A stretch of DNA of 64,000 nucleotides, taken from Neobacillus paridis. Lineage in GTDB: Bacteria > Bacillota > Bacilli > Bacillales > Cytobacillaceae. The DNA lies in contig NZ_JAESWB010000168.1 of the NCBI RefSeq assembly GCF_016765675.1, positions 186,001 through 250,000 of the forward strand. The letters are read 5' to 3'. The translations under genes were made by a program, and so were the position numbers. The notes beneath the pieces were generated by a model, which made no database searches, had not been told where the DNA came from, and was given only the letters and a program-made list of their open reading frames with translations. Positions 1 to 64,000 of the stretch are shown piece by piece (position 1 is the stretch's first letter; every line of letters begins with the position of its first letter).

Positions 1-1
1 A

Positions 2-52
2 GCTAAGGAGCAGCAAAATAGAATGAAGCGGGAGATCATTTTGATGATATAA
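2..52 (+). CDS. possible 3' tail of an upstream gene (partial)
   Basis: Frame 2 is open from the window edge to a TAA at 50-52 and is followed at once by a terminator-like hairpin, as expected for the last 16 codons of a gene that begins outside the window. The other two forward frames hold stops within this stretch. The product cannot be recognised from so few residues; in B. subtilis the gene before yktC is, from memory, a yktB-type gene. Confidence 0.35.
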   Translation, partial: AKEQQNRMKREIILMI

Positions 53-90
53 ACGAACTCCATTAAATGAGGGGGAGTTCGTTTATTATT
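51..90 (+). terminator. Rho-independent terminator
   Basis: Inverted repeat AAACGAACTCC (51-61) / GGAGTTCGTTT (74-84), followed by a T-rich stretch. It would end the transcript entering from the left and isolates the inositol-phosphatase gene. Confidence 0.65.
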
Positions 91-241
91 GACGCTTGGG
101 CCGCCTGTTTCGTGTGAAAAAAAACGAGAAAAAATTTGCTGTCAGCTTTATTTTTGATTAAGCTATAAGTATGTATTATTTGCAGGGCCTCAAATTACAT
201 AGATGGAAAAAGTCAGGAAAATTTTCATTGGAGGATCATTT

Positions 242-1039
242 ATGAATTGGGAAGAAGTTTATACTAGCGCAAAGCAATGGGTAATCGAAGCTGGCGAGAT
301 CATTCGTGCCTCTTTTAAACGGACTTTAACGATTCGGACAAAATCAAATCCTAATGATTTGGTAACAGATATCGACCAACAAATAGAGCAATTTTTCATC
401 AGCAAAATAAGAGAGAGATATCCTGAACATAAAATAATGGGCGAAGAAGGATTTGCTGACAGGATCGAACAATTGGATGGAATTGTTTGGCTAATTGATC
501 CGATCGATGGGACAATGAATTTTATCCATCAGCAACGGAACTTTGCCATCTCAATTGGAATATATGAACACGGTATTGGGAAGGTAGGAATCATCTACGA
601 TGTTGTCCACGATGAATTATATCATGCGGTTCGCGGAAATGGTGCCTATTTAAATGATCAGCCTCTTCAGCCTTTAAAGGAACGAGCGGTGAAGGAATCG
701 ATTATTGCTCTAAATGCCACGTGGGTGATGGAGAATCATCGGATTAATCATCAGCTATTAATTCCGCTCGTAAGGGATGCACGGGGAACAAGGTCTTATG
801 GTTCAGCAGCCCTTGAGTTGGTTTATGTTGCGACTGGTAGAGTGGATGCCTATCTCTCGATGCGGTTATCGCCTTGGGATGTTGCAGCGGGAGCAGTACT
901 GGTAGAAGAACTCGGAGGAGTGGTCACAAATTTAAAGGGAGAAAAATTGGATTTTATTTCAAGGAATTCTCTTTTTGCAGCTAAACCGGGATTGCATCAA
1001 GTGATTTTAGAAAAATATTTAAAAAAAGGGAATTGGTAA
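242..1039 (+). CDS. yktC: inositol monophosphatase family protein (SuhB/YktC type)
   Basis: Mg2+-dependent phosphatase of the inositol monophosphatase fold, expected to remove phosphate from inositol-1-phosphate or a related sugar phosphate in the cytosol. Family metal-binding motifs are visible: GEEG at residues 67-70, DPIDGT at 86-91, and SPWD with the distal Asp at 213. I start at ATG 242, which has GGAGG at 230-234; an in-frame ATG at 203 adds 13 residues but has no good ribosome binding site. The 265-residue length is normal for the family. It stands alone between two hairpin terminators. The true substrate cannot be read from sequence. Confidence 0.93.
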   Translation: MNWEEVYTSAKQWVIEAGEIIRASFKRTLTIRTKSNPNDLVTDIDQQIEQFFISKIRERYPEHKIMGEEGFADRIEQLDGIVWLIDPIDGTMNFIHQQRNFAISIGIYEHGIGKVGIIYDVVHDELYHAVRGNGAYLNDQPLQPLKERAVKESIIALNATWVMENHRINHQLLIPLVRDARGTRSYGSAALELVYVATGRVDAYLSMRLSPWDVAAGAVLVEELGGVVTNLKGEKLDFISRNSLFAAKPGLHQVILEKYLKKGNW

Positions 1040-1068
1040 AAAGAAGCCTTGAATTTTAGGCTTCTTTT
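1039..1068. terminator. bidirectional terminator between yktC and ylaF
   Basis: Perfect stem AAAAGAAGCCT (1039-1049) / AGGCTTCTTTT (1058-1068) between convergent genes, with A-run and T-run on its two sides. Its right arm also encodes the last codons of the reverse gene ylaF. Confidence 0.85.
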
Positions 1069-1253
1069 TCCAATTCCCCATTTTCCCGCATCCTTTTTTT
1101 GGTTTTAAAGCCCATTCCCATAATAAAAATAACTGCTACAATACAGCTGATGACTCCGATAAGACTTTTTTCTGCAATCGCAATCCCAATCCCGATAATG
1201 CTGGCCGCTGCAAGAATTGCATAAAATAGTAATGGCCATTTTACACGCTTCAT
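1056..1253 (-). CDS. ylaF: YlaF-like small membrane protein
   Basis: Protein of 65 residues with two predicted membrane helices (about residues 6-25 and 30-48) and a basic, charged C-terminus (KTKKRMRENGE). It matches the YlaF family (DUF5325, from memory), which has no established function. ATG start preceded by AAGGAG on the reverse strand. It is divergent from typA, the same arrangement as I recall in B. subtilis, and shares a bidirectional terminator with yktC. Assignment rests on size, topology and position. Confidence 0.8.
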   Translation of the reverse strand: MKRVKWPLLFYAILAAASIIGIGIAIAEKSLIGVISCIVAVIFIMGMGFKTKKRMRENGELEKEA

Positions 1254-1325
1254 TTTATGTTTACTCCTTATTTTGCTTTTTGCTTTTTATTTTACATAAA
1301 AATTTTTTTATTTTCCACTATTATG

Positions 1326-1334
1326 TGGTATAAT
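1326..1334 (+). promoter_or_regulatory. extended -10 promoter of typA
   Basis: TGGTATAAT at 1326-1334 is a consensus sigma-A extended -10 (TG, one base, TATAAT). The region 17 bp upstream is T-rich and has no good -35, as is common for extended -10 promoters. Transcription would begin near 1341, about 57 bases before the typA start. Confidence 0.65.
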
Positions 1335-1397
1335 GTTTCAGTTGTGCATGAAACTAAGCTAACTGACAAGTTTTTTATAAATAGGAGTGGAACATCG

Positions 1398-3236
1398 TTG
1401 AAAATTAGAGAAGATATTCGGAATATAGCGATTATTGCTCACGTTGACCATGGAAAAACAACTTTAGTCGATCAATTGTTAAGACAATCAGGGATATTTC
1501 GATCGAATGAACATGTAGAAGAACGTGCAATGGATTCGAATGATTTGGAAAGAGAACGCGGGATTACCATTCTAGCAAAAAATACCGCAATTCAATATAA
1601 AAATACACGGATTAATATCCTTGACACACCTGGACACGCCGATTTTGGCGGCGAGGTTGAGAGGATTATGAAAATGGTCGATGGTGTTTTATTGGTGGTG
1701 GATGCCTATGAAGGCTGTATGCCACAGACCCGGTTTGTTCTTAAAAAGGCATTGGAGCAAAATCTAACTCCAATTGTCGTCGTAAATAAAATCGACCGTG
1801 AATTTGCCCGTCCTGCTGAAGTAATCGATGAGGTTATCGATTTATTTATTGAACTTGATGCGACAGAAGAACAATTGGAGTTCCCGGTTATCTACGCATC
1901 TGCCATTAATGGAACGGCCAGCCTTAATCCGGATAAACAAGATGAAAACATGCAGGTATTGTATGAGGCTATCATTGAGCATATCCCGGCACCGGTGGAT
2001 AATAGCGATGAACCGTTGCAATTCCAAGTGGCTCTACTTGATTATAATGAGTATGTCGGCAGAATCGGCATTGGCCGGGTTTTCCGCGGAACCATGCATG
2101 TTGGCCAGCAGGTAGCTTTAATGAAATTGGATGGATCCGTTAAACCATTCAGAGTGACAAAGATACTTGGATTCTTTGGGTTAAAGCGCCAAGAAGTACA
2201 GGAAGCAAAAGCTGGAGATTTGGTGGCTGTTTCTGGGATGGAGGATATTAATGTCGGCGAAACCGTCTGCCCGTTTGAACATCAAGAAGCATTGCCAATT
2301 TTGAGAATTGATGAACCAACATTGCAAATGACTTTTGCCGTAAATAATAGTCCCTTTGCCGGCCGTGAAGGAAAATTTGTGACGGCGAGAAAAATTGAAG
2401 AGCGACTGCAAGAACAGTTACACACAGATGTAAGTTTGCGCGTTGAAAATACGGATTCACCTGATGCCTGGATTGTTTCTGGACGTGGGGAACTGCATCT
2501 ATCTATTTTAATTGAAAATATGCGTCGTGAAGGCTTTGAATTGCAAGTCTCAAAACCAGAGGTAATTGTTAAGGAAATTGATGGTGTCCGCTGTGAGCCT
2601 GTCGAAAGAGTCCAAATTGACGTTCCGGAGGAGCATACCGGAGCTGTCATGGAATCGATTGGTGCCCGGAAAGGGGAACTATTGGACATGGTGAATAACG
2701 GTAATGGCCAAGTTAGGTTAATCTTTAATGTCCCGGCAAGAGGTTTAATTGGATACACGACTGAATTTTTAACACTCACCCGCGGCTACGGAATTATTAA
2801 TCATACCTTTGACAGCTATCAGCCGATGTTATCCGGCCAAGTCGGCGGCAGACGCAATGGCGTGCTTGTTTCAATGGAAACCGGAAAAGCCTCCACTTAT
2901 GGTATAATGCAGGTTGAAGACCGTGGTACCATTTTTGTTGAACCAGGAACGGAAATCTATGAAGGGATGATTGTAGGTGAGAACACGAGGGAAAACGATA
3001 TTAGTGTTAATATTACCAAGGTGAAGCATGCCACTAACGTCCGCTCTGCCACCAAAGATCAAACGGCTGTCATTAAAAAGCCAAGGATTATGACACTTGA
3101 GGAATCATTGGAGTATTTAAATGATGATGAGTATTGTGAAGTAACACCAAAATCCATTCGTTTAAGAAAGAAAATTTTGGACAAAAGTGAACGTGAAAAA
3201 TTGGCCAGAAAGAAAAAATATGCTGAAATGAGCTAA
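1398..3236 (+). CDS. typA: translational GTPase TypA/BipA
   Basis: Ribosome-associated GTPase related to EF-G, implicated in 50S subunit biogenesis at low temperature and in stress adaptation. GTPase motifs: AHVDHGKTT at residues 14-22, RGIT at 54-57, DTPGH at 76-80 and NKID at 130-133, followed by EF-G-like domains and the BipA-specific C-terminus. I choose TTG 1398, preceded by AGGAGTGG, giving 612 residues, the usual family length. The open frame runs 47 codons further upstream, but that part crosses the promoter and reads as hydrophobic non-protein sequence. Monocistronic-looking or leading into ylaH. Confidence 0.97.
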
Positions 3237-3257
3237 TTAATTAAGGGGTTGCACGCT

Positions 3258-3599
3258 GTGGATGAATTAAAGTCCTTCTCTCCAAGCCTGAGATTTTTCA
3301 TCGAGCTTGTTGCCGGTAATTCACCTGTAACAAAAAGTGATATTGAAACGGGGGTATTGTTACAATACTTCTTTATTGTCATTTTATCGGTTATCGTCTA
3401 TCGCTTAGGGTTTGCCAAAAAATTACCGATCTTAAAAAATATCATTATCTACACTTGCCTGGTCGTTGGCTGTTTGGTGTTGTTATTTTTCTCCTATGCC
3501 TTGCCAATTGCGGAAGGTTTGTTAGTGGCAGCGGTGATATTAATTATTTACCGGATTCGCCGTCACCAATCGGAAAAACAACAGACTGAGGCAAAGTAA
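3258..3599 (+). CDS. ylaH: YlaH-like membrane protein
   Basis: 113-residue protein with three predicted membrane helices (approximately residues 30-47, 57-75 and 78-97) and a basic, Gln-rich cytosolic tail. Corresponds to YlaH by position directly after typA and by topology; function unknown. GTG 3258 is preferred because AAGGGG at 3243-3248 is 9 bases upstream; a TTG at 3249 would sit directly on that site. It lies 21 bases after typA and 15 bases before the next gene, so it is probably co-transcribed with both. Confidence 0.8.
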   Translation: MDELKSFSPSLRFFIELVAGNSPVTKSDIETGVLLQYFFIVILSVIVYRLGFAKKLPILKNIIIYTCLVVGCLVLLFFSYALPIAEGLLVAAVILIIYRIRRHQSEKQQTEAK

Positions 3600-3614
3600 C
3601 GGAGGAAATGGGAA

Positions 3615-3908
3615 ATGAGATCAGTACAGGATGTTTTGTATAATTGGCTAACCATTAAAGTGGTTTGTGATGCTCGTCCGGACGATACTGCTGCCCAGGA
3701 AACAAAGAGTCACTTTGATGAGATATTAGCATCGGAATATAAAGTCAGCCATATTGAAGTAACGAAAGATGATGTGATGTACTTTATCACATACGAACTG
3801 GAAAACGAAAGTAAAAAAACGCGGTTTCCCCGGGAGTTAATTGAAATTATGCTGAACCAAATTAATCATGAGCCCGAGAAATATGCGAACTACCCAATTG
3901 AGGAATAA
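3615..3908 (+). CDS. conserved hypothetical protein, 97 residues
   Basis: Soluble, acidic protein of 97 residues with no signal peptide or membrane helix. The sequence suggests alternating strands and helices (for example VSHIEVTKDDVMYFITYE). I do not recognise a functional domain. GGAGG at 3601-3605 and a 9-base spacer support the ATG. It overlaps no other gene and ends at a strong terminator, so it looks like the last gene of the typA-ylaH unit. I recall similar short proteins at this place in other Bacillaceae, but cannot verify this. Confidence 0.75.
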   Translation: MRSVQDVLYNWLTIKVVCDARPDDTAAQETKSHFDEILASEYKVSHIEVTKDDVMYFITYELENESKKTRFPRELIEIMLNQINHEPEKYANYPIEE

Positions 3909-3946
3909 AAAACCTCAAGCTCCTGCAGTGGGAGCTTGGGGTTTTT
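3909..3946 (+). terminator. Rho-independent terminator
   Basis: Long stem AAAACCTCAAGCTCC (3909-3923) / GGAGCTTGGGGTTTT (3931-3945) with a T-run, just after the 97-residue gene. It ends the typA-ylaH unit. Confidence 0.9.
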
Positions 3947-3981
3947 GCATAATAAGAATTTATCTTGTCCAACTTTGAGAA

Positions 3982-4013
3982 TTGTCTAGCTCCAGCGCGC
4001 TTCCGCATTTCTA
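3982..4013. repeat. dispersed intergenic repeat family 1, minimal copy
   Basis: The left end TTGTCTAGCTCCAGCGC is joined directly to a right end GCGCTTCCGC...TTTCT, with none of the internal blocks seen in the copies at 4860, 20607 and 34936. Lies immediately past the ylaI stop codon (reverse strand). Confidence 0.65.
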
Positions 4014-4014
4014 T

Positions 4015-4215
4015 TCACCATTCATCTTTATCAGGCCGGGAACGGTAAAAACGGAAATTTCCTGTTTCCAGTCTGGCATTCGTTTTCTCGCTGATCCGGT
4101 CATGACAATCTTTACACATATATGTATGTATGGGTCGGTTACGAAGCCGTTTCGCCATCAGCGATTCGTCATCAATTGTTTCGATTTTATCACAAATTAC
4201 GCATTTTACTCGCAT
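4015..4215 (-). CDS. ylaI: YlaI-like zinc-ribbon small protein
   Basis: 66-residue basic protein with two CxxC pairs, CVIC at residues 5-8 and CKDC near 33-36, arranged as a zinc ribbon. It matches YlaI (DUF2197, from memory), whose role is unknown. I start at ATG 4215, which has AGAGGTG six bases upstream; the longer reading begins at a GTG that overlaps this site. A forward open frame of 78 codons on the other strand is an antisense shadow. Flanked downstream by a repeat element. Confidence 0.85.
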   Translation of the reverse strand: MRVKCVICDKIETIDDESLMAKRLRNRPIHTYMCKDCHDRISEKTNARLETGNFRFYRSRPDKDEW

Positions 4216-4383
4216 TAGCGGCACCTCTTTGAAAAATTTGCTTAAAGGAATATCTATAATATATCATGGGAACACGGGCAATGGTAACTTCATTTGTTTA
4301 AGTTGCTGAAAAAACGCCATAGTAGTAATATGAGTATAACTGTTTTAAACAGAAAGAAGAACAGGAAAAGGGAGTAATTTCAA

Positions 4384-4839
4384 ATGGTTAACCAAGTAGA
4401 GCCAAGGCTGATCAAGCCTTTGTTTGATGAATTACAAAAAGAAAAATTCGTAACATTAGCAACGATTGATCACGAAACAGGGGGACCTAATGTTCGTGCC
4501 ATATCCTGGGTATTAGCAAAAAATGACTGCATTATTTATTTTGCGGTAGATAATCGTTCGAAAATTTTAGAAAATATATCCAGAAACAATCAAGTCGTTA
4601 TTAATTTGATCGCAAATGAATCAGTATATTCGATTCAAGGAGTTGCAGCCATTAAAGTTGACAGGCTGCCGGATGTTCCGTTAAAACTTGCCCTAGTGGA
4701 AGTTTCCATAAACGAAGTAAGAGATGTCATGTTTTATGGCTCCAAAATTATTTCGGAAGTCCAATATGATAAAACGTATGATAAAAAAGCCGCAGAACGG
4801 TTAGATCGGCAAGTCATGGAAGCAATGAAAAAAGCTTAG
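4384..4839 (+). CDS. pyridoxamine 5'-phosphate oxidase-like flavin-binding protein
   Basis: 151-residue protein resembling the FMN-binding split-barrel (PNPOx-like) family: N-terminal helix followed by KFVTLATID...PNVRAISW and then YFAVDNRSKILENI, the usual strand pattern of these small barrels. Likely a flavin- or F420-type reductase or a flavin carrier, but the substrate is not predictable. ATG start follows a GGGAG site. Stands alone, ending in a terminator whose left arm includes the stop codon. Residues 110-151 are helical and charged, possibly a dimer arm. Confidence 0.8.
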   Translation: MVNQVEPRLIKPLFDELQKEKFVTLATIDHETGGPNVRAISWVLAKNDCIIYFAVDNRSKILENISRNNQVVINLIANESVYSIQGVAAIKVDRLPDVPLKLALVEVSINEVRDVMFYGSKIISEVQYDKTYDKKAAERLDRQVMEAMKKA

Positions 4840-4859
4840 TACACAAACTAAGCTTTTTA
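4828..4859 (+). terminator. Rho-independent terminator
   Basis: Stem AAAAGCTTAGT / ACTAAGCTTTTT (right arm 4847-4858); the stop codon 4837-4839 lies within the left arm. Confidence 0.8.
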
Positions 4860-4971
4860 TTGTCTAGCCCCTCGAGGTCAAATAACCTTCTCCCCAAAAA
4901 GTCAAAAAGCGGACTTTTAGGGTAGAAGAACATTTGCTTGTCGGGGCTGACCGAGGCGCTTCTGCTTTTCT
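4860..4971. repeat. dispersed intergenic repeat family 1, copy with hairpin block
   Basis: Bases 4861-4950 match 35011-35100 at 85 of 90 positions with no gap. The block folds: AGCCCC pairs with GGGGCT outside, and inside TTCTCCCCAAAAAGTC pairs with GACTTTTAGGGTAGAA. Ends in GAGGCGCTTCTGCTTTTCTA, the family right end. Located between the PNPOx-like gene and the 3' end of ylaJ. Confidence 0.85.
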
Positions 4972-4973
4972 AA

Positions 4974-5564
4974 TTACTTATAGTAATTTGATTGTCTTTC
5001 TTGTTCTTTTTCCAACTTATTTTCTTCATTGGCAGGAAGTTTTTTGTCAGGTTTGTCCGTTGCTTTTTTTGGATTTGGCGTAATTAAGTCACCGGGTATT
5101 TCCGGCATCAGGCGACCGGCAACATCCGCAAGCTCTTCCATTATACCGCGGATTGGACGCCCGTTTTTTATATCCGTTTGGATTTCTTTCAATCGCTCGG
5201 TAGTATCGGCATCAGCAACAACGATGGCGTTGGCACCGTAGGGATCTTTCCTTAAGCTTTCAGCGACAGAGTATTTTATCGAACCTACTTGTGAACGGTC
5301 AATTTTTGCATTTACATCAATACCTACAATTGCATACCTTCCCAGGACGACGGCTGTTGCATCATTTACATTAGGAATACTTGTCGCCAGTTCCACTAAC
5401 CTTTTGGAAATTTCCTGGCCAGATTTACGGTCAACACTTTCTATATAACTGTTTTTAACATTCACTAATGATGGGTGCTCAGTTTCCGCAATCTGTTGAT
5501 GTCGATCGTTATTACATCCTGAAAGGAAAAAACAGCCAATCATAGCTATTATCCATTTTTTCAC
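4974..5564 (-). CDS. ylaJ: YhcN/YlaJ family sporulation lipoprotein
   Basis: Lipoprotein of 196 residues: short basic N-terminus, hydrophobic stretch and lipobox LSGC, then a conserved YhcN/YlaJ domain (about residues 40-160, with ...RKSGQEISKRLVELA... and DVNAKID) and a Lys/Glu-rich tail. Family members are spore-associated lipoproteins in the forespore inner membrane; function is unclear. GTG 5564 is chosen because GGAGGT lies ten bases upstream; the longer reading starts at a TTG overlapping this site. Divergent from ylaK. A weak forespore-type promoter may precede it. Confidence 0.88.
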   Translation of the reverse strand: MKKWIIAMIGCFFLSGCNNDRHQQIAETEHPSLVNVKNSYIESVDRKSGQEISKRLVELATSIPNVNDATAVVLGRYAIVGIDVNAKIDRSQVGSIKYSVAESLRKDPYGANAIVVADADTTERLKEIQTDIKNGRPIRGIMEELADVAGRLMPEIPGDLITPNPKKATDKPDKKLPANEENKLEKEQERQSNYYK

Positions 5565-5612
5565 CTTAGCACCAACCTCCAACATCTGTAATCAATCGAT
5601 CAAGTTCATTTA

Positions 5613-5639
5613 ATTATTCCCCGCTCACATTTAATGTGC
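5613..5639 (-). promoter_or_regulatory. weak forespore-type promoter candidate for ylaJ
   Basis: On the reverse strand GCACA (5635-5639) is followed after 13 bases by GGGAATAAT (5613-5621). The second block fits the sigma-F/G -10 pattern GGNRANANT, but the -35 has one mismatch and the spacer is short. Confidence 0.3.
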
Positions 5640-5754
5640 GGAATACCTTCTATCTTTATTCCGATAAACATATATTTTTATCAATGTCCTATTAATCAAG
5701 GATCGATTTGTAGCTGGTAACAAGCCTACACCATGTAAAGCAGGAGGCGGCGCT

Positions 5755-7083
5755 TTGAGTAAAATATACGTCTTAGATACAAATGTATTATTACAAGATC
5801 CGTATTCCATTTTTTCCTTTGAAGATAATGAGGTTGTCATCCCAGCAGTAGTCCTGGAGGAAGTGGACTCAAAGAAAAGATACATGGATGAAATAGGGAG
5901 GAATGCCAGGCATGTATCAAGACTAATTGATGGTCTTAGGACCGCTGGTAAGCTTCATGAAAAAATTCCGCTTGAAAATGGCGGCACCGTTAGAATTGAA
6001 CTTAATCACCGTTCGTTTCATGATCTACAAGATATTTTTGTGGAAAAAACAAATGATAACCGGATTCTCGCGGTTGCGAGAAATTTATCTTTGGAGGAGC
6101 AAAAAAAGCCAAATGGAAAGCCTGTCATCCTGGTGAGCAAGGATGCGCTTGTAAGGGTTAAAGCGGATGCACTGGGACTTACAGCGGAAGATTTTTTAAA
6201 TGACCGGGTTGTTGATTTTGAGCAAATCTACACTGGATATCTGATCATATTTATTTCCCTCGAAAAATTAAAAAAATTTTACGAAACAGGGGAAATGCCA
6301 TTATCGGAAATTGCCAGTCATTCCTTTTACCCTCATCAATTTTTAATCATGAAGGATGTGATGGGCAGTTCAGCATCAGCCATCGGTATCGTTGACCATA
6401 GGAACAAAAAGGTAAGAAAACTAGCGCTTAATCAAGAACATATATGGGGAATTCACCCGCGAAATGCCCAGCAAACAATGGCAATCGAATTGTTACTGCG
6501 TAAAGAGATCCCGCTTGTTACTTTAATTGGCAAGGCAGGAACAGGGAAGACCTTACTTGCCCTTGCTGCCGGGTTAATGCAAACAGAGGATTTTCACGAG
6601 TATAAAAAATTATTAGTGGCGAGACCGATCGTCCCGGTTGGTAAGGATTTAGGATTTTTACCCGGTGAGAAACAGGAGAAGCTGAGACCTTGGATGCAGC
6701 CCATCTATGATAACTTGGAATATCTTTTTAATACGAAAAAGCCAGGCGAGCTTGATGCGATTTTGGCGGGGATGGGATCAATTGAAGTCGAAGCGTTAAC
6801 GTATATCCGCGGCAGAAGCCTGCCTAAGCAATTTATCATTATTGATGAAGCGCAAAATCTGACAAAGCATGAGGTAAAAACAATTATCACCAGGGTTGGC
6901 GAGGGGAGTAAGATTGTCTTAATGGGCGACCCCGAACAGATTGATCACCCATATCTTGATGCCTACAACAATGGCTTAACCTATGTAGTTGAAAAATTCA
7001 AGGACCAGTTGATTGCGGGGCATGTAAAGTTAATCAAAGGCGAACGGTCAGGTTTAGCCAGATTAGCAGCAGATTTACTTTGA
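5755..7083 (+). CDS. ylaK: PhoH-family ATPase with N-terminal PIN domain (YlaK)
   Basis: 442 residues: PIN-type nuclease domain at the N-terminus (VLDTNVLLQD, acidic Asp8; further acids in EEVDSKKR) and a PhoH NTPase domain with Walker A GKAGTGKT at 259-266 and Walker B FIIIDEAQN near 363. PIN-PhoH (PhoH2) proteins are predicted, and in mycobacteria shown, to act as ATP-dependent RNA helicase/nucleases; the role in bacilli is not settled. TTG start with AGGAGG eight bases upstream; the length agrees with the family. Monocistronic, divergent from ylaJ. Confidence 0.93.
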   Translation: MSKIYVLDTNVLLQDPYSIFSFEDNEVVIPAVVLEEVDSKKRYMDEIGRNARHVSRLIDGLRTAGKLHEKIPLENGGTVRIELNHRSFHDLQDIFVEKTNDNRILAVARNLSLEEQKKPNGKPVILVSKDALVRVKADALGLTAEDFLNDRVVDFEQIYTGYLIIFISLEKLKKFYETGEMPLSEIASHSFYPHQFLIMKDVMGSSASAIGIVDHRNKKVRKLALNQEHIWGIHPRNAQQTMAIELLLRKEIPLVTLIGKAGTGKTLLALAAGLMQTEDFHEYKKLLVARPIVPVGKDLGFLPGEKQEKLRPWMQPIYDNLEYLFNTKKPGELDAILAGMGSIEVEALTYIRGRSLPKQFIIIDEAQNLTKHEVKTIITRVGEGSKIVLMGDPEQIDHPYLDAYNNGLTYVVEKFKDQLIAGHVKLIKGERSGLARLAADLL

Positions 7084-7086
7084 TTC

Positions 7087-7120
7087 AAAAAAAGAAACGG
7101 GCGCTAAACGCACCCGTTTC
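7087..7120 (-). terminator. terminator of ylaL (reverse)
   Basis: Stem GAAACGGG (7094-7101) / CCCGTTTC (7113-7120) with an A-run at 7087-7093 that reads as a T-run on the reverse strand. It lies directly behind the ylaK stop and probably acts on both transcripts. Confidence 0.75.
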
Positions 7121-7156
7121 GAGTATTTAGCATTTTCGGTCAATTATTAGGCAACC

Positions 7157-7654
7157 TTATTTCACAAGAAAACCGCGAACATTTTTTATCGGGTTCTTTT
7201 GATTGGAACCGTCCCCGTAATAAACATGTACAGGTCCAGTGGAAGTCAATGGTTTACCGTTATCGGAAAATTTCAAAATAACTTCATATGCTTCTTCTAT
7301 TGGAAGTTCCGTTTCCCCATCGTCTGTCATGATCACTAATGCAGTGGCAGTTTCTTCGGGTTCGGCATTTTCCAGAAATGGTTTGAAAAGCATGCCAAAG
7401 GTTCCGGTTAGGACCTTTTCCTTTTCAAATTTCTTTTCTGTCTTTAATGTCGGCGGAAAGACGGCACCTTCCATAATTTCACGATCCCAATGTTTCGAAA
7501 CCGCTTTTGTATATTCTGCTAACGTATCCTTTTCTTCTTCTCCCTTTGTGAAATAAGTAGTTAAATCAATCCGGCGATCGTCAAAAATCCAGGTGCTTGG
7601 ATCAAGCGTAATGGTATATTTTACCTTTCCGGAAATCATCAAAATATCTGCCAT
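7157..7654 (-). CDS. ylaL: YlaL-like conserved protein
   Basis: 165-residue acidic, soluble protein with mixed strand/helix pattern and no signal or membrane segment. By position between ylaK and ylaN and by size I assign it to the YlaL family, of unknown function. ATG 7654 has a strong GGGGGGAT site; a longer reading adds 16 residues without such a site. It is transcribed towards ylaK and has its own terminator. Confidence 0.72.
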   Translation of the reverse strand: MADILMISGKVKYTITLDPSTWIFDDRRIDLTTYFTKGEEEKDTLAEYTKAVSKHWDREIMEGAVFPPTLKTEKKFEKEKVLTGTFGMLFKPFLENAEPEETATALVIMTDDGETELPIEEAYEVILKFSDNGKPLTSTGPVHVYYGDGSNQKNPIKNVRGFLVK

Positions 7655-7824
7655 ATGTATCCCCCCTATTAGATAACCATTATAAGTATAGCTTTTTTTC
7701 AAACAAATTCAAAATCCTGAACTGTTTTCGCTCGGGTAGCCTCATAATTTCTTGCAATTTTCGCTTGTAGACGGTAAAATTTATAGATAAGTTGAATAAT
7801 CGCTCTGAAATGGGGGGATCAATG

Positions 7825-8106
7825 TTGGCGTCTGAAATGATCGTGAATCACCAAGAAAAAGCCTATGCCTTGCTGCAGGCTGACGCTGAGAAAATTTTAA
7901 AGCTTATCAAAGTGCAAATGGACAATCTCACGATGCCTCAATGCCCTCTTTATGAAGAGGTATTGGATACACAAATGTTTGGCTTGTCTCGAGAAATAGA
8001 CTTTGCTGTTCGATTAGGCTTAATAGAAAGTAAGGATGGTAAAGCGATTATCGATACATTAGAAAAGGAATTATCTGCGCTGCACGATGCATTTTTAAAA
8101 AAATAA
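7825..8106 (+). CDS. ylaN: YlaN, iron-linked small protein
   Basis: 93-residue, mostly helical protein nearly identical in my memory to YlaN ([13 protein letters not shown]...). YlaN binds ferrous iron and was reported in Staphylococcus aureus to relieve repression by Fur; in B. subtilis it is needed when iron is scarce. Start: TTG 7825, seven bases after GGGGGG, gives the family N-terminus MASEM; an ATG directly before it would add one residue. Followed by a terminator, then ftsW. Confidence 0.9.
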
Positions 8107-8111
8107 ATAGG

Positions 8112-8157
8112 AAAACTCAAACAATTGTCGAGGAGTTGTTTGAGTTTTTTTATTTTT
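8112..8157 (+). terminator. Rho-independent terminator
   Basis: Stem AAAACTCAAACAA (8112-8124) / TTGTTTGAGTTTT (8136-8148) with a T-run; ends ylaN. Confidence 0.9.
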
Positions 8158-8281
8158 TACTTTACTCTACAGGATAGTCTATATTAAAATGTTGTAACAA
8201 ATCAATTATTAACCAAGCCACAGCGTTCTTTTTCTATTATAATAGAATGGTAAATCAATATTGAAAATGAGGACGTCTTAT

Positions 8282-9487
8282 ATGGGTAAAAAAATATTGA
8301 AATCATATGATTATTCTTTAATCATCGCCATTTTTTTATTATGTGCGTTTGGTTTAGTCATGATCTACAGCTCCAGTATGGCTTGGGCGGTTCAAAGATA
8401 TGACTATCCGCCCGACTATTTCTATCAAAAACAAAAACTGTGGCTGATGGGGTTTTTCCTTATCTTTATTGTGACTGCTGCTATTCCATATAAGATTATG
8501 AAATTCACAAACGTTTTAGTTGTTATTGTGGCAGCCTCCATTGTGACTTTGTTAGGTTTGTTTGTGTTTGGCTATGAAGCCGGTGGTGCCGTAAGCTGGT
8601 ATAAATTCGGTTCATTTAAAATTCAACCGTCTGAGTTTGTTAAGTTGGGTATGATTATCTATTTGTCGGCTGTCTATGCCAAAAAGCAGACATACATCAA
8701 TCAATTTAATACAGGTGTCCTTCCACCGCTCGCCTATTTATTGATTATCTGCTTCTTGATTATTCTGCAGCCTGACTATGGAACCGCCAGTATTATTGCT
8801 GCAATTGCCGCTACGATCATTCTTTGCTCAGGGATGAATTTCAAAAATATCACAAAGCTCGTCATCATGATGCTGATTGTCATTTTACCGCTTGCCTATG
8901 TTTTAAGGGACCATATTTTTTCTGAGAAGCGTGCCAGTCGTTTTGCTGTGTTGAGCAACCCATTCGCCGAAGAATATGTCCAAGGTGCCGGGTTCCACCT
9001 GGCAAACTCTTATATTGCCATTGGTTCCGGTGGCATTAATGGACTAGGGCTGGGAAAAAGTATTCAAAAGCTCGGCTATCTGCCAGAGTCGCACACAGAC
9101 TTTATTATGGCTGTCATTGCTGAGGAGCTGGGAATCTGGGGAGTCGGCTTTGTGATTCTATTACTTTCATACATCGTCTTAAGAGGAATTTATATCGGGC
9201 TCCAATGTAAGGATCCGTTTGGCAGCCTGCTGGCGATCGGAATCTCCAGTATGATTGGCATTCAATCGTTTATCAATCTTGCCGGTGTATCAGGACTAAT
9301 CCCGCTCACTGGTGTAACACTTCCTTTTGTAAGTTATGGAGGTTCTTCATTGTTTATGCTAGCAGCAGCTTCAGGAATACTTGTGAATGTTTCTATGTTT
9401 GTAAAGTTTGAAAAAAAATACAAAAACCAACAGGGACAAGCTAATAAAGGCTTACAGCAGCGAGATGGGAAAGTTTATTATATTTGA
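8282..9487 (+). CDS. ftsW: septal peptidoglycan polymerase FtsW (SEDS family)
   Basis: Integral membrane glycosyltransferase of the SEDS family that polymerises lipid II at the septum with its partner PBP2B (pbpB in this window). 401 residues, about ten membrane helices; family signatures MIYSSSMAW near the start, FKIQPSEFVKLG in the middle, and the C-terminal TGVTLPFVSYGGSS. ATG 8282 is chosen with GAGGA eight bases upstream; ORF extension upstream adds seven residues. A TATAAT at 8238-8243 could be its -10, without a clear -35. spoVE is the sporulation paralogue. Confidence 0.96.
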   Translation: MGKKILKSYDYSLIIAIFLLCAFGLVMIYSSSMAWAVQRYDYPPDYFYQKQKLWLMGFFLIFIVTAAIPYKIMKFTNVLVVIVAASIVTLLGLFVFGYEAGGAVSWYKFGSFKIQPSEFVKLGMIIYLSAVYAKKQTYINQFNTGVLPPLAYLLIICFLIILQPDYGTASIIAAIAATIILCSGMNFKNITKLVIMMLIVILPLAYVLRDHIFSEKRASRFAVLSNPFAEEYVQGAGFHLANSYIAIGSGGINGLGLGKSIQKLGYLPESHTDFIMAVIAEELGIWGVGFVILLLSYIVLRGIYIGLQCKDPFGSLLAIGISSMIGIQSFINLAGVSGLIPLTGVTLPFVSYGGSSLFMLAAASGILVNVSMFVKFEKKYKNQQGQANKGLQQRDGKVYYI

Positions 9488-9496
9488 TTAACCACC

Positions 9497-9516
9497 AGGA
9501 CCTTTGTAAAGGTCCT
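9497..9516. terminator. hairpin between ftsW and pyc
   Basis: Perfect stem AGGACCTTT (9497-9505) / AAAGGTCCT (9508-9516). No T-run follows, so it may be a weak terminator or an mRNA-stabilising or processing hairpin rather than a strong stop. Confidence 0.5.
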
Positions 9517-9551
9517 GTGCGGTATTACATATAAAAAGAGGTGTTTTAAAG

Positions 9552-12500
9552 GTGACTAGAAAAATTAATAAAGTATTAGTTGCTAACAGGGGTGAAATAG
9601 CAATCAGGGTTTTTCGCGCCTGTACTGAACTGAATATTCGAACTGTTGCGATATATTCCAAAGAAGATTCCGGTTCATATCATCGCTATAAGGCGGATGA
9701 AGCATATATCGTCGGCGAAGGAAAAAAACCAATTGATGCCTATTTAGATATTGACGGGATCATCGCCATCGCCAAAAAATGTGGAGCTGATGCGATTCAT
9801 CCGGGTTATGGTTTTTTATCTGAAAACATTCATTTTGCCAAGCGCTGCGTTGAGGAAGGGATCATATTCATTGGACCTGAAACGAAGCACTTGGATATGT
9901 TTGGTGATAAGGTAAAAGCAAGACATCAGGCAGTACAAGCCGGCATTCCGGTCATTCCCGGAAGTGACGGTCCGGTCCAAACCCTTCAAGACGTGTTGGA
10001 ATTTACAGATTCATATGGCTTTCCCATCATTATTAAAGCAGCACTTGGCGGCGGCGGAAGAGGCATGCGCATCGTCAGAAACCGCGATGAAGTGGAAGAA
10101 GCATTTGCACGGGCAAAATCGGAAGCCAAAGCAGCATTTGGCAATGATGAAGTTTATGTGGAAAAATTAATTGAGAAGCCAAAACATATAGAAGTTCAAA
10201 TCATCGGTGATAGACAAGGGAACATTGTTCATCTTTATGAACGGGACTGTTCAGTACAGCGACGGCATCAAAAGGTCGTTGAAGTTGCCCCAAGTGTTTC
10301 TCTTTCAGATGGACTAAGAAAGCAAATTTGTGATGCTGCGGTTAAGCTGATGAAGAACGTGGGATATGTGAATGCTGGGACAGTTGAATTTCTTGTATCT
10401 GGAAATGATTTCTATTTTATCGAAGTTAATCCCCGTATCCAGGTAGAGCATACTGTTACTGAAATGGTAACCGGCATTGATATCGTGCAAACCCAAATTT
10501 TCGTTGCTGAGGGCCATGATTTACACGGAGCAATTATTGGCATTCCAGCCCAGGAAAAAATTCAGTTAAATGGCTATGCAATCCAATCGAGGGTGACTAC
10601 AGAAGATCCACTAAACCAATTTATGCCTGATACCGGGAAAATCATGGCCTATCGTTCCGGGGGCGGGTTTGGTGTCCGTCTTGATGCTGGAAATGGGTTC
10701 CAAGGAGCCGTAATTACGCCCTATTACGACTCGTTATTGGTAAAGCTGTCAACCTGGGCGTTAACGTTTGAGCATGCAGCAGCCAAAATGGTCCGTAATT
10801 TGCAAGAGTTTCGAATCAGGGGAATAAAAACGAATATTCCATTTTTAGAGAACGTTGTTAAGCATGAAAAGTTCTTAAAAGGGGAGTATGATACTTCATT
10901 TATTGATTCGACTCCGGAATTATTTAAATTTCCTGTCCGCAAAGACCGCGGAACAAAAATGCTGAATTATATCGGAAACGTAACCATTAATGGCTTTCCA
11001 GGAATCGAAAAAAAGAAGCGGCCGGTTTTCGAAAAACCAAGAATGCCGAAATTACCATATGATTATCCAACAAAAGAAGGAACCAAACAAATTCTCGATA
11101 AGCATGGTGCCACAGGACTCGTTGACTGGGTGAAACAGCAAAAACAGGTGTTGTTAACAGATACTACTTTCCGCGATGCACACCAATCATTGCTGGCAAC
11201 AAGAATGAGAACGACGGATATCACCCATATTGCCGAACCTACCGCGAAATTGTTACCGGATTTATTTTCTTTTGAAATGTGGGGCGGGGCTACATTTGAT
11301 GTTGCCTATCGCTTTTTGAAAGAAGATCCATGGGAAAGATTATTAACATTAAGGGAAAAAATCCCTAATGTTTTGTTTCAAATGTTGTTCCGTGGTGCGA
11401 ATGCGGTTGGTTATAAAAACTATCCGGATAATGTCATCAGAGAATTTGTTAATCACTCTGCCTCAGCGGGCATTGACGTTTTTCGAATCTTCGACAGCTT
11501 AAACTGGGTAAAAGGAATGGAAACAGCGATTGATGCTGTCAGGCAGACTGGCAAGATTGCCGAGGCTGCGATTTGTTATACAGGCGATATTTTAGATCCA
11601 TCAAGGCCGAAATATAACTTGGAATACTATAAAAATCTTGCGAAAGAGCTTGAAAATCAAGGTGCACATATTTTGGGAATCAAAGATATGGCTGGCTTAT
11701 TGAAGCCAGAAGCAGCTTATCGGCTGATATCTGAATTAAAAGCTACTGTCGACATTCCCATTCACCTTCATACACATGATACGAGTGGTAACGGAATCTT
11801 CACTTATGCCCGTGCCATTGACGGTGGCGTGGATATTGTTGATACAGCTTTAAGTACGATGGCAGGACTAACATCCCAGCCGAGTGCCAATTCTTTATAT
11901 TATGCCCTGGAAGGCAGTGAGCGAAAACCTGTTGTAAACATCGATGCGCTTGAAAAACTGTCATATTATTGGGAGGATATTAGGAAATATTACTCCGATT
12001 TTGAAAGCGGTATGGTGGCGCCTCATTCGGAAGTATATCAGCATGAGATGCCGGGAGGACAGTACAGCAATCTGCAGCAACAGGCTAAGGCGGTTGGTTT
12101 AGGGGAGCAGTGGGATGACGTGAAAGAAATGTATTCCCGCGTAAACCAAATGTTTGGCGATATTGTCAAGGTAACACCTTCCTCGAAGGTGGTTGGTGAT
12201 ATGGCACTATTTATGGTTCAGAATCAGTTATCAGAGCAGGATGTGCTGGAAAAAGGTACTTCACTAGATTTTCCTGATTCCGTTGTAGAATTATTTGAAG
12301 GATACCTTGGTCAGCCATATGGTGGATTTCCTGAAGAACTGCAAAAGGTTATTCTTAAAGGGAAGAAGCCGCTGGAAGTTCGGCCTGGAGAATTGCTTGA
12401 ACCGGTGGATTTTGAAAAACTAAAGGAAGAACTATATCATGAATTGAACCGGCAGGTAACCGACTTTGAAGTAATCTCCTATGCTCTGTATCCAAAGGTT

Positions 12501-12995
12501 TTCCTGGAATATATAAAAACGGTCGAACAGTTTGGAAATGTGTCTGTTCTGGATACCCCAACATTCCTTTATGGGATGAGATTGGGTGAGGAAATTGAAG
12601 TGGAAATTGAAACCGGGAAAACATTAATTGTGAAACTTGTTTCCATTGGGCAACCACAGGCAGACGGAACCAGGGTCGTTTATTTTGAATTGAACGGCCA
12701 GCCGCGTGAGGTTATCATCAAAGACGAAAGTATTAAAGCTACGGTTGTCTCCCGCCTAAAAGGTGATCCGAAAAATGAAACTCATATTTCTGCTTCTATG
12801 CCTGGTACCGTCATTAAGGTGGTTGTGGAAAAAGGTGAAAAGGTTGAGCGTGGTGACCACTTAATGATCACAGAGGCAATGAAAATGGAAACGACGGTGC
12901 AAGCACCATTTTCCGGTGTGGTAAAAGATATTTATGTATCTAGCGGTGATGCGATTCAAACCGGAGATTTAATGATTGAACTGGTAAGGGAATAG
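9552..12995 (+). CDS. pyc: pyruvate carboxylase
   Basis: Biotin-dependent enzyme that makes oxaloacetate from pyruvate, CO2 and ATP to refill the citric acid cycle. 1147 residues, the full single-chain form: N-terminal biotin carboxylase (ATP-grasp, GGGGRGMR and the EVNPRIQVEHT motif), carboxyltransferase (from about residue 530, DTTFRDAHQSLLATRMRT), and C-terminal biotinyl domain with EAMKMET, biotinyl Lys1111. GTG start with an AGAGGTG site. Sits between ftsW and ctaA as I recall for B. subtilis. A second, subunit-type biotin carboxylase occurs at 35882. Confidence 0.97.
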   Translation: MTRKINKVLVANRGEIAIRVFRACTELNIRTVAIYSKEDSGSYHRYKADEAYIVGEGKKPIDAYLDIDGIIAIAKKCGADAIHPGYGFLSENIHFAKRCVEEGIIFIGPETKHLDMFGDKVKARHQAVQAGIPVIPGSDGPVQTLQDVLEFTDSYGFPIIIKAALGGGGRGMRIVRNRDEVEEAFARAKSEAKAAFGNDEVYVEKLIEKPKHIEVQIIGDRQGNIVHLYERDCSVQRRHQKVVEVAPSVSLSDGLRKQICDAAVKLMKNVGYVNAGTVEFLVSGNDFYFIEVNPRIQVEHTVTEMVTGIDIVQTQIFVAEGHDLHGAIIGIPAQEKIQLNGYAIQSRVTTEDPLNQFMPDTGKIMAYRSGGGFGVRLDAGNGFQGAVITPYYDSLLVKLSTWALTFEHAAAKMVRNLQEFRIRGIKTNIPFLENVVKHEKFLKGEYDTSFIDSTPELFKFPVRKDRGTKMLNYIGNVTINGFPGIEKKKRPVFEKPRMPKLPYDYPTKEGTKQILDKHGATGLVDWVKQQKQVLLTDTTFRDAHQSLLATRMRTTDITHIAEPTAKLLPDLFSFEMWGGATFDVAYRFLKEDPWERLLTLREKIPNVLFQMLFRGANAVGYKNYPDNVIREFVNHSASAGIDVFRIFDSLNWVKGMETAIDAVRQTGKIAEAAICYTGDILDPSRPKYNLEYYKNLAKELENQGAHILGIKDMAGLLKPEAAYRLISELKATVDIPIHLHTHDTSGNGIFTYARAIDGGVDIVDTALSTMAGLTSQPSANSLYYALEGSERKPVVNIDALEKLSYYWEDIRKYYSDFESGMVAPHSEVYQHEMPGGQYSNLQQQAKAVGLGEQWDDVKEMYSRVNQMFGDIVKVTPSSKVVGDMALFMVQNQLSEQDVLEKGTSLDFPDSVVELFEGYLGQPYGGFPEELQKVILKGKKPLEVRPGELLEPVDFEKLKEELYHELNRQVTDFEVISYALYPKVFLEYIKTVEQFGNVSVLDTPTFLYGMRLGEEIEVEIETGKTLIVKLVSIGQPQADGTRVVYFELNGQPREVIIKDESIKATVVSRLKGDPKNETHISASMPGTVIKVVVEKGEKVERGDHLMITEAMKMETTVQAPFSGVVKDIYVSSGDAIQTGDLMIELVRE

Positions 12996-12998
12996 AAA

Positions 12999-13034
12999 GA
13001 AGGCTGCCGGGGATAACTCGGCAGCCTTTTTTAG
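12999..13034. terminator. bidirectional terminator between pyc and ctaA
   Basis: Stem AAGGCTGCCG (13000-13009) / CGGCAGCCTT (13019-13028), T-run on the forward side; separates two convergent genes. Confidence 0.85.
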
Positions 13035-13933
13035 TATCTTTTTGCTCTTGAAAAGAGGAGAAGAAAATAACTGAGAATACCAAAAAGAAAAGTAATAAAT
13101 AGGGCATGTAATAAAGCTATATACAAATTCAGCCTTGAGAAAATAATCAATGCCCCTGCAATAACTTGCAGTGAGACAAGGGTAAATGCAATAATCCAGC
13201 CCCAATATATAACCTTTTGGTCTTTATAATAGCGGATTGCTAGATAAGTAACATAGGCAATCCAGAGAAAAAGTATTGCTGCAGCTGTCCGATGTCCCAT
13301 CTGCACCCATTGATACATATTGTCAGGAAGGCCGGGGCTATCATTTAGGCATAACGGCCAGTCGCGGCAAACTAAGCTAGATTTTGTATGACGGACAAGT
13401 GCCCCAGTATAAATGACTAGATAACTGTAAATGGAAATGGCAATAATATGAAACTTCATTCTCTTGTCAATCATCACATTTTCGGCATCAAACTTTTTAT
13501 CAATCTCAAAAATGAGCAGTGTTAACAAAAACACGGCAGCAAAAGAGATAAGCGATATGCCGAAGTGGAGCGCAAGGACAAAGTCGGATTGCCCCCAAAC
13601 AACAGCGGCAGCGCCAATTAATCCTTGCAACACTAAGAAAAAAACTGAAAGAAACGATAAAAACTTCGTTTCTCTTATATGTCCGATGGCTTTCCAAGAC
13701 CATATCGATAGAATTAAAACCATGAACCCGCCTGCCCCGGATACGAGGCGGTGAGCCAGTTCAATCACTAATTCAGAGTTGATATCAGTGGGTATAAACC
13801 TACCATTGCATAAAGGCCAAGAACGGCCGCAGCCCATTCCGGAACCAGTTTTTGTAACTAATGCTCCACCAATTAAAATAAAGATCATCACTATTGTGGT
13901 AGTAACCGCCAACCATTTTAAAGATCGCTGCAA
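13031..13933 (-). CDS. ctaA: heme A synthase CtaA
   Basis: Membrane enzyme that oxidises the methyl group of heme O to the formyl group of heme A, required for the a-type oxidase encoded next door. About eight helices in two similar halves; heme-ligand His residues ([29 protein letters not shown]) and the two Cys pairs typical of Bacillus CtaA (CGRSWPLC and CRDWPLC). TTG 13933, six bases after AAGGTG, gives 300 residues aligned with the family start; GTG 13942 overlaps that site. Divergent from ctaB, with a shared 580-base regulatory gap. Confidence 0.95.
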
Positions 13934-14512
13934 AAAATTCACCTTCTTACCAATAATTCAAAAATTTGTATTTAGTTAATGTTGAAAGTATAATAATTCA
14001 GAAAGCATCAGAAAACTCCTATTCATCATAACGAATTCCTCGGGAAAAGAACAGAATTTCAATCGCCCTTTTTTATAATTTTTAAAAAAAAGGATAATAA
14101 ATAAATAATTTTCTATTTTAACTATTATTATAGTGAAAATAGTTGCAACTTTGCTAGGAGTTTGTTAGAAATATAAGTAGGATGCTTAATTAGAATAATT
14201 ATTTTTTAAAGCTCAAAAGAAGCTGCTCATAAATTGCCATATTCTTCTTCTAAGTTTACATTTAGTGTAAATTAGGTTTAAAAGAGTAAAAATTCACTAT
14301 TTTTATAACAGAAATCATTTCGTTCACAAATTAGACAAAAATTATTCAAAAAAAGTTCACAAAAATATCAAAAAATGTGATTTAATATACAGAGAAAGTG
14401 TTAAAATTATGACCTTATTTTTTAAAAATACATACACAGACAGTAGGATGATTAAAGGTATTGGTTGCCAGTGAAATGAGAATATTGTTATTAACATGAG
14501 GAGGAGAAATGG
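13934..14512. other. AT-rich ctaA-ctaB intergenic region
   Basis: Gap of about 580 bases without a plausible gene. It holds long A/T tracts, a palindrome TTTACA-TTTAG-TGTAAA at 14255-14271, two ResD-like boxes (separate entry), a possible ctaB -10 around 14383, and a long ctaB leader. Divergent promoters for ctaA and ctaB must lie here. I see no RNA gene or terminator. Confidence 0.7.
14323..14363 (-). promoter_or_regulatory. two ResD-like boxes
   Basis: TTTGTGAA occurs twice on the reverse strand, at 14323-14330 and 14356-14363, spaced 33 bases (about three helical turns). TTTGTGAAT is the consensus I recall for ResD, the response regulator that activates ctaA and the cta operon in B. subtilis. 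Location between ctaA and ctaB fits. Confidence 0.5.
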
Positions 14513-15439
14513 ATGTCTAACTCAAAGGCTGCCACCCCGAATGGAGCAGCAAGTATTTCTGCAGACACATATAAAACATCTGCCTGGAAAGATTTTATGG
14601 CATTGATAAAAATTGGAATTGTGAATTCTAACCTTATTACCACCTTTACAGGTCTATGGCTGGCGCTTCATTTTACCGGGCAAAGCTTTTTAGAAAACTT
14701 GGATCTTGTTCTTTTTACCGTAGCGGGCTCCTCACTCATCATTGCAGGCTCCTGTGTTATTAATAATTATGTGGATCGCGATATTGATCATTTAATGGAA
14801 AGAACAAAATCAAGACCAACTGTAACGGGTAAAGTGGCCGCAGTTAAAGTATTGGGACTTGGTATTTTATTTATCGGACTGGGAACGCTGTCATTATTAT
14901 TTACTTCCGTAACTGCAACAGTAATTGGACTGCTTGGGGTTTTTAGCTATGTTTTCCTTTATACCCTGTGGTCGAAACGGCAATTAGTTTCTAATACAAT
15001 CATCGGAAGCATTTCAGGAGCAGTCCCGCCGCTGATTGGTTGGGCAGCTGTCGATCCCAATCTTGATATTATGGCGTGGGCCTTATTTATCTTAATGTTT
15101 GCTTGGCAGCCGCCGCATTTTTATGCGCTTGCGATGAGACGGGTAGAAGAGTACCGAGCTGCCGGAATACCGATGCTCCCGGTTGTGAAAGGGTTTAAAA
15201 CAACGAAATTACACATTTTATTTTGGGTGGCGCTATTATTGCCGCTTCCATTTTTTTTCGTTAAGTTGGGAATCCCATTTCTAATTCTGGCCACCTTGTT
15301 AAATTTAGGCTGGCTCGTTTTAGGGATTTTTGGATATAAGATCAAAGATGACATAAAGTGGGCAAAACTAATGTTTGTTTACTCATTGCAATATTTAACT
15401 ATTATTTTTGTAGCGATGGTTCTTGTTACATTAATTTAG
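14513..15439 (+). CDS. ctaB: protoheme IX farnesyltransferase (heme O synthase) CtaB
   Basis: UbiA-family prenyltransferase that adds a farnesyl group to heme B to give heme O, the substrate of CtaA. 308 residues with a soluble Ala/Ser-rich N-terminus (about 25 residues), then about nine helices. Conserved Asp-rich motifs: [15 protein letters not shown] with SRP following, and the second loop with YWTLWSK-like and VVKG segments. ATG 14513 preceded by GAGGAGG. First gene of the cta operon, separated from ctaC by a hairpin terminator. Confidence 0.96.
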
Positions 15440-15442
15440 TTT

Positions 15443-15507
15443 TGCTTAAGCGCCTTTCGTGAATATGGAGAAGGTACATTCTTCATATTATATTAAGCAG
15501 TTTTTTA
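15443..15507 (+). terminator. bipartite hairpin terminator between ctaB and ctaC
   Basis: Outer stem TGCTTAA (15443-15449) / TTAAGCA (15493-15499), inner stem ATATGGAGAA (15463-15472) / TTCTTCATAT (15479-15488), followed by a T-run at 15501-15506. A partial terminator in this position would lower ctaC-G expression relative to ctaB. Confidence 0.65.
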
Positions 15508-15616
15508 GAAAAATCTAAGAAACTGCAAGGGGTATTAATAGGGAAAGAGAGGCAGCATACTTCTTTGATCAAGCATTTATAAAGAATTTATGAGCGAAAG
15601 AGGGGTTTGATGGGTT

Positions 15617-16672
15617 ATGAAAAGGTTTGCAAAATGGCGTCTAATTTCATTATTCGCGATTTTAGCGCTCGTACTTTCCGGATGTGGTCGACCATATCTT
15701 TCTTCGTTGCGGCCTGCCGGTGAAGTAGCAGACATCCAATATGATCTAATGAAGTTAAGTACATGGATCATGGTTGGGGTAATTATCGTTGTATTGATCA
15801 TTTTTACAATTGTCTTTTTTCGTTTTAGAAGAAAAGATGACAGAATTCCTAAACAAGTGGAAGGAAGTCATACATTAGAAATTATTTGGACAGTTATTCC
15901 AATTCTTTTACTATTAATTTTAGCTGTTCCAACAGTTGCGGCTACCTTTAAGCTCGCTGATGTGAAAGAAATGGATAAGAAAAATTCAAAGGCACTTGTT
16001 ATTAATGTTCGTTCGCATCTATACTGGTGGGATTTTGAATATCCGAATGAAAAAATTGTTACCAGTCAAGACCTTGTGGTTCCAACAAATGAGAAAGTGT
16101 ATTTTAATTTGAAGTCGTTGGATGTTAAACACTCTTTTTGGATTCCTGCTGTAGGCGGCAAACTGGACACAAACACTGATAATATCAATAGGTTCTGGTT
16201 AGTGTTTGACGACAAGCGGGCGAATGAAGCAGGGAATTTGTTCTACGGCAAATGCGCCGAGCTTTGCGGACCATCACATGCTTTAATGGATTTCAAAGTA
16301 AAAGCGATGAGCCGTGCCGACTTTGATACTTGGGTCAAGGATATGCAGGCTGTGAAACAACCTGAAAAAGCACAAACAGATTTGGCTGCCCAAGGGCAAG
16401 AAATTTTCAATAAGAGCTGTATTGGCTGTCATGCTGTTACACCTGAAGATAAACCTGAAGCTGCGCGACTTGCACCAAATTTAACAAATTTTGGTGAGAG
16501 ATCCAGGATTGCAGGTATTTTAGACCATAATAAAGAAGAATTAAAGAATTGGATTAAAAATCCTGAAACCTATAAACCAGGTAACGAAATGACCAATAAG
16601 TATCCGGCTATGACGGATGAACAACTCGATGCGTTAGCAGAATATTTAATGGGGCTTAAGGTTCAGGATTAA
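15617..16672 (+). CDS. ctaC: cytochrome c oxidase subunit II with cytochrome c domain (caa3)
   Basis: Electron-entry subunit of the caa3 oxidase. Lipoprotein signal with lipobox LSGC (Cys23), two membrane helices (about 50-75 and 90-115), CuA domain with Cys213, Cys217, His221 and Met224 in GKCAELCGPSHALM, and a C-terminal cytochrome c domain with CIGCH at 268-272. 351 residues, typical for Bacillus CtaC. The fused cytochrome marks the enzyme as the caa3 type that accepts electrons from cytochrome c. ATG start follows an AGGGGT site. Heads ctaC-D-E-F. Confidence 0.97.
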   Translation: MKRFAKWRLISLFAILALVLSGCGRPYLSSLRPAGEVADIQYDLMKLSTWIMVGVIIVVLIIFTIVFFRFRRKDDRIPKQVEGSHTLEIIWTVIPILLLLILAVPTVAATFKLADVKEMDKKNSKALVINVRSHLYWWDFEYPNEKIVTSQDLVVPTNEKVYFNLKSLDVKHSFWIPAVGGKLDTNTDNINRFWLVFDDKRANEAGNLFYGKCAELCGPSHALMDFKVKAMSRADFDTWVKDMQAVKQPEKAQTDLAAQGQEIFNKSCIGCHAVTPEDKPEAARLAPNLTNFGERSRIAGILDHNKEELKNWIKNPETYKPGNEMTNKYPAMTDEQLDALAEYLMGLKVQD

Positions 16673-16703
16673 AGGGGAATTGGATAGAAAGGGAGGTTAA
16701 ATT

Positions 16704-18572
16704 GTGAGTACCATTGCTCAAAAAAAGGGGTTTGGGGCAGTTTTATGGGATTACTTAACAACGGTAGACCATAAAAAGATTGCCCATCTTTATCTCATCG
16801 CAGGTGGATTATTTTTCATAATGGGTGGGATTGAAGCAGTATTAATCCGTATCCAGCTGGCGGTTCCAAATAATGATTTTGTCAGTGCCGGAGCCTTTAA
16901 TGAAATTATCACCATGCACGGAACGACGATGATTTTCTTGGCTGCGATGCCGCTGTTATTTGCTTTTATGAACGCGGTAATGCCATTGCAAATTGGGGCA
17001 CGCGATGTTGCATTTCCATTTGTAAATGCATTAGGTTTTTGGTTATTCTTTTTCGGAGGTCTGTTCTTAAACCTGTCTTGGTTTTTAGGCGGTGCACCTG
17101 ATGCTGGGTGGACTTCATATGCATCATTGTCTCTTCACTCAAAAGGACACGGAATTGACTTTTATGTTTTAGGGCTGCAGATCGCTGGTCTTGGAACATT
17201 AATTGGGGGAATCAACTTCCTTGTCACGATCATCAACATGCGGGCACCTGGAATGACATATATGCGGATGCCGTTATTTACTTGGACAACGTTTGTAGCT
17301 TCCGCAATGATTCTCTTTGCTTTCCCTCCGTTAACGGTTGGACTGACATTAATGATGTTTGACCGTTTGTTTGGCGCTAATTTCTTTGATGTCACCATGG
17401 GTGGGAATACGATTATTTGGGAGCATTTATTCTGGGTGTTCGGACACCCTGAAGTATATATTTTAATACTTCCAGCTTTTGGTATTTTCTCCGAAATCTT
17501 TTCGACTTTTTCAAGAAAACGGCTGTTTGGATATTCATCCATGGTCTTTGCAACAGTGCTAATTGGCTTCTTAGGCTTCATGGTATGGGCACATCACATG
17601 TTTACAACTGGTTTAGGGCCTGTCGCAAACGCAATTTTCGCTGTTGCCACGATGGCAATAGGAGTTCCTACAGGTATTAAAATTTTTAACTGGCTGTTTA
17701 CAATGTGGGGCGGAAGCGTGAAGTTTACAACTCCAATGTATTATGCGTTTGCCTTTATTCCTTCCTTTGTCATGGGAGGGGTAACCGGGGTCATGGTTGC
17801 AACAGCTGCTGCCGATTATCAATATCATGATACCTATTTTGTTGTGGCTCACTTCCACTATGTAATCGTTGGTGGGGTTGTCTTGGCCCTTCTTGCCGGC
17901 ACTCATTACTGGTGGCCAAAAATGTTCGGTACGATGTTAAATGAAACATTAGGAAAAATTACGTTCTGGCTGTTCTTCATTGGTTTCCATTTAACATTCT
18001 TTATCCAGCATTTCTTGGGTTTATGGGGAATGCCGCGCCGTGTCTTCACTTTCTTGCCTGGTCAAGGATTAGACGCTGGGAACCTGATCAGTTCTGTCGG
18101 GGCAGCCTTTATGTCAGCTGGAGTGATGATCCTTTTAATCAATATTGTCGTGACCCAAGTGAAGAATGTTAAGGTAGGCAACGATCCCTGGGGAGATGGA
18201 AGAACTCTTGAATGGGCTATTGCTTCACCGCCGCCATATTACAACTTTAAACAGCTCCCACTTGTACGCGGCTTGGATGCTTATTGGTTAGAAAAAATGG
18301 AAGGGAAAAAAGGCATGACACCGGCTGAACCAATTGGTGACATTCATATGCCAAATTCTTCATTCATCCCATTTATGATTACCTTAGGGCTATTTATTGC
18401 CGCATTCGGTGCAATGTACCATGTCAATGATAAGCCTTGGGCAATCCCGCTGTTAATTTTCGGTTTAGCTGTAACTTTTGGATCGATGTTAGTGCGTTCA
18501 TTCAAGGACGATCATGGGTACCATATTCATAAAGAGGAATTAACTCAAGATGAAAAGGGGGCTAAGGCATAA
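16704..18572 (+). CDS. ctaD: cytochrome c oxidase subunit I
   Basis: Catalytic subunit of the heme-copper oxidase: about 14 membrane helices, with heme a ligands (TMHGTTM) and CuB/heme a3 ligands in WVFGHPEVYI (the cross-linked His-Tyr pair), AHHMFTTG and the HFHYVIVGG motif. The K/D-channel glycines and Tyr are in place, so an active proton pump is likely. 622 residues. GTG start after GGAGG. The stop codon overlaps the ctaE start by one base (TAATG), showing tight translational linkage. Confidence 0.98.
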   Translation: MSTIAQKKGFGAVLWDYLTTVDHKKIAHLYLIAGGLFFIMGGIEAVLIRIQLAVPNNDFVSAGAFNEIITMHGTTMIFLAAMPLLFAFMNAVMPLQIGARDVAFPFVNALGFWLFFFGGLFLNLSWFLGGAPDAGWTSYASLSLHSKGHGIDFYVLGLQIAGLGTLIGGINFLVTIINMRAPGMTYMRMPLFTWTTFVASAMILFAFPPLTVGLTLMMFDRLFGANFFDVTMGGNTIIWEHLFWVFGHPEVYILILPAFGIFSEIFSTFSRKRLFGYSSMVFATVLIGFLGFMVWAHHMFTTGLGPVANAIFAVATMAIGVPTGIKIFNWLFTMWGGSVKFTTPMYYAFAFIPSFVMGGVTGVMVATAAADYQYHDTYFVVAHFHYVIVGGVVLALLAGTHYWWPKMFGTMLNETLGKITFWLFFIGFHLTFFIQHFLGLWGMPRRVFTFLPGQGLDAGNLISSVGAAFMSAGVMILLINIVVTQVKNVKVGNDPWGDGRTLEWAIASPPPYYNFKQLPLVRGLDAYWLEKMEGKKGMTPAEPIGDIHMPNSSFIPFMITLGLFIAAFGAMYHVNDKPWAIPLLIFGLAVTFGSMLVRSFKDDHGYHIHKEELTQDEKGAKA

Positions 18573-19198
18573 TGCAAGCTGAAGAAAAATTAACGTATGA
18601 AACATGGCCTGCTGCGCCTGAAAGGGCCACCCTTGAGGCGAAAAACAAATTTTTAGGTTTTTGGTTATTTCTGGGGGGAGAGACAGTTCTATTCTCCTCT
18701 TTATTCGCTACCTATCTTGCATTAAAAGATAAGGTGCCGGATACGAGTCAACCTTTAGCAAAGGATTTATTTGAATTACCGTTAACGCTTGTCGCCACGA
18801 TGCTGCTATTAACAAGCTCTTTAACAAGTGTATATGCAATGTATCATATGAAAAATTTTGCCTTTAAGAAAATGATGCTTTGGCTTGGTGTAACGGTGTT
18901 ATTGGGGCTAGGGTTCTTAGGCTTAGAGGTTTATGAGTTTAACATGTATGTGCATGAAGGCCATAAATTTACAAGCAGTGCTTTCGGTTCAGCTTTTTAT
19001 TCACTTGTTGGTTTTCACGGTGCGCACGTCACCTTTGGTCTCGGCTGGATTCTCGCTTTAATGATCCGGAACTACAAGCGTGGTTTAAACCTCTACAACG
19101 CGCCGAAATTTTATGTTGCCAGTCTTTATTGGCACTTTATCGACGTTGTTTGGGTATTTATCTTTACGGTAGTATATTTAATGGGGATGGTGGGATAA
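18572..19198 (+). CDS. ctaE: cytochrome c oxidase subunit III
   Basis: Membrane subunit III of the caa3 oxidase, 208 residues with five predicted helices, the short bacterial form lacking the first two helices of the mitochondrial type. Conserved features: FLGFWLFLGGETVLFSS at the start and GFHGAHVTFG in the middle, EVYEF acid motif. Overlaps ctaD by one base; ctaF starts one base after its stop. Confidence 0.97.
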   Translation: MQAEEKLTYETWPAAPERATLEAKNKFLGFWLFLGGETVLFSSLFATYLALKDKVPDTSQPLAKDLFELPLTLVATMLLLTSSLTSVYAMYHMKNFAFKKMMLWLGVTVLLGLGFLGLEVYEFNMYVHEGHKFTSSAFGSAFYSLVGFHGAHVTFGLGWILALMIRNYKRGLNLYNAPKFYVASLYWHFIDVVWVFIFTVVYLMGMVG

Positions 19199-19199
19199 C

Positions 19200-19535
19200 A
19201 TGACAAATCAGCCATTAAGCTCAAATCGTTCAAGAGTTGACCTTGAATATCGCCGCAAGACAAACGCGGAGGAAATGCGTTATCAAATTGTTTCCTTTAC
19301 TCTGATGATTTTCTTAACATTACTTGCCTTTGCTGCAGTGGCTATTAAAGGATTTACTTCATGGTTTACGATCCCGTTTATTGTTCTTTTGGCTGCTGTT
19401 CAGGTTGTCTTTCAGCTTTATTACTTCATGCATATGAGCCATAAAGGGCATGAAGCACCGAGTATGTTTTTGTTTACTGGTCTGTTTATGGGATTAATCA
19501 TAGTATTGGCGTTTATGACTATTATATGGTGGTAA
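19200..19535 (+). CDS. ctaF: cytochrome c oxidase subunit IV
   Basis: Small subunit of the bacterial caa3 oxidase, 111 residues: a hydrophilic N-terminal arm (about 27 residues, EYRRKTNAEEMR) followed by three helices containing the QLYYFMHMSHKG motif of the prokaryotic COX4 family. Starts right at the end of ctaE. Followed by a terminator, so ctaG is partly separated. Confidence 0.95.
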   Translation: MTNQPLSSNRSRVDLEYRRKTNAEEMRYQIVSFTLMIFLTLLAFAAVAIKGFTSWFTIPFIVLLAAVQVVFQLYYFMHMSHKGHEAPSMFLFTGLFMGLIIVLAFMTIIWW

Positions 19536-19585
19536 ATCGACCTTCTAAATATAGTGGGCGTTACGGTATTGAGAGATAATGAGAG

Positions 19586-19613
19586 AATCGGCTATTTGCC
19601 GATTTTCTTTTTA
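19586..19613 (+). terminator. Rho-independent terminator after ctaF
   Basis: Stem AATCGGC (19586-19592) / GCCGATT (19598-19604) then TTCTTTTT. Ends most ctaC-F transcription; some read-through into ctaG is possible. Confidence 0.75.
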
Positions 19614-19641
19614 ACTTACAATGAATCGAGGTGAAATGAGA

Positions 19642-20544
19642 GTGCCGCTAAATATTTTTGGATTTAAAGCCCTGTGGAGTCCATATTTTTTAGTTATATT
19701 GGTTATACTGACGGCTTTATTTTTTCTAACAACGACCAAGTTTCGTGGAAAGTTTGAAAAAAGTGAACCACTCACTATAAAACAGGCTGTGCTGTTTTCA
19801 TTAACGATTATCATTCTATACGCAATCAAGGGATCTCCATTAGACCTAATGGGACATTTAATGTTTTATGTTCATGGGATTACGATGGTCATCTTTGTAC
19901 TACTGCTCCCACCATTATTTATAAAAGCGATCCCGCCTTGGCTATGGGAAAGTCTTTTGAAAATGAGAGTGGTAAAGGCCGTTTTTACCGTTTTAACAAA
20001 ACCGGTAATTGCGATCATTGTATTTAACGGTTTGTTTTCCTTTTATCACATTCCCGCCGTCTTTGATCTCGTGATGCAGAATCGTTTTTATCATGGAAGT
20101 TACTCCATTCTATTATTTGTCGCTGCGGTGTGTATGTGGTGGTCTTTATTAAGTCCAATATCCGATTACCGTCCATTAAGCGGCATCAAAAAGGTGGCGT
20201 TTTTATTTGCTAACGGTATGTTAATGACGCCGGCTTGCGCAATGATTATTTTTGCCAATACACCGCTTTATGCTACTTATTCGGATCCGGAGATTTGGGC
20301 GAAGGTAATGAGTCTTTGTGTCGGATCGGATGCGTTTGCAAATTTGAATCTAAGCGGTCCGGAATTGTTCAGTTCAATGAACGTTCTTGACGATCAGCGT
20401 CTAGGCGGCGTTGTGATGAAGATGATTCAGGAGATTATTTATGCTGTCGTTTTGGCTCAAGTATTTTTCGAATGGTATCGAAAAGATCAGGAAGAATCGG
20501 AAAAGGAAGTCAAGCAAATATTGGATCCAACTCCTGTCAGATAA
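19642..20544 (+). CDS. ctaG: cytochrome c oxidase assembly factor CtaG
   Basis: Membrane protein of the caa3_CtaG family with about seven helices; needed for formation of active caa3 oxidase in B. subtilis, probably in copper delivery. Signatures: KGSPLDLMGHLMFYVHG with several His, YHIPAVFDLVMQN, and the WWSLLSPI segment. GTG 19642 is chosen with GAGGTG eight bases upstream, giving 300 residues; the frame can be read from ATG 19621 but without a ribosome site. Ends at a terminator that overlaps its stop. Confidence 0.93.
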   Translation: MPLNIFGFKALWSPYFLVILVILTALFFLTTTKFRGKFEKSEPLTIKQAVLFSLTIIILYAIKGSPLDLMGHLMFYVHGITMVIFVLLLPPLFIKAIPPWLWESLLKMRVVKAVFTVLTKPVIAIIVFNGLFSFYHIPAVFDLVMQNRFYHGSYSILLFVAAVCMWWSLLSPISDYRPLSGIKKVAFLFANGMLMTPACAMIIFANTPLYATYSDPEIWAKVMSLCVGSDAFANLNLSGPELFSSMNVLDDQRLGGVVMKMIQEIIYAVVLAQVFFEWYRKDQEESEKEVKQILDPTPVR

Positions 20545-20571
20545 ACTCCCGACATTCAGGGAGTTTTTTTA
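20544..20571 (+). terminator. Rho-independent terminator after ctaG
   Basis: AACTCCC (20544-20550) / GGGAGTT (20559-20565) with T-run TTTTTTT. Confidence 0.85.
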
Positions 20572-20606
20572 CGCAGCATTCAGAATTTATATCATTCGAC
20601 TTTTAG

Positions 20607-20884
20607 AATTGTCCAGCTCCAGCGCCTATCGCCTAGCAAACTTCCGGTCTTCTCCCTACGATAAGTCAACAAAGCAGCTTCTATGAAAAAACATCATGTA
20701 GCTTTGCGACGAGCTGAACATTGCTTCCTCGAATCTCCCTTGGCGCAGGAGCATCGTGTTTCCTTTATCTCAGTCGAAGCCCCTCCACAAGGGACGCTTC
20801 GTCAGAATCAACATCGCACGAAGGAAAAGCGTTAGCTTTTTCGAGGAGTTTGTACAGCGATGACCAAGGCGCTTGCGCTTTTCT
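20607..20884. repeat. dispersed intergenic repeat family 1, long composite copy
   Basis: Begins TTGTCCAGCTCCAGCGCC and ends AAGGCGCTTGCGCTTTTCT, the two ends of the family, with a long insert. Its 3' part has CATCGCACGAAGGAAAAGCG and then GCTTTTTCGAGGAG, nearly the same as in the copy at 34936. Fills the 411-base gap between ctaG and ctaM. The forward open frame in its end (from 20860) runs into ctaM and is not a real start. Confidence 0.8.
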
Positions 20885-20955
20885 TTGAATCATTTGAAAA
20901 AGTTCGGGAACTACATTACAATAATTTTAGAAAATATGAAAAGAGAGGACAAAAT

Positions 20956-21420
20956 ATGAATTCTTTGCCGATTTTACCAACGATTAGTACGTTATTTATT
21001 GTTTTAAGCGGTCTTACAGTTGCCTTGGGATGGTGGCAAATAAAACAGAGAAAACTAGAATCGCATAGAAAAACTATGTTTTTGGCCGCTGTTTTTGCCC
21101 TTATTTTCTTTCTTATTTATGCATCACGGACTATTTTTATTGGGAATACTTCGTTTGGCGGACCGGATGAGATAAAAATTTACTACACGATCTTTTTGAT
21201 TTTTCATATTAGTTTAGCAACGATCGGCGCAGTATTAGGAATTATTTCATTATATACTGGCTACAAAAATAAACTGTCTTTTCACCGTAAGCTCGGCCCA
21301 GTTACCAGCATTGTTTGGTTCTTTACAGCTATAACCGGAGTTGCCGTTTATCTTTTGTTATACGTCTTTTATCATGGCGGAGAAACGACTTCTGTTATAA
21401 AAGCGATACTAGGGTTTTAA
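20956..21420 (+). CDS. ctaM: CtaM/YozB-like oxidase assembly protein (DUF420)
   Basis: 154-residue membrane protein with four predicted helices and conserved His residues (ESHRKTM, FHISLAT, FHRKLGP). It belongs to the DUF420 family; CtaM, its member in Staphylococcus aureus, is required for an active aa3-type oxidase, and YozB is the B. subtilis homologue, encoded elsewhere as I recall. ATG 20956 with AGAGAGGA seven bases upstream. Close to ctaG but separated from it by a terminator and repeat, so it probably has its own promoter, which I cannot point to. Confidence 0.85.
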   Translation: MNSLPILPTISTLFIVLSGLTVALGWWQIKQRKLESHRKTMFLAAVFALIFFLIYASRTIFIGNTSFGGPDEIKIYYTIFLIFHISLATIGAVLGIISLYTGYKNKLSFHRKLGPVTSIVWFFTAITGVAVYLLLYVFYHGGETTSVIKAILGF

Positions 21421-21432
21421 ATTTGAATGCTA

Positions 21433-21461
21433 AAAGACGCATGGAAAACCATGCGTCTTTG
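21433..21461. terminator. bidirectional terminator between ctaM and ylbA
   Basis: Perfect 12-bp stem AAAGACGCATGG (21433-21444) / CCATGCGTCTTT (21449-21460) between convergent genes. Confidence 0.9.
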
Positions 21462-21464
21462 TCT

Positions 21465-21824
21465 TTAAAGTGTAAATTTTTCTACTTCAGCTTTAACTTC
21501 TTCAATAATTTTTTTACACTGGCTTACAAGAGAAGCAGGGTAGTTTTCATCGTCACCATATTCAACCCCGTGTGGATAATAATGTTTCCCCAATATTGGA
21601 GTCATGAGTTGGATGGTGGCTTTGAACGTGTCGACATCGCCATCAAGTGCATAGCCTTGAATACGAAGATAGTAAGTTCCTTCCCTCATTTCAAATTTTC
21701 GATCGTATGTAACCCGCTCGTAATCCCATTGACCGGCACGAACTAAACCGTGTTCTTGCATTACTTCATCTAAACGGTTTAAATCAGCTTTGAATTTTTC
21801 AATACCGGTATTTTCAAATTTCAT
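21465..21824 (-). CDS. ylbA: YugN-like family protein (YlbA)
   Basis: 119-residue soluble protein with a strand-rich core (TYYLRIQGYAL) and helical C-terminus (SLVSQCKKIIEEVKAEVEKF), matching the YugN-like family in my reading; YlbA has this size and place after ctaG in B. subtilis, from memory. Function unknown. ATG start on the reverse strand with GGGAGGG just upstream. Convergent with ctaM and sharing its terminator. Confidence 0.75.
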   Translation of the reverse strand: MKFENTGIEKFKADLNRLDEVMQEHGLVRAGQWDYERVTYDRKFEMREGTYYLRIQGYALDGDVDTFKATIQLMTPILGKHYYPHGVEYGDDENYPASLVSQCKKIIEEVKAEVEKFTL

Positions 21825-22002
21825 AAAAAAATCCCTCCCATTAACAATGCTAATACCCTAAGTTTTGGTTATGTAGCAAAATTATATCAATTTAATAATA
21901 GATGAAAATACCTTAACTTGCAATGAAATCCTTTTACGAATAATTCAATCTTGTTTGGAAATGCTAAAAGCGTGAAAATATTATTAAAAAGGGATGATTT
22001 AG

Positions 22003-22443
22003 TTGGAGAAAATCCGTGATATCATGACAGATGAGGTGGAGTGCTGCACTCTATTAGATAATGTATACGAAGTGGCAGTGAAAATGAAAGAATTAAATGT
22101 TGGTGCCATTCCAATTGTTGATAACGAAAAATTAGTCGGAATGATTACTGATCGTGATATTGTCATAAGAGGTGTCGCCGAAAAGAACCCACCATCATCA
22201 AAAGTTGAGAAGGTTATGAGTGATCAATTGATTACGATTTCACCGGAGGCATCAACAAGAGAGGCAGCCCGATTAATGGCTGATCATCAAATACGCCGGC
22301 TTCCTGTTGTCGAGAATGGAAAATTAATTGGAATCGTTTCACTAGGAGATTTTGCCATTCGTGAGTTAACCGATGATCAGGCAAAAGCAGCGCTTACACA
22401 GATTTCCGAGCAAAACTCGCAGGCGTCTCCGCCACAAATGTAA
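22003..22443 (+). CDS. ylbB: CBS-domain protein YlbB
   Basis: 146 residues made almost wholly of two CBS domains (about residues 8-60 and 72-125), each with the GaiPVvd / rLPVve strand and a GMITDRDI- or GIVSLGDF-type turn, forming a Bateman module that usually binds adenine nucleotides. No effector domain is attached, so it may act as a free regulatory subunit or sensor. TTG start after AAGGGATGA; the following codons match the family start (EKIRDIMT). Terminator follows. Confidence 0.9.
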   Translation: MEKIRDIMTDEVECCTLLDNVYEVAVKMKELNVGAIPIVDNEKLVGMITDRDIVIRGVAEKNPPSSKVEKVMSDQLITISPEASTREAARLMADHQIRRLPVVENGKLIGIVSLGDFAIRELTDDQAKAALTQISEQNSQASPPQM

Positions 22444-22458
22444 AATTGGTCTATGGGC

Positions 22459-22485
22459 AACAGGTACAGCTCTGTACCTGTTTTC
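22459..22485 (+). terminator. Rho-independent terminator after ylbB
   Basis: Stem AACAGGTACAG (22459-22469) / CTGTACCTGTT (22472-22482) followed by TTC and an AT-rich stretch. Confidence 0.75.
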
Positions 22486-22586
22486 TAATTTCAAGGATAT
22501 CGCTATAGCTATCAGTACTAGAAATGATATAATTATCTTATCTATACAATATAATAGATTAAGAAGTATAGAGGGGATGATCGCCT

Positions 22587-23660
22587 CTGAAAGCCTTATT
22601 TAGAATTTTAATTCTTTCGACAGTATTCTTGATTGTTGGTTTTTACATTAGCAGTAATGAAAAAACGGAAGATAAAGTATTAATTAAAGAAGACCATACG
22701 TTGGAAATGCCTTCATCTTTGCCACAAAAACCTGATTATAAACAAAATAAAAAAGCGGCCAATGAGAGACCAAAAGAAGGCCTGTCCTTATTAATGGGCA
22801 AAAATGTTTCATATGTAAAAAAAGAATTAGGTATGCCGCAGCGAATAGATGAAACGATGTATGGCTATCAATGGTATATTTACAATCGTGAGAATCAACG
22901 TTATCTACAGGTAGGCATAGAAAATAATCGTGTTGTAACCTTATTCGTGCTCGGGGAAGACTTGGATGTGTCACCATTTGAAATCGGCCAGCCAGTTGAA
23001 GAAATCTTTAACACGCAATATATTGATACGAATATTAATATCACAATGAAAGGGAGCACTTATCGTTTTGAACTAAATGATACAGACTTGAATCTTCGTC
23101 CGATGGTTCAGCTCGGAAACATTTATGTCCAATTATACATTGATAAATTTACCGGGGTACTTTCAAGTATTCGCTATCTGGATGCTGAAACAATGATTAA
23201 ACAGCGGCCTTATGAGTTGGTTTACAGCGGTCAATTGATTGAAGCTGAACCTCCAAGTTTAAATAAGTGGAGCTTAATTGAACGAGGAACGGAACAGGAA
23301 ATTTTTGATATCACGAATATTTTAAGGATTAGATATCAATTAACACCGTTAATTTGGGATGAAAACGCCGCAGCGGCTGCTTATGAACATAGTAAGGATA
23401 TGGCCGAGAACAACGATTTCTCCCATAATTCTAAAAAGCTTGGCAGTCTTAGTGATCGGCTTAAAAATGCAAAGGTTGTGTATCGGTCTGCCGGGGAAAA
23501 CATCGCGGCAAACTATACGGACGGCCCTGCTGCAGTGGAAGGATGGCTAAACAGTAAAAGTCATCGGGAATCCCTATTAAATGAAGATTATACCCATCTA
23601 GGAGTAGGAGTTTTTCAGCAATACTATACGCAAAACTTTATCCAAAAACAAGAGCAGTAA
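22587..23660 (+). CDS. ylbC: CAP-domain protein with membrane anchor (YlbC)
   Basis: 357 residues as read here: N-terminal membrane anchor or signal (about residues 4-24), a charged linker, a central domain with repeated AI-like strands (residues 60-210, CAP-associated), and a C-terminal CAP/SCP domain (about 225-345: TNILRIRYQLTPLIWDE, HSKDMAENNDFSHNS, and GENIAANY). Role unknown; other Bacillus CAP proteins include YkwD. Start: a TGA at 22578-22580 closes the frame upstream, GAGGGGATG precedes, and a CTG at 22587 gives a complete signal helix. The first TTG (22629) lies inside the helix and lacks a ribosome site. Confidence 0.85.
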   Translation: MKALFRILILSTVFLIVGFYISSNEKTEDKVLIKEDHTLEMPSSLPQKPDYKQNKKAANERPKEGLSLLMGKNVSYVKKELGMPQRIDETMYGYQWYIYNRENQRYLQVGIENNRVVTLFVLGEDLDVSPFEIGQPVEEIFNTQYIDTNINITMKGSTYRFELNDTDLNLRPMVQLGNIYVQLYIDKFTGVLSSIRYLDAETMIKQRPYELVYSGQLIEAEPPSLNKWSLIERGTEQEIFDITNILRIRYQLTPLIWDENAAAAAYEHSKDMAENNDFSHNSKKLGSLSDRLKNAKVVYRSAGENIAANYTDGPAAVEGWLNSKSHRESLLNEDYTHLGVGVFQQYYTQNFIQKQEQ

Positions 23661-23661
23661 T

Positions 23662-23690
23662 AAGAGACTTCCTTTGTTAGGAGGTCTCTT
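23662..23690. terminator. hairpin terminator between ylbC and thioesterase
   Basis: Stem AAGAGACTTCCT (23662-23673) / AGGAGGTCTCTT (23679-23690) between convergent genes; no long T-run, so strength is uncertain. Confidence 0.6.
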
Positions 23691-23696
23691 AAGATG

Positions 23697-24191
23697 TTAC
23701 CTGTTTTTCTTTGGTGGAATCATAAAAAAGGTGCCGGTTGCATAGGCAATTTGTTTTCCGTCACTCCGATATGCTTCGCCGGCGATGACTAAAGTTTGTT
23801 TTCCCTGGTGAATGACTTCAGCCCGGCAGCGAAGGTGATCGCCGAAGCCCGGAGCAATATAGTGGATATTTAATTGATTAGTAACCGCTTCGAACCCGTC
23901 AGGCAATAAAGAATTAGCTAATATACCCATGGCACTATCAAGCAGGGTGGCTGTCACACCCCCATGAAGTATTTGTAAACTGTTATTATATACTGGACGG
24001 AGAGGAATGGTAACTTCGCATGATTGGTTATCAATTTTAATATCCATCTGAAGTAAATTCCTTAGATAATTGCTATTTGGCTGTTCAATCTTTTGTTTAA
24101 CAGCCTCCAACAAGAATTTAATCGTATTAAGCTCGGTTTCACTGCCACTTTCGATACATGATTCAAGCAGCTGACGCAATTCGTCTTTCAT
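23697..24191 (-). CDS. PaaI-type hotdog thioesterase
   Basis: 164-residue hotdog-fold protein. After a helical N-terminus (about 40 residues) comes the thioesterase core with LHGGVTATLLDSAMGILAN, where HGG and the Asp/Ser of the long helix are typical of PaaI/DUF4442-like acyl-CoA thioesterases, then VTNQLNIHYIAPG. Likely hydrolyses a small acyl-CoA; the substrate is not predictable. ATG 24191 has AGAGGT eight bases upstream and is preferred to a longer reading. I do not recall it in the B. subtilis ylb cluster, so it is an insertion relative to that order. Confidence 0.88.
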   Translation of the reverse strand: MKDELRQLLESCIESGSETELNTIKFLLEAVKQKIEQPNSNYLRNLLQMDIKIDNQSCEVTIPLRPVYNNSLQILHGGVTATLLDSAMGILANSLLPDGFEAVTNQLNIHYIAPGFGDHLRCRAEVIHQGKQTLVIAGEAYRSDGKQIAYATGTFFMIPPKKNR

Positions 24192-24334
24192 ACATTTACC
24201 TCTTTCATTACTTTTTCTTTTCACATCTTACCACTTAGCAGAAAAATAATAAATATTTGTATATATAAGATTTTCACCTTTCTGACTTTTTTTCATATTG
24301 TATCGTAGGTACGAATACGGCAGAGGTGAGAATA

Positions 24335-24739
24335 ATGACGCAAAAAAAATTACACCCATCCGTCCTTAAATTTAAAGAGTTTGTCAAAAATAATCCCCAT
24401 ATTATTCAAGAGGTAAGGAAAGGTAAAGCAACGTGGCAGGAATTATATGAAGATTGGTATCTATTAGGGGAAGATGATGGCCGCTGGGAAACGCTAGGAG
24501 CGGAGACAGAAAATGAGTCGAAAAAAAATTCTGAGTCTAAAGGCGACTTTATGACCAATATTCTCGAGGCTATTAAGAAAATGGATGCCAATCAAATGCA
24601 GTCCCATCTAAACAACCTGAGCCAGGCTGTCGGAGCAGTCCAAGGATTGCTTGCTCAATTTCAAGGAACCGCTGGCGGAGGGACACCAGTAAAACCGCCT
24701 GAAGCACCAAAGAATCCATTTTCATTCCGGCAGGATTAG
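24335..24739 (+). CDS. ylbD: YlbD-like spore coat protein
   Basis: 134 residues. N-terminal helical half (SVLKFKEFVKNNPHIIQEV and WQELYEDWYLLGEDD) followed by an amphipathic helix and a Gly/Pro-rich tail ending in NPFSFRQD. It fits the YlbD coat-protein family. ATG 24335 with GAGGTGA five bases upstream; GTG 24326 would overlap that site. Immediately followed by ylbE, with which it is probably co-transcribed. Confidence 0.87.
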   Translation: MTQKKLHPSVLKFKEFVKNNPHIIQEVRKGKATWQELYEDWYLLGEDDGRWETLGAETENESKKNSESKGDFMTNILEAIKKMDANQMQSHLNNLSQAVGAVQGLLAQFQGTAGGGTPVKPPEAPKNPFSFRQD

Positions 24740-24778
24740 TTTAATGAAGTAGAAAGGAACAGGAAGGTACGTAAACAT

Positions 24779-25018
24779 ATGAGAAGAGAGATTTACGAGT
24801 ATATCAACCAACAAAATGATTTAAAACAATTTGTTCGAGAACAACCGCAATGGTACCGTAAACTATCGAGAAATCCTTACGATCTGCAAGCTCTGGAAAT
24901 TTCCTCATTACATTATTATAAAAAAACCATTCCGCATCAGGTGGAGAAGTTTACTAACGGGGTACAAATGGCTTCGATGATGTATTCGATGTTTCAAGCA
25001 ATGAAAAATCAAAATTAG
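24779..25018 (+). CDS. ylbE: YlbE-like protein
   Basis: 79 residues with conserved aromatic-basic motif REQPQWYRKLSRNP and a helical C-terminus (VQMASMMYSMFQAMKN). Matches the YlbE-like family, of unknown function. Located 39 bases after ylbD; GGAAGG lies about 12 bases before the ATG, a rather long spacing. No signal or membrane segment. Confidence 0.85.
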   Translation: MRREIYEYINQQNDLKQFVREQPQWYRKLSRNPYDLQALEISSLHYYKKTIPHQVEKFTNGVQMASMMYSMFQAMKNQN

Positions 25019-25115
25019 AGAAAGGGCGCATTTTCGGTAATGTGGCCTTTTTTATTTGCCCATAGACTAAAATTGGAAAGGGAGGCGAACAATACATCCA
25101 TAAGGGGTGATAAAC

Positions 25116-25553
25116 TTGAAGATAAGATTACTTATTATGTTAATTGGATTTATTGCAGCTTTTCAACATGAAACAGAAAACGTCAAAGGATCCGTAAAAG
25201 TTATAAGCATGAAACCAATAATGAATCGGGACATAGAAATGGTCGAAGGCTATCATCTAAAGATGCGGGAAAATTCCTTTCCAACCATATTTGCGCAGCA
25301 CAAAATTAACGGGAATAATGTTTTCGTTGAGTGTATTGTGACTGGTATTACTTTTCGGCAGTCGGAAGATCGTCACCAAAAAGTTGGGAAAATCGTTGTT
25401 TGGATAGATGGAAAACGGCATTCCGAGGTCGATTCTCCCATCTTTATCATTAGAGGGTTAAAACAGGGAAGTCATCGAGTAAAACTTGGAGTTGTCAATT
25501 TAAACAATATTTCATATGGTCTGGAAAAAGAGTTTGTGGTCACGATCCGTTAA
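25116..25553 (+). CDS. secreted conserved hypothetical protein
   Basis: 145 residues with a short N-terminal hydrophobic signal (KIRLLIMLIGFIAAF) and then a predominantly strand-forming domain with the pattern KVGKIVVWIDGKRH ... IFIIRGLKQGSHRVKLGVVNLN ... FVVTIR, resembling an Ig-like/beta-sandwich protein. I cannot name the family with confidence. TTG 25116 follows AAGGGGTGAT; GTG 25107 lies on that site. It sits between ylbE and ylbF, where B. subtilis has no gene as I recall. Confidence 0.7.
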   Translation: MKIRLLIMLIGFIAAFQHETENVKGSVKVISMKPIMNRDIEMVEGYHLKMRENSFPTIFAQHKINGNNVFVECIVTGITFRQSEDRHQKVGKIVVWIDGKRHSEVDSPIFIIRGLKQGSHRVKLGVVNLNNISYGLEKEFVVTIR

Positions 25554-25613
25554 TAATCGGGCACTCGCATTCTCCCATTTTTCATGTTAAAATGAGGTTG
25601 GAGGTGGACAATA

Positions 25614-26048
25614 GTGCTTGCAACGTTAGAAAGAGTGCAATTATTAGAATTTGCTGAAAACCTAGCCCAAATGGTTCTCGAGTCTGATCTTGTCGAACAA
25701 TACAAAATCTGTTTAGCTAAAATGCAAAATGATCAAGAAACCCAGAAGAAGATTCAGCGCTTTGTCAGCCTAAAGGAGCTTTATGAAGAAGTACAACGAT
25801 TTGGCCAATACCATCCAGATTATAAAAGGGTAATGCGCGAAATTCGTCAATATAAACGGGAAATGGACTTAGACCCAAATGTTGCCGAGTTTAAATTGGC
25901 AGAAAATGATCTCCAAGCTTTGCTGGACGAAATCAGCAAAGCAATAGGCGGGGCCGTTTCTCAGCAAATTATGGTCCCAACTGGCAACCCATTTTTTGAT
26001 ACTGGTCAAGGCAGCGGCTGTGGCAGCGGCGGATGCAGCTGCAGCTAA
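25614..26048 (+). CDS. ylbF: RicF/YlbF, subunit of the Ric (Y) complex
   Basis: 144 residues, long helices forming a YlbF/YmcA (DUF964) core (about residues 15-115), then a linker and a C-terminal Cys cluster GSGCGSGGCSCS. In B. subtilis YlbF (RicF) works with YmcA (RicA) and YaaT (RicT) in a complex with two [4Fe-4S] clusters that directs RNase Y to mature mRNAs and supports biofilm, competence and sporulation. The Cys tail fits cluster binding. GTG start with GGAGGTGG upstream. Partner genes are outside the window. Confidence 0.93.
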   Translation: MLATLERVQLLEFAENLAQMVLESDLVEQYKICLAKMQNDQETQKKIQRFVSLKELYEEVQRFGQYHPDYKRVMREIRQYKREMDLDPNVAEFKLAENDLQALLDEISKAIGGAVSQQIMVPTGNPFFDTGQGSGCGSGGCSCS

Positions 26049-26174
26049 GTTAATCAGTAGAGAAGAGTCGGCGCTAAGCCGATTTCTTTTGTTTAGATAA
26101 AATGTTAATTGAAATAGAATATTCCAATGTGCTAGACTAATGAAAAATGATGGTGATTTGAAGGGGAAACTGGT

Positions 26175-26450
26175 ATGTTTATACAAAGACAAGGATTGGT
26201 GGTTTGGCTTTATTCTTTAAAGCATGCTAAAATGCTTAGACGTTTTGGCAATGTCCATTATGTCTCAAAGAAGCTTAAATATGTTGTATTATATTGTAAT
26301 CAGGACGATATTGCTGAAATAATGGAAAAGCTGAACTCATTCTCTTTTGTCAAAAAGGTTGAGCCGTCTTATAAACCTTTTTTAAAAGTGGAATATGAGA
26401 ATGCCATCCCTGATAAAGCAAAAGAATATGATTATAAAATGGGAATTTAA
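26175..26450 (+). CDS. ylbG: YlbG-like small protein (DUF2129)
   Basis: 91 residues, strongly basic, with the family pattern [21 protein letters not shown] near the start and [16 protein letters not shown] in the middle. Function unknown; a predicted RNA- or protein-binding fold cannot be named from sequence. AAGGGG precedes the ATG by nine bases. The gene ends directly before the CsfG-like RNA, which is transcribed towards it. Confidence 0.9.
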
Positions 26451-26481
26451 AGGTGAGGTGAATCCTCATCTTTTTATAAAT

Positions 26482-26510
26482 TAAAAAAACCCTGTAGACA
26501 TCTACAGGGT
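26482..26510 (-). terminator. intrinsic terminator of csfG
   Basis: Perfect stem ACCCTGTAGA / TCTACAGGGT (26489-26510) with seven A residues on the forward strand to its left, which form the T-run of the reverse transcript. No T-run on the forward side, so it is a reverse-strand terminator. Confidence 0.85.
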
Positions 26511-26628
26511 CCTTCTATATCCTTTTTCGGATAGAAGGCAAAGGGAGAGGAGAAACCGGAGGAAGAACTTATGGGGAAACGTAAGTCTTCTCCGCGGTTG
26601 GCAACAACATCCTCGAATTGATGTTGTT
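26482..26628 (-). ncRNA. csfG: CsfG-like sporulation small RNA
   Basis: The ylbG-rsmD gap of 332 bases has no plausible open frame but encodes, on the reverse strand, a transcript of about 147 bases with a forespore-type promoter and a strong intrinsic terminator. Predicted fold in transcript order: hairpin 26603-26628 (AACAACATC/GATGTTGTT), hairpin 26554-26599 with a loop CGTTTCCCCA, a single-stranded C/U-rich stretch 26539-26553 (TCTCCTCTCCC), hairpin 26511-26538, and the terminator 26489-26510. CsfG, as I recall, is a forespore RNA between ylbG and ylbH (rsmD) conserved in endospore formers; the location, structure and promoter all agree. The C/U-rich stretch could pair with ribosome binding sites. 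Confidence 0.78.
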
Positions 26629-26634
26629 ACTATC

Positions 26635-26662
26635 AGTATCTCCATAACCTAAAAGCTTATAC
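26635..26662 (-). promoter_or_regulatory. sigma-F/sigma-G-type promoter of csfG
   Basis: Reverse strand GTATA (26658-26662), 14-base spacer, GGAGATACT (26635-26643). The -10 fits GGNRANANT fully and the -35 fits GYWTA. The -10 decamer GGAGATACTG is identical to that upstream of sigG. Confidence 0.7.
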
Positions 26663-26782
26663 GTCTTTTCGATATTTTCTCTGCAAAAAATAAGACCTCA
26701 TTTTTATCAGTTTGGTTCCATTTATTGATTTATGGTAGGATGTTAAAGAAAGGCAATATTGTAAAAAAACGTGGTGGTATTC

Positions 26783-27331
26783 ATGAGAGTAGTTTCCGGT
26801 CTTTGTAAAGGCAGACCTCTTAAGGCAGTTCCGGGGAATTCAACAAGACCAACAACTGATAAGGTCAAAGAAGCGATTTTTAATATGATTGGCCCTTATT
26901 TTGAAGGCGGCAGCGGCCTGGATCTTTTTGCCGGCAGCGGCGGGTTAGGGATTGAGGCGCTTAGCAGAGGGCTGGAGAAAGTCATTTTTATTGACAGGGA
27001 TGCAAAAGCCATCCATATCATCTATGACAATATCAAAACATGTGGATTTGAAAACGCCACAGAGGTTTATCGAACGGATGCCGACCGTGCTCTAAAGGCA
27101 TTGATAAAAAGAAACATGAAGTTTGATTATATTTTTTTAGATCCGCCTTATAAAAAACAACAGCTTGTTTCTTTAATGGAAAATATGGACAAACACAATA
27201 TTATCAATGATAATGGAATAGTCATATGTGAGCATAGCTTTGATATAAAATTACCTCATACAGTCGGTTCATTGGCACAAATAAAACATGAGCAATATGG
27301 GATAATTGCTGTGACGATTTATTCAAAATAA
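26783..27331 (+). CDS. rsmD: 16S rRNA m2G966 methyltransferase RsmD
   Basis: SAM-dependent methyltransferase that modifies G966 of 16S rRNA. 182 residues, Rossmann fold with LDLFAGSGGLGIEA (SAM binding) and the catalytic FLDPPY motif of N2-guanine methyltransferases. ATG 26783 begins MRVVSG as in the family; the track extends 4 codons upstream through a GTG. Ribosome site weak (GGTGG). Followed by coaD after 23 bases; the pair is a frequent neighbour combination. Confidence 0.95.
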   Translation: MRVVSGLCKGRPLKAVPGNSTRPTTDKVKEAIFNMIGPYFEGGSGLDLFAGSGGLGIEALSRGLEKVIFIDRDAKAIHIIYDNIKTCGFENATEVYRTDADRALKALIKRNMKFDYIFLDPPYKKQQLVSLMENMDKHNIINDNGIVICEHSFDIKLPHTVGSLAQIKHEQYGIIAVTIYSK

Positions 27332-27342
27332 GCGGGGAGTAA

Positions 27343-27841
<499 letters not shown>

Positions 27842-27843
<2 letters not shown>

Positions 27844-27881
27844 AAAGAGCTCATGGGCAGTTGTCCACGGGCTCTTTTCTT
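27842..27881. terminator. bidirectional terminator between coaD and ylbJ
   Basis: Stem GAAAAGAGCTC (27842-27852) / GGGCTCTTTTC (27869-27879) with a T-run; between convergent genes. Confidence 0.85.
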
Positions 27882-29101
27882 TAATTGGTTTGTTTTTTTA
27901 AGCGAATGAATAAAATCCATACATAAAGAGTAAGCGTAAAGATTGTGACCAAAGGTCCGATTTCGGTCATTTTTTGAAATGCTTGATGTACCCAGGACCC
28001 GTCTAAAAAAATATCTGCGGGGGCGGCATTTACCGGTTGTTCATTTTTGCTCAGGCGAATATAAATTGGTTTCCATAACAAAAGGGTAAACAAGCTGGCG
28101 AAGATTCCCTGCAAAATTCTTGCAATAAAGAATGGTTTAAAGCGGATATCTGTCTGTGCAAGGATGCTTGCGACTTGGGCATGGATGCTTAAACCACTAA
28201 AACCAAGGATTAAACTTGTAATCATGGCTTGCTGCAAAAGTGTTGCGCCTTTAACATCGCTAATTAATTGACTGCCTAATGTAATTTCAAATAGGCCTGA
28301 AATAAAGGGAATGCTTATCTTTTCAGGAAAAGAGAAATTGGCAAAAATGATAGACACTACATTTCCTAACATTTCAGTAATGTGCAGAAGGTATAGAATT
28401 TTATTAATAACCGAAAACAAGATAATAAAGCCCCCAACCATTAGCAATGTCTGAATTGAGGTGTTAACGGCATCACCAAGTAGTTTGCCGATTGGTCGAT
28501 TATCTTTCATTCTTGTTTGATGGAGAGCCGTAAGAGCGGCTTTAATGCTGGTTTTCTCTCCCTGCCTTTTTTGCTTGCTTGATGTTTCCTTTCCATGAAA
28601 CCGCATCAACAATCCGACACATATATTTCCTAAATAATGGGCCACAGCAAGAATGAATCCCAATTGCGGATTTTTAAAAAAACCGACAGCAACTGCTCCG
28701 AAAATAAACAGTGGATTAGAAGAATTGGTAAACGAAACAAGCCTCTCTGCCTCTATTTGTGAAATTACGCCTTCATCACGTAATCTCGCCGTGAATTTTG
28801 CTCCGGCGGGAAAACCGGAAGCGAGGCCCATCGCCCAAACGAATCCTCCTACACCGGGGACGCGAAAAAAAGGCCTCATTAATGGCTCTAGTAAGACACC
28901 GATAAATTTGACGACGCCAAAACCAATGAGTAATTCTGAAACAATAAAAAACGGCAGAAGGGAAGGAAAGACAATTTTCCACCACATATTGAGTCCTCGT
29001 TTAGAGGCTTCCAGCGACTCCTGCGGGTAAAAAATCAGCGATGCTGCCAGAATCGTAACCGATATCGCTAAAATTGCGGTTTTCATTTTTGAACGAAGCA
29101 A
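27881..29101 (-). CDS. ylbJ: sporulation integral membrane protein YlbJ
   Basis: 406 residues, about eight to ten membrane helices with Gate-type (nucleoside-recognition) features: LLIGFGVVKFIGVLLEPLMRP and the FVWAMGLASGFPAGAKFTARL motif in the N-terminal half, then GLFEITLGSQLISD. YlbJ is a mother-cell (sigma-E) gene in B. subtilis required for spore cortex; the transported compound is not known. TTG 29101 follows GGGAGGG, 7 bases upstream. Divergent from ylbK. Confidence 0.92.
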   Translation of the reverse strand: MLRSKMKTAILAISVTILAASLIFYPQESLEASKRGLNMWWKIVFPSLLPFFIVSELLIGFGVVKFIGVLLEPLMRPFFRVPGVGGFVWAMGLASGFPAGAKFTARLRDEGVISQIEAERLVSFTNSSNPLFIFGAVAVGFFKNPQLGFILAVAHYLGNICVGLLMRFHGKETSSKQKRQGEKTSIKAALTALHQTRMKDNRPIGKLLGDAVNTSIQTLLMVGGFIILFSVINKILYLLHITEMLGNVVSIIFANFSFPEKISIPFISGLFEITLGSQLISDVKGATLLQQAMITSLILGFSGLSIHAQVASILAQTDIRFKPFFIARILQGIFASLFTLLLWKPIYIRLSKNEQPVNAAPADIFLDGSWVHQAFQKMTEIGPLVTIFTLTLYVWILFIRLKKQTN

Positions 29102-29306
29102 GCTAATCCCTCCCCCATTATAATGAGGTGTGTAACTAGAATTTTAAATCAACGGAATGGTAAAATAGAGGATATTTCAGACAAAAATGCCTGTCCCCCA
29201 TATAAAAGAAATATACTCATAGAAGATTATTTTAGACCATAAGATTGAACAAGATTTCCTAAATATAGCAGTATATTGGATAAGGATGCGTTAGGAGGTT
29301 GCTCAT

Positions 29307-30089
29307 GTGGAGCCGAAAATAGGTTTAGCGCTTGGTTCCGGCGGTGCTCGTGGATTTGCTCATTTAGGCGTTATAAAGGTATTAAGTGATGCAGGAATAC
29401 CGATACATTTAATTGCTGGAAGCAGTATGGGGGCCCTTGTCGCTTGTTTTTACGGGGCAGGAATCGACCTTGATCGGTTATATAAATTTTCCACTGCCTT
29501 TAAGAGAAAGTATTTCTTAGATTTCACTGTTCCCAAAATGGGTTTTATTACAGGCAAGAAGGTCAAAGAACTGATTAGGTTTTTTACCCATGGAAAAAAT
29601 ATTGAGGAACTTTCAATCCCGATTGCGGTTGTTGCCACTGATTTAATCACAGGGGAAAAAGTTGTGTTTACCGAGGGCCCTGCTGCAGAAGCGGTAAGAG
29701 CCAGCATCTCGATTCCGGGGATTTTTGTTCCGGAAAAATATCAGGGCAGACTTCTGGTTGACGGCGGGGTGACCGATCGTGTTCCGATATCCGTTGCCAA
29801 AGAAATGGGAGCCGACATTGTGATTGCCGTTGATGTTTCGAGAGTAAAGCAAAATGCAGAAATTACTTCTATATATGATGTAATCATGCAAAGTATTGAC
29901 ATTATGCAAACCGAAATTATCAATAACCAGGAAAGTACTGCTAATATCATGATCCGGCCGCCTGTTGAGGAATTTAGTTCAAGGGCGTTTACGAATATCG
30001 AAGAAATTATTAAACTTGGGGAGGAAGAAACGAAAAAACTGCTTACTCAAATCAAAGCGATCATCGAACAGTGGAAGGGAAGAACTTAG
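29307..30089 (+). CDS. ylbK: patatin-like phospholipase/esterase YlbK
   Basis: 260 residues with all patatin motifs: LGSGGARGFAHLG (oxyanion hole), GSSMG (nucleophilic Ser) and the DGG triplet (LLVDGGVTDRVP, catalytic Asp). Lacks a signal peptide, so probably a cytosolic or membrane-attached lipid acyl hydrolase of the RssA/NTE type; the substrate is unknown. GTG start with AGGAGG eight bases upstream. Followed by ylbL with one base between stop and start. Confidence 0.92.
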   Translation: MEPKIGLALGSGGARGFAHLGVIKVLSDAGIPIHLIAGSSMGALVACFYGAGIDLDRLYKFSTAFKRKYFLDFTVPKMGFITGKKVKELIRFFTHGKNIEELSIPIAVVATDLITGEKVVFTEGPAAEAVRASISIPGIFVPEKYQGRLLVDGGVTDRVPISVAKEMGADIVIAVDVSRVKQNAEITSIYDVIMQSIDIMQTEIINNQESTANIMIRPPVEEFSSRAFTNIEEIIKLGEEETKKLLTQIKAIIEQWKGRT

Positions 30090-30090
30090 T

Positions 30091-31113
30091 TTGCGAAAAA
30101 AAATATCGATTACTTCTTTTTTGGTCCTTGTCCTAGTTTTAATTGGCGGTATGTATTTTTCTTTACCTTATTACGTTTCAAAACCGGGCATGGCAAAGGA
30201 GCTGGCTCCTATTATTACAGTTGAAAATGGCTATAAGGAACAGGGAAACTTTATGCTGACCACTGTTCGAATGGGCAGGGCAAATATATACTCGTATCTG
30301 GAAGCGAAACTGAGAAAATACGAAGAAATTTACCCGATTGACACGATACTGGACAAACAAGAAACAGAGGAAGAATATAATGTCCGGCAGCTTCAACTAA
30401 TGGCCGCTTCAAAGCTGAATGCCATTGATGTTGCCTATCGCAAAGCCGGTTTGCCGGTTCATTACAAATATAAAGGAATTTATGTTATTCAAGTATATCC
30501 GGGAATGCCTGCTGACGGAGTTCTCAAAACAGGTGACCGCATCTTTAAAATAGACGGGCAGCGCTTTTCTTCGTCGGCTCAGTTTATTAAGTATCTTGAA
30601 GCGAAGCATGCCGGCGATCAGGTGAAAATCACCTATTCACGGAAAAAAACCGTGAAGACCGTTTCCTTAACCCTAAAGACTTTTAAAGAGGATCCGAAAA
30701 GGGCGGGAATTGGGATTGCATTAGTCGATGACAAACAAATCATTGTTGAGCCAAAAGTGAAAGTGAAGACAGATGATATTGGCGGGCCATCTGCAGGCCT
30801 GATGTTTTCATTGGAAATATACAATCAGTTGACCAAAGAAGACTTAACAAAAGGGTACAATATAGCTGGAACTGGTACCATTGATATCGATGGAACTGTC
30901 GGTCCGATTGGCGGGATTGAGCAAAAAATTGTTGCTGCCGATAAAGCCGGAGCGGAGCTCTTTTTTGCTCCCAATGAAAAAGGTTCAAAGGACTCCAACT
31001 ATCGGATAGCTGTGAAAACGGCCCGCGATATTAAAACCAAAATGAAAATTATCCCAATTGATACTTTTGATCAGGCAGTTGATTACTTAGAGAAACTCTC
31101 TCCCAAAAAATAA
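30091..31113 (+). CDS. ylbL: PDZ-containing Lon-like protease YlbL
   Basis: 340 residues: membrane anchor (about 6-27), PDZ domain (about 130-200, with YVIQVYPGMPADGVLKTGDRI), and a C-terminal S16 (Lon) protease domain with Ser234 in GGPSAG and Lys279 in IEQK forming the Ser-Lys dyad, positions that coincide with those I recall for the B. subtilis protein. YlbL and CtpA clear YneA, the SOS division inhibitor, allowing division to resume. TTG 30091 is chosen; the open frame runs back into ylbK but family alignment begins LRKKISIT. Only one base separates it from ylbK. Confidence 0.92.
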   Translation: MRKKISITSFLVLVLVLIGGMYFSLPYYVSKPGMAKELAPIITVENGYKEQGNFMLTTVRMGRANIYSYLEAKLRKYEEIYPIDTILDKQETEEEYNVRQLQLMAASKLNAIDVAYRKAGLPVHYKYKGIYVIQVYPGMPADGVLKTGDRIFKIDGQRFSSSAQFIKYLEAKHAGDQVKITYSRKKTVKTVSLTLKTFKEDPKRAGIGIALVDDKQIIVEPKVKVKTDDIGGPSAGLMFSLEIYNQLTKEDLTKGYNIAGTGTIDIDGTVGPIGGIEQKIVAADKAGAELFFAPNEKGSKDSNYRIAVKTARDIKTKMKIIPIDTFDQAVDYLEKLSPKK

Positions 31114-31140
31114 GATGGTGTCTCCTCACCATCTTATTTT
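31111..31140. terminator. bidirectional terminator between ylbL and tmcAL
   Basis: Stem ATAAGATGGTG / CACCATCTTAT flanked by AT runs, overlapping both stop codons. Confidence 0.88.
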
Positions 31141-32351
31141 TGGATGAAAATCGGTGGCTGCTTAAATTCCTGCTGCAGCATTTTATTTCTTTGCCTACTT
31201 GGATAAACCATCGCATAGACACGTGCCGCTTTAATATCTTGCTGAATCTCCGTTCCATTATAGGTTGATAGTTTCGTAACCAGTGGTAAGGAAAATTGTT
31301 TTTTCATTTTGTTTAAATATTCCTTTCCTGCAGCAGTCATTCCTAACAGTCTTACATAAGCCGCTTTTTCAGAGTTGCGTTTCAATTCTTCTTTTTTTGC
31401 ATTTGTTAAAATATGAACAGCTAATCTTTGCAGTCTTGTCCACGTATACCGTTTTGTTTTGACTGCTTCCATGTATTCTTGAAAGCTGCTGGATTCAATT
31501 GCCGCTTTCGTCAATCTGTTTTCCAACCCTTCTTCCATTTCGTATATTTCTTTAAGTTCTCCGGGTGAGGATGTGATAAGCTGATATTGGAGAAGCTCCC
31601 AATAATTTTCCCAGCGATGAAAGCCTCCGTAATGATGTTTATACTCCTGCAATATTTGGTAAGTTGGTTCCGGTACATATTGCTTGATATTCGCCGATTT
31701 TGATTCCTCCGCGAATATAGCCTTTCGGATACTGGTTGCGCTAGCAATCGTTTCGGAGGCAAAATGCTCATCGTGATAATCTGCATTTTTTCTGGAAATT
31801 GTCAATGGCCGTAGCTTGCTTTTTTGCCGGTTGATTGCCTGTATATACTGGAAACCGAGAATATTATTTGGTTTCGCCAAATCCAAAAAGTTTTCTGAGT
31901 CAGCCAGCTCCTGGTAGGAAAGGGCCGTAGCCTTTGGGTAGCTGACACCTGTTTTGATAAAATGTTTGATTTTTTCATTAAAAGGCTGCTGTTTTTCATC
32001 TAGAAAAGTAACTGTTCGCAAAAAGGCAGCGATATCACCATTTTCACTGCCGAAACATAAAGATTCACAGCCAGCCGCCTCCAAGATTGAAATGGCGCCA
32101 TTTGCAAATGTTTCAGCCTTTTGAACGGCGAAACTGTATGGCAATTCAAAAACAAGATCGACTCCGTTAAGTAACGCCATCCGGGTTCGATACCACTTAG
32201 AAACAAGAGCGGGTTCACCACGCTGGAGGAAATTTCCGCTCATTACCGCGATGACAACATCTGCATTTGCCGCTTCCTTGGATGCCTGCAAATGAAAGGC
32301 GTGACCATTATGAAAAGGATTATATTCAACAATCAAACCAACAGATTTCAA
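31134..32351 (-). CDS. tmcAL: tRNA(Met) cytidine acetate ligase TmcAL (YlbM)
   Basis: Forms N4-acetylcytidine at the wobble base (C34) of elongator tRNA-Met, activating acetate with ATP. 405 residues. The N-terminus carries the nucleotidyltransferase motif VGLIVEYNPFHNGHAFHL (HxGH-like) and AVMSGNFLQRGEPA, with an RNA-binding helical C-terminal half. TTG 32351, with AAAGGAG upstream, is chosen over a far longer frame reading back beyond the ylbN promoter. Divergent from ylbN. Confidence 0.94.
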   Translation of the reverse strand: MKSVGLIVEYNPFHNGHAFHLQASKEAANADVVIAVMSGNFLQRGEPALVSKWYRTRMALLNGVDLVFELPYSFAVQKAETFANGAISILEAAGCESLCFGSENGDIAAFLRTVTFLDEKQQPFNEKIKHFIKTGVSYPKATALSYQELADSENFLDLAKPNNILGFQYIQAINRQKSKLRPLTISRKNADYHDEHFASETIASATSIRKAIFAEESKSANIKQYVPEPTYQILQEYKHHYGGFHRWENYWELLQYQLITSSPGELKEIYEMEEGLENRLTKAAIESSSFQEYMEAVKTKRYTWTRLQRLAVHILTNAKKEELKRNSEKAAYVRLLGMTAAGKEYLNKMKKQFSLPLVTKLSTYNGTEIQQDIKAARVYAMVYPSRQRNKMLQQEFKQPPIFIQK

Positions 32352-32502
32352 ATAGTTTCGCTCCTTTATAAAATAATAATCATTATAACAAATTTTTAAT
32401 GGGAACGGAGAACGACTGGAAGCGTTTGTAAACAAGCAAGATGGATAGACTATAGTTATCTTATTAAGGCGTCTGCGCTTTTTGTTCTGTAAAGAAATAA
32501 TA

Positions 32503-32531
32503 TTGACAAAAATTTTATCGAAGGCTATAAT
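32503..32531 (+). promoter_or_regulatory. consensus sigma-A promoter of ylbN-rpmF
   Basis: TTGACA (32503-32508), 17-base spacer, TATAAT (32526-32531): a perfect match to the vegetative consensus. Transcription should start near 32538, 20 bases before ylbN. Confidence 0.92.
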
Positions 32532-32558
32532 TACCTTTGTTGCCTTGGGGTGATTCAA

Positions 32559-33083
32559 GTGAAATGGACAGTCAGTCAATTACAGAAATATCGTAATAAG
32601 GAATTTTTGTTCGATGAAACGATTCAGTTTGATGATCTTAAGCAGGATGATCCAACGATTCGTGAAGTATCGCCAATCCATATCAGTGGACATGGTGATA
32701 TGGATTCGACGAAAGTTACCTTTCATTTTAAAATTGACGGATATTTAATCCTTCCTTGTTCTCGTACATTAGTGGATGTTAAGTTCCCGATCAATGTCGA
32801 AACAACTGAAACCTTCCTTTTTCAAGACTCGTTTGATCGAACTGAAGAGGAAGTTCATCAAGTAAAAGGAGAAGTGATTGATTTAAAACCAATCATCAGA
32901 GAAATTCTTTTACTTGAAATACCGATGCAAGTCTTTTGTGACGACGTGGAGACTGAGGAAGCCGCACCACAATCCGGAAAGGATTGGGAGGTTATTTCAG
33001 AGGACGCGGAATCAACTAAAATTGACCCAAGACTAGCTGGACTTGCTAAGTTTTTTGATAATAACAATCAAGGAAAAAAGTAA
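32559..33083 (+). CDS. ylbN: DUF177/YceD-family protein (YlbN)
   Basis: 174 residues, acidic; the family motif is LPCSRTLVDV in the middle and the C-terminal APQSGKDWEVIS...DPRLAGLAKFF. YceD/DUF177 proteins are encoded with rpmF across bacteria and take part in 23S rRNA maturation or ribosome assembly. GTG 32559 (GGGGTGAT five bases before) gives the family start VKWTVSQL. Driven by a consensus promoter and followed by rpmF with 57 bases between. Confidence 0.94.
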   Translation: MKWTVSQLQKYRNKEFLFDETIQFDDLKQDDPTIREVSPIHISGHGDMDSTKVTFHFKIDGYLILPCSRTLVDVKFPINVETTETFLFQDSFDRTEEEVHQVKGEVIDLKPIIREILLLEIPMQVFCDDVETEEAAPQSGKDWEVISEDAESTKIDPRLAGLAKFFDNNNQGKK

Positions 33084-33140
33084 AGAAACATAACCCTGTT
33101 TCTTTATGCTTTCTTTATACTCTTTAAGGAGGTGTTGGAA

Positions 33141-33314
33141 ATGGCTGTACCTTTTAGAAGAACTTCTAAAACGGCAAAAAGAAAACGTCGCACTCATTTT
33201 AAATTGAATGTTCCTGGTATGGTAGAATGCCCAAACTGCGGTGAAATGAAACTTGCTCACCGCGTTTGCAAAGCTTGTGGAACATACAAAGGAAAAGAAG
33301 TAGTTAATGATTAA
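33141..33314 (+). CDS. rpmF: ribosomal protein bL32
   Basis: 57-residue zinc-ribbon form of the 50S protein L32: [19 protein letters not shown] and two CxxC pairs (CPNC and CKAC). The presence of all four Cys makes it the zinc-binding (C+) form; B. subtilis also has no alternative gene here. ATG 33141 with AAGGAGGTG upstream, the strongest site in the area. Ends at a terminator. Confidence 0.97.
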
Positions 33315-33330
33315 TAACAACTTCGTTTGC

Positions 33331-33365
33331 AAAGCACAAGGAACTTTTGTCCTTGTGCTTTTGTT
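33331..33365 (+). terminator. Rho-independent terminator after rpmF
   Basis: Stem AAAGCACAAGGA (33331-33342) / TCCTTGTGCTTT (33350-33361), T-rich tail. Confidence 0.88.
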
Positions 33366-33426
33366 GTAAGAAAAACAACTTTTTCCATAAAAAATCTACG
33401 ATTCTGGAAGGGATGGATGAGGAGAA

Positions 33427-34194
33427 TTGGCTTACACAATTGAAAAAAAGGACAAGGGATATTTATTATTTACAATCACCAGAAGTGAAAAACGTAATGC
33501 GATTAATTATGACGTCATGGACGGGCTGGCTCAAGCAATTAGCGAAGCAGTGCGGCCTGACATTAAGGCGCTAGTGATTACGGGTGCCGGGGAACAGGCC
33601 TTTTGTTCTGGAGGAGATTTATCCATTTTTCATTCACTTCATACTAAAGAGGAAGCGCTGCCAATGCTTTTAAAAATGGGTAATATTCTCTATTCATTGT
33701 TGACTTTACCTAAGCCAACAATTGCTTTAATAAATGGAACAGCCATTGGTGGAGGCTGTGAACTGGCAGCCGCCTGTGACTTTCGCTTGGCAAAGAAAGG
33801 AATCAAGGCAGGGTTTGTCCAAGGGAAACAAGCGATAACGACCGGCTGGGGTGGAGGTTCCATCTTAGCCGAAAAATTACCGGCCGCAATTGCTATGAAA
33901 CTGTTAATAGATGCAGAACTAAATACGGCAGAGTATTTATATGAAGCGGGATTTATCCATTATCTATACGATGGGGATTCAGTTGAAGCTTGTGAATTTT
34001 ATTTAGAAAAAATGTTAGCGAAAGAGCAAGCTGTATTAGAAGCGTATAAGAAAATCTGGATTGAAAAGTGGCAAGAATCTAAACTGCATGAAAGAATGAT
34101 GCAAGAGATCAATCGATGTGCCGTATTGTGGGAGAGCGAAGCTCATCACCAATATGTTAAAACATTTATGGAAAAAAAAGTACATAAAGATTGA
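33427..34194 (+). CDS. enoyl-CoA hydratase/isomerase family protein (atypical)
   Basis: 255-residue crotonase-fold protein. The oxyanion-hole segment FCSGGDLS and the GGGCELAAACDFRLA helix with the first catalytic Glu are present. In the second catalytic block, where enoyl-CoA hydratases have a PE dipeptide, this protein has QGKQAITTGWGGG with Gln, so ordinary hydration is doubtful; isomerase, decarboxylase or thioester hydrolase activity is possible. TTG start follows GAGGAG at very short spacing, so the N-terminus is uncertain. Not in the B. subtilis ylb order as I recall it, though I recall similar genes here in other Bacillus. Confidence 0.82.
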   Translation: MAYTIEKKDKGYLLFTITRSEKRNAINYDVMDGLAQAISEAVRPDIKALVITGAGEQAFCSGGDLSIFHSLHTKEEALPMLLKMGNILYSLLTLPKPTIALINGTAIGGGCELAAACDFRLAKKGIKAGFVQGKQAITTGWGGGSILAEKLPAAIAMKLLIDAELNTAEYLYEAGFIHYLYDGDSVEACEFYLEKMLAKEQAVLEAYKKIWIEKWQESKLHERMMQEINRCAVLWESEAHHQYVKTFMEKKVHKD

Positions 34195-34213
34195 AAACAT
34201 GACTTTTCCTTAA

Positions 34214-34243
34214 GTCTATCTTTTCTAGTAGGAGCATATGTAT
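34214..34243 (+). promoter_or_regulatory. sigma-E-like promoter of gerR
   Basis: GTCTAT (34214-34219), 15 bases, CATATGTAT (34235-34243), the same pattern as upstream of spoVD (GTCTAT, 15 bases, CATATAAAT). Both genes are sigma-E controlled in B. subtilis. The predicted start near 34250 rules out the upstream ATG 34242 for gerR. Confidence 0.5.
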
Positions 34244-34274
34244 GATAAAAACACTACTAGGAGGGATATTCCTT

Positions 34275-34907
34275 ATGTCTCAAACCCGACAAGATGCGTG
34301 GTCCCAAGACGAGGATTTGTTACTCGCAGAAGTTGTCTTAAGGCATATCCGTGAAGGCGGCACCCAGCTGCAGGCTTTTGAAGAAGTAGGAAAGCAGCTA
34401 ACCCGAACTGCGGCGGCTTGTGGCTTTCGCTGGAATTCTTATGTGAGAAAGCAATATAAATCAGCTATTGATCTTGCTAAAAAACAACGAAAACGATTGA
34501 AACAGCCAGTTTTTGCAAATGAAACTGAAGCCGGCCCAGAAAATGAAAAGGTAAAGCCAGAATTAACAACAGTAATCGAAGAACAAAATAAGGCGGCAAT
34601 AACCTTTCAGGAGGTAATGGATTTCCTAGAAGAATTACATCGGAAAGCAGAATCACAAGCGATCGTTGCAGGAGAACGAGAAGATTTTGTTGCGAAAATA
34701 AAAGACTTGGAAGAGAAAACTTACTATTTGGCTGCTGAAAATGAAAGACTAACAAAAAATCTCAAGGCGATTGAAGAGGATTACCGTTCCTTAATAGAAA
34801 TTATGGAAAGAGCGAGAAAAATGGTTGTTCTTCAGGAAGATGACAGGCAACAGAAGGTAAAATTCCAAATGGACAAAAACGGTAATCTTGAAAGAATCGA
34901 AAAATAG
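34275..34907 (+). CDS. gerR: RsfA-family transcriptional regulator GerR (YlbO)
   Basis: 210 residues. The N-terminal Myb/SANT-like DNA-binding domain (about residues 3-65, with [19 protein letters not shown] and [13 protein letters not shown]) is followed by a linker and a coiled coil (about 110-185). GerR is a mother-cell regulator switched on by sigma-E that turns off and on subsets of spore coat and cortex genes. ATG 34275 has AGGAGGGAT upstream; the ORF start at 34242 falls inside the promoter. Followed by a repeat element. Confidence 0.9.
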
Positions 34908-34935
34908 TCAAAAGCGGACGAAAAGTCCGCTTTTA

Positions 34936-35178
34936 GTTATGTCCAGCTCCACAAGGAATGCTACGGCAGAATAGACATCGCACGAAGGAAAGCGTTAGCT
35001 TTTCGAGGAGCGTCTAGCCCCTCGAGGTCAAATAACCTTCTACCCAAAAAGTCAAAATACGAACTTTTAGGGTAGAAGAACATTTGCTTGTCGGGGCTGA
35101 TCACTAAGGAAAGCTACTGAGAGAATAAGCTTCGCAGGAACAAGCTGTGCTTGTTCCGAAGACGCTTGCGCTTTTCTA
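34936..35178. repeat. dispersed intergenic repeat family 1, composite copy
   Basis: Begins TATGTCCAGCTCC, contains CATCGCACGAAGGAAAGCG with TTTCGAGGAG as in the copy at 20607, then 35011-35100 matching 4861-4950 (85/90), then a hairpin GGAACAAGC / GCTTGTTCC, and ends GACGCTTGCGCTTTTCT. A mosaic of blocks found in two other copies. Fills the 268-base gap between gerR and the 3' end of ylbP. Confidence 0.85.
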
Positions 35179-35649
35179 ATGATGTTGCGCCTCCACACCC
35201 TCAGGGTACCAGACAAGCGGATTTTCCCCACGGTCCCGCTCCATTTCATAATCAACACTGGCAAACCCCATCTTTTCCCAGAAACCTCGTGATTGCATTC
35301 GTGGATTTGTCTTGATTGGCATTCCAAAGCTTTTAGCAAACTCAACCAGCTGTTTGCCGAAACCTTTTCCCTGATAATCAGGTAAGACCTCAAGTTTCCA
35401 TAATTCCAGATAATTTTGTGGTGGATAAAAATAACGATCAAATTTTGCATCGATTTGATATAAACTCATGCGGGCGACAAGCTTGTCACCAAAGTAGATT
35501 CCGTAAAAGGGGGATTCATTATCGTTGTCAATCATATTTGCTTCAAGATCTTCCAGCATTGAAAGTTCCTGAATTCCATATTCTTTAAATTTTTTAAATT
35601 CTTCCAGTGTTTTAAAGTTAATTTTTAATTTTTCCACATTTGTCCCCAT
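35176..35649 (-). CDS. ylbP: GNAT-family N-acetyltransferase YlbP
   Basis: 157 residues with the acetyl-CoA-binding motif A (LEVLPDYQGKGFGKQLVEFAK, the R/Q-x-x-G-x-G/A pyrophosphate loop) and a MSLYQID strand preceding it. Substrate unknown; the C-terminus contains VDYEMERDRGENPL typical of the YlbP group. ATG 35649, directly after AGGAGGGG, is preferred. Convergent with gerR and separated from it by the repeat element. Confidence 0.92.
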   Translation of the reverse strand: MGTNVEKLKINFKTLEEFKKFKEYGIQELSMLEDLEANMIDNDNESPFYGIYFGDKLVARMSLYQIDAKFDRYFYPPQNYLELWKLEVLPDYQGKGFGKQLVEFAKSFGMPIKTNPRMQSRGFWEKMGFASVDYEMERDRGENPLVWYPEGVEAQHH

Positions 35650-35881
35650 ATTACCCCTCCTGTAACCTCGCGTATTGTTTGAATATCTTTACTTTCTGTT
35701 GAATACCATGAAGTGAATCATGTTCACATTATTCAAAATGGAGTAATTTAATTATATAACAATAGCACAGAAATTTCCTCTAGGAACATCGGAAACGTTT
35801 TCAAAAAAATGCAGGAAATTATTGTGAGTGTGTAGAAATTTATTATCTGAAGAGCAACGGGGAAAAGAAAGGGGAAAAAGA

Positions 35882-37216
35882 ATGCAGAAAATTCTAATAG
35901 CCAATCGGGGAGAAATTGCCCTTCGAATTATCAAGACTTGTCAAGCGATGGGAATAGAAACGGTTGCTGTATACTCTGAAGCCGATAAAGATATGCCCTT
36001 CGTAAAGGCAGCCACTAAGGCAGTATGTATTGGTGAACCGCCAGTTAACAAATCCTATCTACAAGCTGATAAAATATTGCAAGCTGCCATCGCTGAAGGA
36101 GCGGACGCCATTCATCCGGGTTACGGCTTTTTATCGGAAAACGCAGCATTTGCAAGACAAGTGATTGAGGCAGGACTTATTTTTATTGGCCCAAGTCCTG
36201 CAACAATTGAATTAATGGGTGATAAAATTATTTCCAGAAAAACGATGGAACAGGCCGGAGTTCCAGTAGTGCCTGGCAGCGGTGAGGGATTAAAATCAAT
36301 GGAGGAGGCAATAAACTTAGCCGAAACCATTGGTTATCCGATTATGCTAAAGGCAAGCGGGGGAGGCGGCGGCATCGGTATGGTTCTTTGTGAAAATGAG
36401 CAGGCACTTAAGAATTCATATGCGTCAACGAAATCTAGAGCCCTGACTTATTTCGGCTCGGATGAGGTATTTATCGAAAAATATATCGCTAATGCCAGAC
36501 ACATAGAAGTTCAGATATTTGGTGATCAGCAGGGAAATATTGTTCACCTGTTTGAAAGAGACTGTTCTATTCAAAGAAGACATCAAAAGGTCATTGAGGA
36601 GTCGCCGTCCCCATTTCTTTCTGACTCTGTCCGCCGGAGAATGTATGATACAGCAGTAAAAGCAGCACAAGCTGTAAAGTACTCAAATGCTGGTACGATT
36701 GAATTTATTGTAGATGAACAAGAAAACTTCTATTTTCTTGAAATGAATACGAGATTGCAAGTAGAGCATCCTGTCACAGAAATGATTACTGGGCTGGATT
36801 TGGTTAAATGGCAAATTCTCGCTGCAAGAGGAGAATGTTTACCATTATTACAGCCGGAGATTTTTTCAGCGGGCCATGCGATAGAATTTCGACTCTATGC
36901 AGAAGATCCGGTTCGTTTCTTCCCTTCGCCCGGTAAAATGACTACTTTTAAGTGGGAAGAGGGACCTGGCATCCGGATTGATTTCGGTTACCAGGAAGGT
37001 GGAACGGTTACGCCATTTTATGATCCAATGATTGCAAAATGTATTTTTTATGGTGAGACAAGAAAACAAGCATTAGCAGCAGCGGAAGGCTTTTTTCACA
37101 AGTTGAAAATAGAAGGGATTAAAACAAATGCCCCGTTATTCCTAGCGGTACTTTCAAATAATGACTTTCTTAATGGGCAGTATACTACAAGTTTTTTAGC
37201 TAATAGGAGAGTATAA
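35882..37216 (+). CDS. biotin carboxylase subunit (AccC/YngH type)
   Basis: Carboxylates the biotin of a separate carrier protein using ATP and bicarbonate. 444 residues with the ATP-grasp fold: KILIANRGEIALRII, GGGGIGM (ATP loop), and the catalytic region MNTRLQVEHPVTE. ATG 35882 with AAAGGGG upstream; longer frame not supported. Followed by a small biotin/lipoyl carrier gene but no carboxyltransferase gene nearby, so it resembles YngH-YngHB rather than the housekeeping AccBC pair. The stop codon lies in a family 2 repeat. Confidence 0.9.
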   Translation: MQKILIANRGEIALRIIKTCQAMGIETVAVYSEADKDMPFVKAATKAVCIGEPPVNKSYLQADKILQAAIAEGADAIHPGYGFLSENAAFARQVIEAGLIFIGPSPATIELMGDKIISRKTMEQAGVPVVPGSGEGLKSMEEAINLAETIGYPIMLKASGGGGGIGMVLCENEQALKNSYASTKSRALTYFGSDEVFIEKYIANARHIEVQIFGDQQGNIVHLFERDCSIQRRHQKVIEESPSPFLSDSVRRRMYDTAVKAAQAVKYSNAGTIEFIVDEQENFYFLEMNTRLQVEHPVTEMITGLDLVKWQILAARGECLPLLQPEIFSAGHAIEFRLYAEDPVRFFPSPGKMTTFKWEEGPGIRIDFGYQEGGTVTPFYDPMIAKCIFYGETRKQALAAAEGFFHKLKIEGIKTNAPLFLAVLSNNDFLNGQYTTSFLANRRV

Positions 37217-37310
37217 AATTTTTCCAAATTTTATACTCCTATGTCGCATAAATTCAACTCCGCCTCTGTCTTCGTCCATATGGACTTGTCAGTCGGCGAG
37301 TTTTCATTTA
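37199..37310. repeat. dispersed hairpin repeat family 2, first copy
   Basis: Consists of a palindrome (ATAGGAGAGTATAAAATTT / AAATTTTATACTCCTAT) and a second block CGCCTCTGTCTTCG ... GTCGGCGAGTTTTC forming a terminator-like hairpin (CTTGTC / GGCGAG, with G-U pairs). Homologous in the same direction to 52622-52720. It starts inside the last codons of the biotin carboxylase gene and includes its stop, so it separates that gene from its carrier. Confidence 0.78.
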
Positions 37311-37345
37311 ACGAAAAAATTCGTGAACTAGGGGAGTGGAAGATA

Positions 37346-37558
37346 ATGAAAGAAATCACAGCGTCAATGGCTGGCACAGTATTGAAGGTTTTTGTCAAGA
37401 CAGGCGATGATGTCCTTCCGGGCCAAGAGGTGTTAATGTTGGAATCAATGAAAATGGAAATTCCAATTGAAAGCAGCACGGAGGGAGTAGTGAAAGAGTT
37501 AAAGGTGAATATTGGTGATTTTGTCAATGAAGGAGATACTTTAATCGTATTGGTGTAG
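37346..37558 (+). CDS. biotin/lipoyl attachment protein (YngHB-like carrier)
   Basis: 70-residue stand-alone biotinyl domain: eight strands around LESMKMEIPIES, where the Lys of the ESMKM loop is the attachment site. In B. subtilis the similar BLAP protein was reported to accept both biotin and lipoate. ATG 37346 with GGGGAGTGG upstream; the frame could run further up through the repeat. It would be the carrier for the adjacent biotin carboxylase; its acceptor enzyme is not in the window. Confidence 0.9.
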   Translation: MKEITASMAGTVLKVFVKTGDDVLPGQEVLMLESMKMEIPIESSTEGVVKELKVNIGDFVNEGDTLIVLV

Positions 37559-37612
37559 GAGCTAAGCAAGCGCTTGGCTTTGAAGGATCGCAAGTAGACG
37601 AAAAGAAAATAG

Positions 37613-37649
37613 AAATCCCTTGTCAAGTGAATTTGGCAAGGGATTTTTT
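37613..37649 (+). terminator. Rho-independent terminator after the carrier gene
   Basis: Stem AAATCCCTTG (37613-37622) / CAAGGGATTT (37637-37646) followed by a T-run; separates the biotin genes from panE. Confidence 0.88.
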
Positions 37650-37721
37650 CCTGAACCATTCAACATACTGATATATTTTGGTAAAATACGTTTATAACAA
37701 GCTATTAAAAGAGGGATCCAA

Positions 37722-38627
37722 ATGAAGGTTGGCGTGGTTGGAGCAGGATCTATTGGTTTATTATTTGCTGCCTATTTAAGTAGAAAATTTGATGTCACTG
37801 TTTATACGAGAACAAAAGCGCAGGCGAAAGAAATAAATACACATGGTATTTTAGTGAAAAAAGGGGCTGGCAGGAAGGAATATCTTGTTAACGCATTACC
37901 TTTTGGAGAGTGGCAAGCCAGAGAGGATTTATCGATTATCACTGTCAAGCAGTATCAGCTTGCCGGGATTTTAGCAAAAATAAATCAATGGTCAGCTTTA
38001 CCAAAAAATCTTTTATTTTTGCAAAATGGAATGGCCCATTTACAACAGATCGAGACAATCTTGAACGGTAATCTATTTGTCGGTTCCGTTGAACATGGGG
38101 CGACCAGAGAAAATTTCAATACGGTGAGCCATAATGGAATGGGGGTTACCAATGTTGCTGTTTTTAGAGGTGATTTGCAGCCGTTAAGGCAGTTTATTGC
38201 TGCCGCTCCCAAAGACTTTCCCTTTGTATATCAGGAGCAGTATAATCAGATGCTAGTAAAGAAACTAATTGTTAATGCCGTGATAAACCCCTTAACCGCC
38301 ATTCTGGAGGTAAATAACGGCGCACTTATTGATAATTTCTATTATTATCAGGTGGCAGAAAAACTATTCAAGGAAATAACGTTGATTTTAGCGCTGAAAA
38401 ACGAATCGGAATATTTCCAACAAGTACTGGATATTTGTCGGAAAACGGCTGACAACCGGTCCTCCATGTTAAAAGATATTGAGGCTAATAGAGTGACGGA
38501 AATCGACGCGATTTTAGGTTATATTTTAGCGGAAGCCAAAAAACAGAAAAAAGAAGCTCCACTGTGCCAAAGCCTATATTTACTCATTAAAGGTAAGGAA
38601 ACGAATAAGGGAGGGATAGTAGCTTGA
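37722..38627 (+). CDS. panE: 2-dehydropantoate 2-reductase (PanE/YlbQ type)
   Basis: NADPH-dependent reduction of ketopantoate to pantoate on the way to pantothenate and CoA. 301 residues: Rossmann motif GVVGAGSIGLLFAAYL, TVKQYQL loop and the catalytic Lys of KKLIVNAVINPLTA. ATG 37722 after GAGGGAT. Ends with a TTGA overlap into yllA. Other ketopantoate reductase paralogues may exist; the substrate is inferred from family. Confidence 0.9.
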   Translation: MKVGVVGAGSIGLLFAAYLSRKFDVTVYTRTKAQAKEINTHGILVKKGAGRKEYLVNALPFGEWQAREDLSIITVKQYQLAGILAKINQWSALPKNLLFLQNGMAHLQQIETILNGNLFVGSVEHGATRENFNTVSHNGMGVTNVAVFRGDLQPLRQFIAAAPKDFPFVYQEQYNQMLVKKLIVNAVINPLTAILEVNNGALIDNFYYYQVAEKLFKEITLILALKNESEYFQQVLDICRKTADNRSSMLKDIEANRVTEIDAILGYILAEAKKQKKEAPLCQSLYLLIKGKETNKGGIVA

Positions 38628-39019
38628 CTGGTATCCTCTCAACCATTCTTACATTACTATTTTTCATCCCGATTTTAGGGTTTATTGTCATTTTTATCAT
38701 TTATAAATTATTCTCTAAGAATACCCGCCATTCTGTACATAAAGCGCTTGATTTAACAACCATATTCTTTATCATCTCGGTTCATTTTTTACTTAAAACG
38801 ATTTGGGGTCATTCATTTTTTGTCCTTATCATCTTGGTCATGATTGTGACTGCTATGGCTTTTGTGGTAGTCCACTGGAAGGTGAAAGGTGAAATTGATT
38901 TCACCAAGGTAATGAAGGGGTTCTGGAGGTTTACTTTTCTCTTTTTCTTTATTTTGTATGTTGGATTAACACTTTATGGATTAATGGAACGTGCGCTCTT
39001 CTTTACTTTTTCGTCCTAA
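38624..39019 (+). CDS. yllA: YllA-like membrane protein (DUF3397)
   Basis: 131 residues with four predicted membrane helices and basic loops, no conserved catalytic residue visible; family DUF3397, function unknown. Starts at TTG 38624 within a 4-base overlap (TTGA) with the panE stop, GGGAGGGA upstream, which implies translational coupling. Followed by bshC. Confidence 0.88.
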   Translation: MTGILSTILTLLFFIPILGFIVIFIIYKLFSKNTRHSVHKALDLTTIFFIISVHFLLKTIWGHSFFVLIILVMIVTAMAFVVVHWKVKGEIDFTKVMKGFWRFTFLFFFILYVGLTLYGLMERALFFTFSS

Positions 39020-39107
39020 AAAACGAAGCAAAGTTTTTTTTAAAATCGCGGCTAAATGGTATACTTCTATGGAGAATGAATTTGTTGACCAGAAAGGAAG
39101 TACATGA

Positions 39108-40742
39108 ATGGAGATCCTGAATCTCTCTTTACCTGCAACCAACCGGTTTGCTTCGAATTATTTGCAACAATCAACGAGCGTTATGCCGTTTTTTCATTAT
39201 TCGTATAATGATGCAAATGAAAGTCTAAACAGATTATCTGAATTAAGTGACCGCCCGTTTCCGCGGAACGAGGTGGCTCAACATATTGAACAGTTTATGA
39301 AGCCTTACCCATCTTCAAAGGCTGTTACCAACTCTCTTGACAAGCTTAAACAACAAAATAGCGTCGTTGTGATAGGCGGACAACAGGCGGGAATTTTGAC
39401 AGGGCCACTTTATTCGATACATAAAATTATTTCCATTATCAAATTGGCAGAACAAAAGGAAAAAGAACTGGGTGTTCCTGTTATTCCCGTTTTTTGGATT
39501 GCTGGTGAGGATCATGATTTTCAAGAAGTAAATCACGTTTATATACCGGTCAATGAGAAAATCGATAAATGGACCTATCCGGAAAAAGTTTGGCAAAAGA
39601 AAATGGTGTCCGATATTCAGTTGGATAAGGAAGTTTGTCTCTCCTGGGTAGAAAAAGTGATCGAAATGTTCGGGGAAACAGATTATACCAATATGTTATT
39701 AGAATTTGCCATCGAGCAGCTTAATAGATCGACTACGTTTGTTGACTTCTTTGCCAATATTATCATGGAATTGTTTAAGGATGATGGACTCTTAATCGTT
39801 GATTCCGGAAATCCGGATTTTCGTCAACTGCAAAAAGAATTTCTCGTCAGGCAAATTGAACATCGTGAAGCGATTACCTCTTCATTATTAAAACAGCAAC
39901 AGGAAATTGAAAAACAAGGGTTTCCGATTACGATCGATTCCAGTGAACACGCCGCAAACCTATTTTATTATGACACTAAACATCAGGAACGGATATTGCT
40001 CGAATATAATCATGATAACGATCGTTTCGTGGGGAAAAATGGTGCGATTTCTTTTTCAAAACAGGATTTAGTGGAACTGGCAAGCAGTAATCCTTCCGTT
40101 TTAAGTAATAATGTGGTAACGAGACCGTTAATGCAGGAGTGGTTATTTCCAACCATTGCCTTCATTGGGGGACCTGGAGAAATATCATATTGGGCAGAAT
40201 TAAAACAGGTTTTTGAACATTTTCAAATCAAGATGCCGCCCATTGTACCTAGATTAAATATCACTTTCTTGGATCGATCGGTGGAAACAGATTTAGCGGA
40301 ATTAAATTTAAGCCTATCTGCAGTGCTTCAGTCGGGCACAGATGATGCCAGAAACAAATTTCTCGAATCCATTGTTGATAAAGAGATTGATGGGTTATTT
40401 TCGGCTGCAAGGGATCAATTAGTAAAGCAGTACAAGGAAATTGAGGCGAAAACAGTTGAAGTAAACCGGGGACTGCTGCCGCTATTAAAGAAGAATGAAG
40501 CTTTTTTACTTAAGGAAATGACCTTCATGCAAACAAAACTTGAGGAAGCGGTTAAATTAAAACATGATGTCATATTGAAAAAATTCTCCCGTGTTGACTT
40601 AGCCTTGCGACCGAACGGACATCCGCAGGAAAGAGTATGGAATATCTTTGCCTACTTAAATCAATATGGATTAACTTTTATTAGAGATTTAATGAACTTA
40701 ACCTATACCTTTGACGGCAGTCACAAGGTCATTAAATTATAG
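39108..40742 (+). CDS. bshC: bacillithiol synthase BshC
   Basis: Adds L-cysteine to GlcN-malate, the last step of bacillithiol synthesis, the main low-molecular thiol of many Firmicutes. 544 residues, nucleotidyltransferase-like Rossmann core near the N-terminus (VVVIGGQQAGILTGPLYSIHK and PVFWIAGEDHDFQEVNH) with a long C-terminal coiled coil (about 410-500). Start ATG 39108 after AGGAAG; a second, out-of-frame ATG lies 4 bases earlier. Located just before mraZ as usual in bacilli. Confidence 0.95.
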   Translation: MEILNLSLPATNRFASNYLQQSTSVMPFFHYSYNDANESLNRLSELSDRPFPRNEVAQHIEQFMKPYPSSKAVTNSLDKLKQQNSVVVIGGQQAGILTGPLYSIHKIISIIKLAEQKEKELGVPVIPVFWIAGEDHDFQEVNHVYIPVNEKIDKWTYPEKVWQKKMVSDIQLDKEVCLSWVEKVIEMFGETDYTNMLLEFAIEQLNRSTTFVDFFANIIMELFKDDGLLIVDSGNPDFRQLQKEFLVRQIEHREAITSSLLKQQQEIEKQGFPITIDSSEHAANLFYYDTKHQERILLEYNHDNDRFVGKNGAISFSKQDLVELASSNPSVLSNNVVTRPLMQEWLFPTIAFIGGPGEISYWAELKQVFEHFQIKMPPIVPRLNITFLDRSVETDLAELNLSLSAVLQSGTDDARNKFLESIVDKEIDGLFSAARDQLVKQYKEIEAKTVEVNRGLLPLLKKNEAFLLKEMTFMQTKLEEAVKLKHDVILKKFSRVDLALRPNGHPQERVWNIFAYLNQYGLTFIRDLMNLTYTFDGSHKVIKL

Positions 40743-40746
40743 CCAA

Positions 40747-40780
40747 AACTCCACAATTGATGTGGGGTTTTTTATTTTTT
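40747..40780 (+). terminator. Rho-independent terminator after bshC
   Basis: Stem AACTCCACA (40747-40755) / TGTGGGGTT (40761-40769), G-T pair included, then a T-run. Confidence 0.8.
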
Positions 40781-40864
40781 TAAAGACACTCGTCCCCGTC
40801 AAAGATTCAAAAAAATATTATTTTAAAGAGGATTTTTTTATATACAAGGCGAATAGTTAAAAAA

Positions 40865-40916
40865 ATGGGTGGTGGAAAGTGGGGGAATGTGGTACATTTT
40901 TATTAGAAAGTGGGGG
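40865..40916 (+). promoter_or_regulatory. MraZ operator repeats upstream of mraZ
   Basis: Tandem TGG-rich units: ATGGG at 40865, then GTGG at 40872, 40879 and 40889, plus AAAGTGGGGG at 40876-40885 and 40907-40916. MraZ of other bacteria binds direct repeats of TGGGN/AAAGTG type in front of its own gene. The right-hand repeat overlaps the mraZ ribosome binding site. TGGTACATT at 40890-40898 is a possible extended -10 within the array. Confidence 0.65.
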
Positions 40917-40924
40917 TAGTGGGT

Positions 40925-41356
40925 ATGTTTATGGGTGAATACCATCATAACATTGATAATAAAGGCAGACTGATAGTGCCCTCCAAATTCCGTGATGATC
41001 TTGGTGAAATGTTTATTATCACGAGAGGTTTGGACCAATGTTTGTTTGGTTACCCGATATCAGAGTGGAAGCTGATTGAAGAAAAGCTAAAAGCTTTACC
41101 TCTTACGAAAAAAGATGCCCGCGCCTTTACTCGTTTTTTCTTCTCAGGGGCAACTGAGAGCGAACTTGATAAACAGGGAAGAATTAATATCCCTGCACCA
41201 CTTTTGCAATATGCGAAATTGGACAAGGAATGTGTGATTTTAGGTGTTTCCAATCGAATCGAAATTTGGAGCAAACAGATTTGGGAAGACTATTTTTCAC
41301 AGTCTGAAGAGTCTTTTGCGGAAATTGCAGAAAATATGATTGGCTTTGATATTTAA
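40925..41356 (+). CDS. mraZ: transcriptional regulator MraZ
   Basis: DNA-binding regulator of the dcw cluster, related to AbrB-type swapped-hairpin folds and assembling into ring-shaped oligomers. 143 residues, two MraZ repeats ([17 protein letters not shown] and [19 protein letters not shown]). ATG 40925 gives the family length; the ORF upstream of it covers the operator. Autorepression is likely given the TGG repeats. First gene of mraZ-rsmH-ftsL-pbpB. Confidence 0.97.
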
Positions 41357-41415
41357 TGGGTAGGTTATGGAAATATATTTTCTGACAGATTTGATTGGAA
41401 AAGGTGGTACAAAAG

Positions 41416-42348
41416 ATGTTCGATCATACAACTGTGTTACTTGAAGAAGCTGTAAATGGACTTAATATTAAAGCAGACGGGATTTATGTCGACTGTACAT
41501 TAGGTGGAGCCGGACATAGCTCCTCGATTCTTTCAAAGCTTACGGCGGGTGGAAAGCTGTATGCTTTTGATCAAGATGAAACCGCAATTGAACATGCCAG
41601 AAAAAAACTGATGAATGTTGGGAATCCATTTGAAATTATTAAGAGCAATTTTATTCATTTGCAGGAAGAACTCGAAAGCCGAGGAGTTTTAAAAGTAGAT
41701 GGTATTCTTTATGACCTCGGTGTTTCGTCACCGCAATTAGATACACCGGAAAGAGGCTTTAGTTACCATCATGATGCGCCCTTAGATATGAGGATGGACA
41801 AAGACGCACACTTTTCAGCTTATGATGTTATTAATGATTGGGCATATGAAGACTTGGTTCGCATTTTTTTTCGCTATGGTGAGGAAAAATTCTCTAAACA
41901 AATTGCCAGAAGGATTGAAGCAGCTAGAGAGAAAAAACCGATTGAATCGACCGGAGAACTGGTCGAATTGATTAAAGAAGCCATTCCTGCGCCTGCCAGA
42001 AGGAAAGGCGGTCACCCGGCAAAACGGATTTTTCAAGCGGTGAGAATAGCAGTGAATGATGAATTGGCCGTATTTGAACAATCTCTTCATCAAGCCATTG
42101 AACTTTTAAAACCAAATGGAAGAATTTGTGTGATTACTTTTCATTCTCTAGAGGATAAAATTTGTAAAGCGGCTTTTAAACATGCAAGCACTACTCCGGA
42201 TTTGCCTCCAGGCCTTCCTGTTATTCCTGATGAATACAAGCCTATTTTGAAATTAATCACAAGAAAACCAATCCTCCCGTCCGAGGAAGAGCTGGAACGA
42301 AATAATCGAGCGAGATCGGCAAAGCTGCGGATTGCCGAAAAATTATAA
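41416..42348 (+). CDS. rsmH: 16S rRNA m4C1402 methyltransferase RsmH (MraW)
   Basis: N4-methylation of C1402 in 16S rRNA, SAM-dependent. 310 residues: SAM motif [30 protein letters not shown], and [12 protein letters not shown] near 215. ATG 41416 with AAGGTGGT eight bases before. Second gene of the dcw operon; ftsL follows after 23 bases. Confidence 0.97.
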
Positions 42349-42371
42349 AGAATAATCTGGAGGGGAAATAT

Positions 42372-42728
42372 GTGAGTAATCTTGCCAGGGAAATTCAACA
42401 GCAACGGGTGGAACAAACAGTTCAAGAACAAAGACAAATAAAAATTAGAAAGTCTTGGCTGACACCAGGGGAAAAAATTATTGGTGTCGCCTTTGCCGGA
42501 TTAGTTTGTTTTGGGGCTGTGCACATTATCTCCAATCAAACACAAATTTATCAGATTAACCAAGATATCCAAAAAGTTGAAGCAAAGATTAATGAACAGG
42601 AAAAACTTAATGGCGATTTGCAGGTTCAAGTAAAAAATTTAAGTAAATATGAACGAATTTATAAAGAGGCTAAAAAGATGGGTCTTGAAATAAACAATAA
42701 CAACGTCAAGGTAGTGCCGGAAAAATGA
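42372..42728 (+). CDS. ftsL: cell division protein FtsL
   Basis: Bitopic division protein, partner of DivIC and DivIB in the divisome. 118 residues: cytosolic N-terminal region (about 40 residues, Arg/Gln rich), one membrane helix (about 38-55), and an extracytoplasmic coiled coil. Unstable and limiting in B. subtilis. GTG start after GGAGGGG. Overlaps pbpB by four bases (ATGA). Confidence 0.95.
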   Translation: MSNLAREIQQQRVEQTVQEQRQIKIRKSWLTPGEKIIGVAFAGLVCFGAVHIISNQTQIYQINQDIQKVEAKINEQEKLNGDLQVQVKNLSKYERIYKEAKKMGLEINNNNVKVVPEK

Positions 42729-44971
42729 ACAAAAAGCAACCATATATTAATGTTGGAGCAGCGATATTGTTTGTAATATTCGGTCTGCTCTTTTTTGTAG
42801 TACTTTGCAGATATTTTTCTATTCAAATCACCGGGGAAGCAGCAGGACAGCCTCTTGCGGCAAAAGCACAACAAAAATACAGCCACAGTGAAATCTTGCA
42901 GGCGTCAAGAGGAGAAATCCTTGACCGCAATGGAGAAATTGTGGCTGAAGATACCTCATCCTATAAATTAGTAGCGATCTTAAGTAAAAAGATGACGACA
43001 GATTCGAAAAAGCCAAGACATGTCAAAGATCCGGAAAAAACAGCCAAAGAATTGGCGAAGGTTATCAAGATGAATGAAACAAAGATTTATCGCATCTTAA
43101 CAAATGGGATTAAGAGAAACCAATTCCAGGTTGAATTTGGTAAAGCGGGAAAAGATATCAGCTTTGAAACAAAGACAAAGATTGAGAAACTGCATTTGCC
43201 AGGAATCATTTTTCAACGCGATTCGCAACGCTACTATCCCAATGGGGTGTTTGCTTCCCATGTGGTTGGTTATGTTGATCAGGTTCAACAAAAAGATAAA
43301 ACTTATAAAACCATTGGCCAAATGGGAATTGAGAAATCATATGATAAGGTATTGGCCGGGAAGAACGGCAAAATGAATTATGAAAGCGACGTCTGGGGGT
43401 ACCTGCTGCCGGATAAAAAAGAAACCATAACTCCGCCACAAAACGGAAAAGATATTTATCTAACGATTGATAAAAAAATACAGACATTTTTAGAAGATGC
43501 TATGGATAAGGTTGTTAACAAATATCAACCGCAAAAAATTATCGCGATTGTGGCCGATCCGAAAACCGGAGACATATTAGCGATGGGACAGCGGCCAACA
43601 TTCGATCCAAAAACAAAGGATGGCATTAATCAAAGCTGGCATAATGAGGCGATTGAAACATCTTATGAACCAGGCTCAACGATGAAAATTTTTACGCTTG
43701 CTGCAGCTGTTCAGGAAAAAGTATTTAATCCAAATGAAACCTATCAGTCCGGTTCCTATCGGGTTACCAGTAAGGATCGACCTATCCATGATCACAACTA
43801 TATAGGCTGGGGACCCATTACCTTTTTGGAAGGTGTCCAGCGGTCTTCCAATGTCGCATTTGCCAAAATTGCCAAAGAAAAACTAGGCTTTGACCGGCTT
43901 CGGGAGTATCTATCAAAATTTGGTTTTGATAAACCTACTGGTATTGAACTTCCTGATGAAACATCTGGGAAAATTCAATTTACCTATCCAATTGAGAAAA
44001 TTACGACTGCCTATGGGCAAGGGACGGCGATTACCGCGATTCAGCAAATACAGGCAGCAACCGCGATTGCCAATGATGGAAAAATGGTAAAGCCACATAT
44101 TGTCAAAAAAATTGTTGACCCTAGAACGCGAAAAACAGTTGAAGAAACCACCCCGGAAGTTGTTTCAACTCCGATCTCTGCGGAAACTGCCAAAACAGTT
44201 CGGGATTATCTGGAAACGGTTGTCACTTCTCCGAAAGGAACAGGGGGACGTTATAAACTCGACGGTTACAGCGTAGCCGGGAAAACGGGAACAGCCAATA
44301 TTCCGGGCCCTAATGGCCGCTATTTATCCGGTGCTAACAATTATATTTTTTCATTTTTAGGAATGGCACCAAAAGAAGATCCCAAATTAATTGTTTATGT
44401 GGCTGTTCAACAACCAAGGTTAACGGGCATAGAAGCAGGTCAAGGGGCGATTCCGGTTTCCGCTATTTTTAATCCGGTGATGCAAAATAGCCTGCAATAT
44501 TTTAACATTCAGCCATCCAATATTGAAAAGCCAGTCTTTAAAAAGCTGTCCGATTTTGATGGGAAATCGGTAGCAGAAACGGTAAAAACCTTAAAAGAAG
44601 AAGGTTATCAAGTGGAAGTACTTGGAAAGGGTGAGGATGTAACCGGTCAGCTTCCAAAGCCGGGAACCACTGTTTTAGAAGGGGAGAAGGTTATCCTTCG
44701 AACAAATGGTGCTTTGACTGTCCCGGATATGACGAATTGGTCATTAAGAGATGTAATGAAGGTAGCCCAATTAACGGGCTTAAAACTAAGCACAAAGGGT
44801 AAGGGGTATGTAACCGCCCAAAATATTAAACCAAAAGCACTTGTTCATCAAGGGGATTTCTTAATTGTTACCCTAAAGACTCCTGAAGAAGAGTGGCAAG
44901 CAGACAATAAGTCTGTCAAAAATAAAGCAAATTCCTCAGATGAAAATAAAGATGGAGTTATTCAGGATTGA
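42725..44971 (+). CDS. pbpB: division-specific transpeptidase PBP2B
   Basis: Septal class B penicillin-binding protein that crosslinks new septal wall with FtsW. 748 residues: membrane anchor (about 10-30), dimerisation domain, transpeptidase domain with nucleophile Ser318 in EPGSTMK, the SSN motif and GKTGTAN, and two C-terminal PASTA domains. Starts within the ftsL stop (ATGA). Ends at a terminator. The paralogue spoVD follows. Confidence 0.97.
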   Translation: MNKKQPYINVGAAILFVIFGLLFFVVLCRYFSIQITGEAAGQPLAAKAQQKYSHSEILQASRGEILDRNGEIVAEDTSSYKLVAILSKKMTTDSKKPRHVKDPEKTAKELAKVIKMNETKIYRILTNGIKRNQFQVEFGKAGKDISFETKTKIEKLHLPGIIFQRDSQRYYPNGVFASHVVGYVDQVQQKDKTYKTIGQMGIEKSYDKVLAGKNGKMNYESDVWGYLLPDKKETITPPQNGKDIYLTIDKKIQTFLEDAMDKVVNKYQPQKIIAIVADPKTGDILAMGQRPTFDPKTKDGINQSWHNEAIETSYEPGSTMKIFTLAAAVQEKVFNPNETYQSGSYRVTSKDRPIHDHNYIGWGPITFLEGVQRSSNVAFAKIAKEKLGFDRLREYLSKFGFDKPTGIELPDETSGKIQFTYPIEKITTAYGQGTAITAIQQIQAATAIANDGKMVKPHIVKKIVDPRTRKTVEETTPEVVSTPISAETAKTVRDYLETVVTSPKGTGGRYKLDGYSVAGKTGTANIPGPNGRYLSGANNYIFSFLGMAPKEDPKLIVYVAVQQPRLTGIEAGQGAIPVSAIFNPVMQNSLQYFNIQPSNIEKPVFKKLSDFDGKSVAETVKTLKEEGYQVEVLGKGEDVTGQLPKPGTTVLEGEKVILRTNGALTVPDMTNWSLRDVMKVAQLTGLKLSTKGKGYVTAQNIKPKALVHQGDFLIVTLKTPEEEWQADNKSVKNKANSSDENKDGVIQD

Positions 44972-44974
44972 TGG

Positions 44975-45005
44975 AAATCCCGCTGAAACATGCGGGATTT
45001 TTTTG
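44975..45005 (+). terminator. Rho-independent terminator between pbpB and spoVD
   Basis: Stem AAATCCCGC (44975-44983) / GCGGGATTT (44992-45000) with a T-run. It separates the vegetative division genes from the sporulation gene spoVD. Confidence 0.9.
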
Positions 45006-45023
45006 CTGTCATTCTTGATTCCG

Positions 45024-45053
45024 GTCTATAGGAAAAAGTACAAGCATATAAAT
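45024..45053 (+). promoter_or_regulatory. sigma-E-type promoter of spoVD
   Basis: GTCTATA (45024-45030), 14 bases, CATATAAAT (45045-45053), close to the sigma-E consensus (-35 with ATA core, -10 CATACA-type). spoVD is a sigma-E gene in B. subtilis and a terminator sits directly upstream, so a dedicated promoter is needed here. Confidence 0.6.
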
Positions 45054-45085
45054 GAACGATACTGTAAAGGAGGATCGTTCAAAAT

Positions 45086-47008
45086 ATGCGTGTTTCCAAT
45101 GTAACTGTCCGTAAACGTCTGTTAATTGCATTGATTGTTGGGGTTCTTATTTTTTTAGTTATCGATGTTCGCTTAGGTTATGTACAATTTTATCTTGGCA
45201 ATATGCTGACTGACCGGGCAAAAGACTCGTGGAGCCGAAATATTCCTTTTGAACCTGAGCGTGGACGAATCATTGACCGCAACGGGGTCCCATTGGCAAC
45301 CAATATTAGTGCCCCAACCGTCTGGGTTGTCCCTAGGCAGATCAAAGATCCGGCTTCCACAGCTGAAAAGCTAGCCGAGGTGCTAAACATGTCCAAAGAG
45401 AAGGCTTACCGAGAGATTACCCAACAGGAAAGAATTGTTCGGATTAAGGAAGGGAGAAAAATTTCCCATCAAAAGGCTAAACAGATTAGGGCCCTTAGTC
45501 TTGACGGTGTTTATATCGGCGAAGACTCAAAGCGCCATTATCCCAATGGCAGCTATCTTTCCCATGTTCTTGGGTTCGCCGGAGTGGACAACCAGGGATT
45601 AATGGGTTTGGAGAAATATTATGATAAAGAGTTAAGCGGCAAACGTGGCTCGGTTAAATTTTATGCCAATGCAAAAGGGGAACGAATGAATGATATGGCC
45701 GATGATTATGACCGTCCGACAAACGGGCTTGATCTAAAGCTGACCATCGATTCTAAAATTCAAAAAATTATTGAAAGAGAGCTGGATATTGCGGAAGCGA
45801 CCTATAATCCAGATGGCATTATTGCCATTGCCATGAACCCCAATAATGGTGAAATATTAGCGATGTCAAGCCGGCCAACTTTTGATCCTGCGAAATTTCA
45901 GAGTGTTCCGCAGGAAGTCTATAACCGCAATCTTCCGGTGTGGATGACCTACGAACCTGGTTCCACATTTAAAATAATTACCCTTGCCGCCGCATTGGAG
46001 GAGGGCAAAGTTAACCTGGAAAAAGAACATTTTCATGATTCCGGTTCCGTTCAAGTAGCAGGAGCGAGGTTAAAATGCTGGAAAAGAGGCGGCCATGGAG
46101 ATCAAAGCTTTTTAGAGGTTGTCGAAAATTCCTGTAACCCGGGGTTTGTTGAGTTAGGAGAAAGATTAGGCAAGGAAAAATTGTTTAAATATATTAAAGA
46201 TTTTGGCTTTGGTCAAAAAACAGGAATTGATTTACAAGGAGAAGGAACAGGAATACTATTTAATATGGATCGGGTTGGACCGGTAGAACTGGCGACGACT
46301 GCATTTGGACAGGGTGTTTCGGTAACGCCGATTCAGCAGGTGGCGGCGGTTGCCGCAGCCGTCAATGGCGGCACATTATATAAGCCGTTTATTGCAAAGG
46401 AGTTAATTGATCCTGTGACTGGGGAAATCGTTATGCGAAATACTCCGGTTGCAAAAAGGAAGGTTATCTCTGAAAAAACTTCCAAGGAAATCCGCCATGC
46501 CCTCGAAAGTGTAGTTGCTCAAGGAACGGGCGGTAACGCCTTTGTAGAATCCTATCGGGTCGGTGGAAAAACTGGTACAGCGCAAAAGGCACAAGGCGGA
46601 AGATATCTGGAAAATAACTTTATTGTCTCATTTATTGGCTTTGCCCCGGCTGATGATCCACAAATCGTTGTCTATGTGGCCGTTGATAATCCTAAAGGGG
46701 TAAGAGCGTTCGGGGGCACAATTAGTGCACCAATTGTCGGTAATATCATGAAGGATAGTTTGAACGCAATGGGTGTGAAGCCAAGGAAAGGCCAAATTAA
46801 TAAAGAAATAAAGTATCCGAACACTCCTTTGATAGAACTGCCTGACTTTGTTGGACTAAAGAAGAATGAACTTCAGCAGCAGCTCGTTAATTTAAGAATA
46901 GATGCAAGTGGCGAGGGTGATATTGTGGTTAGGCAGTCTCCAGAGCCGGGGACAAAAGTAAAGCAAGGAGCAAAAATTCGCCTCTACTTTGGCAAAGCGG
47001 AGGAATGA
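45086..47008 (+). CDS. spoVD: sporulation-specific transpeptidase SpoVD
   Basis: Class B penicillin-binding protein that makes spore cortex together with SpoVE. 640 residues: membrane anchor, dimerisation domain, transpeptidase with Ser293 in EPGSTFK, SCN motif (ENSCNPG) and KTGTAQ, and one C-terminal PASTA domain, versus two in PBP2B. The SCN Cys pairs with another Cys and is reduced by StoA in B. subtilis; the Cys in GARLKCWKRG is a possible partner. ATG follows AAAGGAGGATC. Confidence 0.97.
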   Translation: MRVSNVTVRKRLLIALIVGVLIFLVIDVRLGYVQFYLGNMLTDRAKDSWSRNIPFEPERGRIIDRNGVPLATNISAPTVWVVPRQIKDPASTAEKLAEVLNMSKEKAYREITQQERIVRIKEGRKISHQKAKQIRALSLDGVYIGEDSKRHYPNGSYLSHVLGFAGVDNQGLMGLEKYYDKELSGKRGSVKFYANAKGERMNDMADDYDRPTNGLDLKLTIDSKIQKIIERELDIAEATYNPDGIIAIAMNPNNGEILAMSSRPTFDPAKFQSVPQEVYNRNLPVWMTYEPGSTFKIITLAAALEEGKVNLEKEHFHDSGSVQVAGARLKCWKRGGHGDQSFLEVVENSCNPGFVELGERLGKEKLFKYIKDFGFGQKTGIDLQGEGTGILFNMDRVGPVELATTAFGQGVSVTPIQQVAAVAAAVNGGTLYKPFIAKELIDPVTGEIVMRNTPVAKRKVISEKTSKEIRHALESVVAQGTGGNAFVESYRVGGKTGTAQKAQGGRYLENNFIVSFIGFAPADDPQIVVYVAVDNPKGVRAFGGTISAPIVGNIMKDSLNAMGVKPRKGQINKEIKYPNTPLIELPDFVGLKKNELQQQLVNLRIDASGEGDIVVRQSPEPGTKVKQGAKIRLYFGKAEE

Positions 47009-47021
47009 AATGGTGAAGGGG

Positions 47022-47054
47022 GGAGGCGGCACAATTTAGGCCCTCCTTTTTTTA
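47022..47054 (+). terminator. Rho-independent terminator after spoVD
   Basis: GGAGGC (47022-47027) / GCCCTCC (47040-47046) with one bulge and a T-run; ends spoVD. Confidence 0.7.
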
Positions 47055-47180
47055 TATACTCACCAATAAACAAAATAGCAAAAAAAGATTTTTTCATGTA
47101 AAATAAGGTGAAACTTTCGTCAGAAGTTATAAATTGAAATCTTTTGACAAAATGTAGGTCATGAGAGGATTTGAGGAAAA

Positions 47181-48641
47181 ATGAAATTGCAACAGCTGCT
47201 TACCCATTTACATCCTTTAGTTCCCTTCACAGAAGAGAATCCGGAAATAACATCGATTGAAAACGATCATCGAAAGGTACAAAAGGGAAGCTTATTTGTT
47301 TGTATTAAAGGTTATACCGTTGATGGGCATCATTTTGCCGAATCAGCTGTAAAAAGCGGTGCAGTCGCTGTACTTGCGGAAAGGCCGCTTGAGCTTGCTG
47401 TACCGGTAATTACTGTAAAAGATACTCTCCGCGCCATCGCGGTTCTGGCAGATGTCTTTTACGGTCAGCCGACGCAACAGCTGCATTTAATCGGAATTAC
47501 TGGAACGAATGGAAAAACGACCACAAGCCATTTAATTGAAAAAATATTTGCCGATCATGGGCAAAAAACAGGGCTTATTGGTACGATGTATACAAAAATA
47601 GCAGATAAAACAATTGAGACAAAAAATACTACTCCTGAGAGTCTGACGCTGCAAAAAACCTTCCGGCAAATGGTCGAAGAAGGTGTCGAGATGGCAGTTA
47701 TGGAGGTGTCTTCCCATGCCTTGGATTTGGGGAGGGTACATCGCTGTGATTATGATGTTGCTGTTTTTACCAATTTAACCCAAGACCACCTTGATTATCA
47801 TAAAACGATGGAAGAATACAAACGGGCCAAAAGCTTGTTATTTTCCCAGCTAGGAAATTCGTTTAACTTAAAAAAGCCCAAATTTGCCATTTTAAATGCC
47901 GATGACCCGGCTTCAGAGCTGTTTAAAAAATCCACCGCTGCCCATGTATATACATATGGAATTGATCATCCGGCCGATATTCAGGCTGTTAATATCGAAA
48001 TGACGACAACAGGAACAGGCTTTGATTTACTCGTCGGAAAGGATAAATACCCTGTACATCTGCAGCTGCTGGGGAAATTTAGTGTCTACAATGTTTTGGC
48101 AGCTATCTCCGCTGCACTTGTTTCCGGAATACCTGTCCTTGAGGCGATTGCTTCGATTGAAAAAGTCAATGGTGTTGCAGGACGATTCGAACTTGTGAAG
48201 GCCGGCCAGGATTTTACCGTGATCGTCGATTATGCCCACACACCTGACAGCCTTGAGAATGTGTTAAAAACAATAGAGCATTTTGCCAAGAAAAAAGTAT
48301 TTGTTGTTGTTGGCTGCGGCGGCGACAGGGACCGAACGAAACGTCCATTAATGGCGCAAATAGCTTGCAGGTATGCAACCAATCCAATCTTCACTTCTGA
48401 TAATCCCAGAAGTGAAGACCCGATGGCCATTTTAAAGGAAATGGAAGCAGGGGTACAAGGCGAGGATTATTTAGTCATCCCTGATCGAAAGGAAGCCATC
48501 AACTATGCAGTGAAGCAGGCTGAAACGGGAGATGTCGTGTTAATAGCCGGGAAAGGACATGAAACATATCAGATTATTGGCAATGAGGTTCATGACTTTG
48601 ATGATCGGCTTGTTGCCAGGGGAGCAATAGAGGAGAGATAA
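47181..48641 (+). CDS. murE: UDP-MurNAc-tripeptide synthetase MurE (meso-DAP adding)
   Basis: Third Mur ligase: adds meso-diaminopimelate to UDP-MurNAc-L-Ala-D-Glu. 486 residues: UDP-binding N-domain, ATP-binding central domain with GTNGKTT at 108-114, and a C-domain with DNPRSEDP, the DAP-specific DNPR motif. So the organism's wall is of the meso-DAP type. ATG start after GAGGA. Followed five bases later by an orphan Mur N-terminal domain gene. Confidence 0.97.
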
Positions 48642-48645
48642 GAAA

Positions 48646-49101
48646 ATGTATTTGGCACTTCTCGATTTAATGGATTTATTTCCTGAGAAACATGGGGTTG
48701 AAACGAATATTTTGTTTCAGACGGTTAGTGATCAGGCAAATATTCTCCAGCCAAAGGGTTTATTTATACCGATACCGCTTAATAATCAGCCAAATGAATT
48801 GTCATTGGCAATTGAAAATGGGGCTGTTGCCGCCCTCTGGGAGCAGGGGAAGAGCTTGCCCCGCTATACGCCAAATCAATTCCCAGTATTTTTTACCACG
48901 GATTTGGCTGAAGCAACCAGAAAAATACTTTTACGCTATATAGAGAATTTAAACGGGGAAATAGATAATAAAATGGAACGAACAAACTTTAAATTTATCA
49001 ACAAAAAACTTCTTAATAAAAATAATAAGACATATGATATTGCTGTAATGTTAAATAAAATTGCCAAAGTTCAAGCCCAAAATTCGGAAAGGAGGGGATA
49101 A
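48646..49101 (+). CDS. stand-alone Mur-ligase N-terminal domain-like protein
   Basis: 151 residues. The first 105 resemble the UDP-binding N-domain of MurE/Mur[34 protein letters not shown] and [15 protein letters not shown], that is the strand order of the family. The P-loop GTNGKTT and the whole ATP and C-terminal domains are missing; instead there is a Lys/Asn-rich tail. It cannot be a ligase by itself. Own ribosome site (AGGAGAG), 4 bases after murE, and contiguous with mraY. Either a remnant of a murF-like gene or a substrate-binding accessory protein. Confidence 0.75.
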
Positions 49102-49102
49102 A

Positions 49103-50077
49103 ATGCTGGAGCAAGTTATTATTTTCACGATCATCATGGCTTTTCTCATTACGGTATTGCTTTCTCCGATTTTTATTCCCTTCCTTCGAAGATTAAAATT
49201 TGGACAAAGCATTCGTGAAGAAGGACCAAAATCGCATCAAAAAAAATCAGGTACGCCTACAATGGGTGGAATCATGATCTTATTTTCGATTGTGATCACA
49301 ACGATTGTGATGACTGGAAAGTTTTCGGAACCAACCGTAAAAACATATTTGCTGCTATTCGTAACGCTCGGATTTGGATTATTAGGATTTTTGGATGATT
49401 TTATCAAGGTCGTGATGAAGCGTAACTTAGGGTTGACCTCAAAGCAAAAACTTTTAGGACAAATTATTATTTCGGTCATCTTTTATCTAGTTTATATCCA
49501 AAAAGGGTTTTCAACGGAAATCAGCATTCCTTTTACTGATTCAAGTATTGATTTAGGCTGGTTTTTCGTCTTTTTCATCGTTTTTTGGTTAGTTGGCTTT
49601 TCCAACGCTGTTAATTTAACCGATGGACTTGATGGTTTGGTGTCAGGCACCGCGGCGATTGCTTTTGGGGCATTTGCCGTCCTCGCCTGGAGTCAGCTCC
49701 AAATGGATATTGCGATTTTTTCTGTTGCTGTTGTTGGTGCTGTCCTTGGTTTTTTGGTTTTCAATGCACATCCGGCAAAGGTGTTTATGGGCGATACCGG
49801 ATCGCTTGCGCTCGGAGGGGCAATTGCAGGGATTGCCATTTTAACGAAGCTCGAACTGTTACTCATTATTATTGGCGGTGTGTTTGTCATTGAAACACTG
49901 TCCGTTATTCTCCAAGTTGCCTCGTTTAAAATGACTGGCAAGCGTATTTTCCGAATGAGCCCGTTGCATCATCATTATGAACTTGTCGGCTGGTCGGAAT
50001 GGAGAGTTGTGGTTACTTTTTGGTCAGTTGGATTAATCCTTGCTATTTTAGGAATCTATATCGAGGTGTGGTTGTAA
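49103..50077 (+). CDS. mraY: phospho-N-acetylmuramoyl-pentapeptide transferase MraY
   Basis: Makes lipid I at the cytosolic face of the membrane by transferring phospho-MurNAc-pentapeptide to undecaprenyl phosphate. 324 residues with about ten helices; GTPTMGGI near the N-terminus, FLDDFIKV and NLTDGLDGL (Mg2+/catalytic Asp motifs), and the HHHYE motif at the C-end. ATG 49103 lies one base after the orphan domain stop with GGAGGGG. murD follows directly. Confidence 0.97.
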
Positions 50078-51418
50078 TTGAAGCAGATTAAGACGTATCA
50101 TCATAAAAAAATTCTCGTATTAGGTTTAGCAAAAAGCGGCGTAACAGCTGCCGCTTTATTACATAGGCTTGGCGCTTTTGTTACGGTAAATGATAAAAAG
50201 CCTTTTTCGGAAAATCCCGAGGCTCAAGGGCTGCTGGAGCAAGGCATTAAGGTGATTTGCGGAGAACACCCAGTCGAGCTGCTCGACGAAGGGTTTGAGC
50301 TGATTGTTAAAAATCCTGGAATTCCCTATGAAAACCCAATGATCCAAACCGCTTTGGATAAGGGGATTCCGGTGATTACGGAAGTGGAGCTCAGCTTTCA
50401 AATATCCGAAGCGCCGTTTATCGGAATAACCGGCACAAATGGAAAAACAACAACGACAACGTTAATTTTTGAGATGTTGAAAGCCGGAAATAAAAAGCCA
50501 TTAATTGCCGGTAATATCGGCACAGTTGCTTCTGGTGTTGCCGAAGAAGCAACAAGGGAAAATACCATTGTCATTGAATTATCATCCTTCCAATTGATGG
50601 GGGTTGCTGCCTTTAATCCGAAAATCGCCGTGATCACAAATATTTATGATGCCCACCTTGATTATCACGGAAGCAAAGAAGCTTATATAAAGGCAAAAGC
50701 AAATATTACTAAAAATCAGACAGAAGATGAATATTTAATTGTCAATGCGGACCAAAATGAAACGATCGAAATTGCCCGTCAATCAAAAGCACAAATTATT
50801 CCTTTTTCGACAAAGAAGATTGTCGACAATGGTGCCTATATACGTGAAGGATGGGTCTGGTTTCGCGGAGAAAAAGTGGTCGCGGTTGAAAAGGTAGCAA
50901 CAAATATTGAAAATATTTTATGTGCTGTCGCTGCTGCAAAACTTTCAGGTGTAGAGAATAGTGCCATTTCACAAGTGCTTAAGTCATTTACAGGGGTGAA
51001 ACACCGCCTGCAATTTGTCGCCGAACGAGCAGGTAGAAAATTTTATAATGACTCAAAGGCAACGAATATGATTGCTACCATCAATGCTCTTACCGCTTTT
51101 GACACTCCGGTGATCCTGCTTGCAGGGGGTCTTGACCGCGGTAATGAATTTGATGACCTGATCCCTTATTTGCAAGATGTTAAAGTACTGATAACCTTTG
51201 GGCAGACTGCCCCTAAGCTGGAACGGGTTGGGAAATTGGCCGGAATAAAAAAAATAGAGCGTGTCGATAATGTTGATAAGGCAGTACCTGTGGCGTTCGC
51301 CTACTCGGAGCCAGGTGATGTCATTTTGTTATCTCCTGCCTGCGCCAGCTGGGATCAATATAAAACTTTTGAAGTCCGGGGAGACATTTTTATTGAAGCG
51401 GTGCATAAGCTTAAGTAA
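50078..51418 (+). CDS. murD: UDP-MurNAc-L-alanine:D-glutamate ligase MurD
   Basis: Second Mur ligase, adding D-glutamate. 446 residues: Rossmann-like N-domain ([20 protein letters not shown]), ATP domain with GTNGKTTTT, and C-domain with FYNDSKATN and [13 protein letters not shown] 50078 directly follows the mraY stop; the ribosome site CGAGGTG lies in the end of mraY. Coupled to mraY and followed by spoVE. Confidence 0.97.
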
Positions 51419-51489
51419 GGGCTTGGCCCACTTTCTGTTCACAATGGTGGTGCGCTAGCCTGATAAACTTGTTAGTAGAGGTGTATAGT

Positions 51490-52590
51490 GTGCCGACAAA
51501 GAGAACAGCTCCCGACTTTATTTTAATACTTGTAACCTTTACACTGCTGGCCATAGGTCTTATTATGGTGTACAGCGCAAGCGCAATTTGGGCCGAATAT
51601 AAGTTTCATGACTCCTTTTTCTTTGCCAAAAGGCAGACCCTTTTTGCTGTTATTGGTGTACTGGCGATGTTTTTTATCATGAATATTAACTACTGGACAT
51701 GGCGAACATGGGCAAAGGCGATTTTAATTGTTTGTTTCGTGTTGTTGATTTTGGTGCTTATTCCCGGAATTGGCAATGTGCGAAATGGCTCGCGAAGTTG
51801 GATTGGGGTCGGTGCTTTTTCGATTCAGCCTTCAGAATTCATGAAGCTGGCGATGATTGCTTTTCTTGCCAAATTTCTGTCTGAACGGCAAAAGCAGATT
51901 ACCTCGTTTAAGAACGGCCTCGTACCTTCTCTGGGAATTGCTTTTCTTGCATTCGCCATGATTATGCTGCAACCGGATTTGGGTACCGGCACGGTCATGA
52001 TCGGAACATGTGTAGTGATGATTTTTATTGCTGGTGCCAGGATTAGCCACTTCGCATTTTTGGGATTATTGGGAGTGGCCGGTTTTGTTGCTCTCATTGT
52101 GTCGGCTCCTTATCGGATCAAACGAATTACCTCGTTTCTCGATCCGTGGTCAGACCCGCAGGACAGCGGCTTTCAAATTATTCAATCACTTTATGCGATT
52201 GGTCCGGGTGGTTTGTTTGGTCTAGGTCTCGGCGAGAGCAGGCAAAAGTTTTTTTATTTGCCGGAACCACAAACGGATTTTATCTTTGCGATTCTTTCTG
52301 AAGAATTAGGCTTCATCGGGGGATCGTTTATCATCCTGTTATTTGCCCTGCTTTTATGGCGGGGGATTCGCATCGCCTTAGGTGCTCCTGATTTATATGG
52401 CAGCTTTCTTGCGGTGGGGATTATTGCCATGGTTGCCATTCAAGTGATGATAAACATTGGTGTTGTTACCGGCCTGATGCCGGTTACCGGGATTACCCTG
52501 CCATTTTTAAGCTATGGAGGGTCATCGTTGACATTAATGTTAATGGCCATCGGCGTTCTCTTGAATATTAGCCGTTATTCCAGATATTGA
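51490..52590 (+). CDS. spoVE: SEDS peptidoglycan polymerase SpoVE
   Basis: Sporulation paralogue of FtsW, polymerising the spore cortex with SpoVD. 366 residues, about ten helices; SEDS signatures MVYSASAIWAEY, GAFSIQPSEFMKLAMI and TGITLPFLSYGGSSL. GTG 51490 with AGAGGTG six bases before gives the family start; the longer frame adds seven residues. Follows murD after about 70 bases and ends at a terminator and a family 2 repeat. Confidence 0.96.
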   Translation: MPTKRTAPDFILILVTFTLLAIGLIMVYSASAIWAEYKFHDSFFFAKRQTLFAVIGVLAMFFIMNINYWTWRTWAKAILIVCFVLLILVLIPGIGNVRNGSRSWIGVGAFSIQPSEFMKLAMIAFLAKFLSERQKQITSFKNGLVPSLGIAFLAFAMIMLQPDLGTGTVMIGTCVVMIFIAGARISHFAFLGLLGVAGFVALIVSAPYRIKRITSFLDPWSDPQDSGFQIIQSLYAIGPGGLFGLGLGESRQKFFYLPEPQTDFIFAILSEELGFIGGSFIILLFALLLWRGIRIALGAPDLYGSFLAVGIIAMVAIQVMINIGVVTGLMPVTGITLPFLSYGGSSLTLMLMAIGVLLNISRYSRY

Positions 52591-52596
52591 AGAATA

Positions 52597-52621
52597 CCCT
52601 GTTATTGGCAGGGTTCTTTTT
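52597..52621 (+). terminator. Rho-independent terminator after spoVE
   Basis: Stem ACCCTG (52597-52602) / CAGGGT (52609-52614), then TCTTTTT. The T-run leads into a family 2 repeat. Confidence 0.8.
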
Positions 52622-52720
52622 AGCCGATAGGAAAGTATAAAAACTTTCCTATTAGGCATAAGTGCAACTACGCCTCTGTCTTCGCCCTTTAAGGCTCGCC
52701 AATCGGCGAGTTTTCTTTAT
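52622..52720. repeat. dispersed hairpin repeat family 2, second copy
   Basis: Homologous to 37199-37310 in the same direction: ATAGGAAAG / CTTTCCTAT hairpin, then CGCCTCTGTCTTCG, then CTCGCC / GGCGAG hairpin with TTTTCTTT. Located between spoVE and murG and acting, if transcribed forwards, as a second terminator. Confidence 0.8.
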
Positions 52721-52857
52721 GAAAAAAGGGACATTTAGATGTTTTTCATTAAAAATGAGTAACATTATTTTTTCATAGGCTTTTTTTCAATTCTTTTTAT
52801 AGTAGAATGTGTTTAGAATAGTGGTGTAATGCGCCATATAGTTTTTGAGGTGAGGAA

Positions 52858-53961
52858 ATGAAGATCGTTGTCAGCGGTGGGGGAACTGGTGGACATATTT
52901 ATCCTGCACTCGCATTAATCAGGGAAATTCAAAAGGTAAATAAAAATGTAGAGTTTCTATATATAGGTACGCAGAATGGACTGGAAAGTAAGCTTGTACC
53001 ACGTGAGAATATTCCGTTTAAGTCAATTCATATTACCGGTTTCAAACGAAAGCTCTCCTTTGAGAATGTTAAGACAGTCTTTCGATTTTTAAAAGGAGTT
53101 CAAGACAGTAAAAAAATGCTGAAGGATTTTAATCCGGACATTGTGATCGGAACCGGCGGTTATGTTTGCGGACCTGTAGTATATGCTGCAGCCAAGCGGC
53201 GAATTCCGACGGTTATCCATGAGCAAAACAGTGTTCCCGGTCTTACAAATAAGTTCTTAAGCCGTTATGTAAATAAGATTGCGATTTGCTTTGAGGAGGC
53301 AAAGGAGTTTTTTCCAAGCGAAAAAACGGTTTTCACCGGAAATCCCCGTGCTTCTGAAGTTACAGGAAAAGATGGAATGAAAGGACGGTTATCTGCCGGA
53401 TTAAGTATAACAAAACCAGCAGTGTTAATTTTTGGCGGCAGCCGCGGTGCCAGGCCGATTAATGAGGCAGTTGTCAAGGCGCTGCCAGAATTTGCGAATA
53501 AAGCGTACCAGGTACTTTATGTAACCGGTGACGTCCACTATGAGGATGTTAAAAAGGAAGCTGAGCTTGTGGGCAATCCGAATAATGTCGTAATTAAGCC
53601 ATTTATTCATAATATGCCTGAGGTGCTCGCGGGCATGGATTTAGTTGTCTCCCGGGCCGGGGCCACAACACTTGCCGAAATAACTTCACTTGGAATTCCC
53701 AGCATCTTAATTCCCAGTCCATATGTAACGAATAACCATCAGGAGAAAAATGCCCGCTCCCTCAGTGATCATGGAGCAGCGCAATTATTGCTGGAAAAAG
53801 AGTTAACCAGTAATACACTGGTTGGACATATTGAGAAGATATTACTAAATCAACAAACAATTGAGGAAATGAAGCAAAAGTCTAAAAAAATGGGTGTTCC
53901 TGATGCTGCCTCAAGGTTATATAAAGTGATGGAACAACTGATAAAAGAAAATAAAAAGTAG
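52858..53961 (+). CDS. murG: lipid II-forming GlcNAc transferase MurG
   Basis: Adds GlcNAc to lipid I to give lipid II at the membrane inner face. 367 residues, GT-B fold with the Gly-rich N-terminal motif [25 protein letters not shown] loop, and UDP-GlcNAc-binding C-domain with FGGSRGA and [24 protein letters not shown] start after GAGGTGAGG. Followed 62 bases later by murB. Confidence 0.97.
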
Positions 53962-54023
53962 CCCAATTTCATTTCTTGCATAAATTAAATTATACGAATG
54001 GATGGAAAGTTAGGGTGATATAT

Positions 54024-54932
54024 ATGAACGAAATTATCGCTGAGTTACAGGCTTTAAATATTGGAAAAGTAAAAGAAAATGAACTACTAGCCAGCCATAC
54101 CACGATAAAAATTGGTGGCCCGGCAGACTTGTTTATTGAACCAGCTTCGATTGATGAACTAAAAAAAGTAATGAATGTTATTAAAAAATATCATCTAAAA
54201 TGGCGCGCCATTGGCCGGGGCTCTAATCTTTTAGTTTCCGATAAAGGGATAGAAGGGGTGGTCATTAAACTTGGTCACGGTTTGGACCATTTAGAGATAA
54301 ACGACACTGAAATTACGGTTGGCGGGGGTCACTCGCTTGTCAGTTTATCCACGTTAATTAGTCGGAAGGGACTGTCGGGATTAGAATTTGCCAGCGGTAT
54401 TCCTGGATCGGTAGGCGGGGCTGTTTATATGAATGCAGGTGCGCATGGATCGGATATTAGTAAAGTCCTAACAAAAGCTCACATTTTATTCAATGATGGC
54501 TCAATGGAATGGCTTAGCAATGAAGAAATGGAGTTCTCCTACAGAACGTCTATCCTGCAGAAGAAACGTCCTGGTATTGTGGTTGAAGCTGTGTTTCAAC
54601 TTTCAGCTGGCGAGCGAAAGGAAATTGTTTCCATTATGCAAAAAAATAAAGATTATCGGAAAGTTACCCAGCCATGGAACTATCCATGTGCCGGAAGTAT
54701 TTTTCGTAATCCGCTGCCAAATTATGCAGGAAAGTTAATTGAGGAGGCTGGGTTAAAAGGGTACAGAATCGGCGGAGCAGAAATTTCTGAGATGCACGGT
54801 AATTTTATCGTTAATGCCGGTAATGCTACCGCGGATGATGTTCTAGCGCTGATTCAATATGTTAAAGATACGATATACAGTAGATATCAAATAAAAATGG
54901 AAACTGAGGTCGAAATAATAGGGAGAAAGTAA
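54024..54932 (+). CDS. murB: UDP-N-acetylenolpyruvoylglucosamine reductase MurB
   Basis: FAD-linked reduction that completes UDP-MurNAc. 302 residues of the type IIb class (lacking the Tyr loop): [16 protein letters not shown] start, [16 protein letters not shown] for FAD binding, [19 protein letters not shown], and [10 protein letters not shown] with catalytic Ser. ATG 54024 with TAGGGTGAT nearby; the longer frame adds 16 residues. Terminates before a divIB leader. Confidence 0.96.
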
Positions 54933-54962
54933 AAGAAATAGTCCCGCGGATTACCAATTTTG

Positions 54963-54971
54963 TGTTATAAT
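54963..54971 (+). promoter_or_regulatory. extended -10 promoter candidate for divIB
   Basis: TGTTATAAT (TG, one base, TATAAT at 54966-54971) lies 155 bases before divIB; no good -35 is seen 17 bp upstream. Transcription would begin near 54978. Confidence 0.5.
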
Positions 54972-55012
54972 AACTGATATTATTAATGGTCGTATTCTGA
55001 AAAAATAGCTGG

Positions 55013-55045
55013 CGGCATGATCTATCGTGCCGTTGTTTTCTCTTT
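55013..55045 (+). terminator. hairpin terminator or attenuator in the divIB leader
   Basis: Stem CGGCATGA (55013-55020) / TCGTGCCG (55025-55032, one G-T pair) followed by TTGTTTTCTCTTTTT. It lies downstream of the extended -10 and upstream of divIB, so it ends murB transcripts and could attenuate the divIB transcript. Confidence 0.6.
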
Positions 55046-55125
55046 TTAGAACAGCTTTATTTATCATTTTGGACAAGCTTTTTTACAAGAAAATGTGCAA
55101 CCACTTTTAGGGTGGAGGAATATAA

Positions 55126-55899
55126 ATGGACAAAGGTAAAATCGTTGCACTTGAAGACCGAATACCCAAACTAAAGGAACAAAGGCGGCGTAAGGCGAAT
55201 AGACGGCTCGTGATCCTATTACTATTGTTTTTTGTCATGATTGTGATCATCGCCTACACACAATCACCTTTGAGCCGCGTTAAATCAATTCTTGTCAAAG
55301 GGAATGAAGTATATTCCGATAAGGAGATCATTCAAAACAGCAGCTTATCAAATAGAACGAATATTTGGAATGTTAAACAGCAGGTTATTGCTGAAAAACT
55401 GGCGAAGTTGTCCGAAATTAAAAAAACAGAAATTACGATTCATTGGCCAAACACCATTATTATTACGGTAGAGGAATATAAGAGAACTGCTTACTTGAAA
55501 CAAGAACAATATTATTTTCCTGTCATGGAAAACGGTAAGGTCCTTAAAGACAAAAAAACGGAAATTATTCCGACCAATTCTCCGATTCTTTTCGATTTTA
55601 ATGAAGGTGCTGCCCTAAATGAAATGATAAAAAGTTTGGAAACTCTTCCTAAGGAAATTGTCAATTCTATTTCCGAAATCCATTATACTCCTACAAAAAC
55701 AGACCCTTACCATATTTCCTTATACATGAATGATGGTTTCGAGGTAAGCGCCACGTTAAGAAGCTTTTCACAAAAAATGGCTCATTACCCTTCCATTATC
55801 AGTCAATTGGATATGAATAAAAAAGGAATTATTGACTTGGAAGTAGGTTCATACTTCAAGTCGTTTGATACCGAAATGGAGGAAAAAAAAGGTGAATAG
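55126..55899 (+). CDS. divIB: cell division protein DivIB (FtsQ)
   Basis: Bitopic division protein that binds FtsL and DivIC. 257 residues: cytosolic N-terminus rich in Arg/Lys, membrane helix at about 26-44, POTRA domain (about 48-118, SPLSRVKSILVKGN and IHWPNTIIITVEE), and beta domain. ATG 55126 after GGTGGAGG. Its end overlaps the ylxW start. Confidence 0.95.
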   Translation: MDKGKIVALEDRIPKLKEQRRRKANRRLVILLLLFFVMIVIIAYTQSPLSRVKSILVKGNEVYSDKEIIQNSSLSNRTNIWNVKQQVIAEKLAKLSEIKKTEITIHWPNTIIITVEEYKRTAYLKQEQYYFPVMENGKVLKDKKTEIIPTNSPILFDFNEGAALNEMIKSLETLPKEIVNSISEIHYTPTKTDPYHISLYMNDGFEVSATLRSFSQKMAHYPSIISQLDMNKKGIIDLEVGSYFKSFDTEMEEKKGE

Positions 55900-56596
55900 G
55901 ATAAAGGTAAAGGGCAATCATGTTATTTTGTCCCTTGTAAGCCTGGTTCTTGGGTTTATCATTGCTTTTTCCTACCATCTGACCCAATTGCAAAATACAA
56001 AACCAAAAATGACTGACCGGCAATATAAGCAAACTTTGGCACTTCGAAATCAATTAATTGAACAAGAAAAGACAAATCGCAAGCTGCAAAAAGAGTTAAA
56101 CCAAAAGCAAGCGAAAGTTCAAAAATATGAAAAGGAGTTTGCCAAAGAGGCGAAAGTTTTTGCAAACTTGGCTGAGGATGCTGAAAAATACCGGTTATAC
56201 ATTGGAAAAGTAAAGGTAAAAGGAAATGGGATAAAAGTTACTCTGGCTGATGGAGCCTATGATCCAAAGGAAGGGAATGTTAACAACTATTTGGTGCATG
56301 AACATCATGTATTTAAAGTGATCAATGAACTATACATATCGGGAGCAGCGGCGGTGGGAATTAATGGACAGAGGCTGACAAGTCATTCTTATATCGTCTG
56401 TAATGGGCCGGTTATTACAGTTGATGGTGTTCCGCATCCTGCCCCATTTGTGATTACGGCTATCGGCGATCCGGATATTTTGTCCTCTTCCTTAAACTTA
56501 ACGGGCGGCGTGAAGGACCAACTGGTAAATGATAATATTGTTTTTAAACTGGAGAAGGCTAATAACATTACATTTGGACCGATCATTGGCAGTTAA
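55892..56596 (+). CDS. ylxW: DUF881-family protein YlxW
   Basis: 234 residues: one membrane helix (about 8-30), an extracytoplasmic coiled coil (about 45-90), then the DUF881 domain with NELYISGAAAVGINGQRLTSHS. Role unknown; a paralogue (ylxX) follows. GTG 55892 with GGAGG nine bases before; overlaps the divIB stop by 8 bases, which signals translational coupling. Confidence 0.92.
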   Translation: MNRIKVKGNHVILSLVSLVLGFIIAFSYHLTQLQNTKPKMTDRQYKQTLALRNQLIEQEKTNRKLQKELNQKQAKVQKYEKEFAKEAKVFANLAEDAEKYRLYIGKVKVKGNGIKVTLADGAYDPKEGNVNNYLVHEHHVFKVINELYISGAAAVGINGQRLTSHSYIVCNGPVITVDGVPHPAPFVITAIGDPDILSSSLNLTGGVKDQLVNDNIVFKLEKANNITFGPIIGS

Positions 56597-56678
56597 TCCT
56601 TTGTCCACATATTAGACGATCAAACGGGTATCTGTTAGTGCGCTCTGTTTCTTATTCAATGAAGGTTAGGTGACAAAT

Positions 56679-57410
56679 GTGGACAAGAAAAAGGGGAAGA
56701 TTAGTTTTACATTCATTGCCACTGTTATTGGTTTTATGATTGCCGTCCAATTCCAAACTGTAAAAAAACCGGTTGAACGTGATACACGAGATATTTGGCA
56801 GCTTCGAGAAGCGTTATTAACAGAAAAAGAACTCCAAAGTAATTTGTTGACGGAAATGCGTTTAAACGAAGAAAAACTGGCAGCTTATGAATCCAAACGA
56901 AAGCAAAGCAAAGAACAGGCTTTACGGGATACATTGGAAGAATTAAAAAGTGAAGCAGGCTTAAAAGAGATGACCGGACCGGGAATTATCATCACTATTG
57001 AGCCCGTATTGGAAGGTATTAAGGTGGGGGAACCGATTTCAAATGTTGTTTCCCCTGAACTATTACAGAGATTATTAAATGAATTAAATATGTATGAGGC
57101 CAAGTATATCTCCATTGATGGGCAAAGAGTTGTTAATACGACAGTGATAAGAGACATTAATGGAGAAACGAAAATCGATGGACACGCAATTAAAAAGCTG
57201 CCGCTTGAAGTTAAGGCAGTTGTTGATGATCAGAATAAAGCTGAGACGCTTTACAATCGGATGAAAGTTTCAAAAGCCGGGGATGAATTTTTTATCGAAA
57301 ACTTACGGCTTTTGATCAGTAAACCCACTTCCAATATTATTGTTCCGGCTTTTGAACAGCCGATTCGGGTCCACTATTTGGAACCGGTGAAAGAAGGGGG
57401 CGTTTCCTAA
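56679..57410 (+). CDS. ylxX: DUF881-family protein YlxX
   Basis: 243 residues, similar in plan to ylxW: membrane helix near the N-terminus (about 8-25), coiled-coil stretch, then the DUF881 domain with MYEAKYISIDGQRVVNTTVIRD. Start uncertain: GTG 56679 fits an AGGTGA site five bases before; GTG 56670 is also possible. Its stop overlaps the sbp start by one base (TAATG). Paralogous pair of unknown function, conserved before ftsA. Confidence 0.9.
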   Translation: MDKKKGKISFTFIATVIGFMIAVQFQTVKKPVERDTRDIWQLREALLTEKELQSNLLTEMRLNEEKLAAYESKRKQSKEQALRDTLEELKSEAGLKEMTGPGIIITIEPVLEGIKVGEPISNVVSPELLQRLLNELNMYEAKYISIDGQRVVNTTVIRDINGETKIDGHAIKKLPLEVKAVVDDQNKAETLYNRMKVSKAGDEFFIENLRLLISKPTSNIIVPAFEQPIRVHYLEPVKEGGVS

Positions 57411-57772
57411 TGTGGCTTCCATTTGTTGGATTAATTGTCGGCATAATTCTAGGTTTGCTAACAGAAATACGCATTCCTGTAGAATATTCCAATTATTTGT
57501 CGATAGCTGTCTTAGCGGCATTTGACACATTATTTGGCGGAATCAGAGCCTATTTACAAAATATTTATGATGAAAAAGTATTTGTCTCGGGTTTCTTTTT
57601 TAATATAATACTAGCTGCAAGTTTAGCTTTTCTCGGTGTTCATCTTGGTGTAGACTTGTATTTAGCGGCAGTATTTGCATTTGGTGTCAGACTGTTTCAA
57701 AATATTGCCGTAATTAGGCGAATATTATTGACAAAATGGTCAACGACCAAAGAAAAGTTAGAAAAAAGTTGA
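57410..57772 (+). CDS. sbp: small basic protein Sbp (DUF1290)
   Basis: 120 residues, three to four membrane helices with basic loops, the small basic protein found before ftsA in B. subtilis. Function unknown. Starts in the ylxX stop (one-base overlap). Followed by the ftsA promoters. Confidence 0.92.
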   Translation: MWLPFVGLIVGIILGLLTEIRIPVEYSNYLSIAVLAAFDTLFGGIRAYLQNIYDEKVFVSGFFFNIILAASLAFLGVHLGVDLYLAAVFAFGVRLFQNIAVIRRILLTKWSTTKEKLEKS

Positions 57773-57780
57773 AAATTTTT

Positions 57781-57825
57781 AAAGGGAATCATTCAGTTGT
57801 GACGAATAATTTTATAAGATATACT
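57781..57825 (+). promoter_or_regulatory. overlapping sigma-H and sigma-A promoters of ftsAZ
   Basis: Sigma-A: TTGTGA (57797-57802), 17 bases, TATACT (57820-57825). Sigma-H: AAAGGGAAT (57781-57789), 11 bases, GACGAAT (57801-57807), one mismatch to RnAGGAWWW-N11-12-RnnGAAT. The sigma-H -10 overlaps the sigma-A -35. In B. subtilis ftsAZ has sigma-A and sigma-H promoters, the latter boosting FtsZ for polar septation. Confidence 0.65.
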
Positions 57826-57895
57826 TATGAACTTATCATTTAATTAAAAGCTATTGTTGTTCGACTGAAAGGAGATCTTAAGGAGGTGCCAAAGA

Positions 57896-59188
57896 ATGAA
57901 CAGCAATGAAATATACGTTAGTCTTGACATCGGTACATCCAGTGTAAAAGTAATCATTGGTGAAATGGTCAATGACTCGGGAAAAGGCTCTTTAAATATT
58001 ATTGGTGTTGGAAATGTTGAATCAGAGGGCTTGCGTAAAGGTTCGATTGTCGATATGGACGATACCGTTCATTCGATTAAGCGGGCGATTGAGCAGGCGG
58101 AAAGAATGGTAGGCTTAGAGATTAACGAAGTGGTCGTCGGAATTCCCGGTCATAGTATAAGCTTGCAGCCTTGTCATGGAATTGTGGCTGTTTCCGGGCA
58201 AAACCGGGAAATCACCAATGAAGATGTTACGCGTGTAATCGAAGCCGCTTATGCGGGTTCCATACCACCAGAAAGAGTCAATATGGGGGTTATCCAAAGA
58301 CAGTTCATCTTGGATGGAAAAGATGAAATTCATGATCCACGCGGAATGATTGGTGTTCGTTTGGAAATGGATGGCACACTCGTTACCGGCTCCCATTCTA
58401 TTCTTGCCAACATCATTCGCTGTGTTGAACGCGCTGGATTAAATTTTTCGGACATTATTCTTCAGCCGCTTGCTGCCGGAGATTATGCGTTGTCGAGGGA
58501 TGAAAAAAATCTTGGTGTCGCCCTGATCGATATCGGTGGTGGGTCAACAACGATTGCCGTTTTTGAAGAAGGATTTTTAAAAGCGACAAGTGTGATCCCA
58601 GTAGGGGGAGACTTGATTACGAATGATCTTTCAAAGGTTTTACATACTTCTACCGAGGATGCAGAAAATATAAAGGTAAAATATGGACATGCCTTCTATG
58701 ATTATGCTTCGGAGGATGAGTTTTTTAGTGTCCCGATTATTGGAAGCGATCAGCATCAACAATTCAATCAGCTTTATGTTTCAGAAATAATAGAAGCAAG
58801 AATGGAAGAGATTTTTGAGTTGGTTGCCAAAGAGTTAAAACGTTTAGGGGTAAATGATTTACCGGGCGGCTTCGTTTTAACAGGCGGAACAGCCAACATG
58901 CAAGGGGTATTGGAGCTTGCTCAGGATATGTTTAAAAATCCTGTCCGCATTGCCAGACCGGATTATATTGGTGTAAGAGAACCTCAGTATACAACCGCGG
59001 TTGGTTTGATTAAATATGCCTACAAGAATGCTAGATTGCCAGGAGGAACAGTCAGTTCCCAAGCTAGCGTTTCTGAATCAACCGAAAAAAAATTGCCAAA
59101 ACAACAACCTAAAGTAAAAGCAGAAAAACATCCAGAAGAAAAAATGTCATCAAAAGTAAAAAAATTCCTTGGTTACTTTTTCGAATAA
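57896..59188 (+). CDS. ftsA: cell division protein FtsA
   Basis: Actin-like ATPase that tethers FtsZ to the membrane. 430 residues: actin/Hsp70 ATPase motifs (VSLDIGTSSVKVIIG, IDIGGGSTTIAVFEEG, and VLTGGTANMQG), a 1C/SHS2 insertion around residues 80-160, and a C-terminal amphipathic helix KVKKFLGYFFE for membrane binding. ATG 57896 after GGAGGTG; the ftsZ start follows after 42 bases. Confidence 0.97.
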   Translation: MNSNEIYVSLDIGTSSVKVIIGEMVNDSGKGSLNIIGVGNVESEGLRKGSIVDMDDTVHSIKRAIEQAERMVGLEINEVVVGIPGHSISLQPCHGIVAVSGQNREITNEDVTRVIEAAYAGSIPPERVNMGVIQRQFILDGKDEIHDPRGMIGVRLEMDGTLVTGSHSILANIIRCVERAGLNFSDIILQPLAAGDYALSRDEKNLGVALIDIGGGSTTIAVFEEGFLKATSVIPVGGDLITNDLSKVLHTSTEDAENIKVKYGHAFYDYASEDEFFSVPIIGSDQHQQFNQLYVSEIIEARMEEIFELVAKELKRLGVNDLPGGFVLTGGTANMQGVLELAQDMFKNPVRIARPDYIGVREPQYTTAVGLIKYAYKNARLPGGTVSSQASVSESTEKKLPKQQPKVKAEKHPEEKMSSKVKKFLGYFFE

Positions 59189-59230
59189 GATGGGCGGAAA
59201 AGGAATATCGACGAATTAGGAGGATTTTTC

Positions 59231-60376
59231 ATGTTGGAATTTGATACGAATTTAGATTCTCTTGCAACAATAAAAGTAATTGGAGTGGGCGGCGGCGGCA
59301 ATAATGCGGTAAATCGAATGATTGAACATGGTGTTCAGGGTGTTGAATTTATTGCCGTGAATACCGATGCCCAGGCATTAAATTTGTCGAAAGCGGAAGT
59401 CAGGATGCAAATTGGGGCGAAAATCACACGTGGTCTTGGTGCCGGGGCCAATCCTGAGGTTGGCAAGAAAGCTGCCGAGGAAAGCAAGGAACAAATTGAA
59501 GAGGCTTTACGTGGAGCCGATATGGTTTTTGTAACCGCAGGTATGGGCGGCGGCACGGGGACAGGTGCGGCCCCGGTTATTGCGCAAATTGCGCGTGAAC
59601 TTGGTGCCTTAACAGTTGGCGTTGTGACTCGTCCATTCACATTTGAAGGCAAGAAAAGGGCGAACCAAGCTTCTGGTGGTATTGGTGCAATGAAACAAGC
59701 GGTTGATACTTTAATCGTTATTCCTAATGACCGCCTTTTGGAGATTGTTGATAAGAGCACGCCGATGCTTGAAGCCTTCCGTGAAGCTGATAACGTTCTG
59801 CGCCAAGGGGTACAAGGTATTTCGGATCTAATCGCGGTTCCTGGTTTAATCAACCTAGACTTTGCTGATGTTAAAACAATTATGTCAAATAAAGGCTCGG
59901 CCTTGATGGGTATTGGGATGGCATCAGGCGAAAACCGGGCAACCGAGGCAGCTAAGAAAGCGATTAGTTCACCATTACTTGAAACCTCCATTGATGGAGC
60001 GCAAGGAGTATTGATGAATATTTCAGGAGGCGCTAATTTAAGCCTGTACGAAGTTCAGGAAGCTGCTGATATTGTTGCTTCCGCCTCAGACCAAGAAGTA
60101 AATATGATTTTTGGTTCGGTCATCAATGAAGACCTAAAGGATGAAATCATCGTAACAGTGATTGCGACCGGATTTAATGAAGAAGTCATCCAGCCTAAAG
60201 CAACACGGCCAACTTTTGTACAAACGAATAAGGCAGCAGCCGGTAATGTTAAGCGTGAACAGAAGCGGGAAGAAGCACCGCAAGAGCCAGTCCGCAATAA
60301 TGCTAATAATAGCACTTTTCAGGAAGATACATTGGATATTCCAACCTTCTTACGCAATCGAAATCGTAGAAGATAA
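59231..60376 (+). CDS. ftsZ: cell division GTPase FtsZ
   Basis: Tubulin-like GTPase that forms the Z ring. 381 residues: [12 protein letters not shown] at about 17-28, the GTPase signature [13 protein letters not shown]7 loop with the [10 protein letters not shown] catalytic Asp residues, a variable linker rich in Glu/Asn/Ala, and the conserved tail [13 protein letters not shown] for FtsA/SepF/EzrA binding. ATG 59231 after AGGAGG. Ends at a strong terminator. A 218-residue open frame on the opposite strand is a shadow. Confidence 0.98.
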
Positions 60377-60393
60377 GGATAAGAATAGAAATT

Positions 60394-60428
60394 AAAAGGC
60401 ATGGTCCAAAAACGGATCATGCCTTTTT
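60394..60428 (+). terminator. Rho-independent terminator after ftsZ
   Basis: Stem AAAAGGCATGGTCC (60394-60407) / GGATCATGCCTTTTT (60414-60428), T-run included. Confidence 0.9.
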
Positions 60429-60480
60429 GACGTGTGCGGGACATATTTCTGGAGTCCGTTTAACAGTACTTCCGCTTTTC

Positions 60481-60569
60481 GTTTGACAAAATACGTTTTG
60501 AATAGTGAAAATTTCTGTTTTTTTGTTTACAGAAAGTGACACACTTCCAGCCTGAAAGTAGGTTATACT
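60481..60569 (+). promoter_or_regulatory. Spo0A-type promoter of spoIIGA-sigE
   Basis: GTGACA (60536-60541), 22 bases, TATACT (60564-60569): a sigma-A promoter with the unusual 22-bp spacing known for spoIIG of B. subtilis. A 0A-box-like TTTGACA sits at about -90 (60482-60488), the distance of the distal Spo0A site in B. subtilis. No clear 0A boxes are seen close to the -35. Confidence 0.65.
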
Positions 60570-60621
60570 TTTGCGTAACAGATAATAGTCGGTTATAGAG
60601 TGAGTTTAGGGAGGAAGCTGC

Positions 60622-61557
60622 TTGGTCGTTTATTTAGATATTATCTGGCTGCTAAATTTTTTCTTTGATAGTCTTCTTCTTTTTTTAACTGCTATTTTTT
60701 TGAAGAGAAAAATCAGATTATGGAGAGTTGCACTGGGGGGTTTTACAGGGTCATTAATCATTTTATTATCATTTACCCCATTAAATGTCTATTCAAGTCA
60801 TCCGATTGCTAAATTGTTATGTTCGTTGATCATGGTGCTCCTCACTTTTGGTTATAAACGTTTTTCTTTCTTTATCAAAGCGTTAATGACATTGTATGTT
60901 TCAACGTTTTTAATTGGCGGATCATTAATCGGCGTGCATTATTTTCTGCAATATGATGCCGAACTTACGGAGCAGGTACTGCTCTCCAGTGTGAAGGGAT
61001 TCGGCGATCCAATTAGCTGGCTGTTTGTGCTTATTGGCTTTCCGGTAGCCTGGCATTTTTCAAGAAAAAATATTGAAAGCATGGAAATGACGAAAATTCA
61101 CTATGAACAAATCGTTGTTGTCCACCTAAAGATTGAAAATGAAACGTTTACTTTTAATGGGCTTGTTGATAGTGGGAATCAGCTCTATGACCCATTGTCA
61201 AGACTACCCGTGATGTTTGTCTCGATTAAACATCAATTGGAAACATTACCGGGACCGATCCGAAAATTGGCAGTTGAACCAGACTCTATCTTGATGGGCA
61301 GTGATCCATTACCTGATGAATGGCAGGACCGTTTGCGAATTGTGCCTTACAGTGTGGTTGGACAAGAGCATCAGCTGGTTGCGGCAATTAGACCTGATAA
61401 CATCTTGATTGAACATAATGGTGAGATGGTATCTGCCAAAGGGCTGGTAACATTTACGCTGCAGCAGCTTTCTGGCGATGACACGTTCCAATGTATCGTT
61501 CATCCCAAAATGCTGACGGGACTCAAGCAGCGTAGGGAAAGTGAGAAAGTGGGTTAA
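60622..61557 (+). CDS. spoIIGA: pro-sigma-E processing protease SpoIIGA
   Basis: Membrane aspartic protease of the mother cell that cleaves pro-sigma-E after a signal from SpoIIR in the forespore. 311 residues: five N-terminal helices (about 5-150) and a cytosolic protease domain with the catalytic Asp183 in [12 protein letters not shown], equivalent to the B. subtilis residue. TTG start with GGGAGG. Directly followed by sigE. Confidence 0.95.
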
Positions 61558-61600
61558 TATACTATACTCGGAAAAACAAATTTTAGAAGGGGGAGTAGAA

Positions 61601-62320
61601 ATGATAAAGTGGAAATTTCGCCTATCCTACTATTGGTATAAAATTTTAATGAAATTGGGTCTGAAAACAGATGAAGTCTTTTACATCGGTGGAAGTGAAG
61701 CATTGCCTCCTCCTTTAAGTAAAGATGAAGAGGAATTGTTGTTAAAAAAACTTCCTGATGGTGATAAAGCAGCCAGATCGATTCTGATTGAACGCAATCT
61801 GCGACTGGTGGTCTATATTGCCCGCAAATTTGAAAATACTGGCATTAATATAGAGGATCTAATCAGCATTGGAACCATTGGTTTGATAAAGGCAGTGAAT
61901 ACGTTTAATCCCGAGAAGAAAATCAAACTGGCTACATATGCTTCGCGATGCATTGAAAATGAGATTCTGATGTATTTGCGAAGGAACAACAAAATACGCT
62001 CGGAAGTTTCCTTTGATGAACCATTAAACATTGATTGGGATGGAAATGAGTTATTATTATCCGATGTCTTGGGCACGGATGATGACATTATTACTAAGGA
62101 CCTTGAAGCAAATGTAGACCGTAAGCTGCTATCGAAGGCTTTGCATCAACTTACCGATAGGGAAAAGCAAATTATGGAGCTTCGCTTCGGGCTGACAAAT
62201 GGTGAAGAAAAAACGCAGAAAGATGTAGCCGATATGCTCGGGATTTCCCAATCGTATATTTCCCGGCTTGAAAAAAGAATTATAAAAAGGCTGCGCAAGG
62301 AATTTAATAAAATGGTGTGA
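61601..62320 (+). CDS. sigE: sporulation sigma factor sigma-E (precursor)
   Basis: Early mother-cell sigma factor. 239 residues, identical in length to the B. subtilis protein. The N-terminal pro-segment (about 27 residues, amphipathic: [11 protein letters not shown]) is followed by the cleavage region [15 protein letters not shown]; region 2 contains [16 protein letters not shown] and region 4 [13 protein letters not shown] with the DNA-binding helix. ATG 61601 follows GGGGAG. Overlapping frame upstream belongs to spoIIGA end. Confidence 0.97.
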
Positions 62321-62398
62321 GGCTAGACAAAGAAAAGAAAATTTTTCCCACAAAAAATACCTTATGATTTCATGATTTAACACTAATTTTGGTCGATC

Positions 62399-62439
62399 AT
62401 GCACCTGTTCACCTGGTTGGACAGGTGCATATTTTTTTT
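62399..62439 (+). terminator. Rho-independent terminator between sigE and sigG
   Basis: Stem ATGCACCTGT (62399-62408) / ACAGGTGCAT (62421-62430), eight T residues at 62432-62439. The right arm and T-run are shared with the sigG promoter. Confidence 0.88.
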
Positions 62440-62454
62440 CCCTGCGGAGATACT
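62427..62454 (+). promoter_or_regulatory. sigma-F/sigma-G promoter of sigG overlapping the terminator
   Basis: GCATA (62427-62431), 14 bases, GGAGATACT (62446-62454). The -10 fits GGNRANANT, the -35 fits GYWTA; spacing and -10 decamer equal those of the csfG promoter. The -35 lies in the 3' arm of the sigE terminator and the T-run is the spacer. Confidence 0.75.
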
Positions 62455-62491
62455 GTTTTTGTACAGCAGCTCCTGTGAGGAGGGAACAGAA

Positions 62492-63271
62492 TTGACTCGA
62501 AATAAAGTTGAAATTTGCGGTGTAGACACATCAAAACTTCCAGTGTTAAAAAACGAAGAAATGAGAATACTCTTCAAGCAAATGCAAGAGGGTGATTTAT
62601 CTGCCCGTGAAAAGCTTGTCAACGGTAATCTGCGCCTTGTCTTAAGCGTAATTCAAAGGTTTAATAACCGAGGAGAATTTGTTGATGATCTATTTCAGGT
62701 TGGCTGTATTGGACTGATGAAATCGATTGATAATTTCGATTTAGGCCAAAATGTAAAGTTTTCTACTTATGCTGTGCCGATGATAATTGGGGAAATACGG
62801 CGCTACTTACGAGATAATAACCCCATTCGCGTTTCTCGCAGTTTACGGGATATCGCCTATAAGGCCCTCCAAGTAAGGGAACGATTAATGAGTGAAACAT
62901 CAAGAGAACCAACCGCAGAGGAGATTGCTAAAGTTTTAGAAGTGCCGCATGAAGAAATCGTCTTTGCCTTAGATGCGATTCAAGATCCGGTTTCTCTTTT
63001 CGAGCCAATTTATAATGATGGCGGCGACCCTATTTATGTAATGGATCAATTAAGTGATGAGCGCAACAAAGACATTCATTGGATTGAAGAGATTGCTTTA
63101 AAAGAAGGCATGCGAAGATTAAATGAACGTGAAAAATTAATATTGCGAAAACGATTCTTTCAAGGGAAAACACAAATGGAAGTGGCTGATGAAATCGGGA
63201 TTTCGCAAGCACAAGTTTCCCGCTTGGAAAAAGCAGCCATCAGACAAATGAATAAAAACATTCAAAGCTAA
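62492..63271 (+). CDS. sigG: late forespore sigma factor sigma-G
   Basis: Directs late forespore genes, including germination and SASP genes. 259 residues, near-identical in my memory to B. subtilis SigG: start TRNKVEICGVDTSKLPVL, region 2 with VDDLFQVGCIGLMKSIDNF, and region 4 MRRLNEREKLILRKRFFQG with the helix-turn-helix following. TTG 62492 with GAGGAGGG upstream. Transcribed from its own promoter with read-through from spoIIG limited by the terminator. Confidence 0.98.
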   Translation: MTRNKVEICGVDTSKLPVLKNEEMRILFKQMQEGDLSAREKLVNGNLRLVLSVIQRFNNRGEFVDDLFQVGCIGLMKSIDNFDLGQNVKFSTYAVPMIIGEIRRYLRDNNPIRVSRSLRDIAYKALQVRERLMSETSREPTAEEIAKVLEVPHEEIVFALDAIQDPVSLFEPIYNDGGDPIYVMDQLSDERNKDIHWIEEIALKEGMRRLNEREKLILRKRFFQGKTQMEVADEIGISQAQVSRLEKAAIRQMNKNIQS

Positions 63272-63297
63272 AGCTGCCATTTGGGCAGCTTTTTTTC
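63271..63297 (+). terminator. Rho-independent terminator after sigG
   Basis: Stem AAGCTGCC (63271-63278) / GGCAGCTT (63284-63291), then a T-run. Confidence 0.88.
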
Positions 63298-63361
63298 TAT
63301 GCTATATTCCTGAAGCCAATCATATATTTTATTGAAAGTATCGGATTGGGGAGTGATGTAG

Positions 63362-63625
63362 ATGGTTAAAATTTCAGAATTTCAAATAAAGGATGTTGTC
63401 AATGTATCGGATGGAAAGAGGCTTGGCAATATAGGCGATATTGAGATTAATCTTTCAACAGGAAAAATTGAAGCAGTTGTCATTTCCGGGAATGGCAGGA
63501 TGCTCGGCTTTTTCGGAAAAGAGGATGAAGTCGTGATTCCTTGGAACAATATCATTAAAATTGGCCAGGATGTCATTTTAGTCAGATTTAAAGGTGCTGA
63601 AGAAAAATCAACCGATGAGGGATAG
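63362..63625 (+). CDS. ylmC: PRC-barrel protein YlmC/YmxH family
   Basis: 87-residue PRC-barrel protein: KISEFQIKDVVNVSDGKRLGNIGDIEI, GNGRMLGFFGKEDEVVIPW. Members are found in spore formers (YlmC/YmxH, sporulation proteins) with unknown role. ATG 63362 after GGGGAGTGA. ylmA and ylmB, which lie here in B. subtilis as I recall, are missing; ylmD follows. Confidence 0.93.
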   Translation: MVKISEFQIKDVVNVSDGKRLGNIGDIEINLSTGKIEAVVISGNGRMLGFFGKEDEVVIPWNNIIKIGQDVILVRFKGAEEKSTDEG

Positions 63626-63682
63626 TGTGCACGAATCTTCTTTTCATGGTAAACTATAGAAAAACATAAGAGGGTACTTTAA

Positions 63683-64000
63683 ATGGAACCTTTTGTTAGA
63701 GATAATCAATCCTATTTAACAATTGAACCTTGGATGCAGCAGTTTCCCGGACTCGTTGCCGGTTTTACAACCAAAACCGGCGGTGTCAGTCATGGAGAGT
63801 TCGCTTCGCTAAACCTGGGTTTTCATGTTGGCGATCAAGTAACTGATGTTTGTGCTAATCGCTTAATCGTTGCAAAAGAACTGGACTTCCCGTTAAACCG
63901 TTGGGTCGGGGCCGAACAAATCCATGATATTGTGGTCAAAAAAGTTACAAAAGCGGATTGTGGAAAAGGCGCGGACTTCTATGACCACTCGATTAAAGGA
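63683..64000 (+). CDS. ylmD: peptidoglycan editing factor PgeF/YlmD, start of gene (cut by window)
   Basis: The first 106 codons of a DUF152/LACC1-type protein: VAGFTTKTGGVSHGEFASLNLGFHVGD, GAEQIHD motif (Cys/His zinc and active site residues would follow). In other bacteria this family includes purine nucleoside-active enzymes (adenosine deaminase/phosphorylase) and PgeF, which edits the peptidoglycan precursor. ATG 63683 with AGAGGG upstream. The frame is open to the end of the window, so the 3' end is missing. Confidence 0.9.
   Translation, partial: MEPFVRDNQSYLTIEPWMQQFPGLVAGFTTKTGGVSHGEFASLNLGFHVGDQVTDVCANRLIVAKELDFPLNRWVGAEQIHDIVVKKVTKADCGKGADFYDHSIKG

Follow-up and report, generated by a model that had tools for sequence, protein, structure and literature searches.

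Anatomy of the ylbG-rsmD gap

In the 64,000-nucleotide stretch of Neobacillus paridis DNA analysed here (the window), ylbG ends at 26450 and rsmD (ylbH) starts with the ATG at 26783. With this start, the gap between both genes comprises 332 bases, in agreement with the preliminary description; a GTG at 26771 is listed as an alternative start. The minus strand of the gap carries a putative gene for a small RNA with the following features.

26658..26662, minus strand: -35-like GTATA of a forespore-type promoter, from sequence and conservation in relatives
26635..26643, minus strand: -10-like GGAGATACT, 14 bases from GTATA, from sequence and conservation in relatives
26482..26628, minus strand: csfG RNA, approx. 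147 nt, 5' end placed from the promoter
26603..26628, minus strand: hairpin 1, arms 26628-26620 and 26611-26603 with 9 of 9 base pairs, present in the alignment consensus
26554..26599, minus strand: hairpin 2 with the C-rich loop CGTTTCCCCA at 26572-26581, from fold and alignment consensus
26543..26555, minus strand: linker TTTCTCCTCTCCC, the best-conserved stretch, from fold and conservation
26511..26538, minus strand: hairpin 3, arms 26538-26531 and 26518-26511, absent from the alignment consensus
26482..26510, minus strand: terminator hairpin 4 (26510-26489) followed by seven U (T run 26488-26482)
26480..26597, plus strand: match to RF00516 ('ylbH leader'), antisense to the RNA

The minus-strand promoter (GTATA, 14 bases, GGAGATACT), the four hairpins with a strong terminator, the C/U-rich loop CGTTTCCCCA and the C/U-rich stretch TCTCCTCTCCC between hairpins 2 and 3 (26553-26543, minus strand) were all found where they had been described before. 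The first two bases of the linker TTTCTCCTCTCCC are able to pair within hairpin 2. A simple scan reported the terminator hairpin on the plus strand only and listed no forespore-type promoter, as it covers only sigma-70 promoters. The RNA strand folds with -55.4 kcal/mol (z -6.4), which none of 200 shuffles equalled, and the opposite strand with -56.1 kcal/mol (z -5.4). Both strands fold well and the strand is thus not decided by folding alone.

Identification as CsfG

The region matched RF00516 with 116.4 bits against a threshold of 50 (cmscan, Rfam 15, plus strand). This was the sole Rfam match at threshold in the window and the single one of this family in its genome; other families scored far under their own thresholds. 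A hit to an Rfam model of CsfG had been expected from the preliminary description. The region does score above threshold, but with a family labelled as cis-acting 'ylbH leader' that covers the same DNA on the opposite strand, while no family named CsfG matched in the cmscan of the window.

CsfG was reportedly published as a forespore small RNA by Marchais et al. in 2011 (RNA Biol 8:358), under a title that is said to call it 'highly conserved in endospore formers'. Flanked by ylbG and ylbH/rsmD, which are both on the plus strand, the RNA found here is encoded on the minus strand and is matched by the family on its reverse strand (RF00516 region). Judged by sequence, it has a conserved sigmaF/sigmaG promoter (GTATA-N14-GGAGATACT), its C/U-rich stretches, one located in a loop and the other between two helices, are conserved, and it has an intrinsic terminator. 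It is restricted to endospore formers when SpoIVA is taken as proxy.

In B. subtilis, a northern blot gave a signal from the reverse strand only, and this RNA was equated with CsfG (PMC3574147; this and the other papers given by PMC number are used in excerpt). CsfG, also named S547 (PMC8216469), is made in the forespore under control of sigmaF and sigmaG according to work on B. subtilis (PMC3574147, PMC8216469). The B. subtilis RNA and the copy in the window share the gap, the strand, a sigmaF/sigmaG-type promoter, C/U-rich single strands and the terminator; no notable anatomical difference was apparent, the window copy being known from its sequence. Together with the RF00516 match, this literature backs the earlier assignment, and the minus strand of 26482-26662 is almost certainly the CsfG orthologue of Neobacillus. 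It is an already known element.

Other small RNAs resemble it in part. RoxS/RsaE and FsrA also possess C-rich single strands of a type that pairs with G-rich mRNA sites (PMC4409812, PMC8216469), but they are different genes with different regulators, and identity with RoxS/RsaE (RF01820) was rejected with 21.4 bits in the window against a threshold of 79. Bvs196 of B. velezensis is, like CsfG, a small RNA of the forespore controlled by sigmaF and sigmaG; with 294 nt and a location between hinT and ecsA it is a different gene (PMC9147052). That paper gives its B. subtilis homologue as S357 at one point and as S547 at another. The latter looks like a slip, since S547 is CsfG.

Strand and independence from rsmD

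Promoters were counted with the pattern GYATA, 14-16 bases, GGNNANAHT, which we take to be the sigmaF consensus. Of 139 distinct upstream regions, 99 carried it ahead of the RNA, compared to none of their 139 reverse complements and at most one of 139 in 50 rounds of shuffling. With other patterns, 120 (relaxed sigmaF), 23 (sigmaG) and 76 (relaxed sigmaG) of the 139 regions were positive. Of 171 distinct 3' flanks, 165 have a terminator-like hairpin with T run behind the RNA; the other strand showed such structures in 19/171 across 5' flank and core and in 42/171 within the 3' flank. The 160 collected loci comprise many Neobacillus as well as repeated retrievals of one genome; promoters, terminators and linker columns were counted on distinct sequences. 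These counts over relatives support a minus-strand location of promoter and terminator, as had been proposed for the single sequence.

The base changes in hairpin 1 also point to the RNA strand. Among 35 aligned sequences, A-U was changed to G-U in 16 cells and U-A to U-G in five, compared to two cells with A-C/C-A, and G-U pairs exist on the RNA strand only. Hairpins 2 and 4 added no strand support with five such G-U cells versus eight A-C/C-A. At least one double change was seen in 14 of 32 consensus pairs, mostly in hairpin 4. Alignment A2 was made without L025 and L030, whose terminators had been truncated on extraction. Conservation of the hairpins, which had been put forward as a check, held for hairpins 1, 2 and 4, but hairpin 3 is missing from the alignment consensus.

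In five of 160 loci (L020, L022, L023, L086, L131), the unit as a whole has the opposite direction between ylbG and rsmD and carries promoter and terminator along. The first three belong to one genus and L131 is from Neobacillus novalis. The usual direction was found in 153 loci. No neighbours were obtained for two: L076 is located at a contig end, and L096 is a false match. Outside the class Bacilli, L247 is inverted beside rsmD as well. In total, inversions occurred in at least four separate lineages, with promoter and terminator included where these were read.

The inversion of the whole unit means that CsfG is not an rsmD leader. A cis-acting ylbH/rsmD leader is what the Rfam type and strand of RF00516 imply, the element does lie upstream of rsmD and its plus strand folds too. 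Such a leader would be located before ylbH/rsmD on the same strand as part of its mRNA, but the unit is inverted in the five loci and in L247, promoter and terminator face the other way and the B. subtilis northern blot was without plus-strand RNA in the excerpt of PMC3574147. This makes the leader extremely improbable.

Even less credible is a small peptide gene on the plus strand to which the RNA would be antisense. A good-looking ribosome site and start codon (GGAGG, 8 bases, ATG, with a product starting MGKRKSSPRL here) are indeed present on the plus strand, complementary to hairpin 2. However, the ATG is missing in 10 of 51 distinct sequences, and the remaining 41 frames comprise 2 to 56 codons with varying residues after MG. 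Start and frame are thus lost among relatives and the small gene was rejected.

Distribution and link to sporulation

In the sample of the order, RF00516 matched 273 of 299 genomes (269 above threshold) and SpoIVA was found in 288. As tallied by hand from the match lists, the RNA was matched in 272 of the 288 genomes with SpoIVA and in one of the 11 without; this sole exception (G254) is a weak match (E 3e-4) that was not found at rsmD. Sixteen genomes with SpoIVA were without a match, namely, ten of the genus g43, five of g90 and G206, which is 80% complete. One g43 genome (G039) has a divergent copy at rsmD (L163) with its CCCCC moved to the next hairpin, while in three others (G079, G163, G215) no copy was seen at rsmD. 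The exact linker also occurs in G162, G214 and G238, by eye in no csfG-like setting. It seems that csfG was lost or strongly changed in g43 and g90 despite the presence of SpoIVA. Among the nearest relatives, 39 of 40 matched; the lack of a match in the genus-mate G304 is due to the edge of a contig on which rsmD begins at base 222.

In the class sample, 183 of 299 genomes matched, 152 of them above threshold. The phylum sample gave matches in 115 of its 299 genomes at E 0.001 with only eight above threshold, so that the RF00516 threshold leaves 107 of the 115 unlisted. Twenty-eight matches outside the class were read, of which eight ranked among the best and 20 were drawn from all along the list: 25 are divergent from and beside rsmD, one is inverted beside it and two are without rsmD. 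Several of these copies have by eye a promoter resembling GTATA..CATAATA.

A sequence model, R1, was built from 51 distinct cores including loci of the phylum sample and matched 145 of its 299 genomes, partly by construction. From the best R1 matches in genomes missed by RF00516, 17 were read: 14 adjoin rsmD, two have the core without rsmD and one (L368 in G837) is judged false but still counted among the 145. SpoIVA was present in 250 of the 299 genomes. R1 matched 142 of these versus three of the 49 without SpoIVA, and RF00516 matched 113 versus two (Fisher p = 8e-12 and 4e-9, respectively, with relatedness ignored; the cross-tables were compiled by hand from the match lists). The three R1 matches without SpoIVA are from the incomplete assemblies G665, G711 and G868 (72, 80 and 61% complete). 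As more than 100 of the 250 SpoIVA genomes were unmatched, csfG either lacks universality at the sensitivity reached here or has diverged beyond recognition in some genomes. The 2011 description aside, no description of CsfG in clostridia was found in the literature searched on CsfG.

CsfG-like cores without rsmD in the fetched stretch were seen in L238, L250, L354 and L359, which may be moved copies or lie beside a diverged rsmD. Second matches within one genome were judged false in G006 (L096, 31.3 bits, poor alignment) and in G606. Both matches in G641 run up to the end of a contig, suggesting that a single locus was assembled twice. Second matches were also present in G052, G138, G270, G421, G473, G492, G698, G722, G799 and G852.

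Conservation of the linker

Of the 160 loci, 119 share an identical 57-nt core, many of them being from one genus. The 11 linker letters UUUCUCCUCUC are invariant in all 38 ungapped rows of the 51 distinct cores, and nine linker columns are invariant across all 51 sequences. Linker changes were seen in L252, which is without one U, L237 and L254, which differ at the end, and L362 with two changes. The linker UUUCUCCUCUCCC thus rarely changes while the stems are replaced: L163, L170 and L177 have the letters of hairpin 2 replaced and the linker retained, and several clostridial copies do not form hairpin 2 in single-sequence folding. The smallest forms observed (L365-L367) consist of about CUCCGGUUUCUCCUCUCCCA before a hairpin, adjoining rsmD. 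Judged by these comparisons, the constraint on the linker is stronger than that on the fold.

Possible mode of action

According to the best explanation of these data, csfG is a free-standing minus-strand gene that would be transcribed in the forespore by sigmaF, and probably by sigmaG too. The product would be a non-coding RNA of approx. 147 nt that forms four hairpins and has an intrinsic terminator. Its action is most probably in trans: in the proposed mechanism, Shine-Dalgarno regions of mRNAs would be paired with the CCCC loop in hairpin 2 and with the linker UUUCUCCUCUCCC, perhaps also with CUUCCUCC if hairpin 2 opens, and translation would be blocked, as it is by the C-rich RoxS and FsrA. 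We infer the pairing, the repression and every target. The Shine-Dalgarno complementarity of the C/U-rich stretches, which had been pointed out before, is plausible, and pairing with such regions in the forespore is slightly favoured. Identity with CsfG and this mechanism, taken jointly, are considered rather probable.

CsfG has been grouped with RoxS and FsrA by its C-rich regions (PMC4409812, PMC8216469) and is said to regulate mRNAs in a paper citing the 2011 work among others (PMC12456014). According to the excerpts of PMC8216469 and PMC9147052 no CsfG target is known, and the latter mentions no obvious sporulation defect upon disruption of these small RNAs.

A 36-nt strand was tested against 50 start regions of the window and reached -16.5 kcal/mol, compared to -8.8 kcal/mol for coding controls. 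Shuffled strands reached -15.4 kcal/mol; eight of 200 were as good, and 11 of 200 for the difference between start and coding regions. Given the fact that shuffles nearly match it, this affinity for start regions is mostly an effect of base composition. The linker alone was no better than its shuffles (142/200 and 54/200). Near ATG starts, 70 sites complementary to the linker were found in 14 genomes versus 34 for a reversed control. The search was restricted to ATG starts and to one portion of the linker; 69 rows were translated, some with the same site twice. The target prediction suggested earlier did not yield a conserved target among the 14 genomes: sdhA alone came up in more than one genome, namely, in two that belong to one genus.

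In these two genomes (L301 and L316), the ribosome site of sdhA, GGGAGAGGGG, is complementary to the CsfG linker when wobble pairs are included. As FsrA and RoxS act on TCA-cycle genes (PMC8216469), sdhA is a lead and no more. L342 (G310:C1, ∼4024690-4024925) turned out to be a DNA repeat with three head-to-tail copies approx. 103 bases apart, each holding GGGAGAGGAGGAAAAGGAGTGATG and a short open frame.

The lack of a conserved target in this search would also fit a C/U-rich strand that binds a conserved protein (Hfq, Rho, a KH or S1 protein), with CsfG serving as forespore sponge or scaffold in place of mRNA pairing. The unpaired stretch is conserved letter by letter, and CsfG of B. subtilis co-purifies with Hfq (PMC3574147). 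However, its level drops only modestly without hfq (PMC3574147) and related C-rich small RNAs work by pairing (PMC8216469). Protein binding of this kind is regarded as possible, though unlikely.

Pairing with 16S rRNA, which would silence forespore ribosomes, is far less likely still. Here, CUUCCUCCGGUUU is the exact 13-nt complement of AAACCGGAGGAAG, which lies beside UGGGGA. The 13-mer occurs at 49 places in six genomes, and of 30 fetched places 26 were 16S genes, two csfG and two other. Shuffles of the core reached this match length in 0/1000 cases on a 1015-nt 16S piece and in 5/1000 on the operon region. With the whole 155-nt RNA shuffled, however, the values rose to 6/1000 and 13/1000, respectively, and the duplex energy on 16S was ordinary, being reached by shuffles in 17/200 (36-nt strand) and 55/200 (core) cases. 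Moreover, CCUCCGG is missing in L139, L163, L170, L199, L239 and L245, and the complement was noticed after the fact.

The near-invariance of the linker over the phylum exceeds the usual need of a few mRNA seeds and thus favours a universal partner. The barely changing strand CUCCGGUUUCUCCUCUCCC may mimic the anti-Shine-Dalgarno end of 16S rRNA or be the ligand of a conserved forespore protein; CUCCGGUUUCUCCUCUCCC and this 16S end both contain CCUCC..UUUCU, as do 105 of 5000 shuffles of the strand. That CUCCGGUUUCUCCUCUCCC serves such a partner and that CsfG is a phylum-wide, probably ancestral component of endospore formation damping forespore translation overall is a speculative and rather doubtful proposal, and pairing with Shine-Dalgarno regions remains the preferred reading.

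Implications

RF00516 is a public RNA family on the wrong strand, since northern blots in B. subtilis show RNA from the other strand (PMC3574147, in excerpt), and its threshold hides many members outside Bacilli. The 2011 description aside, the present work adds the inversions, the co-occurrence counts, the sub-threshold copies found next to rsmD in genomes beyond Bacilli and a linker more persistent than its stems. The comparison sharpens the question of the target: the unit may invert as a whole, the stems may be exchanged and the linker hardly ever changes. Some clostridial copies keep little beyond 20 letters beside rsmD. These letters could serve as bait for the partner of CsfG, and the clostridial copies offer independent systems in which this partner may be tested.
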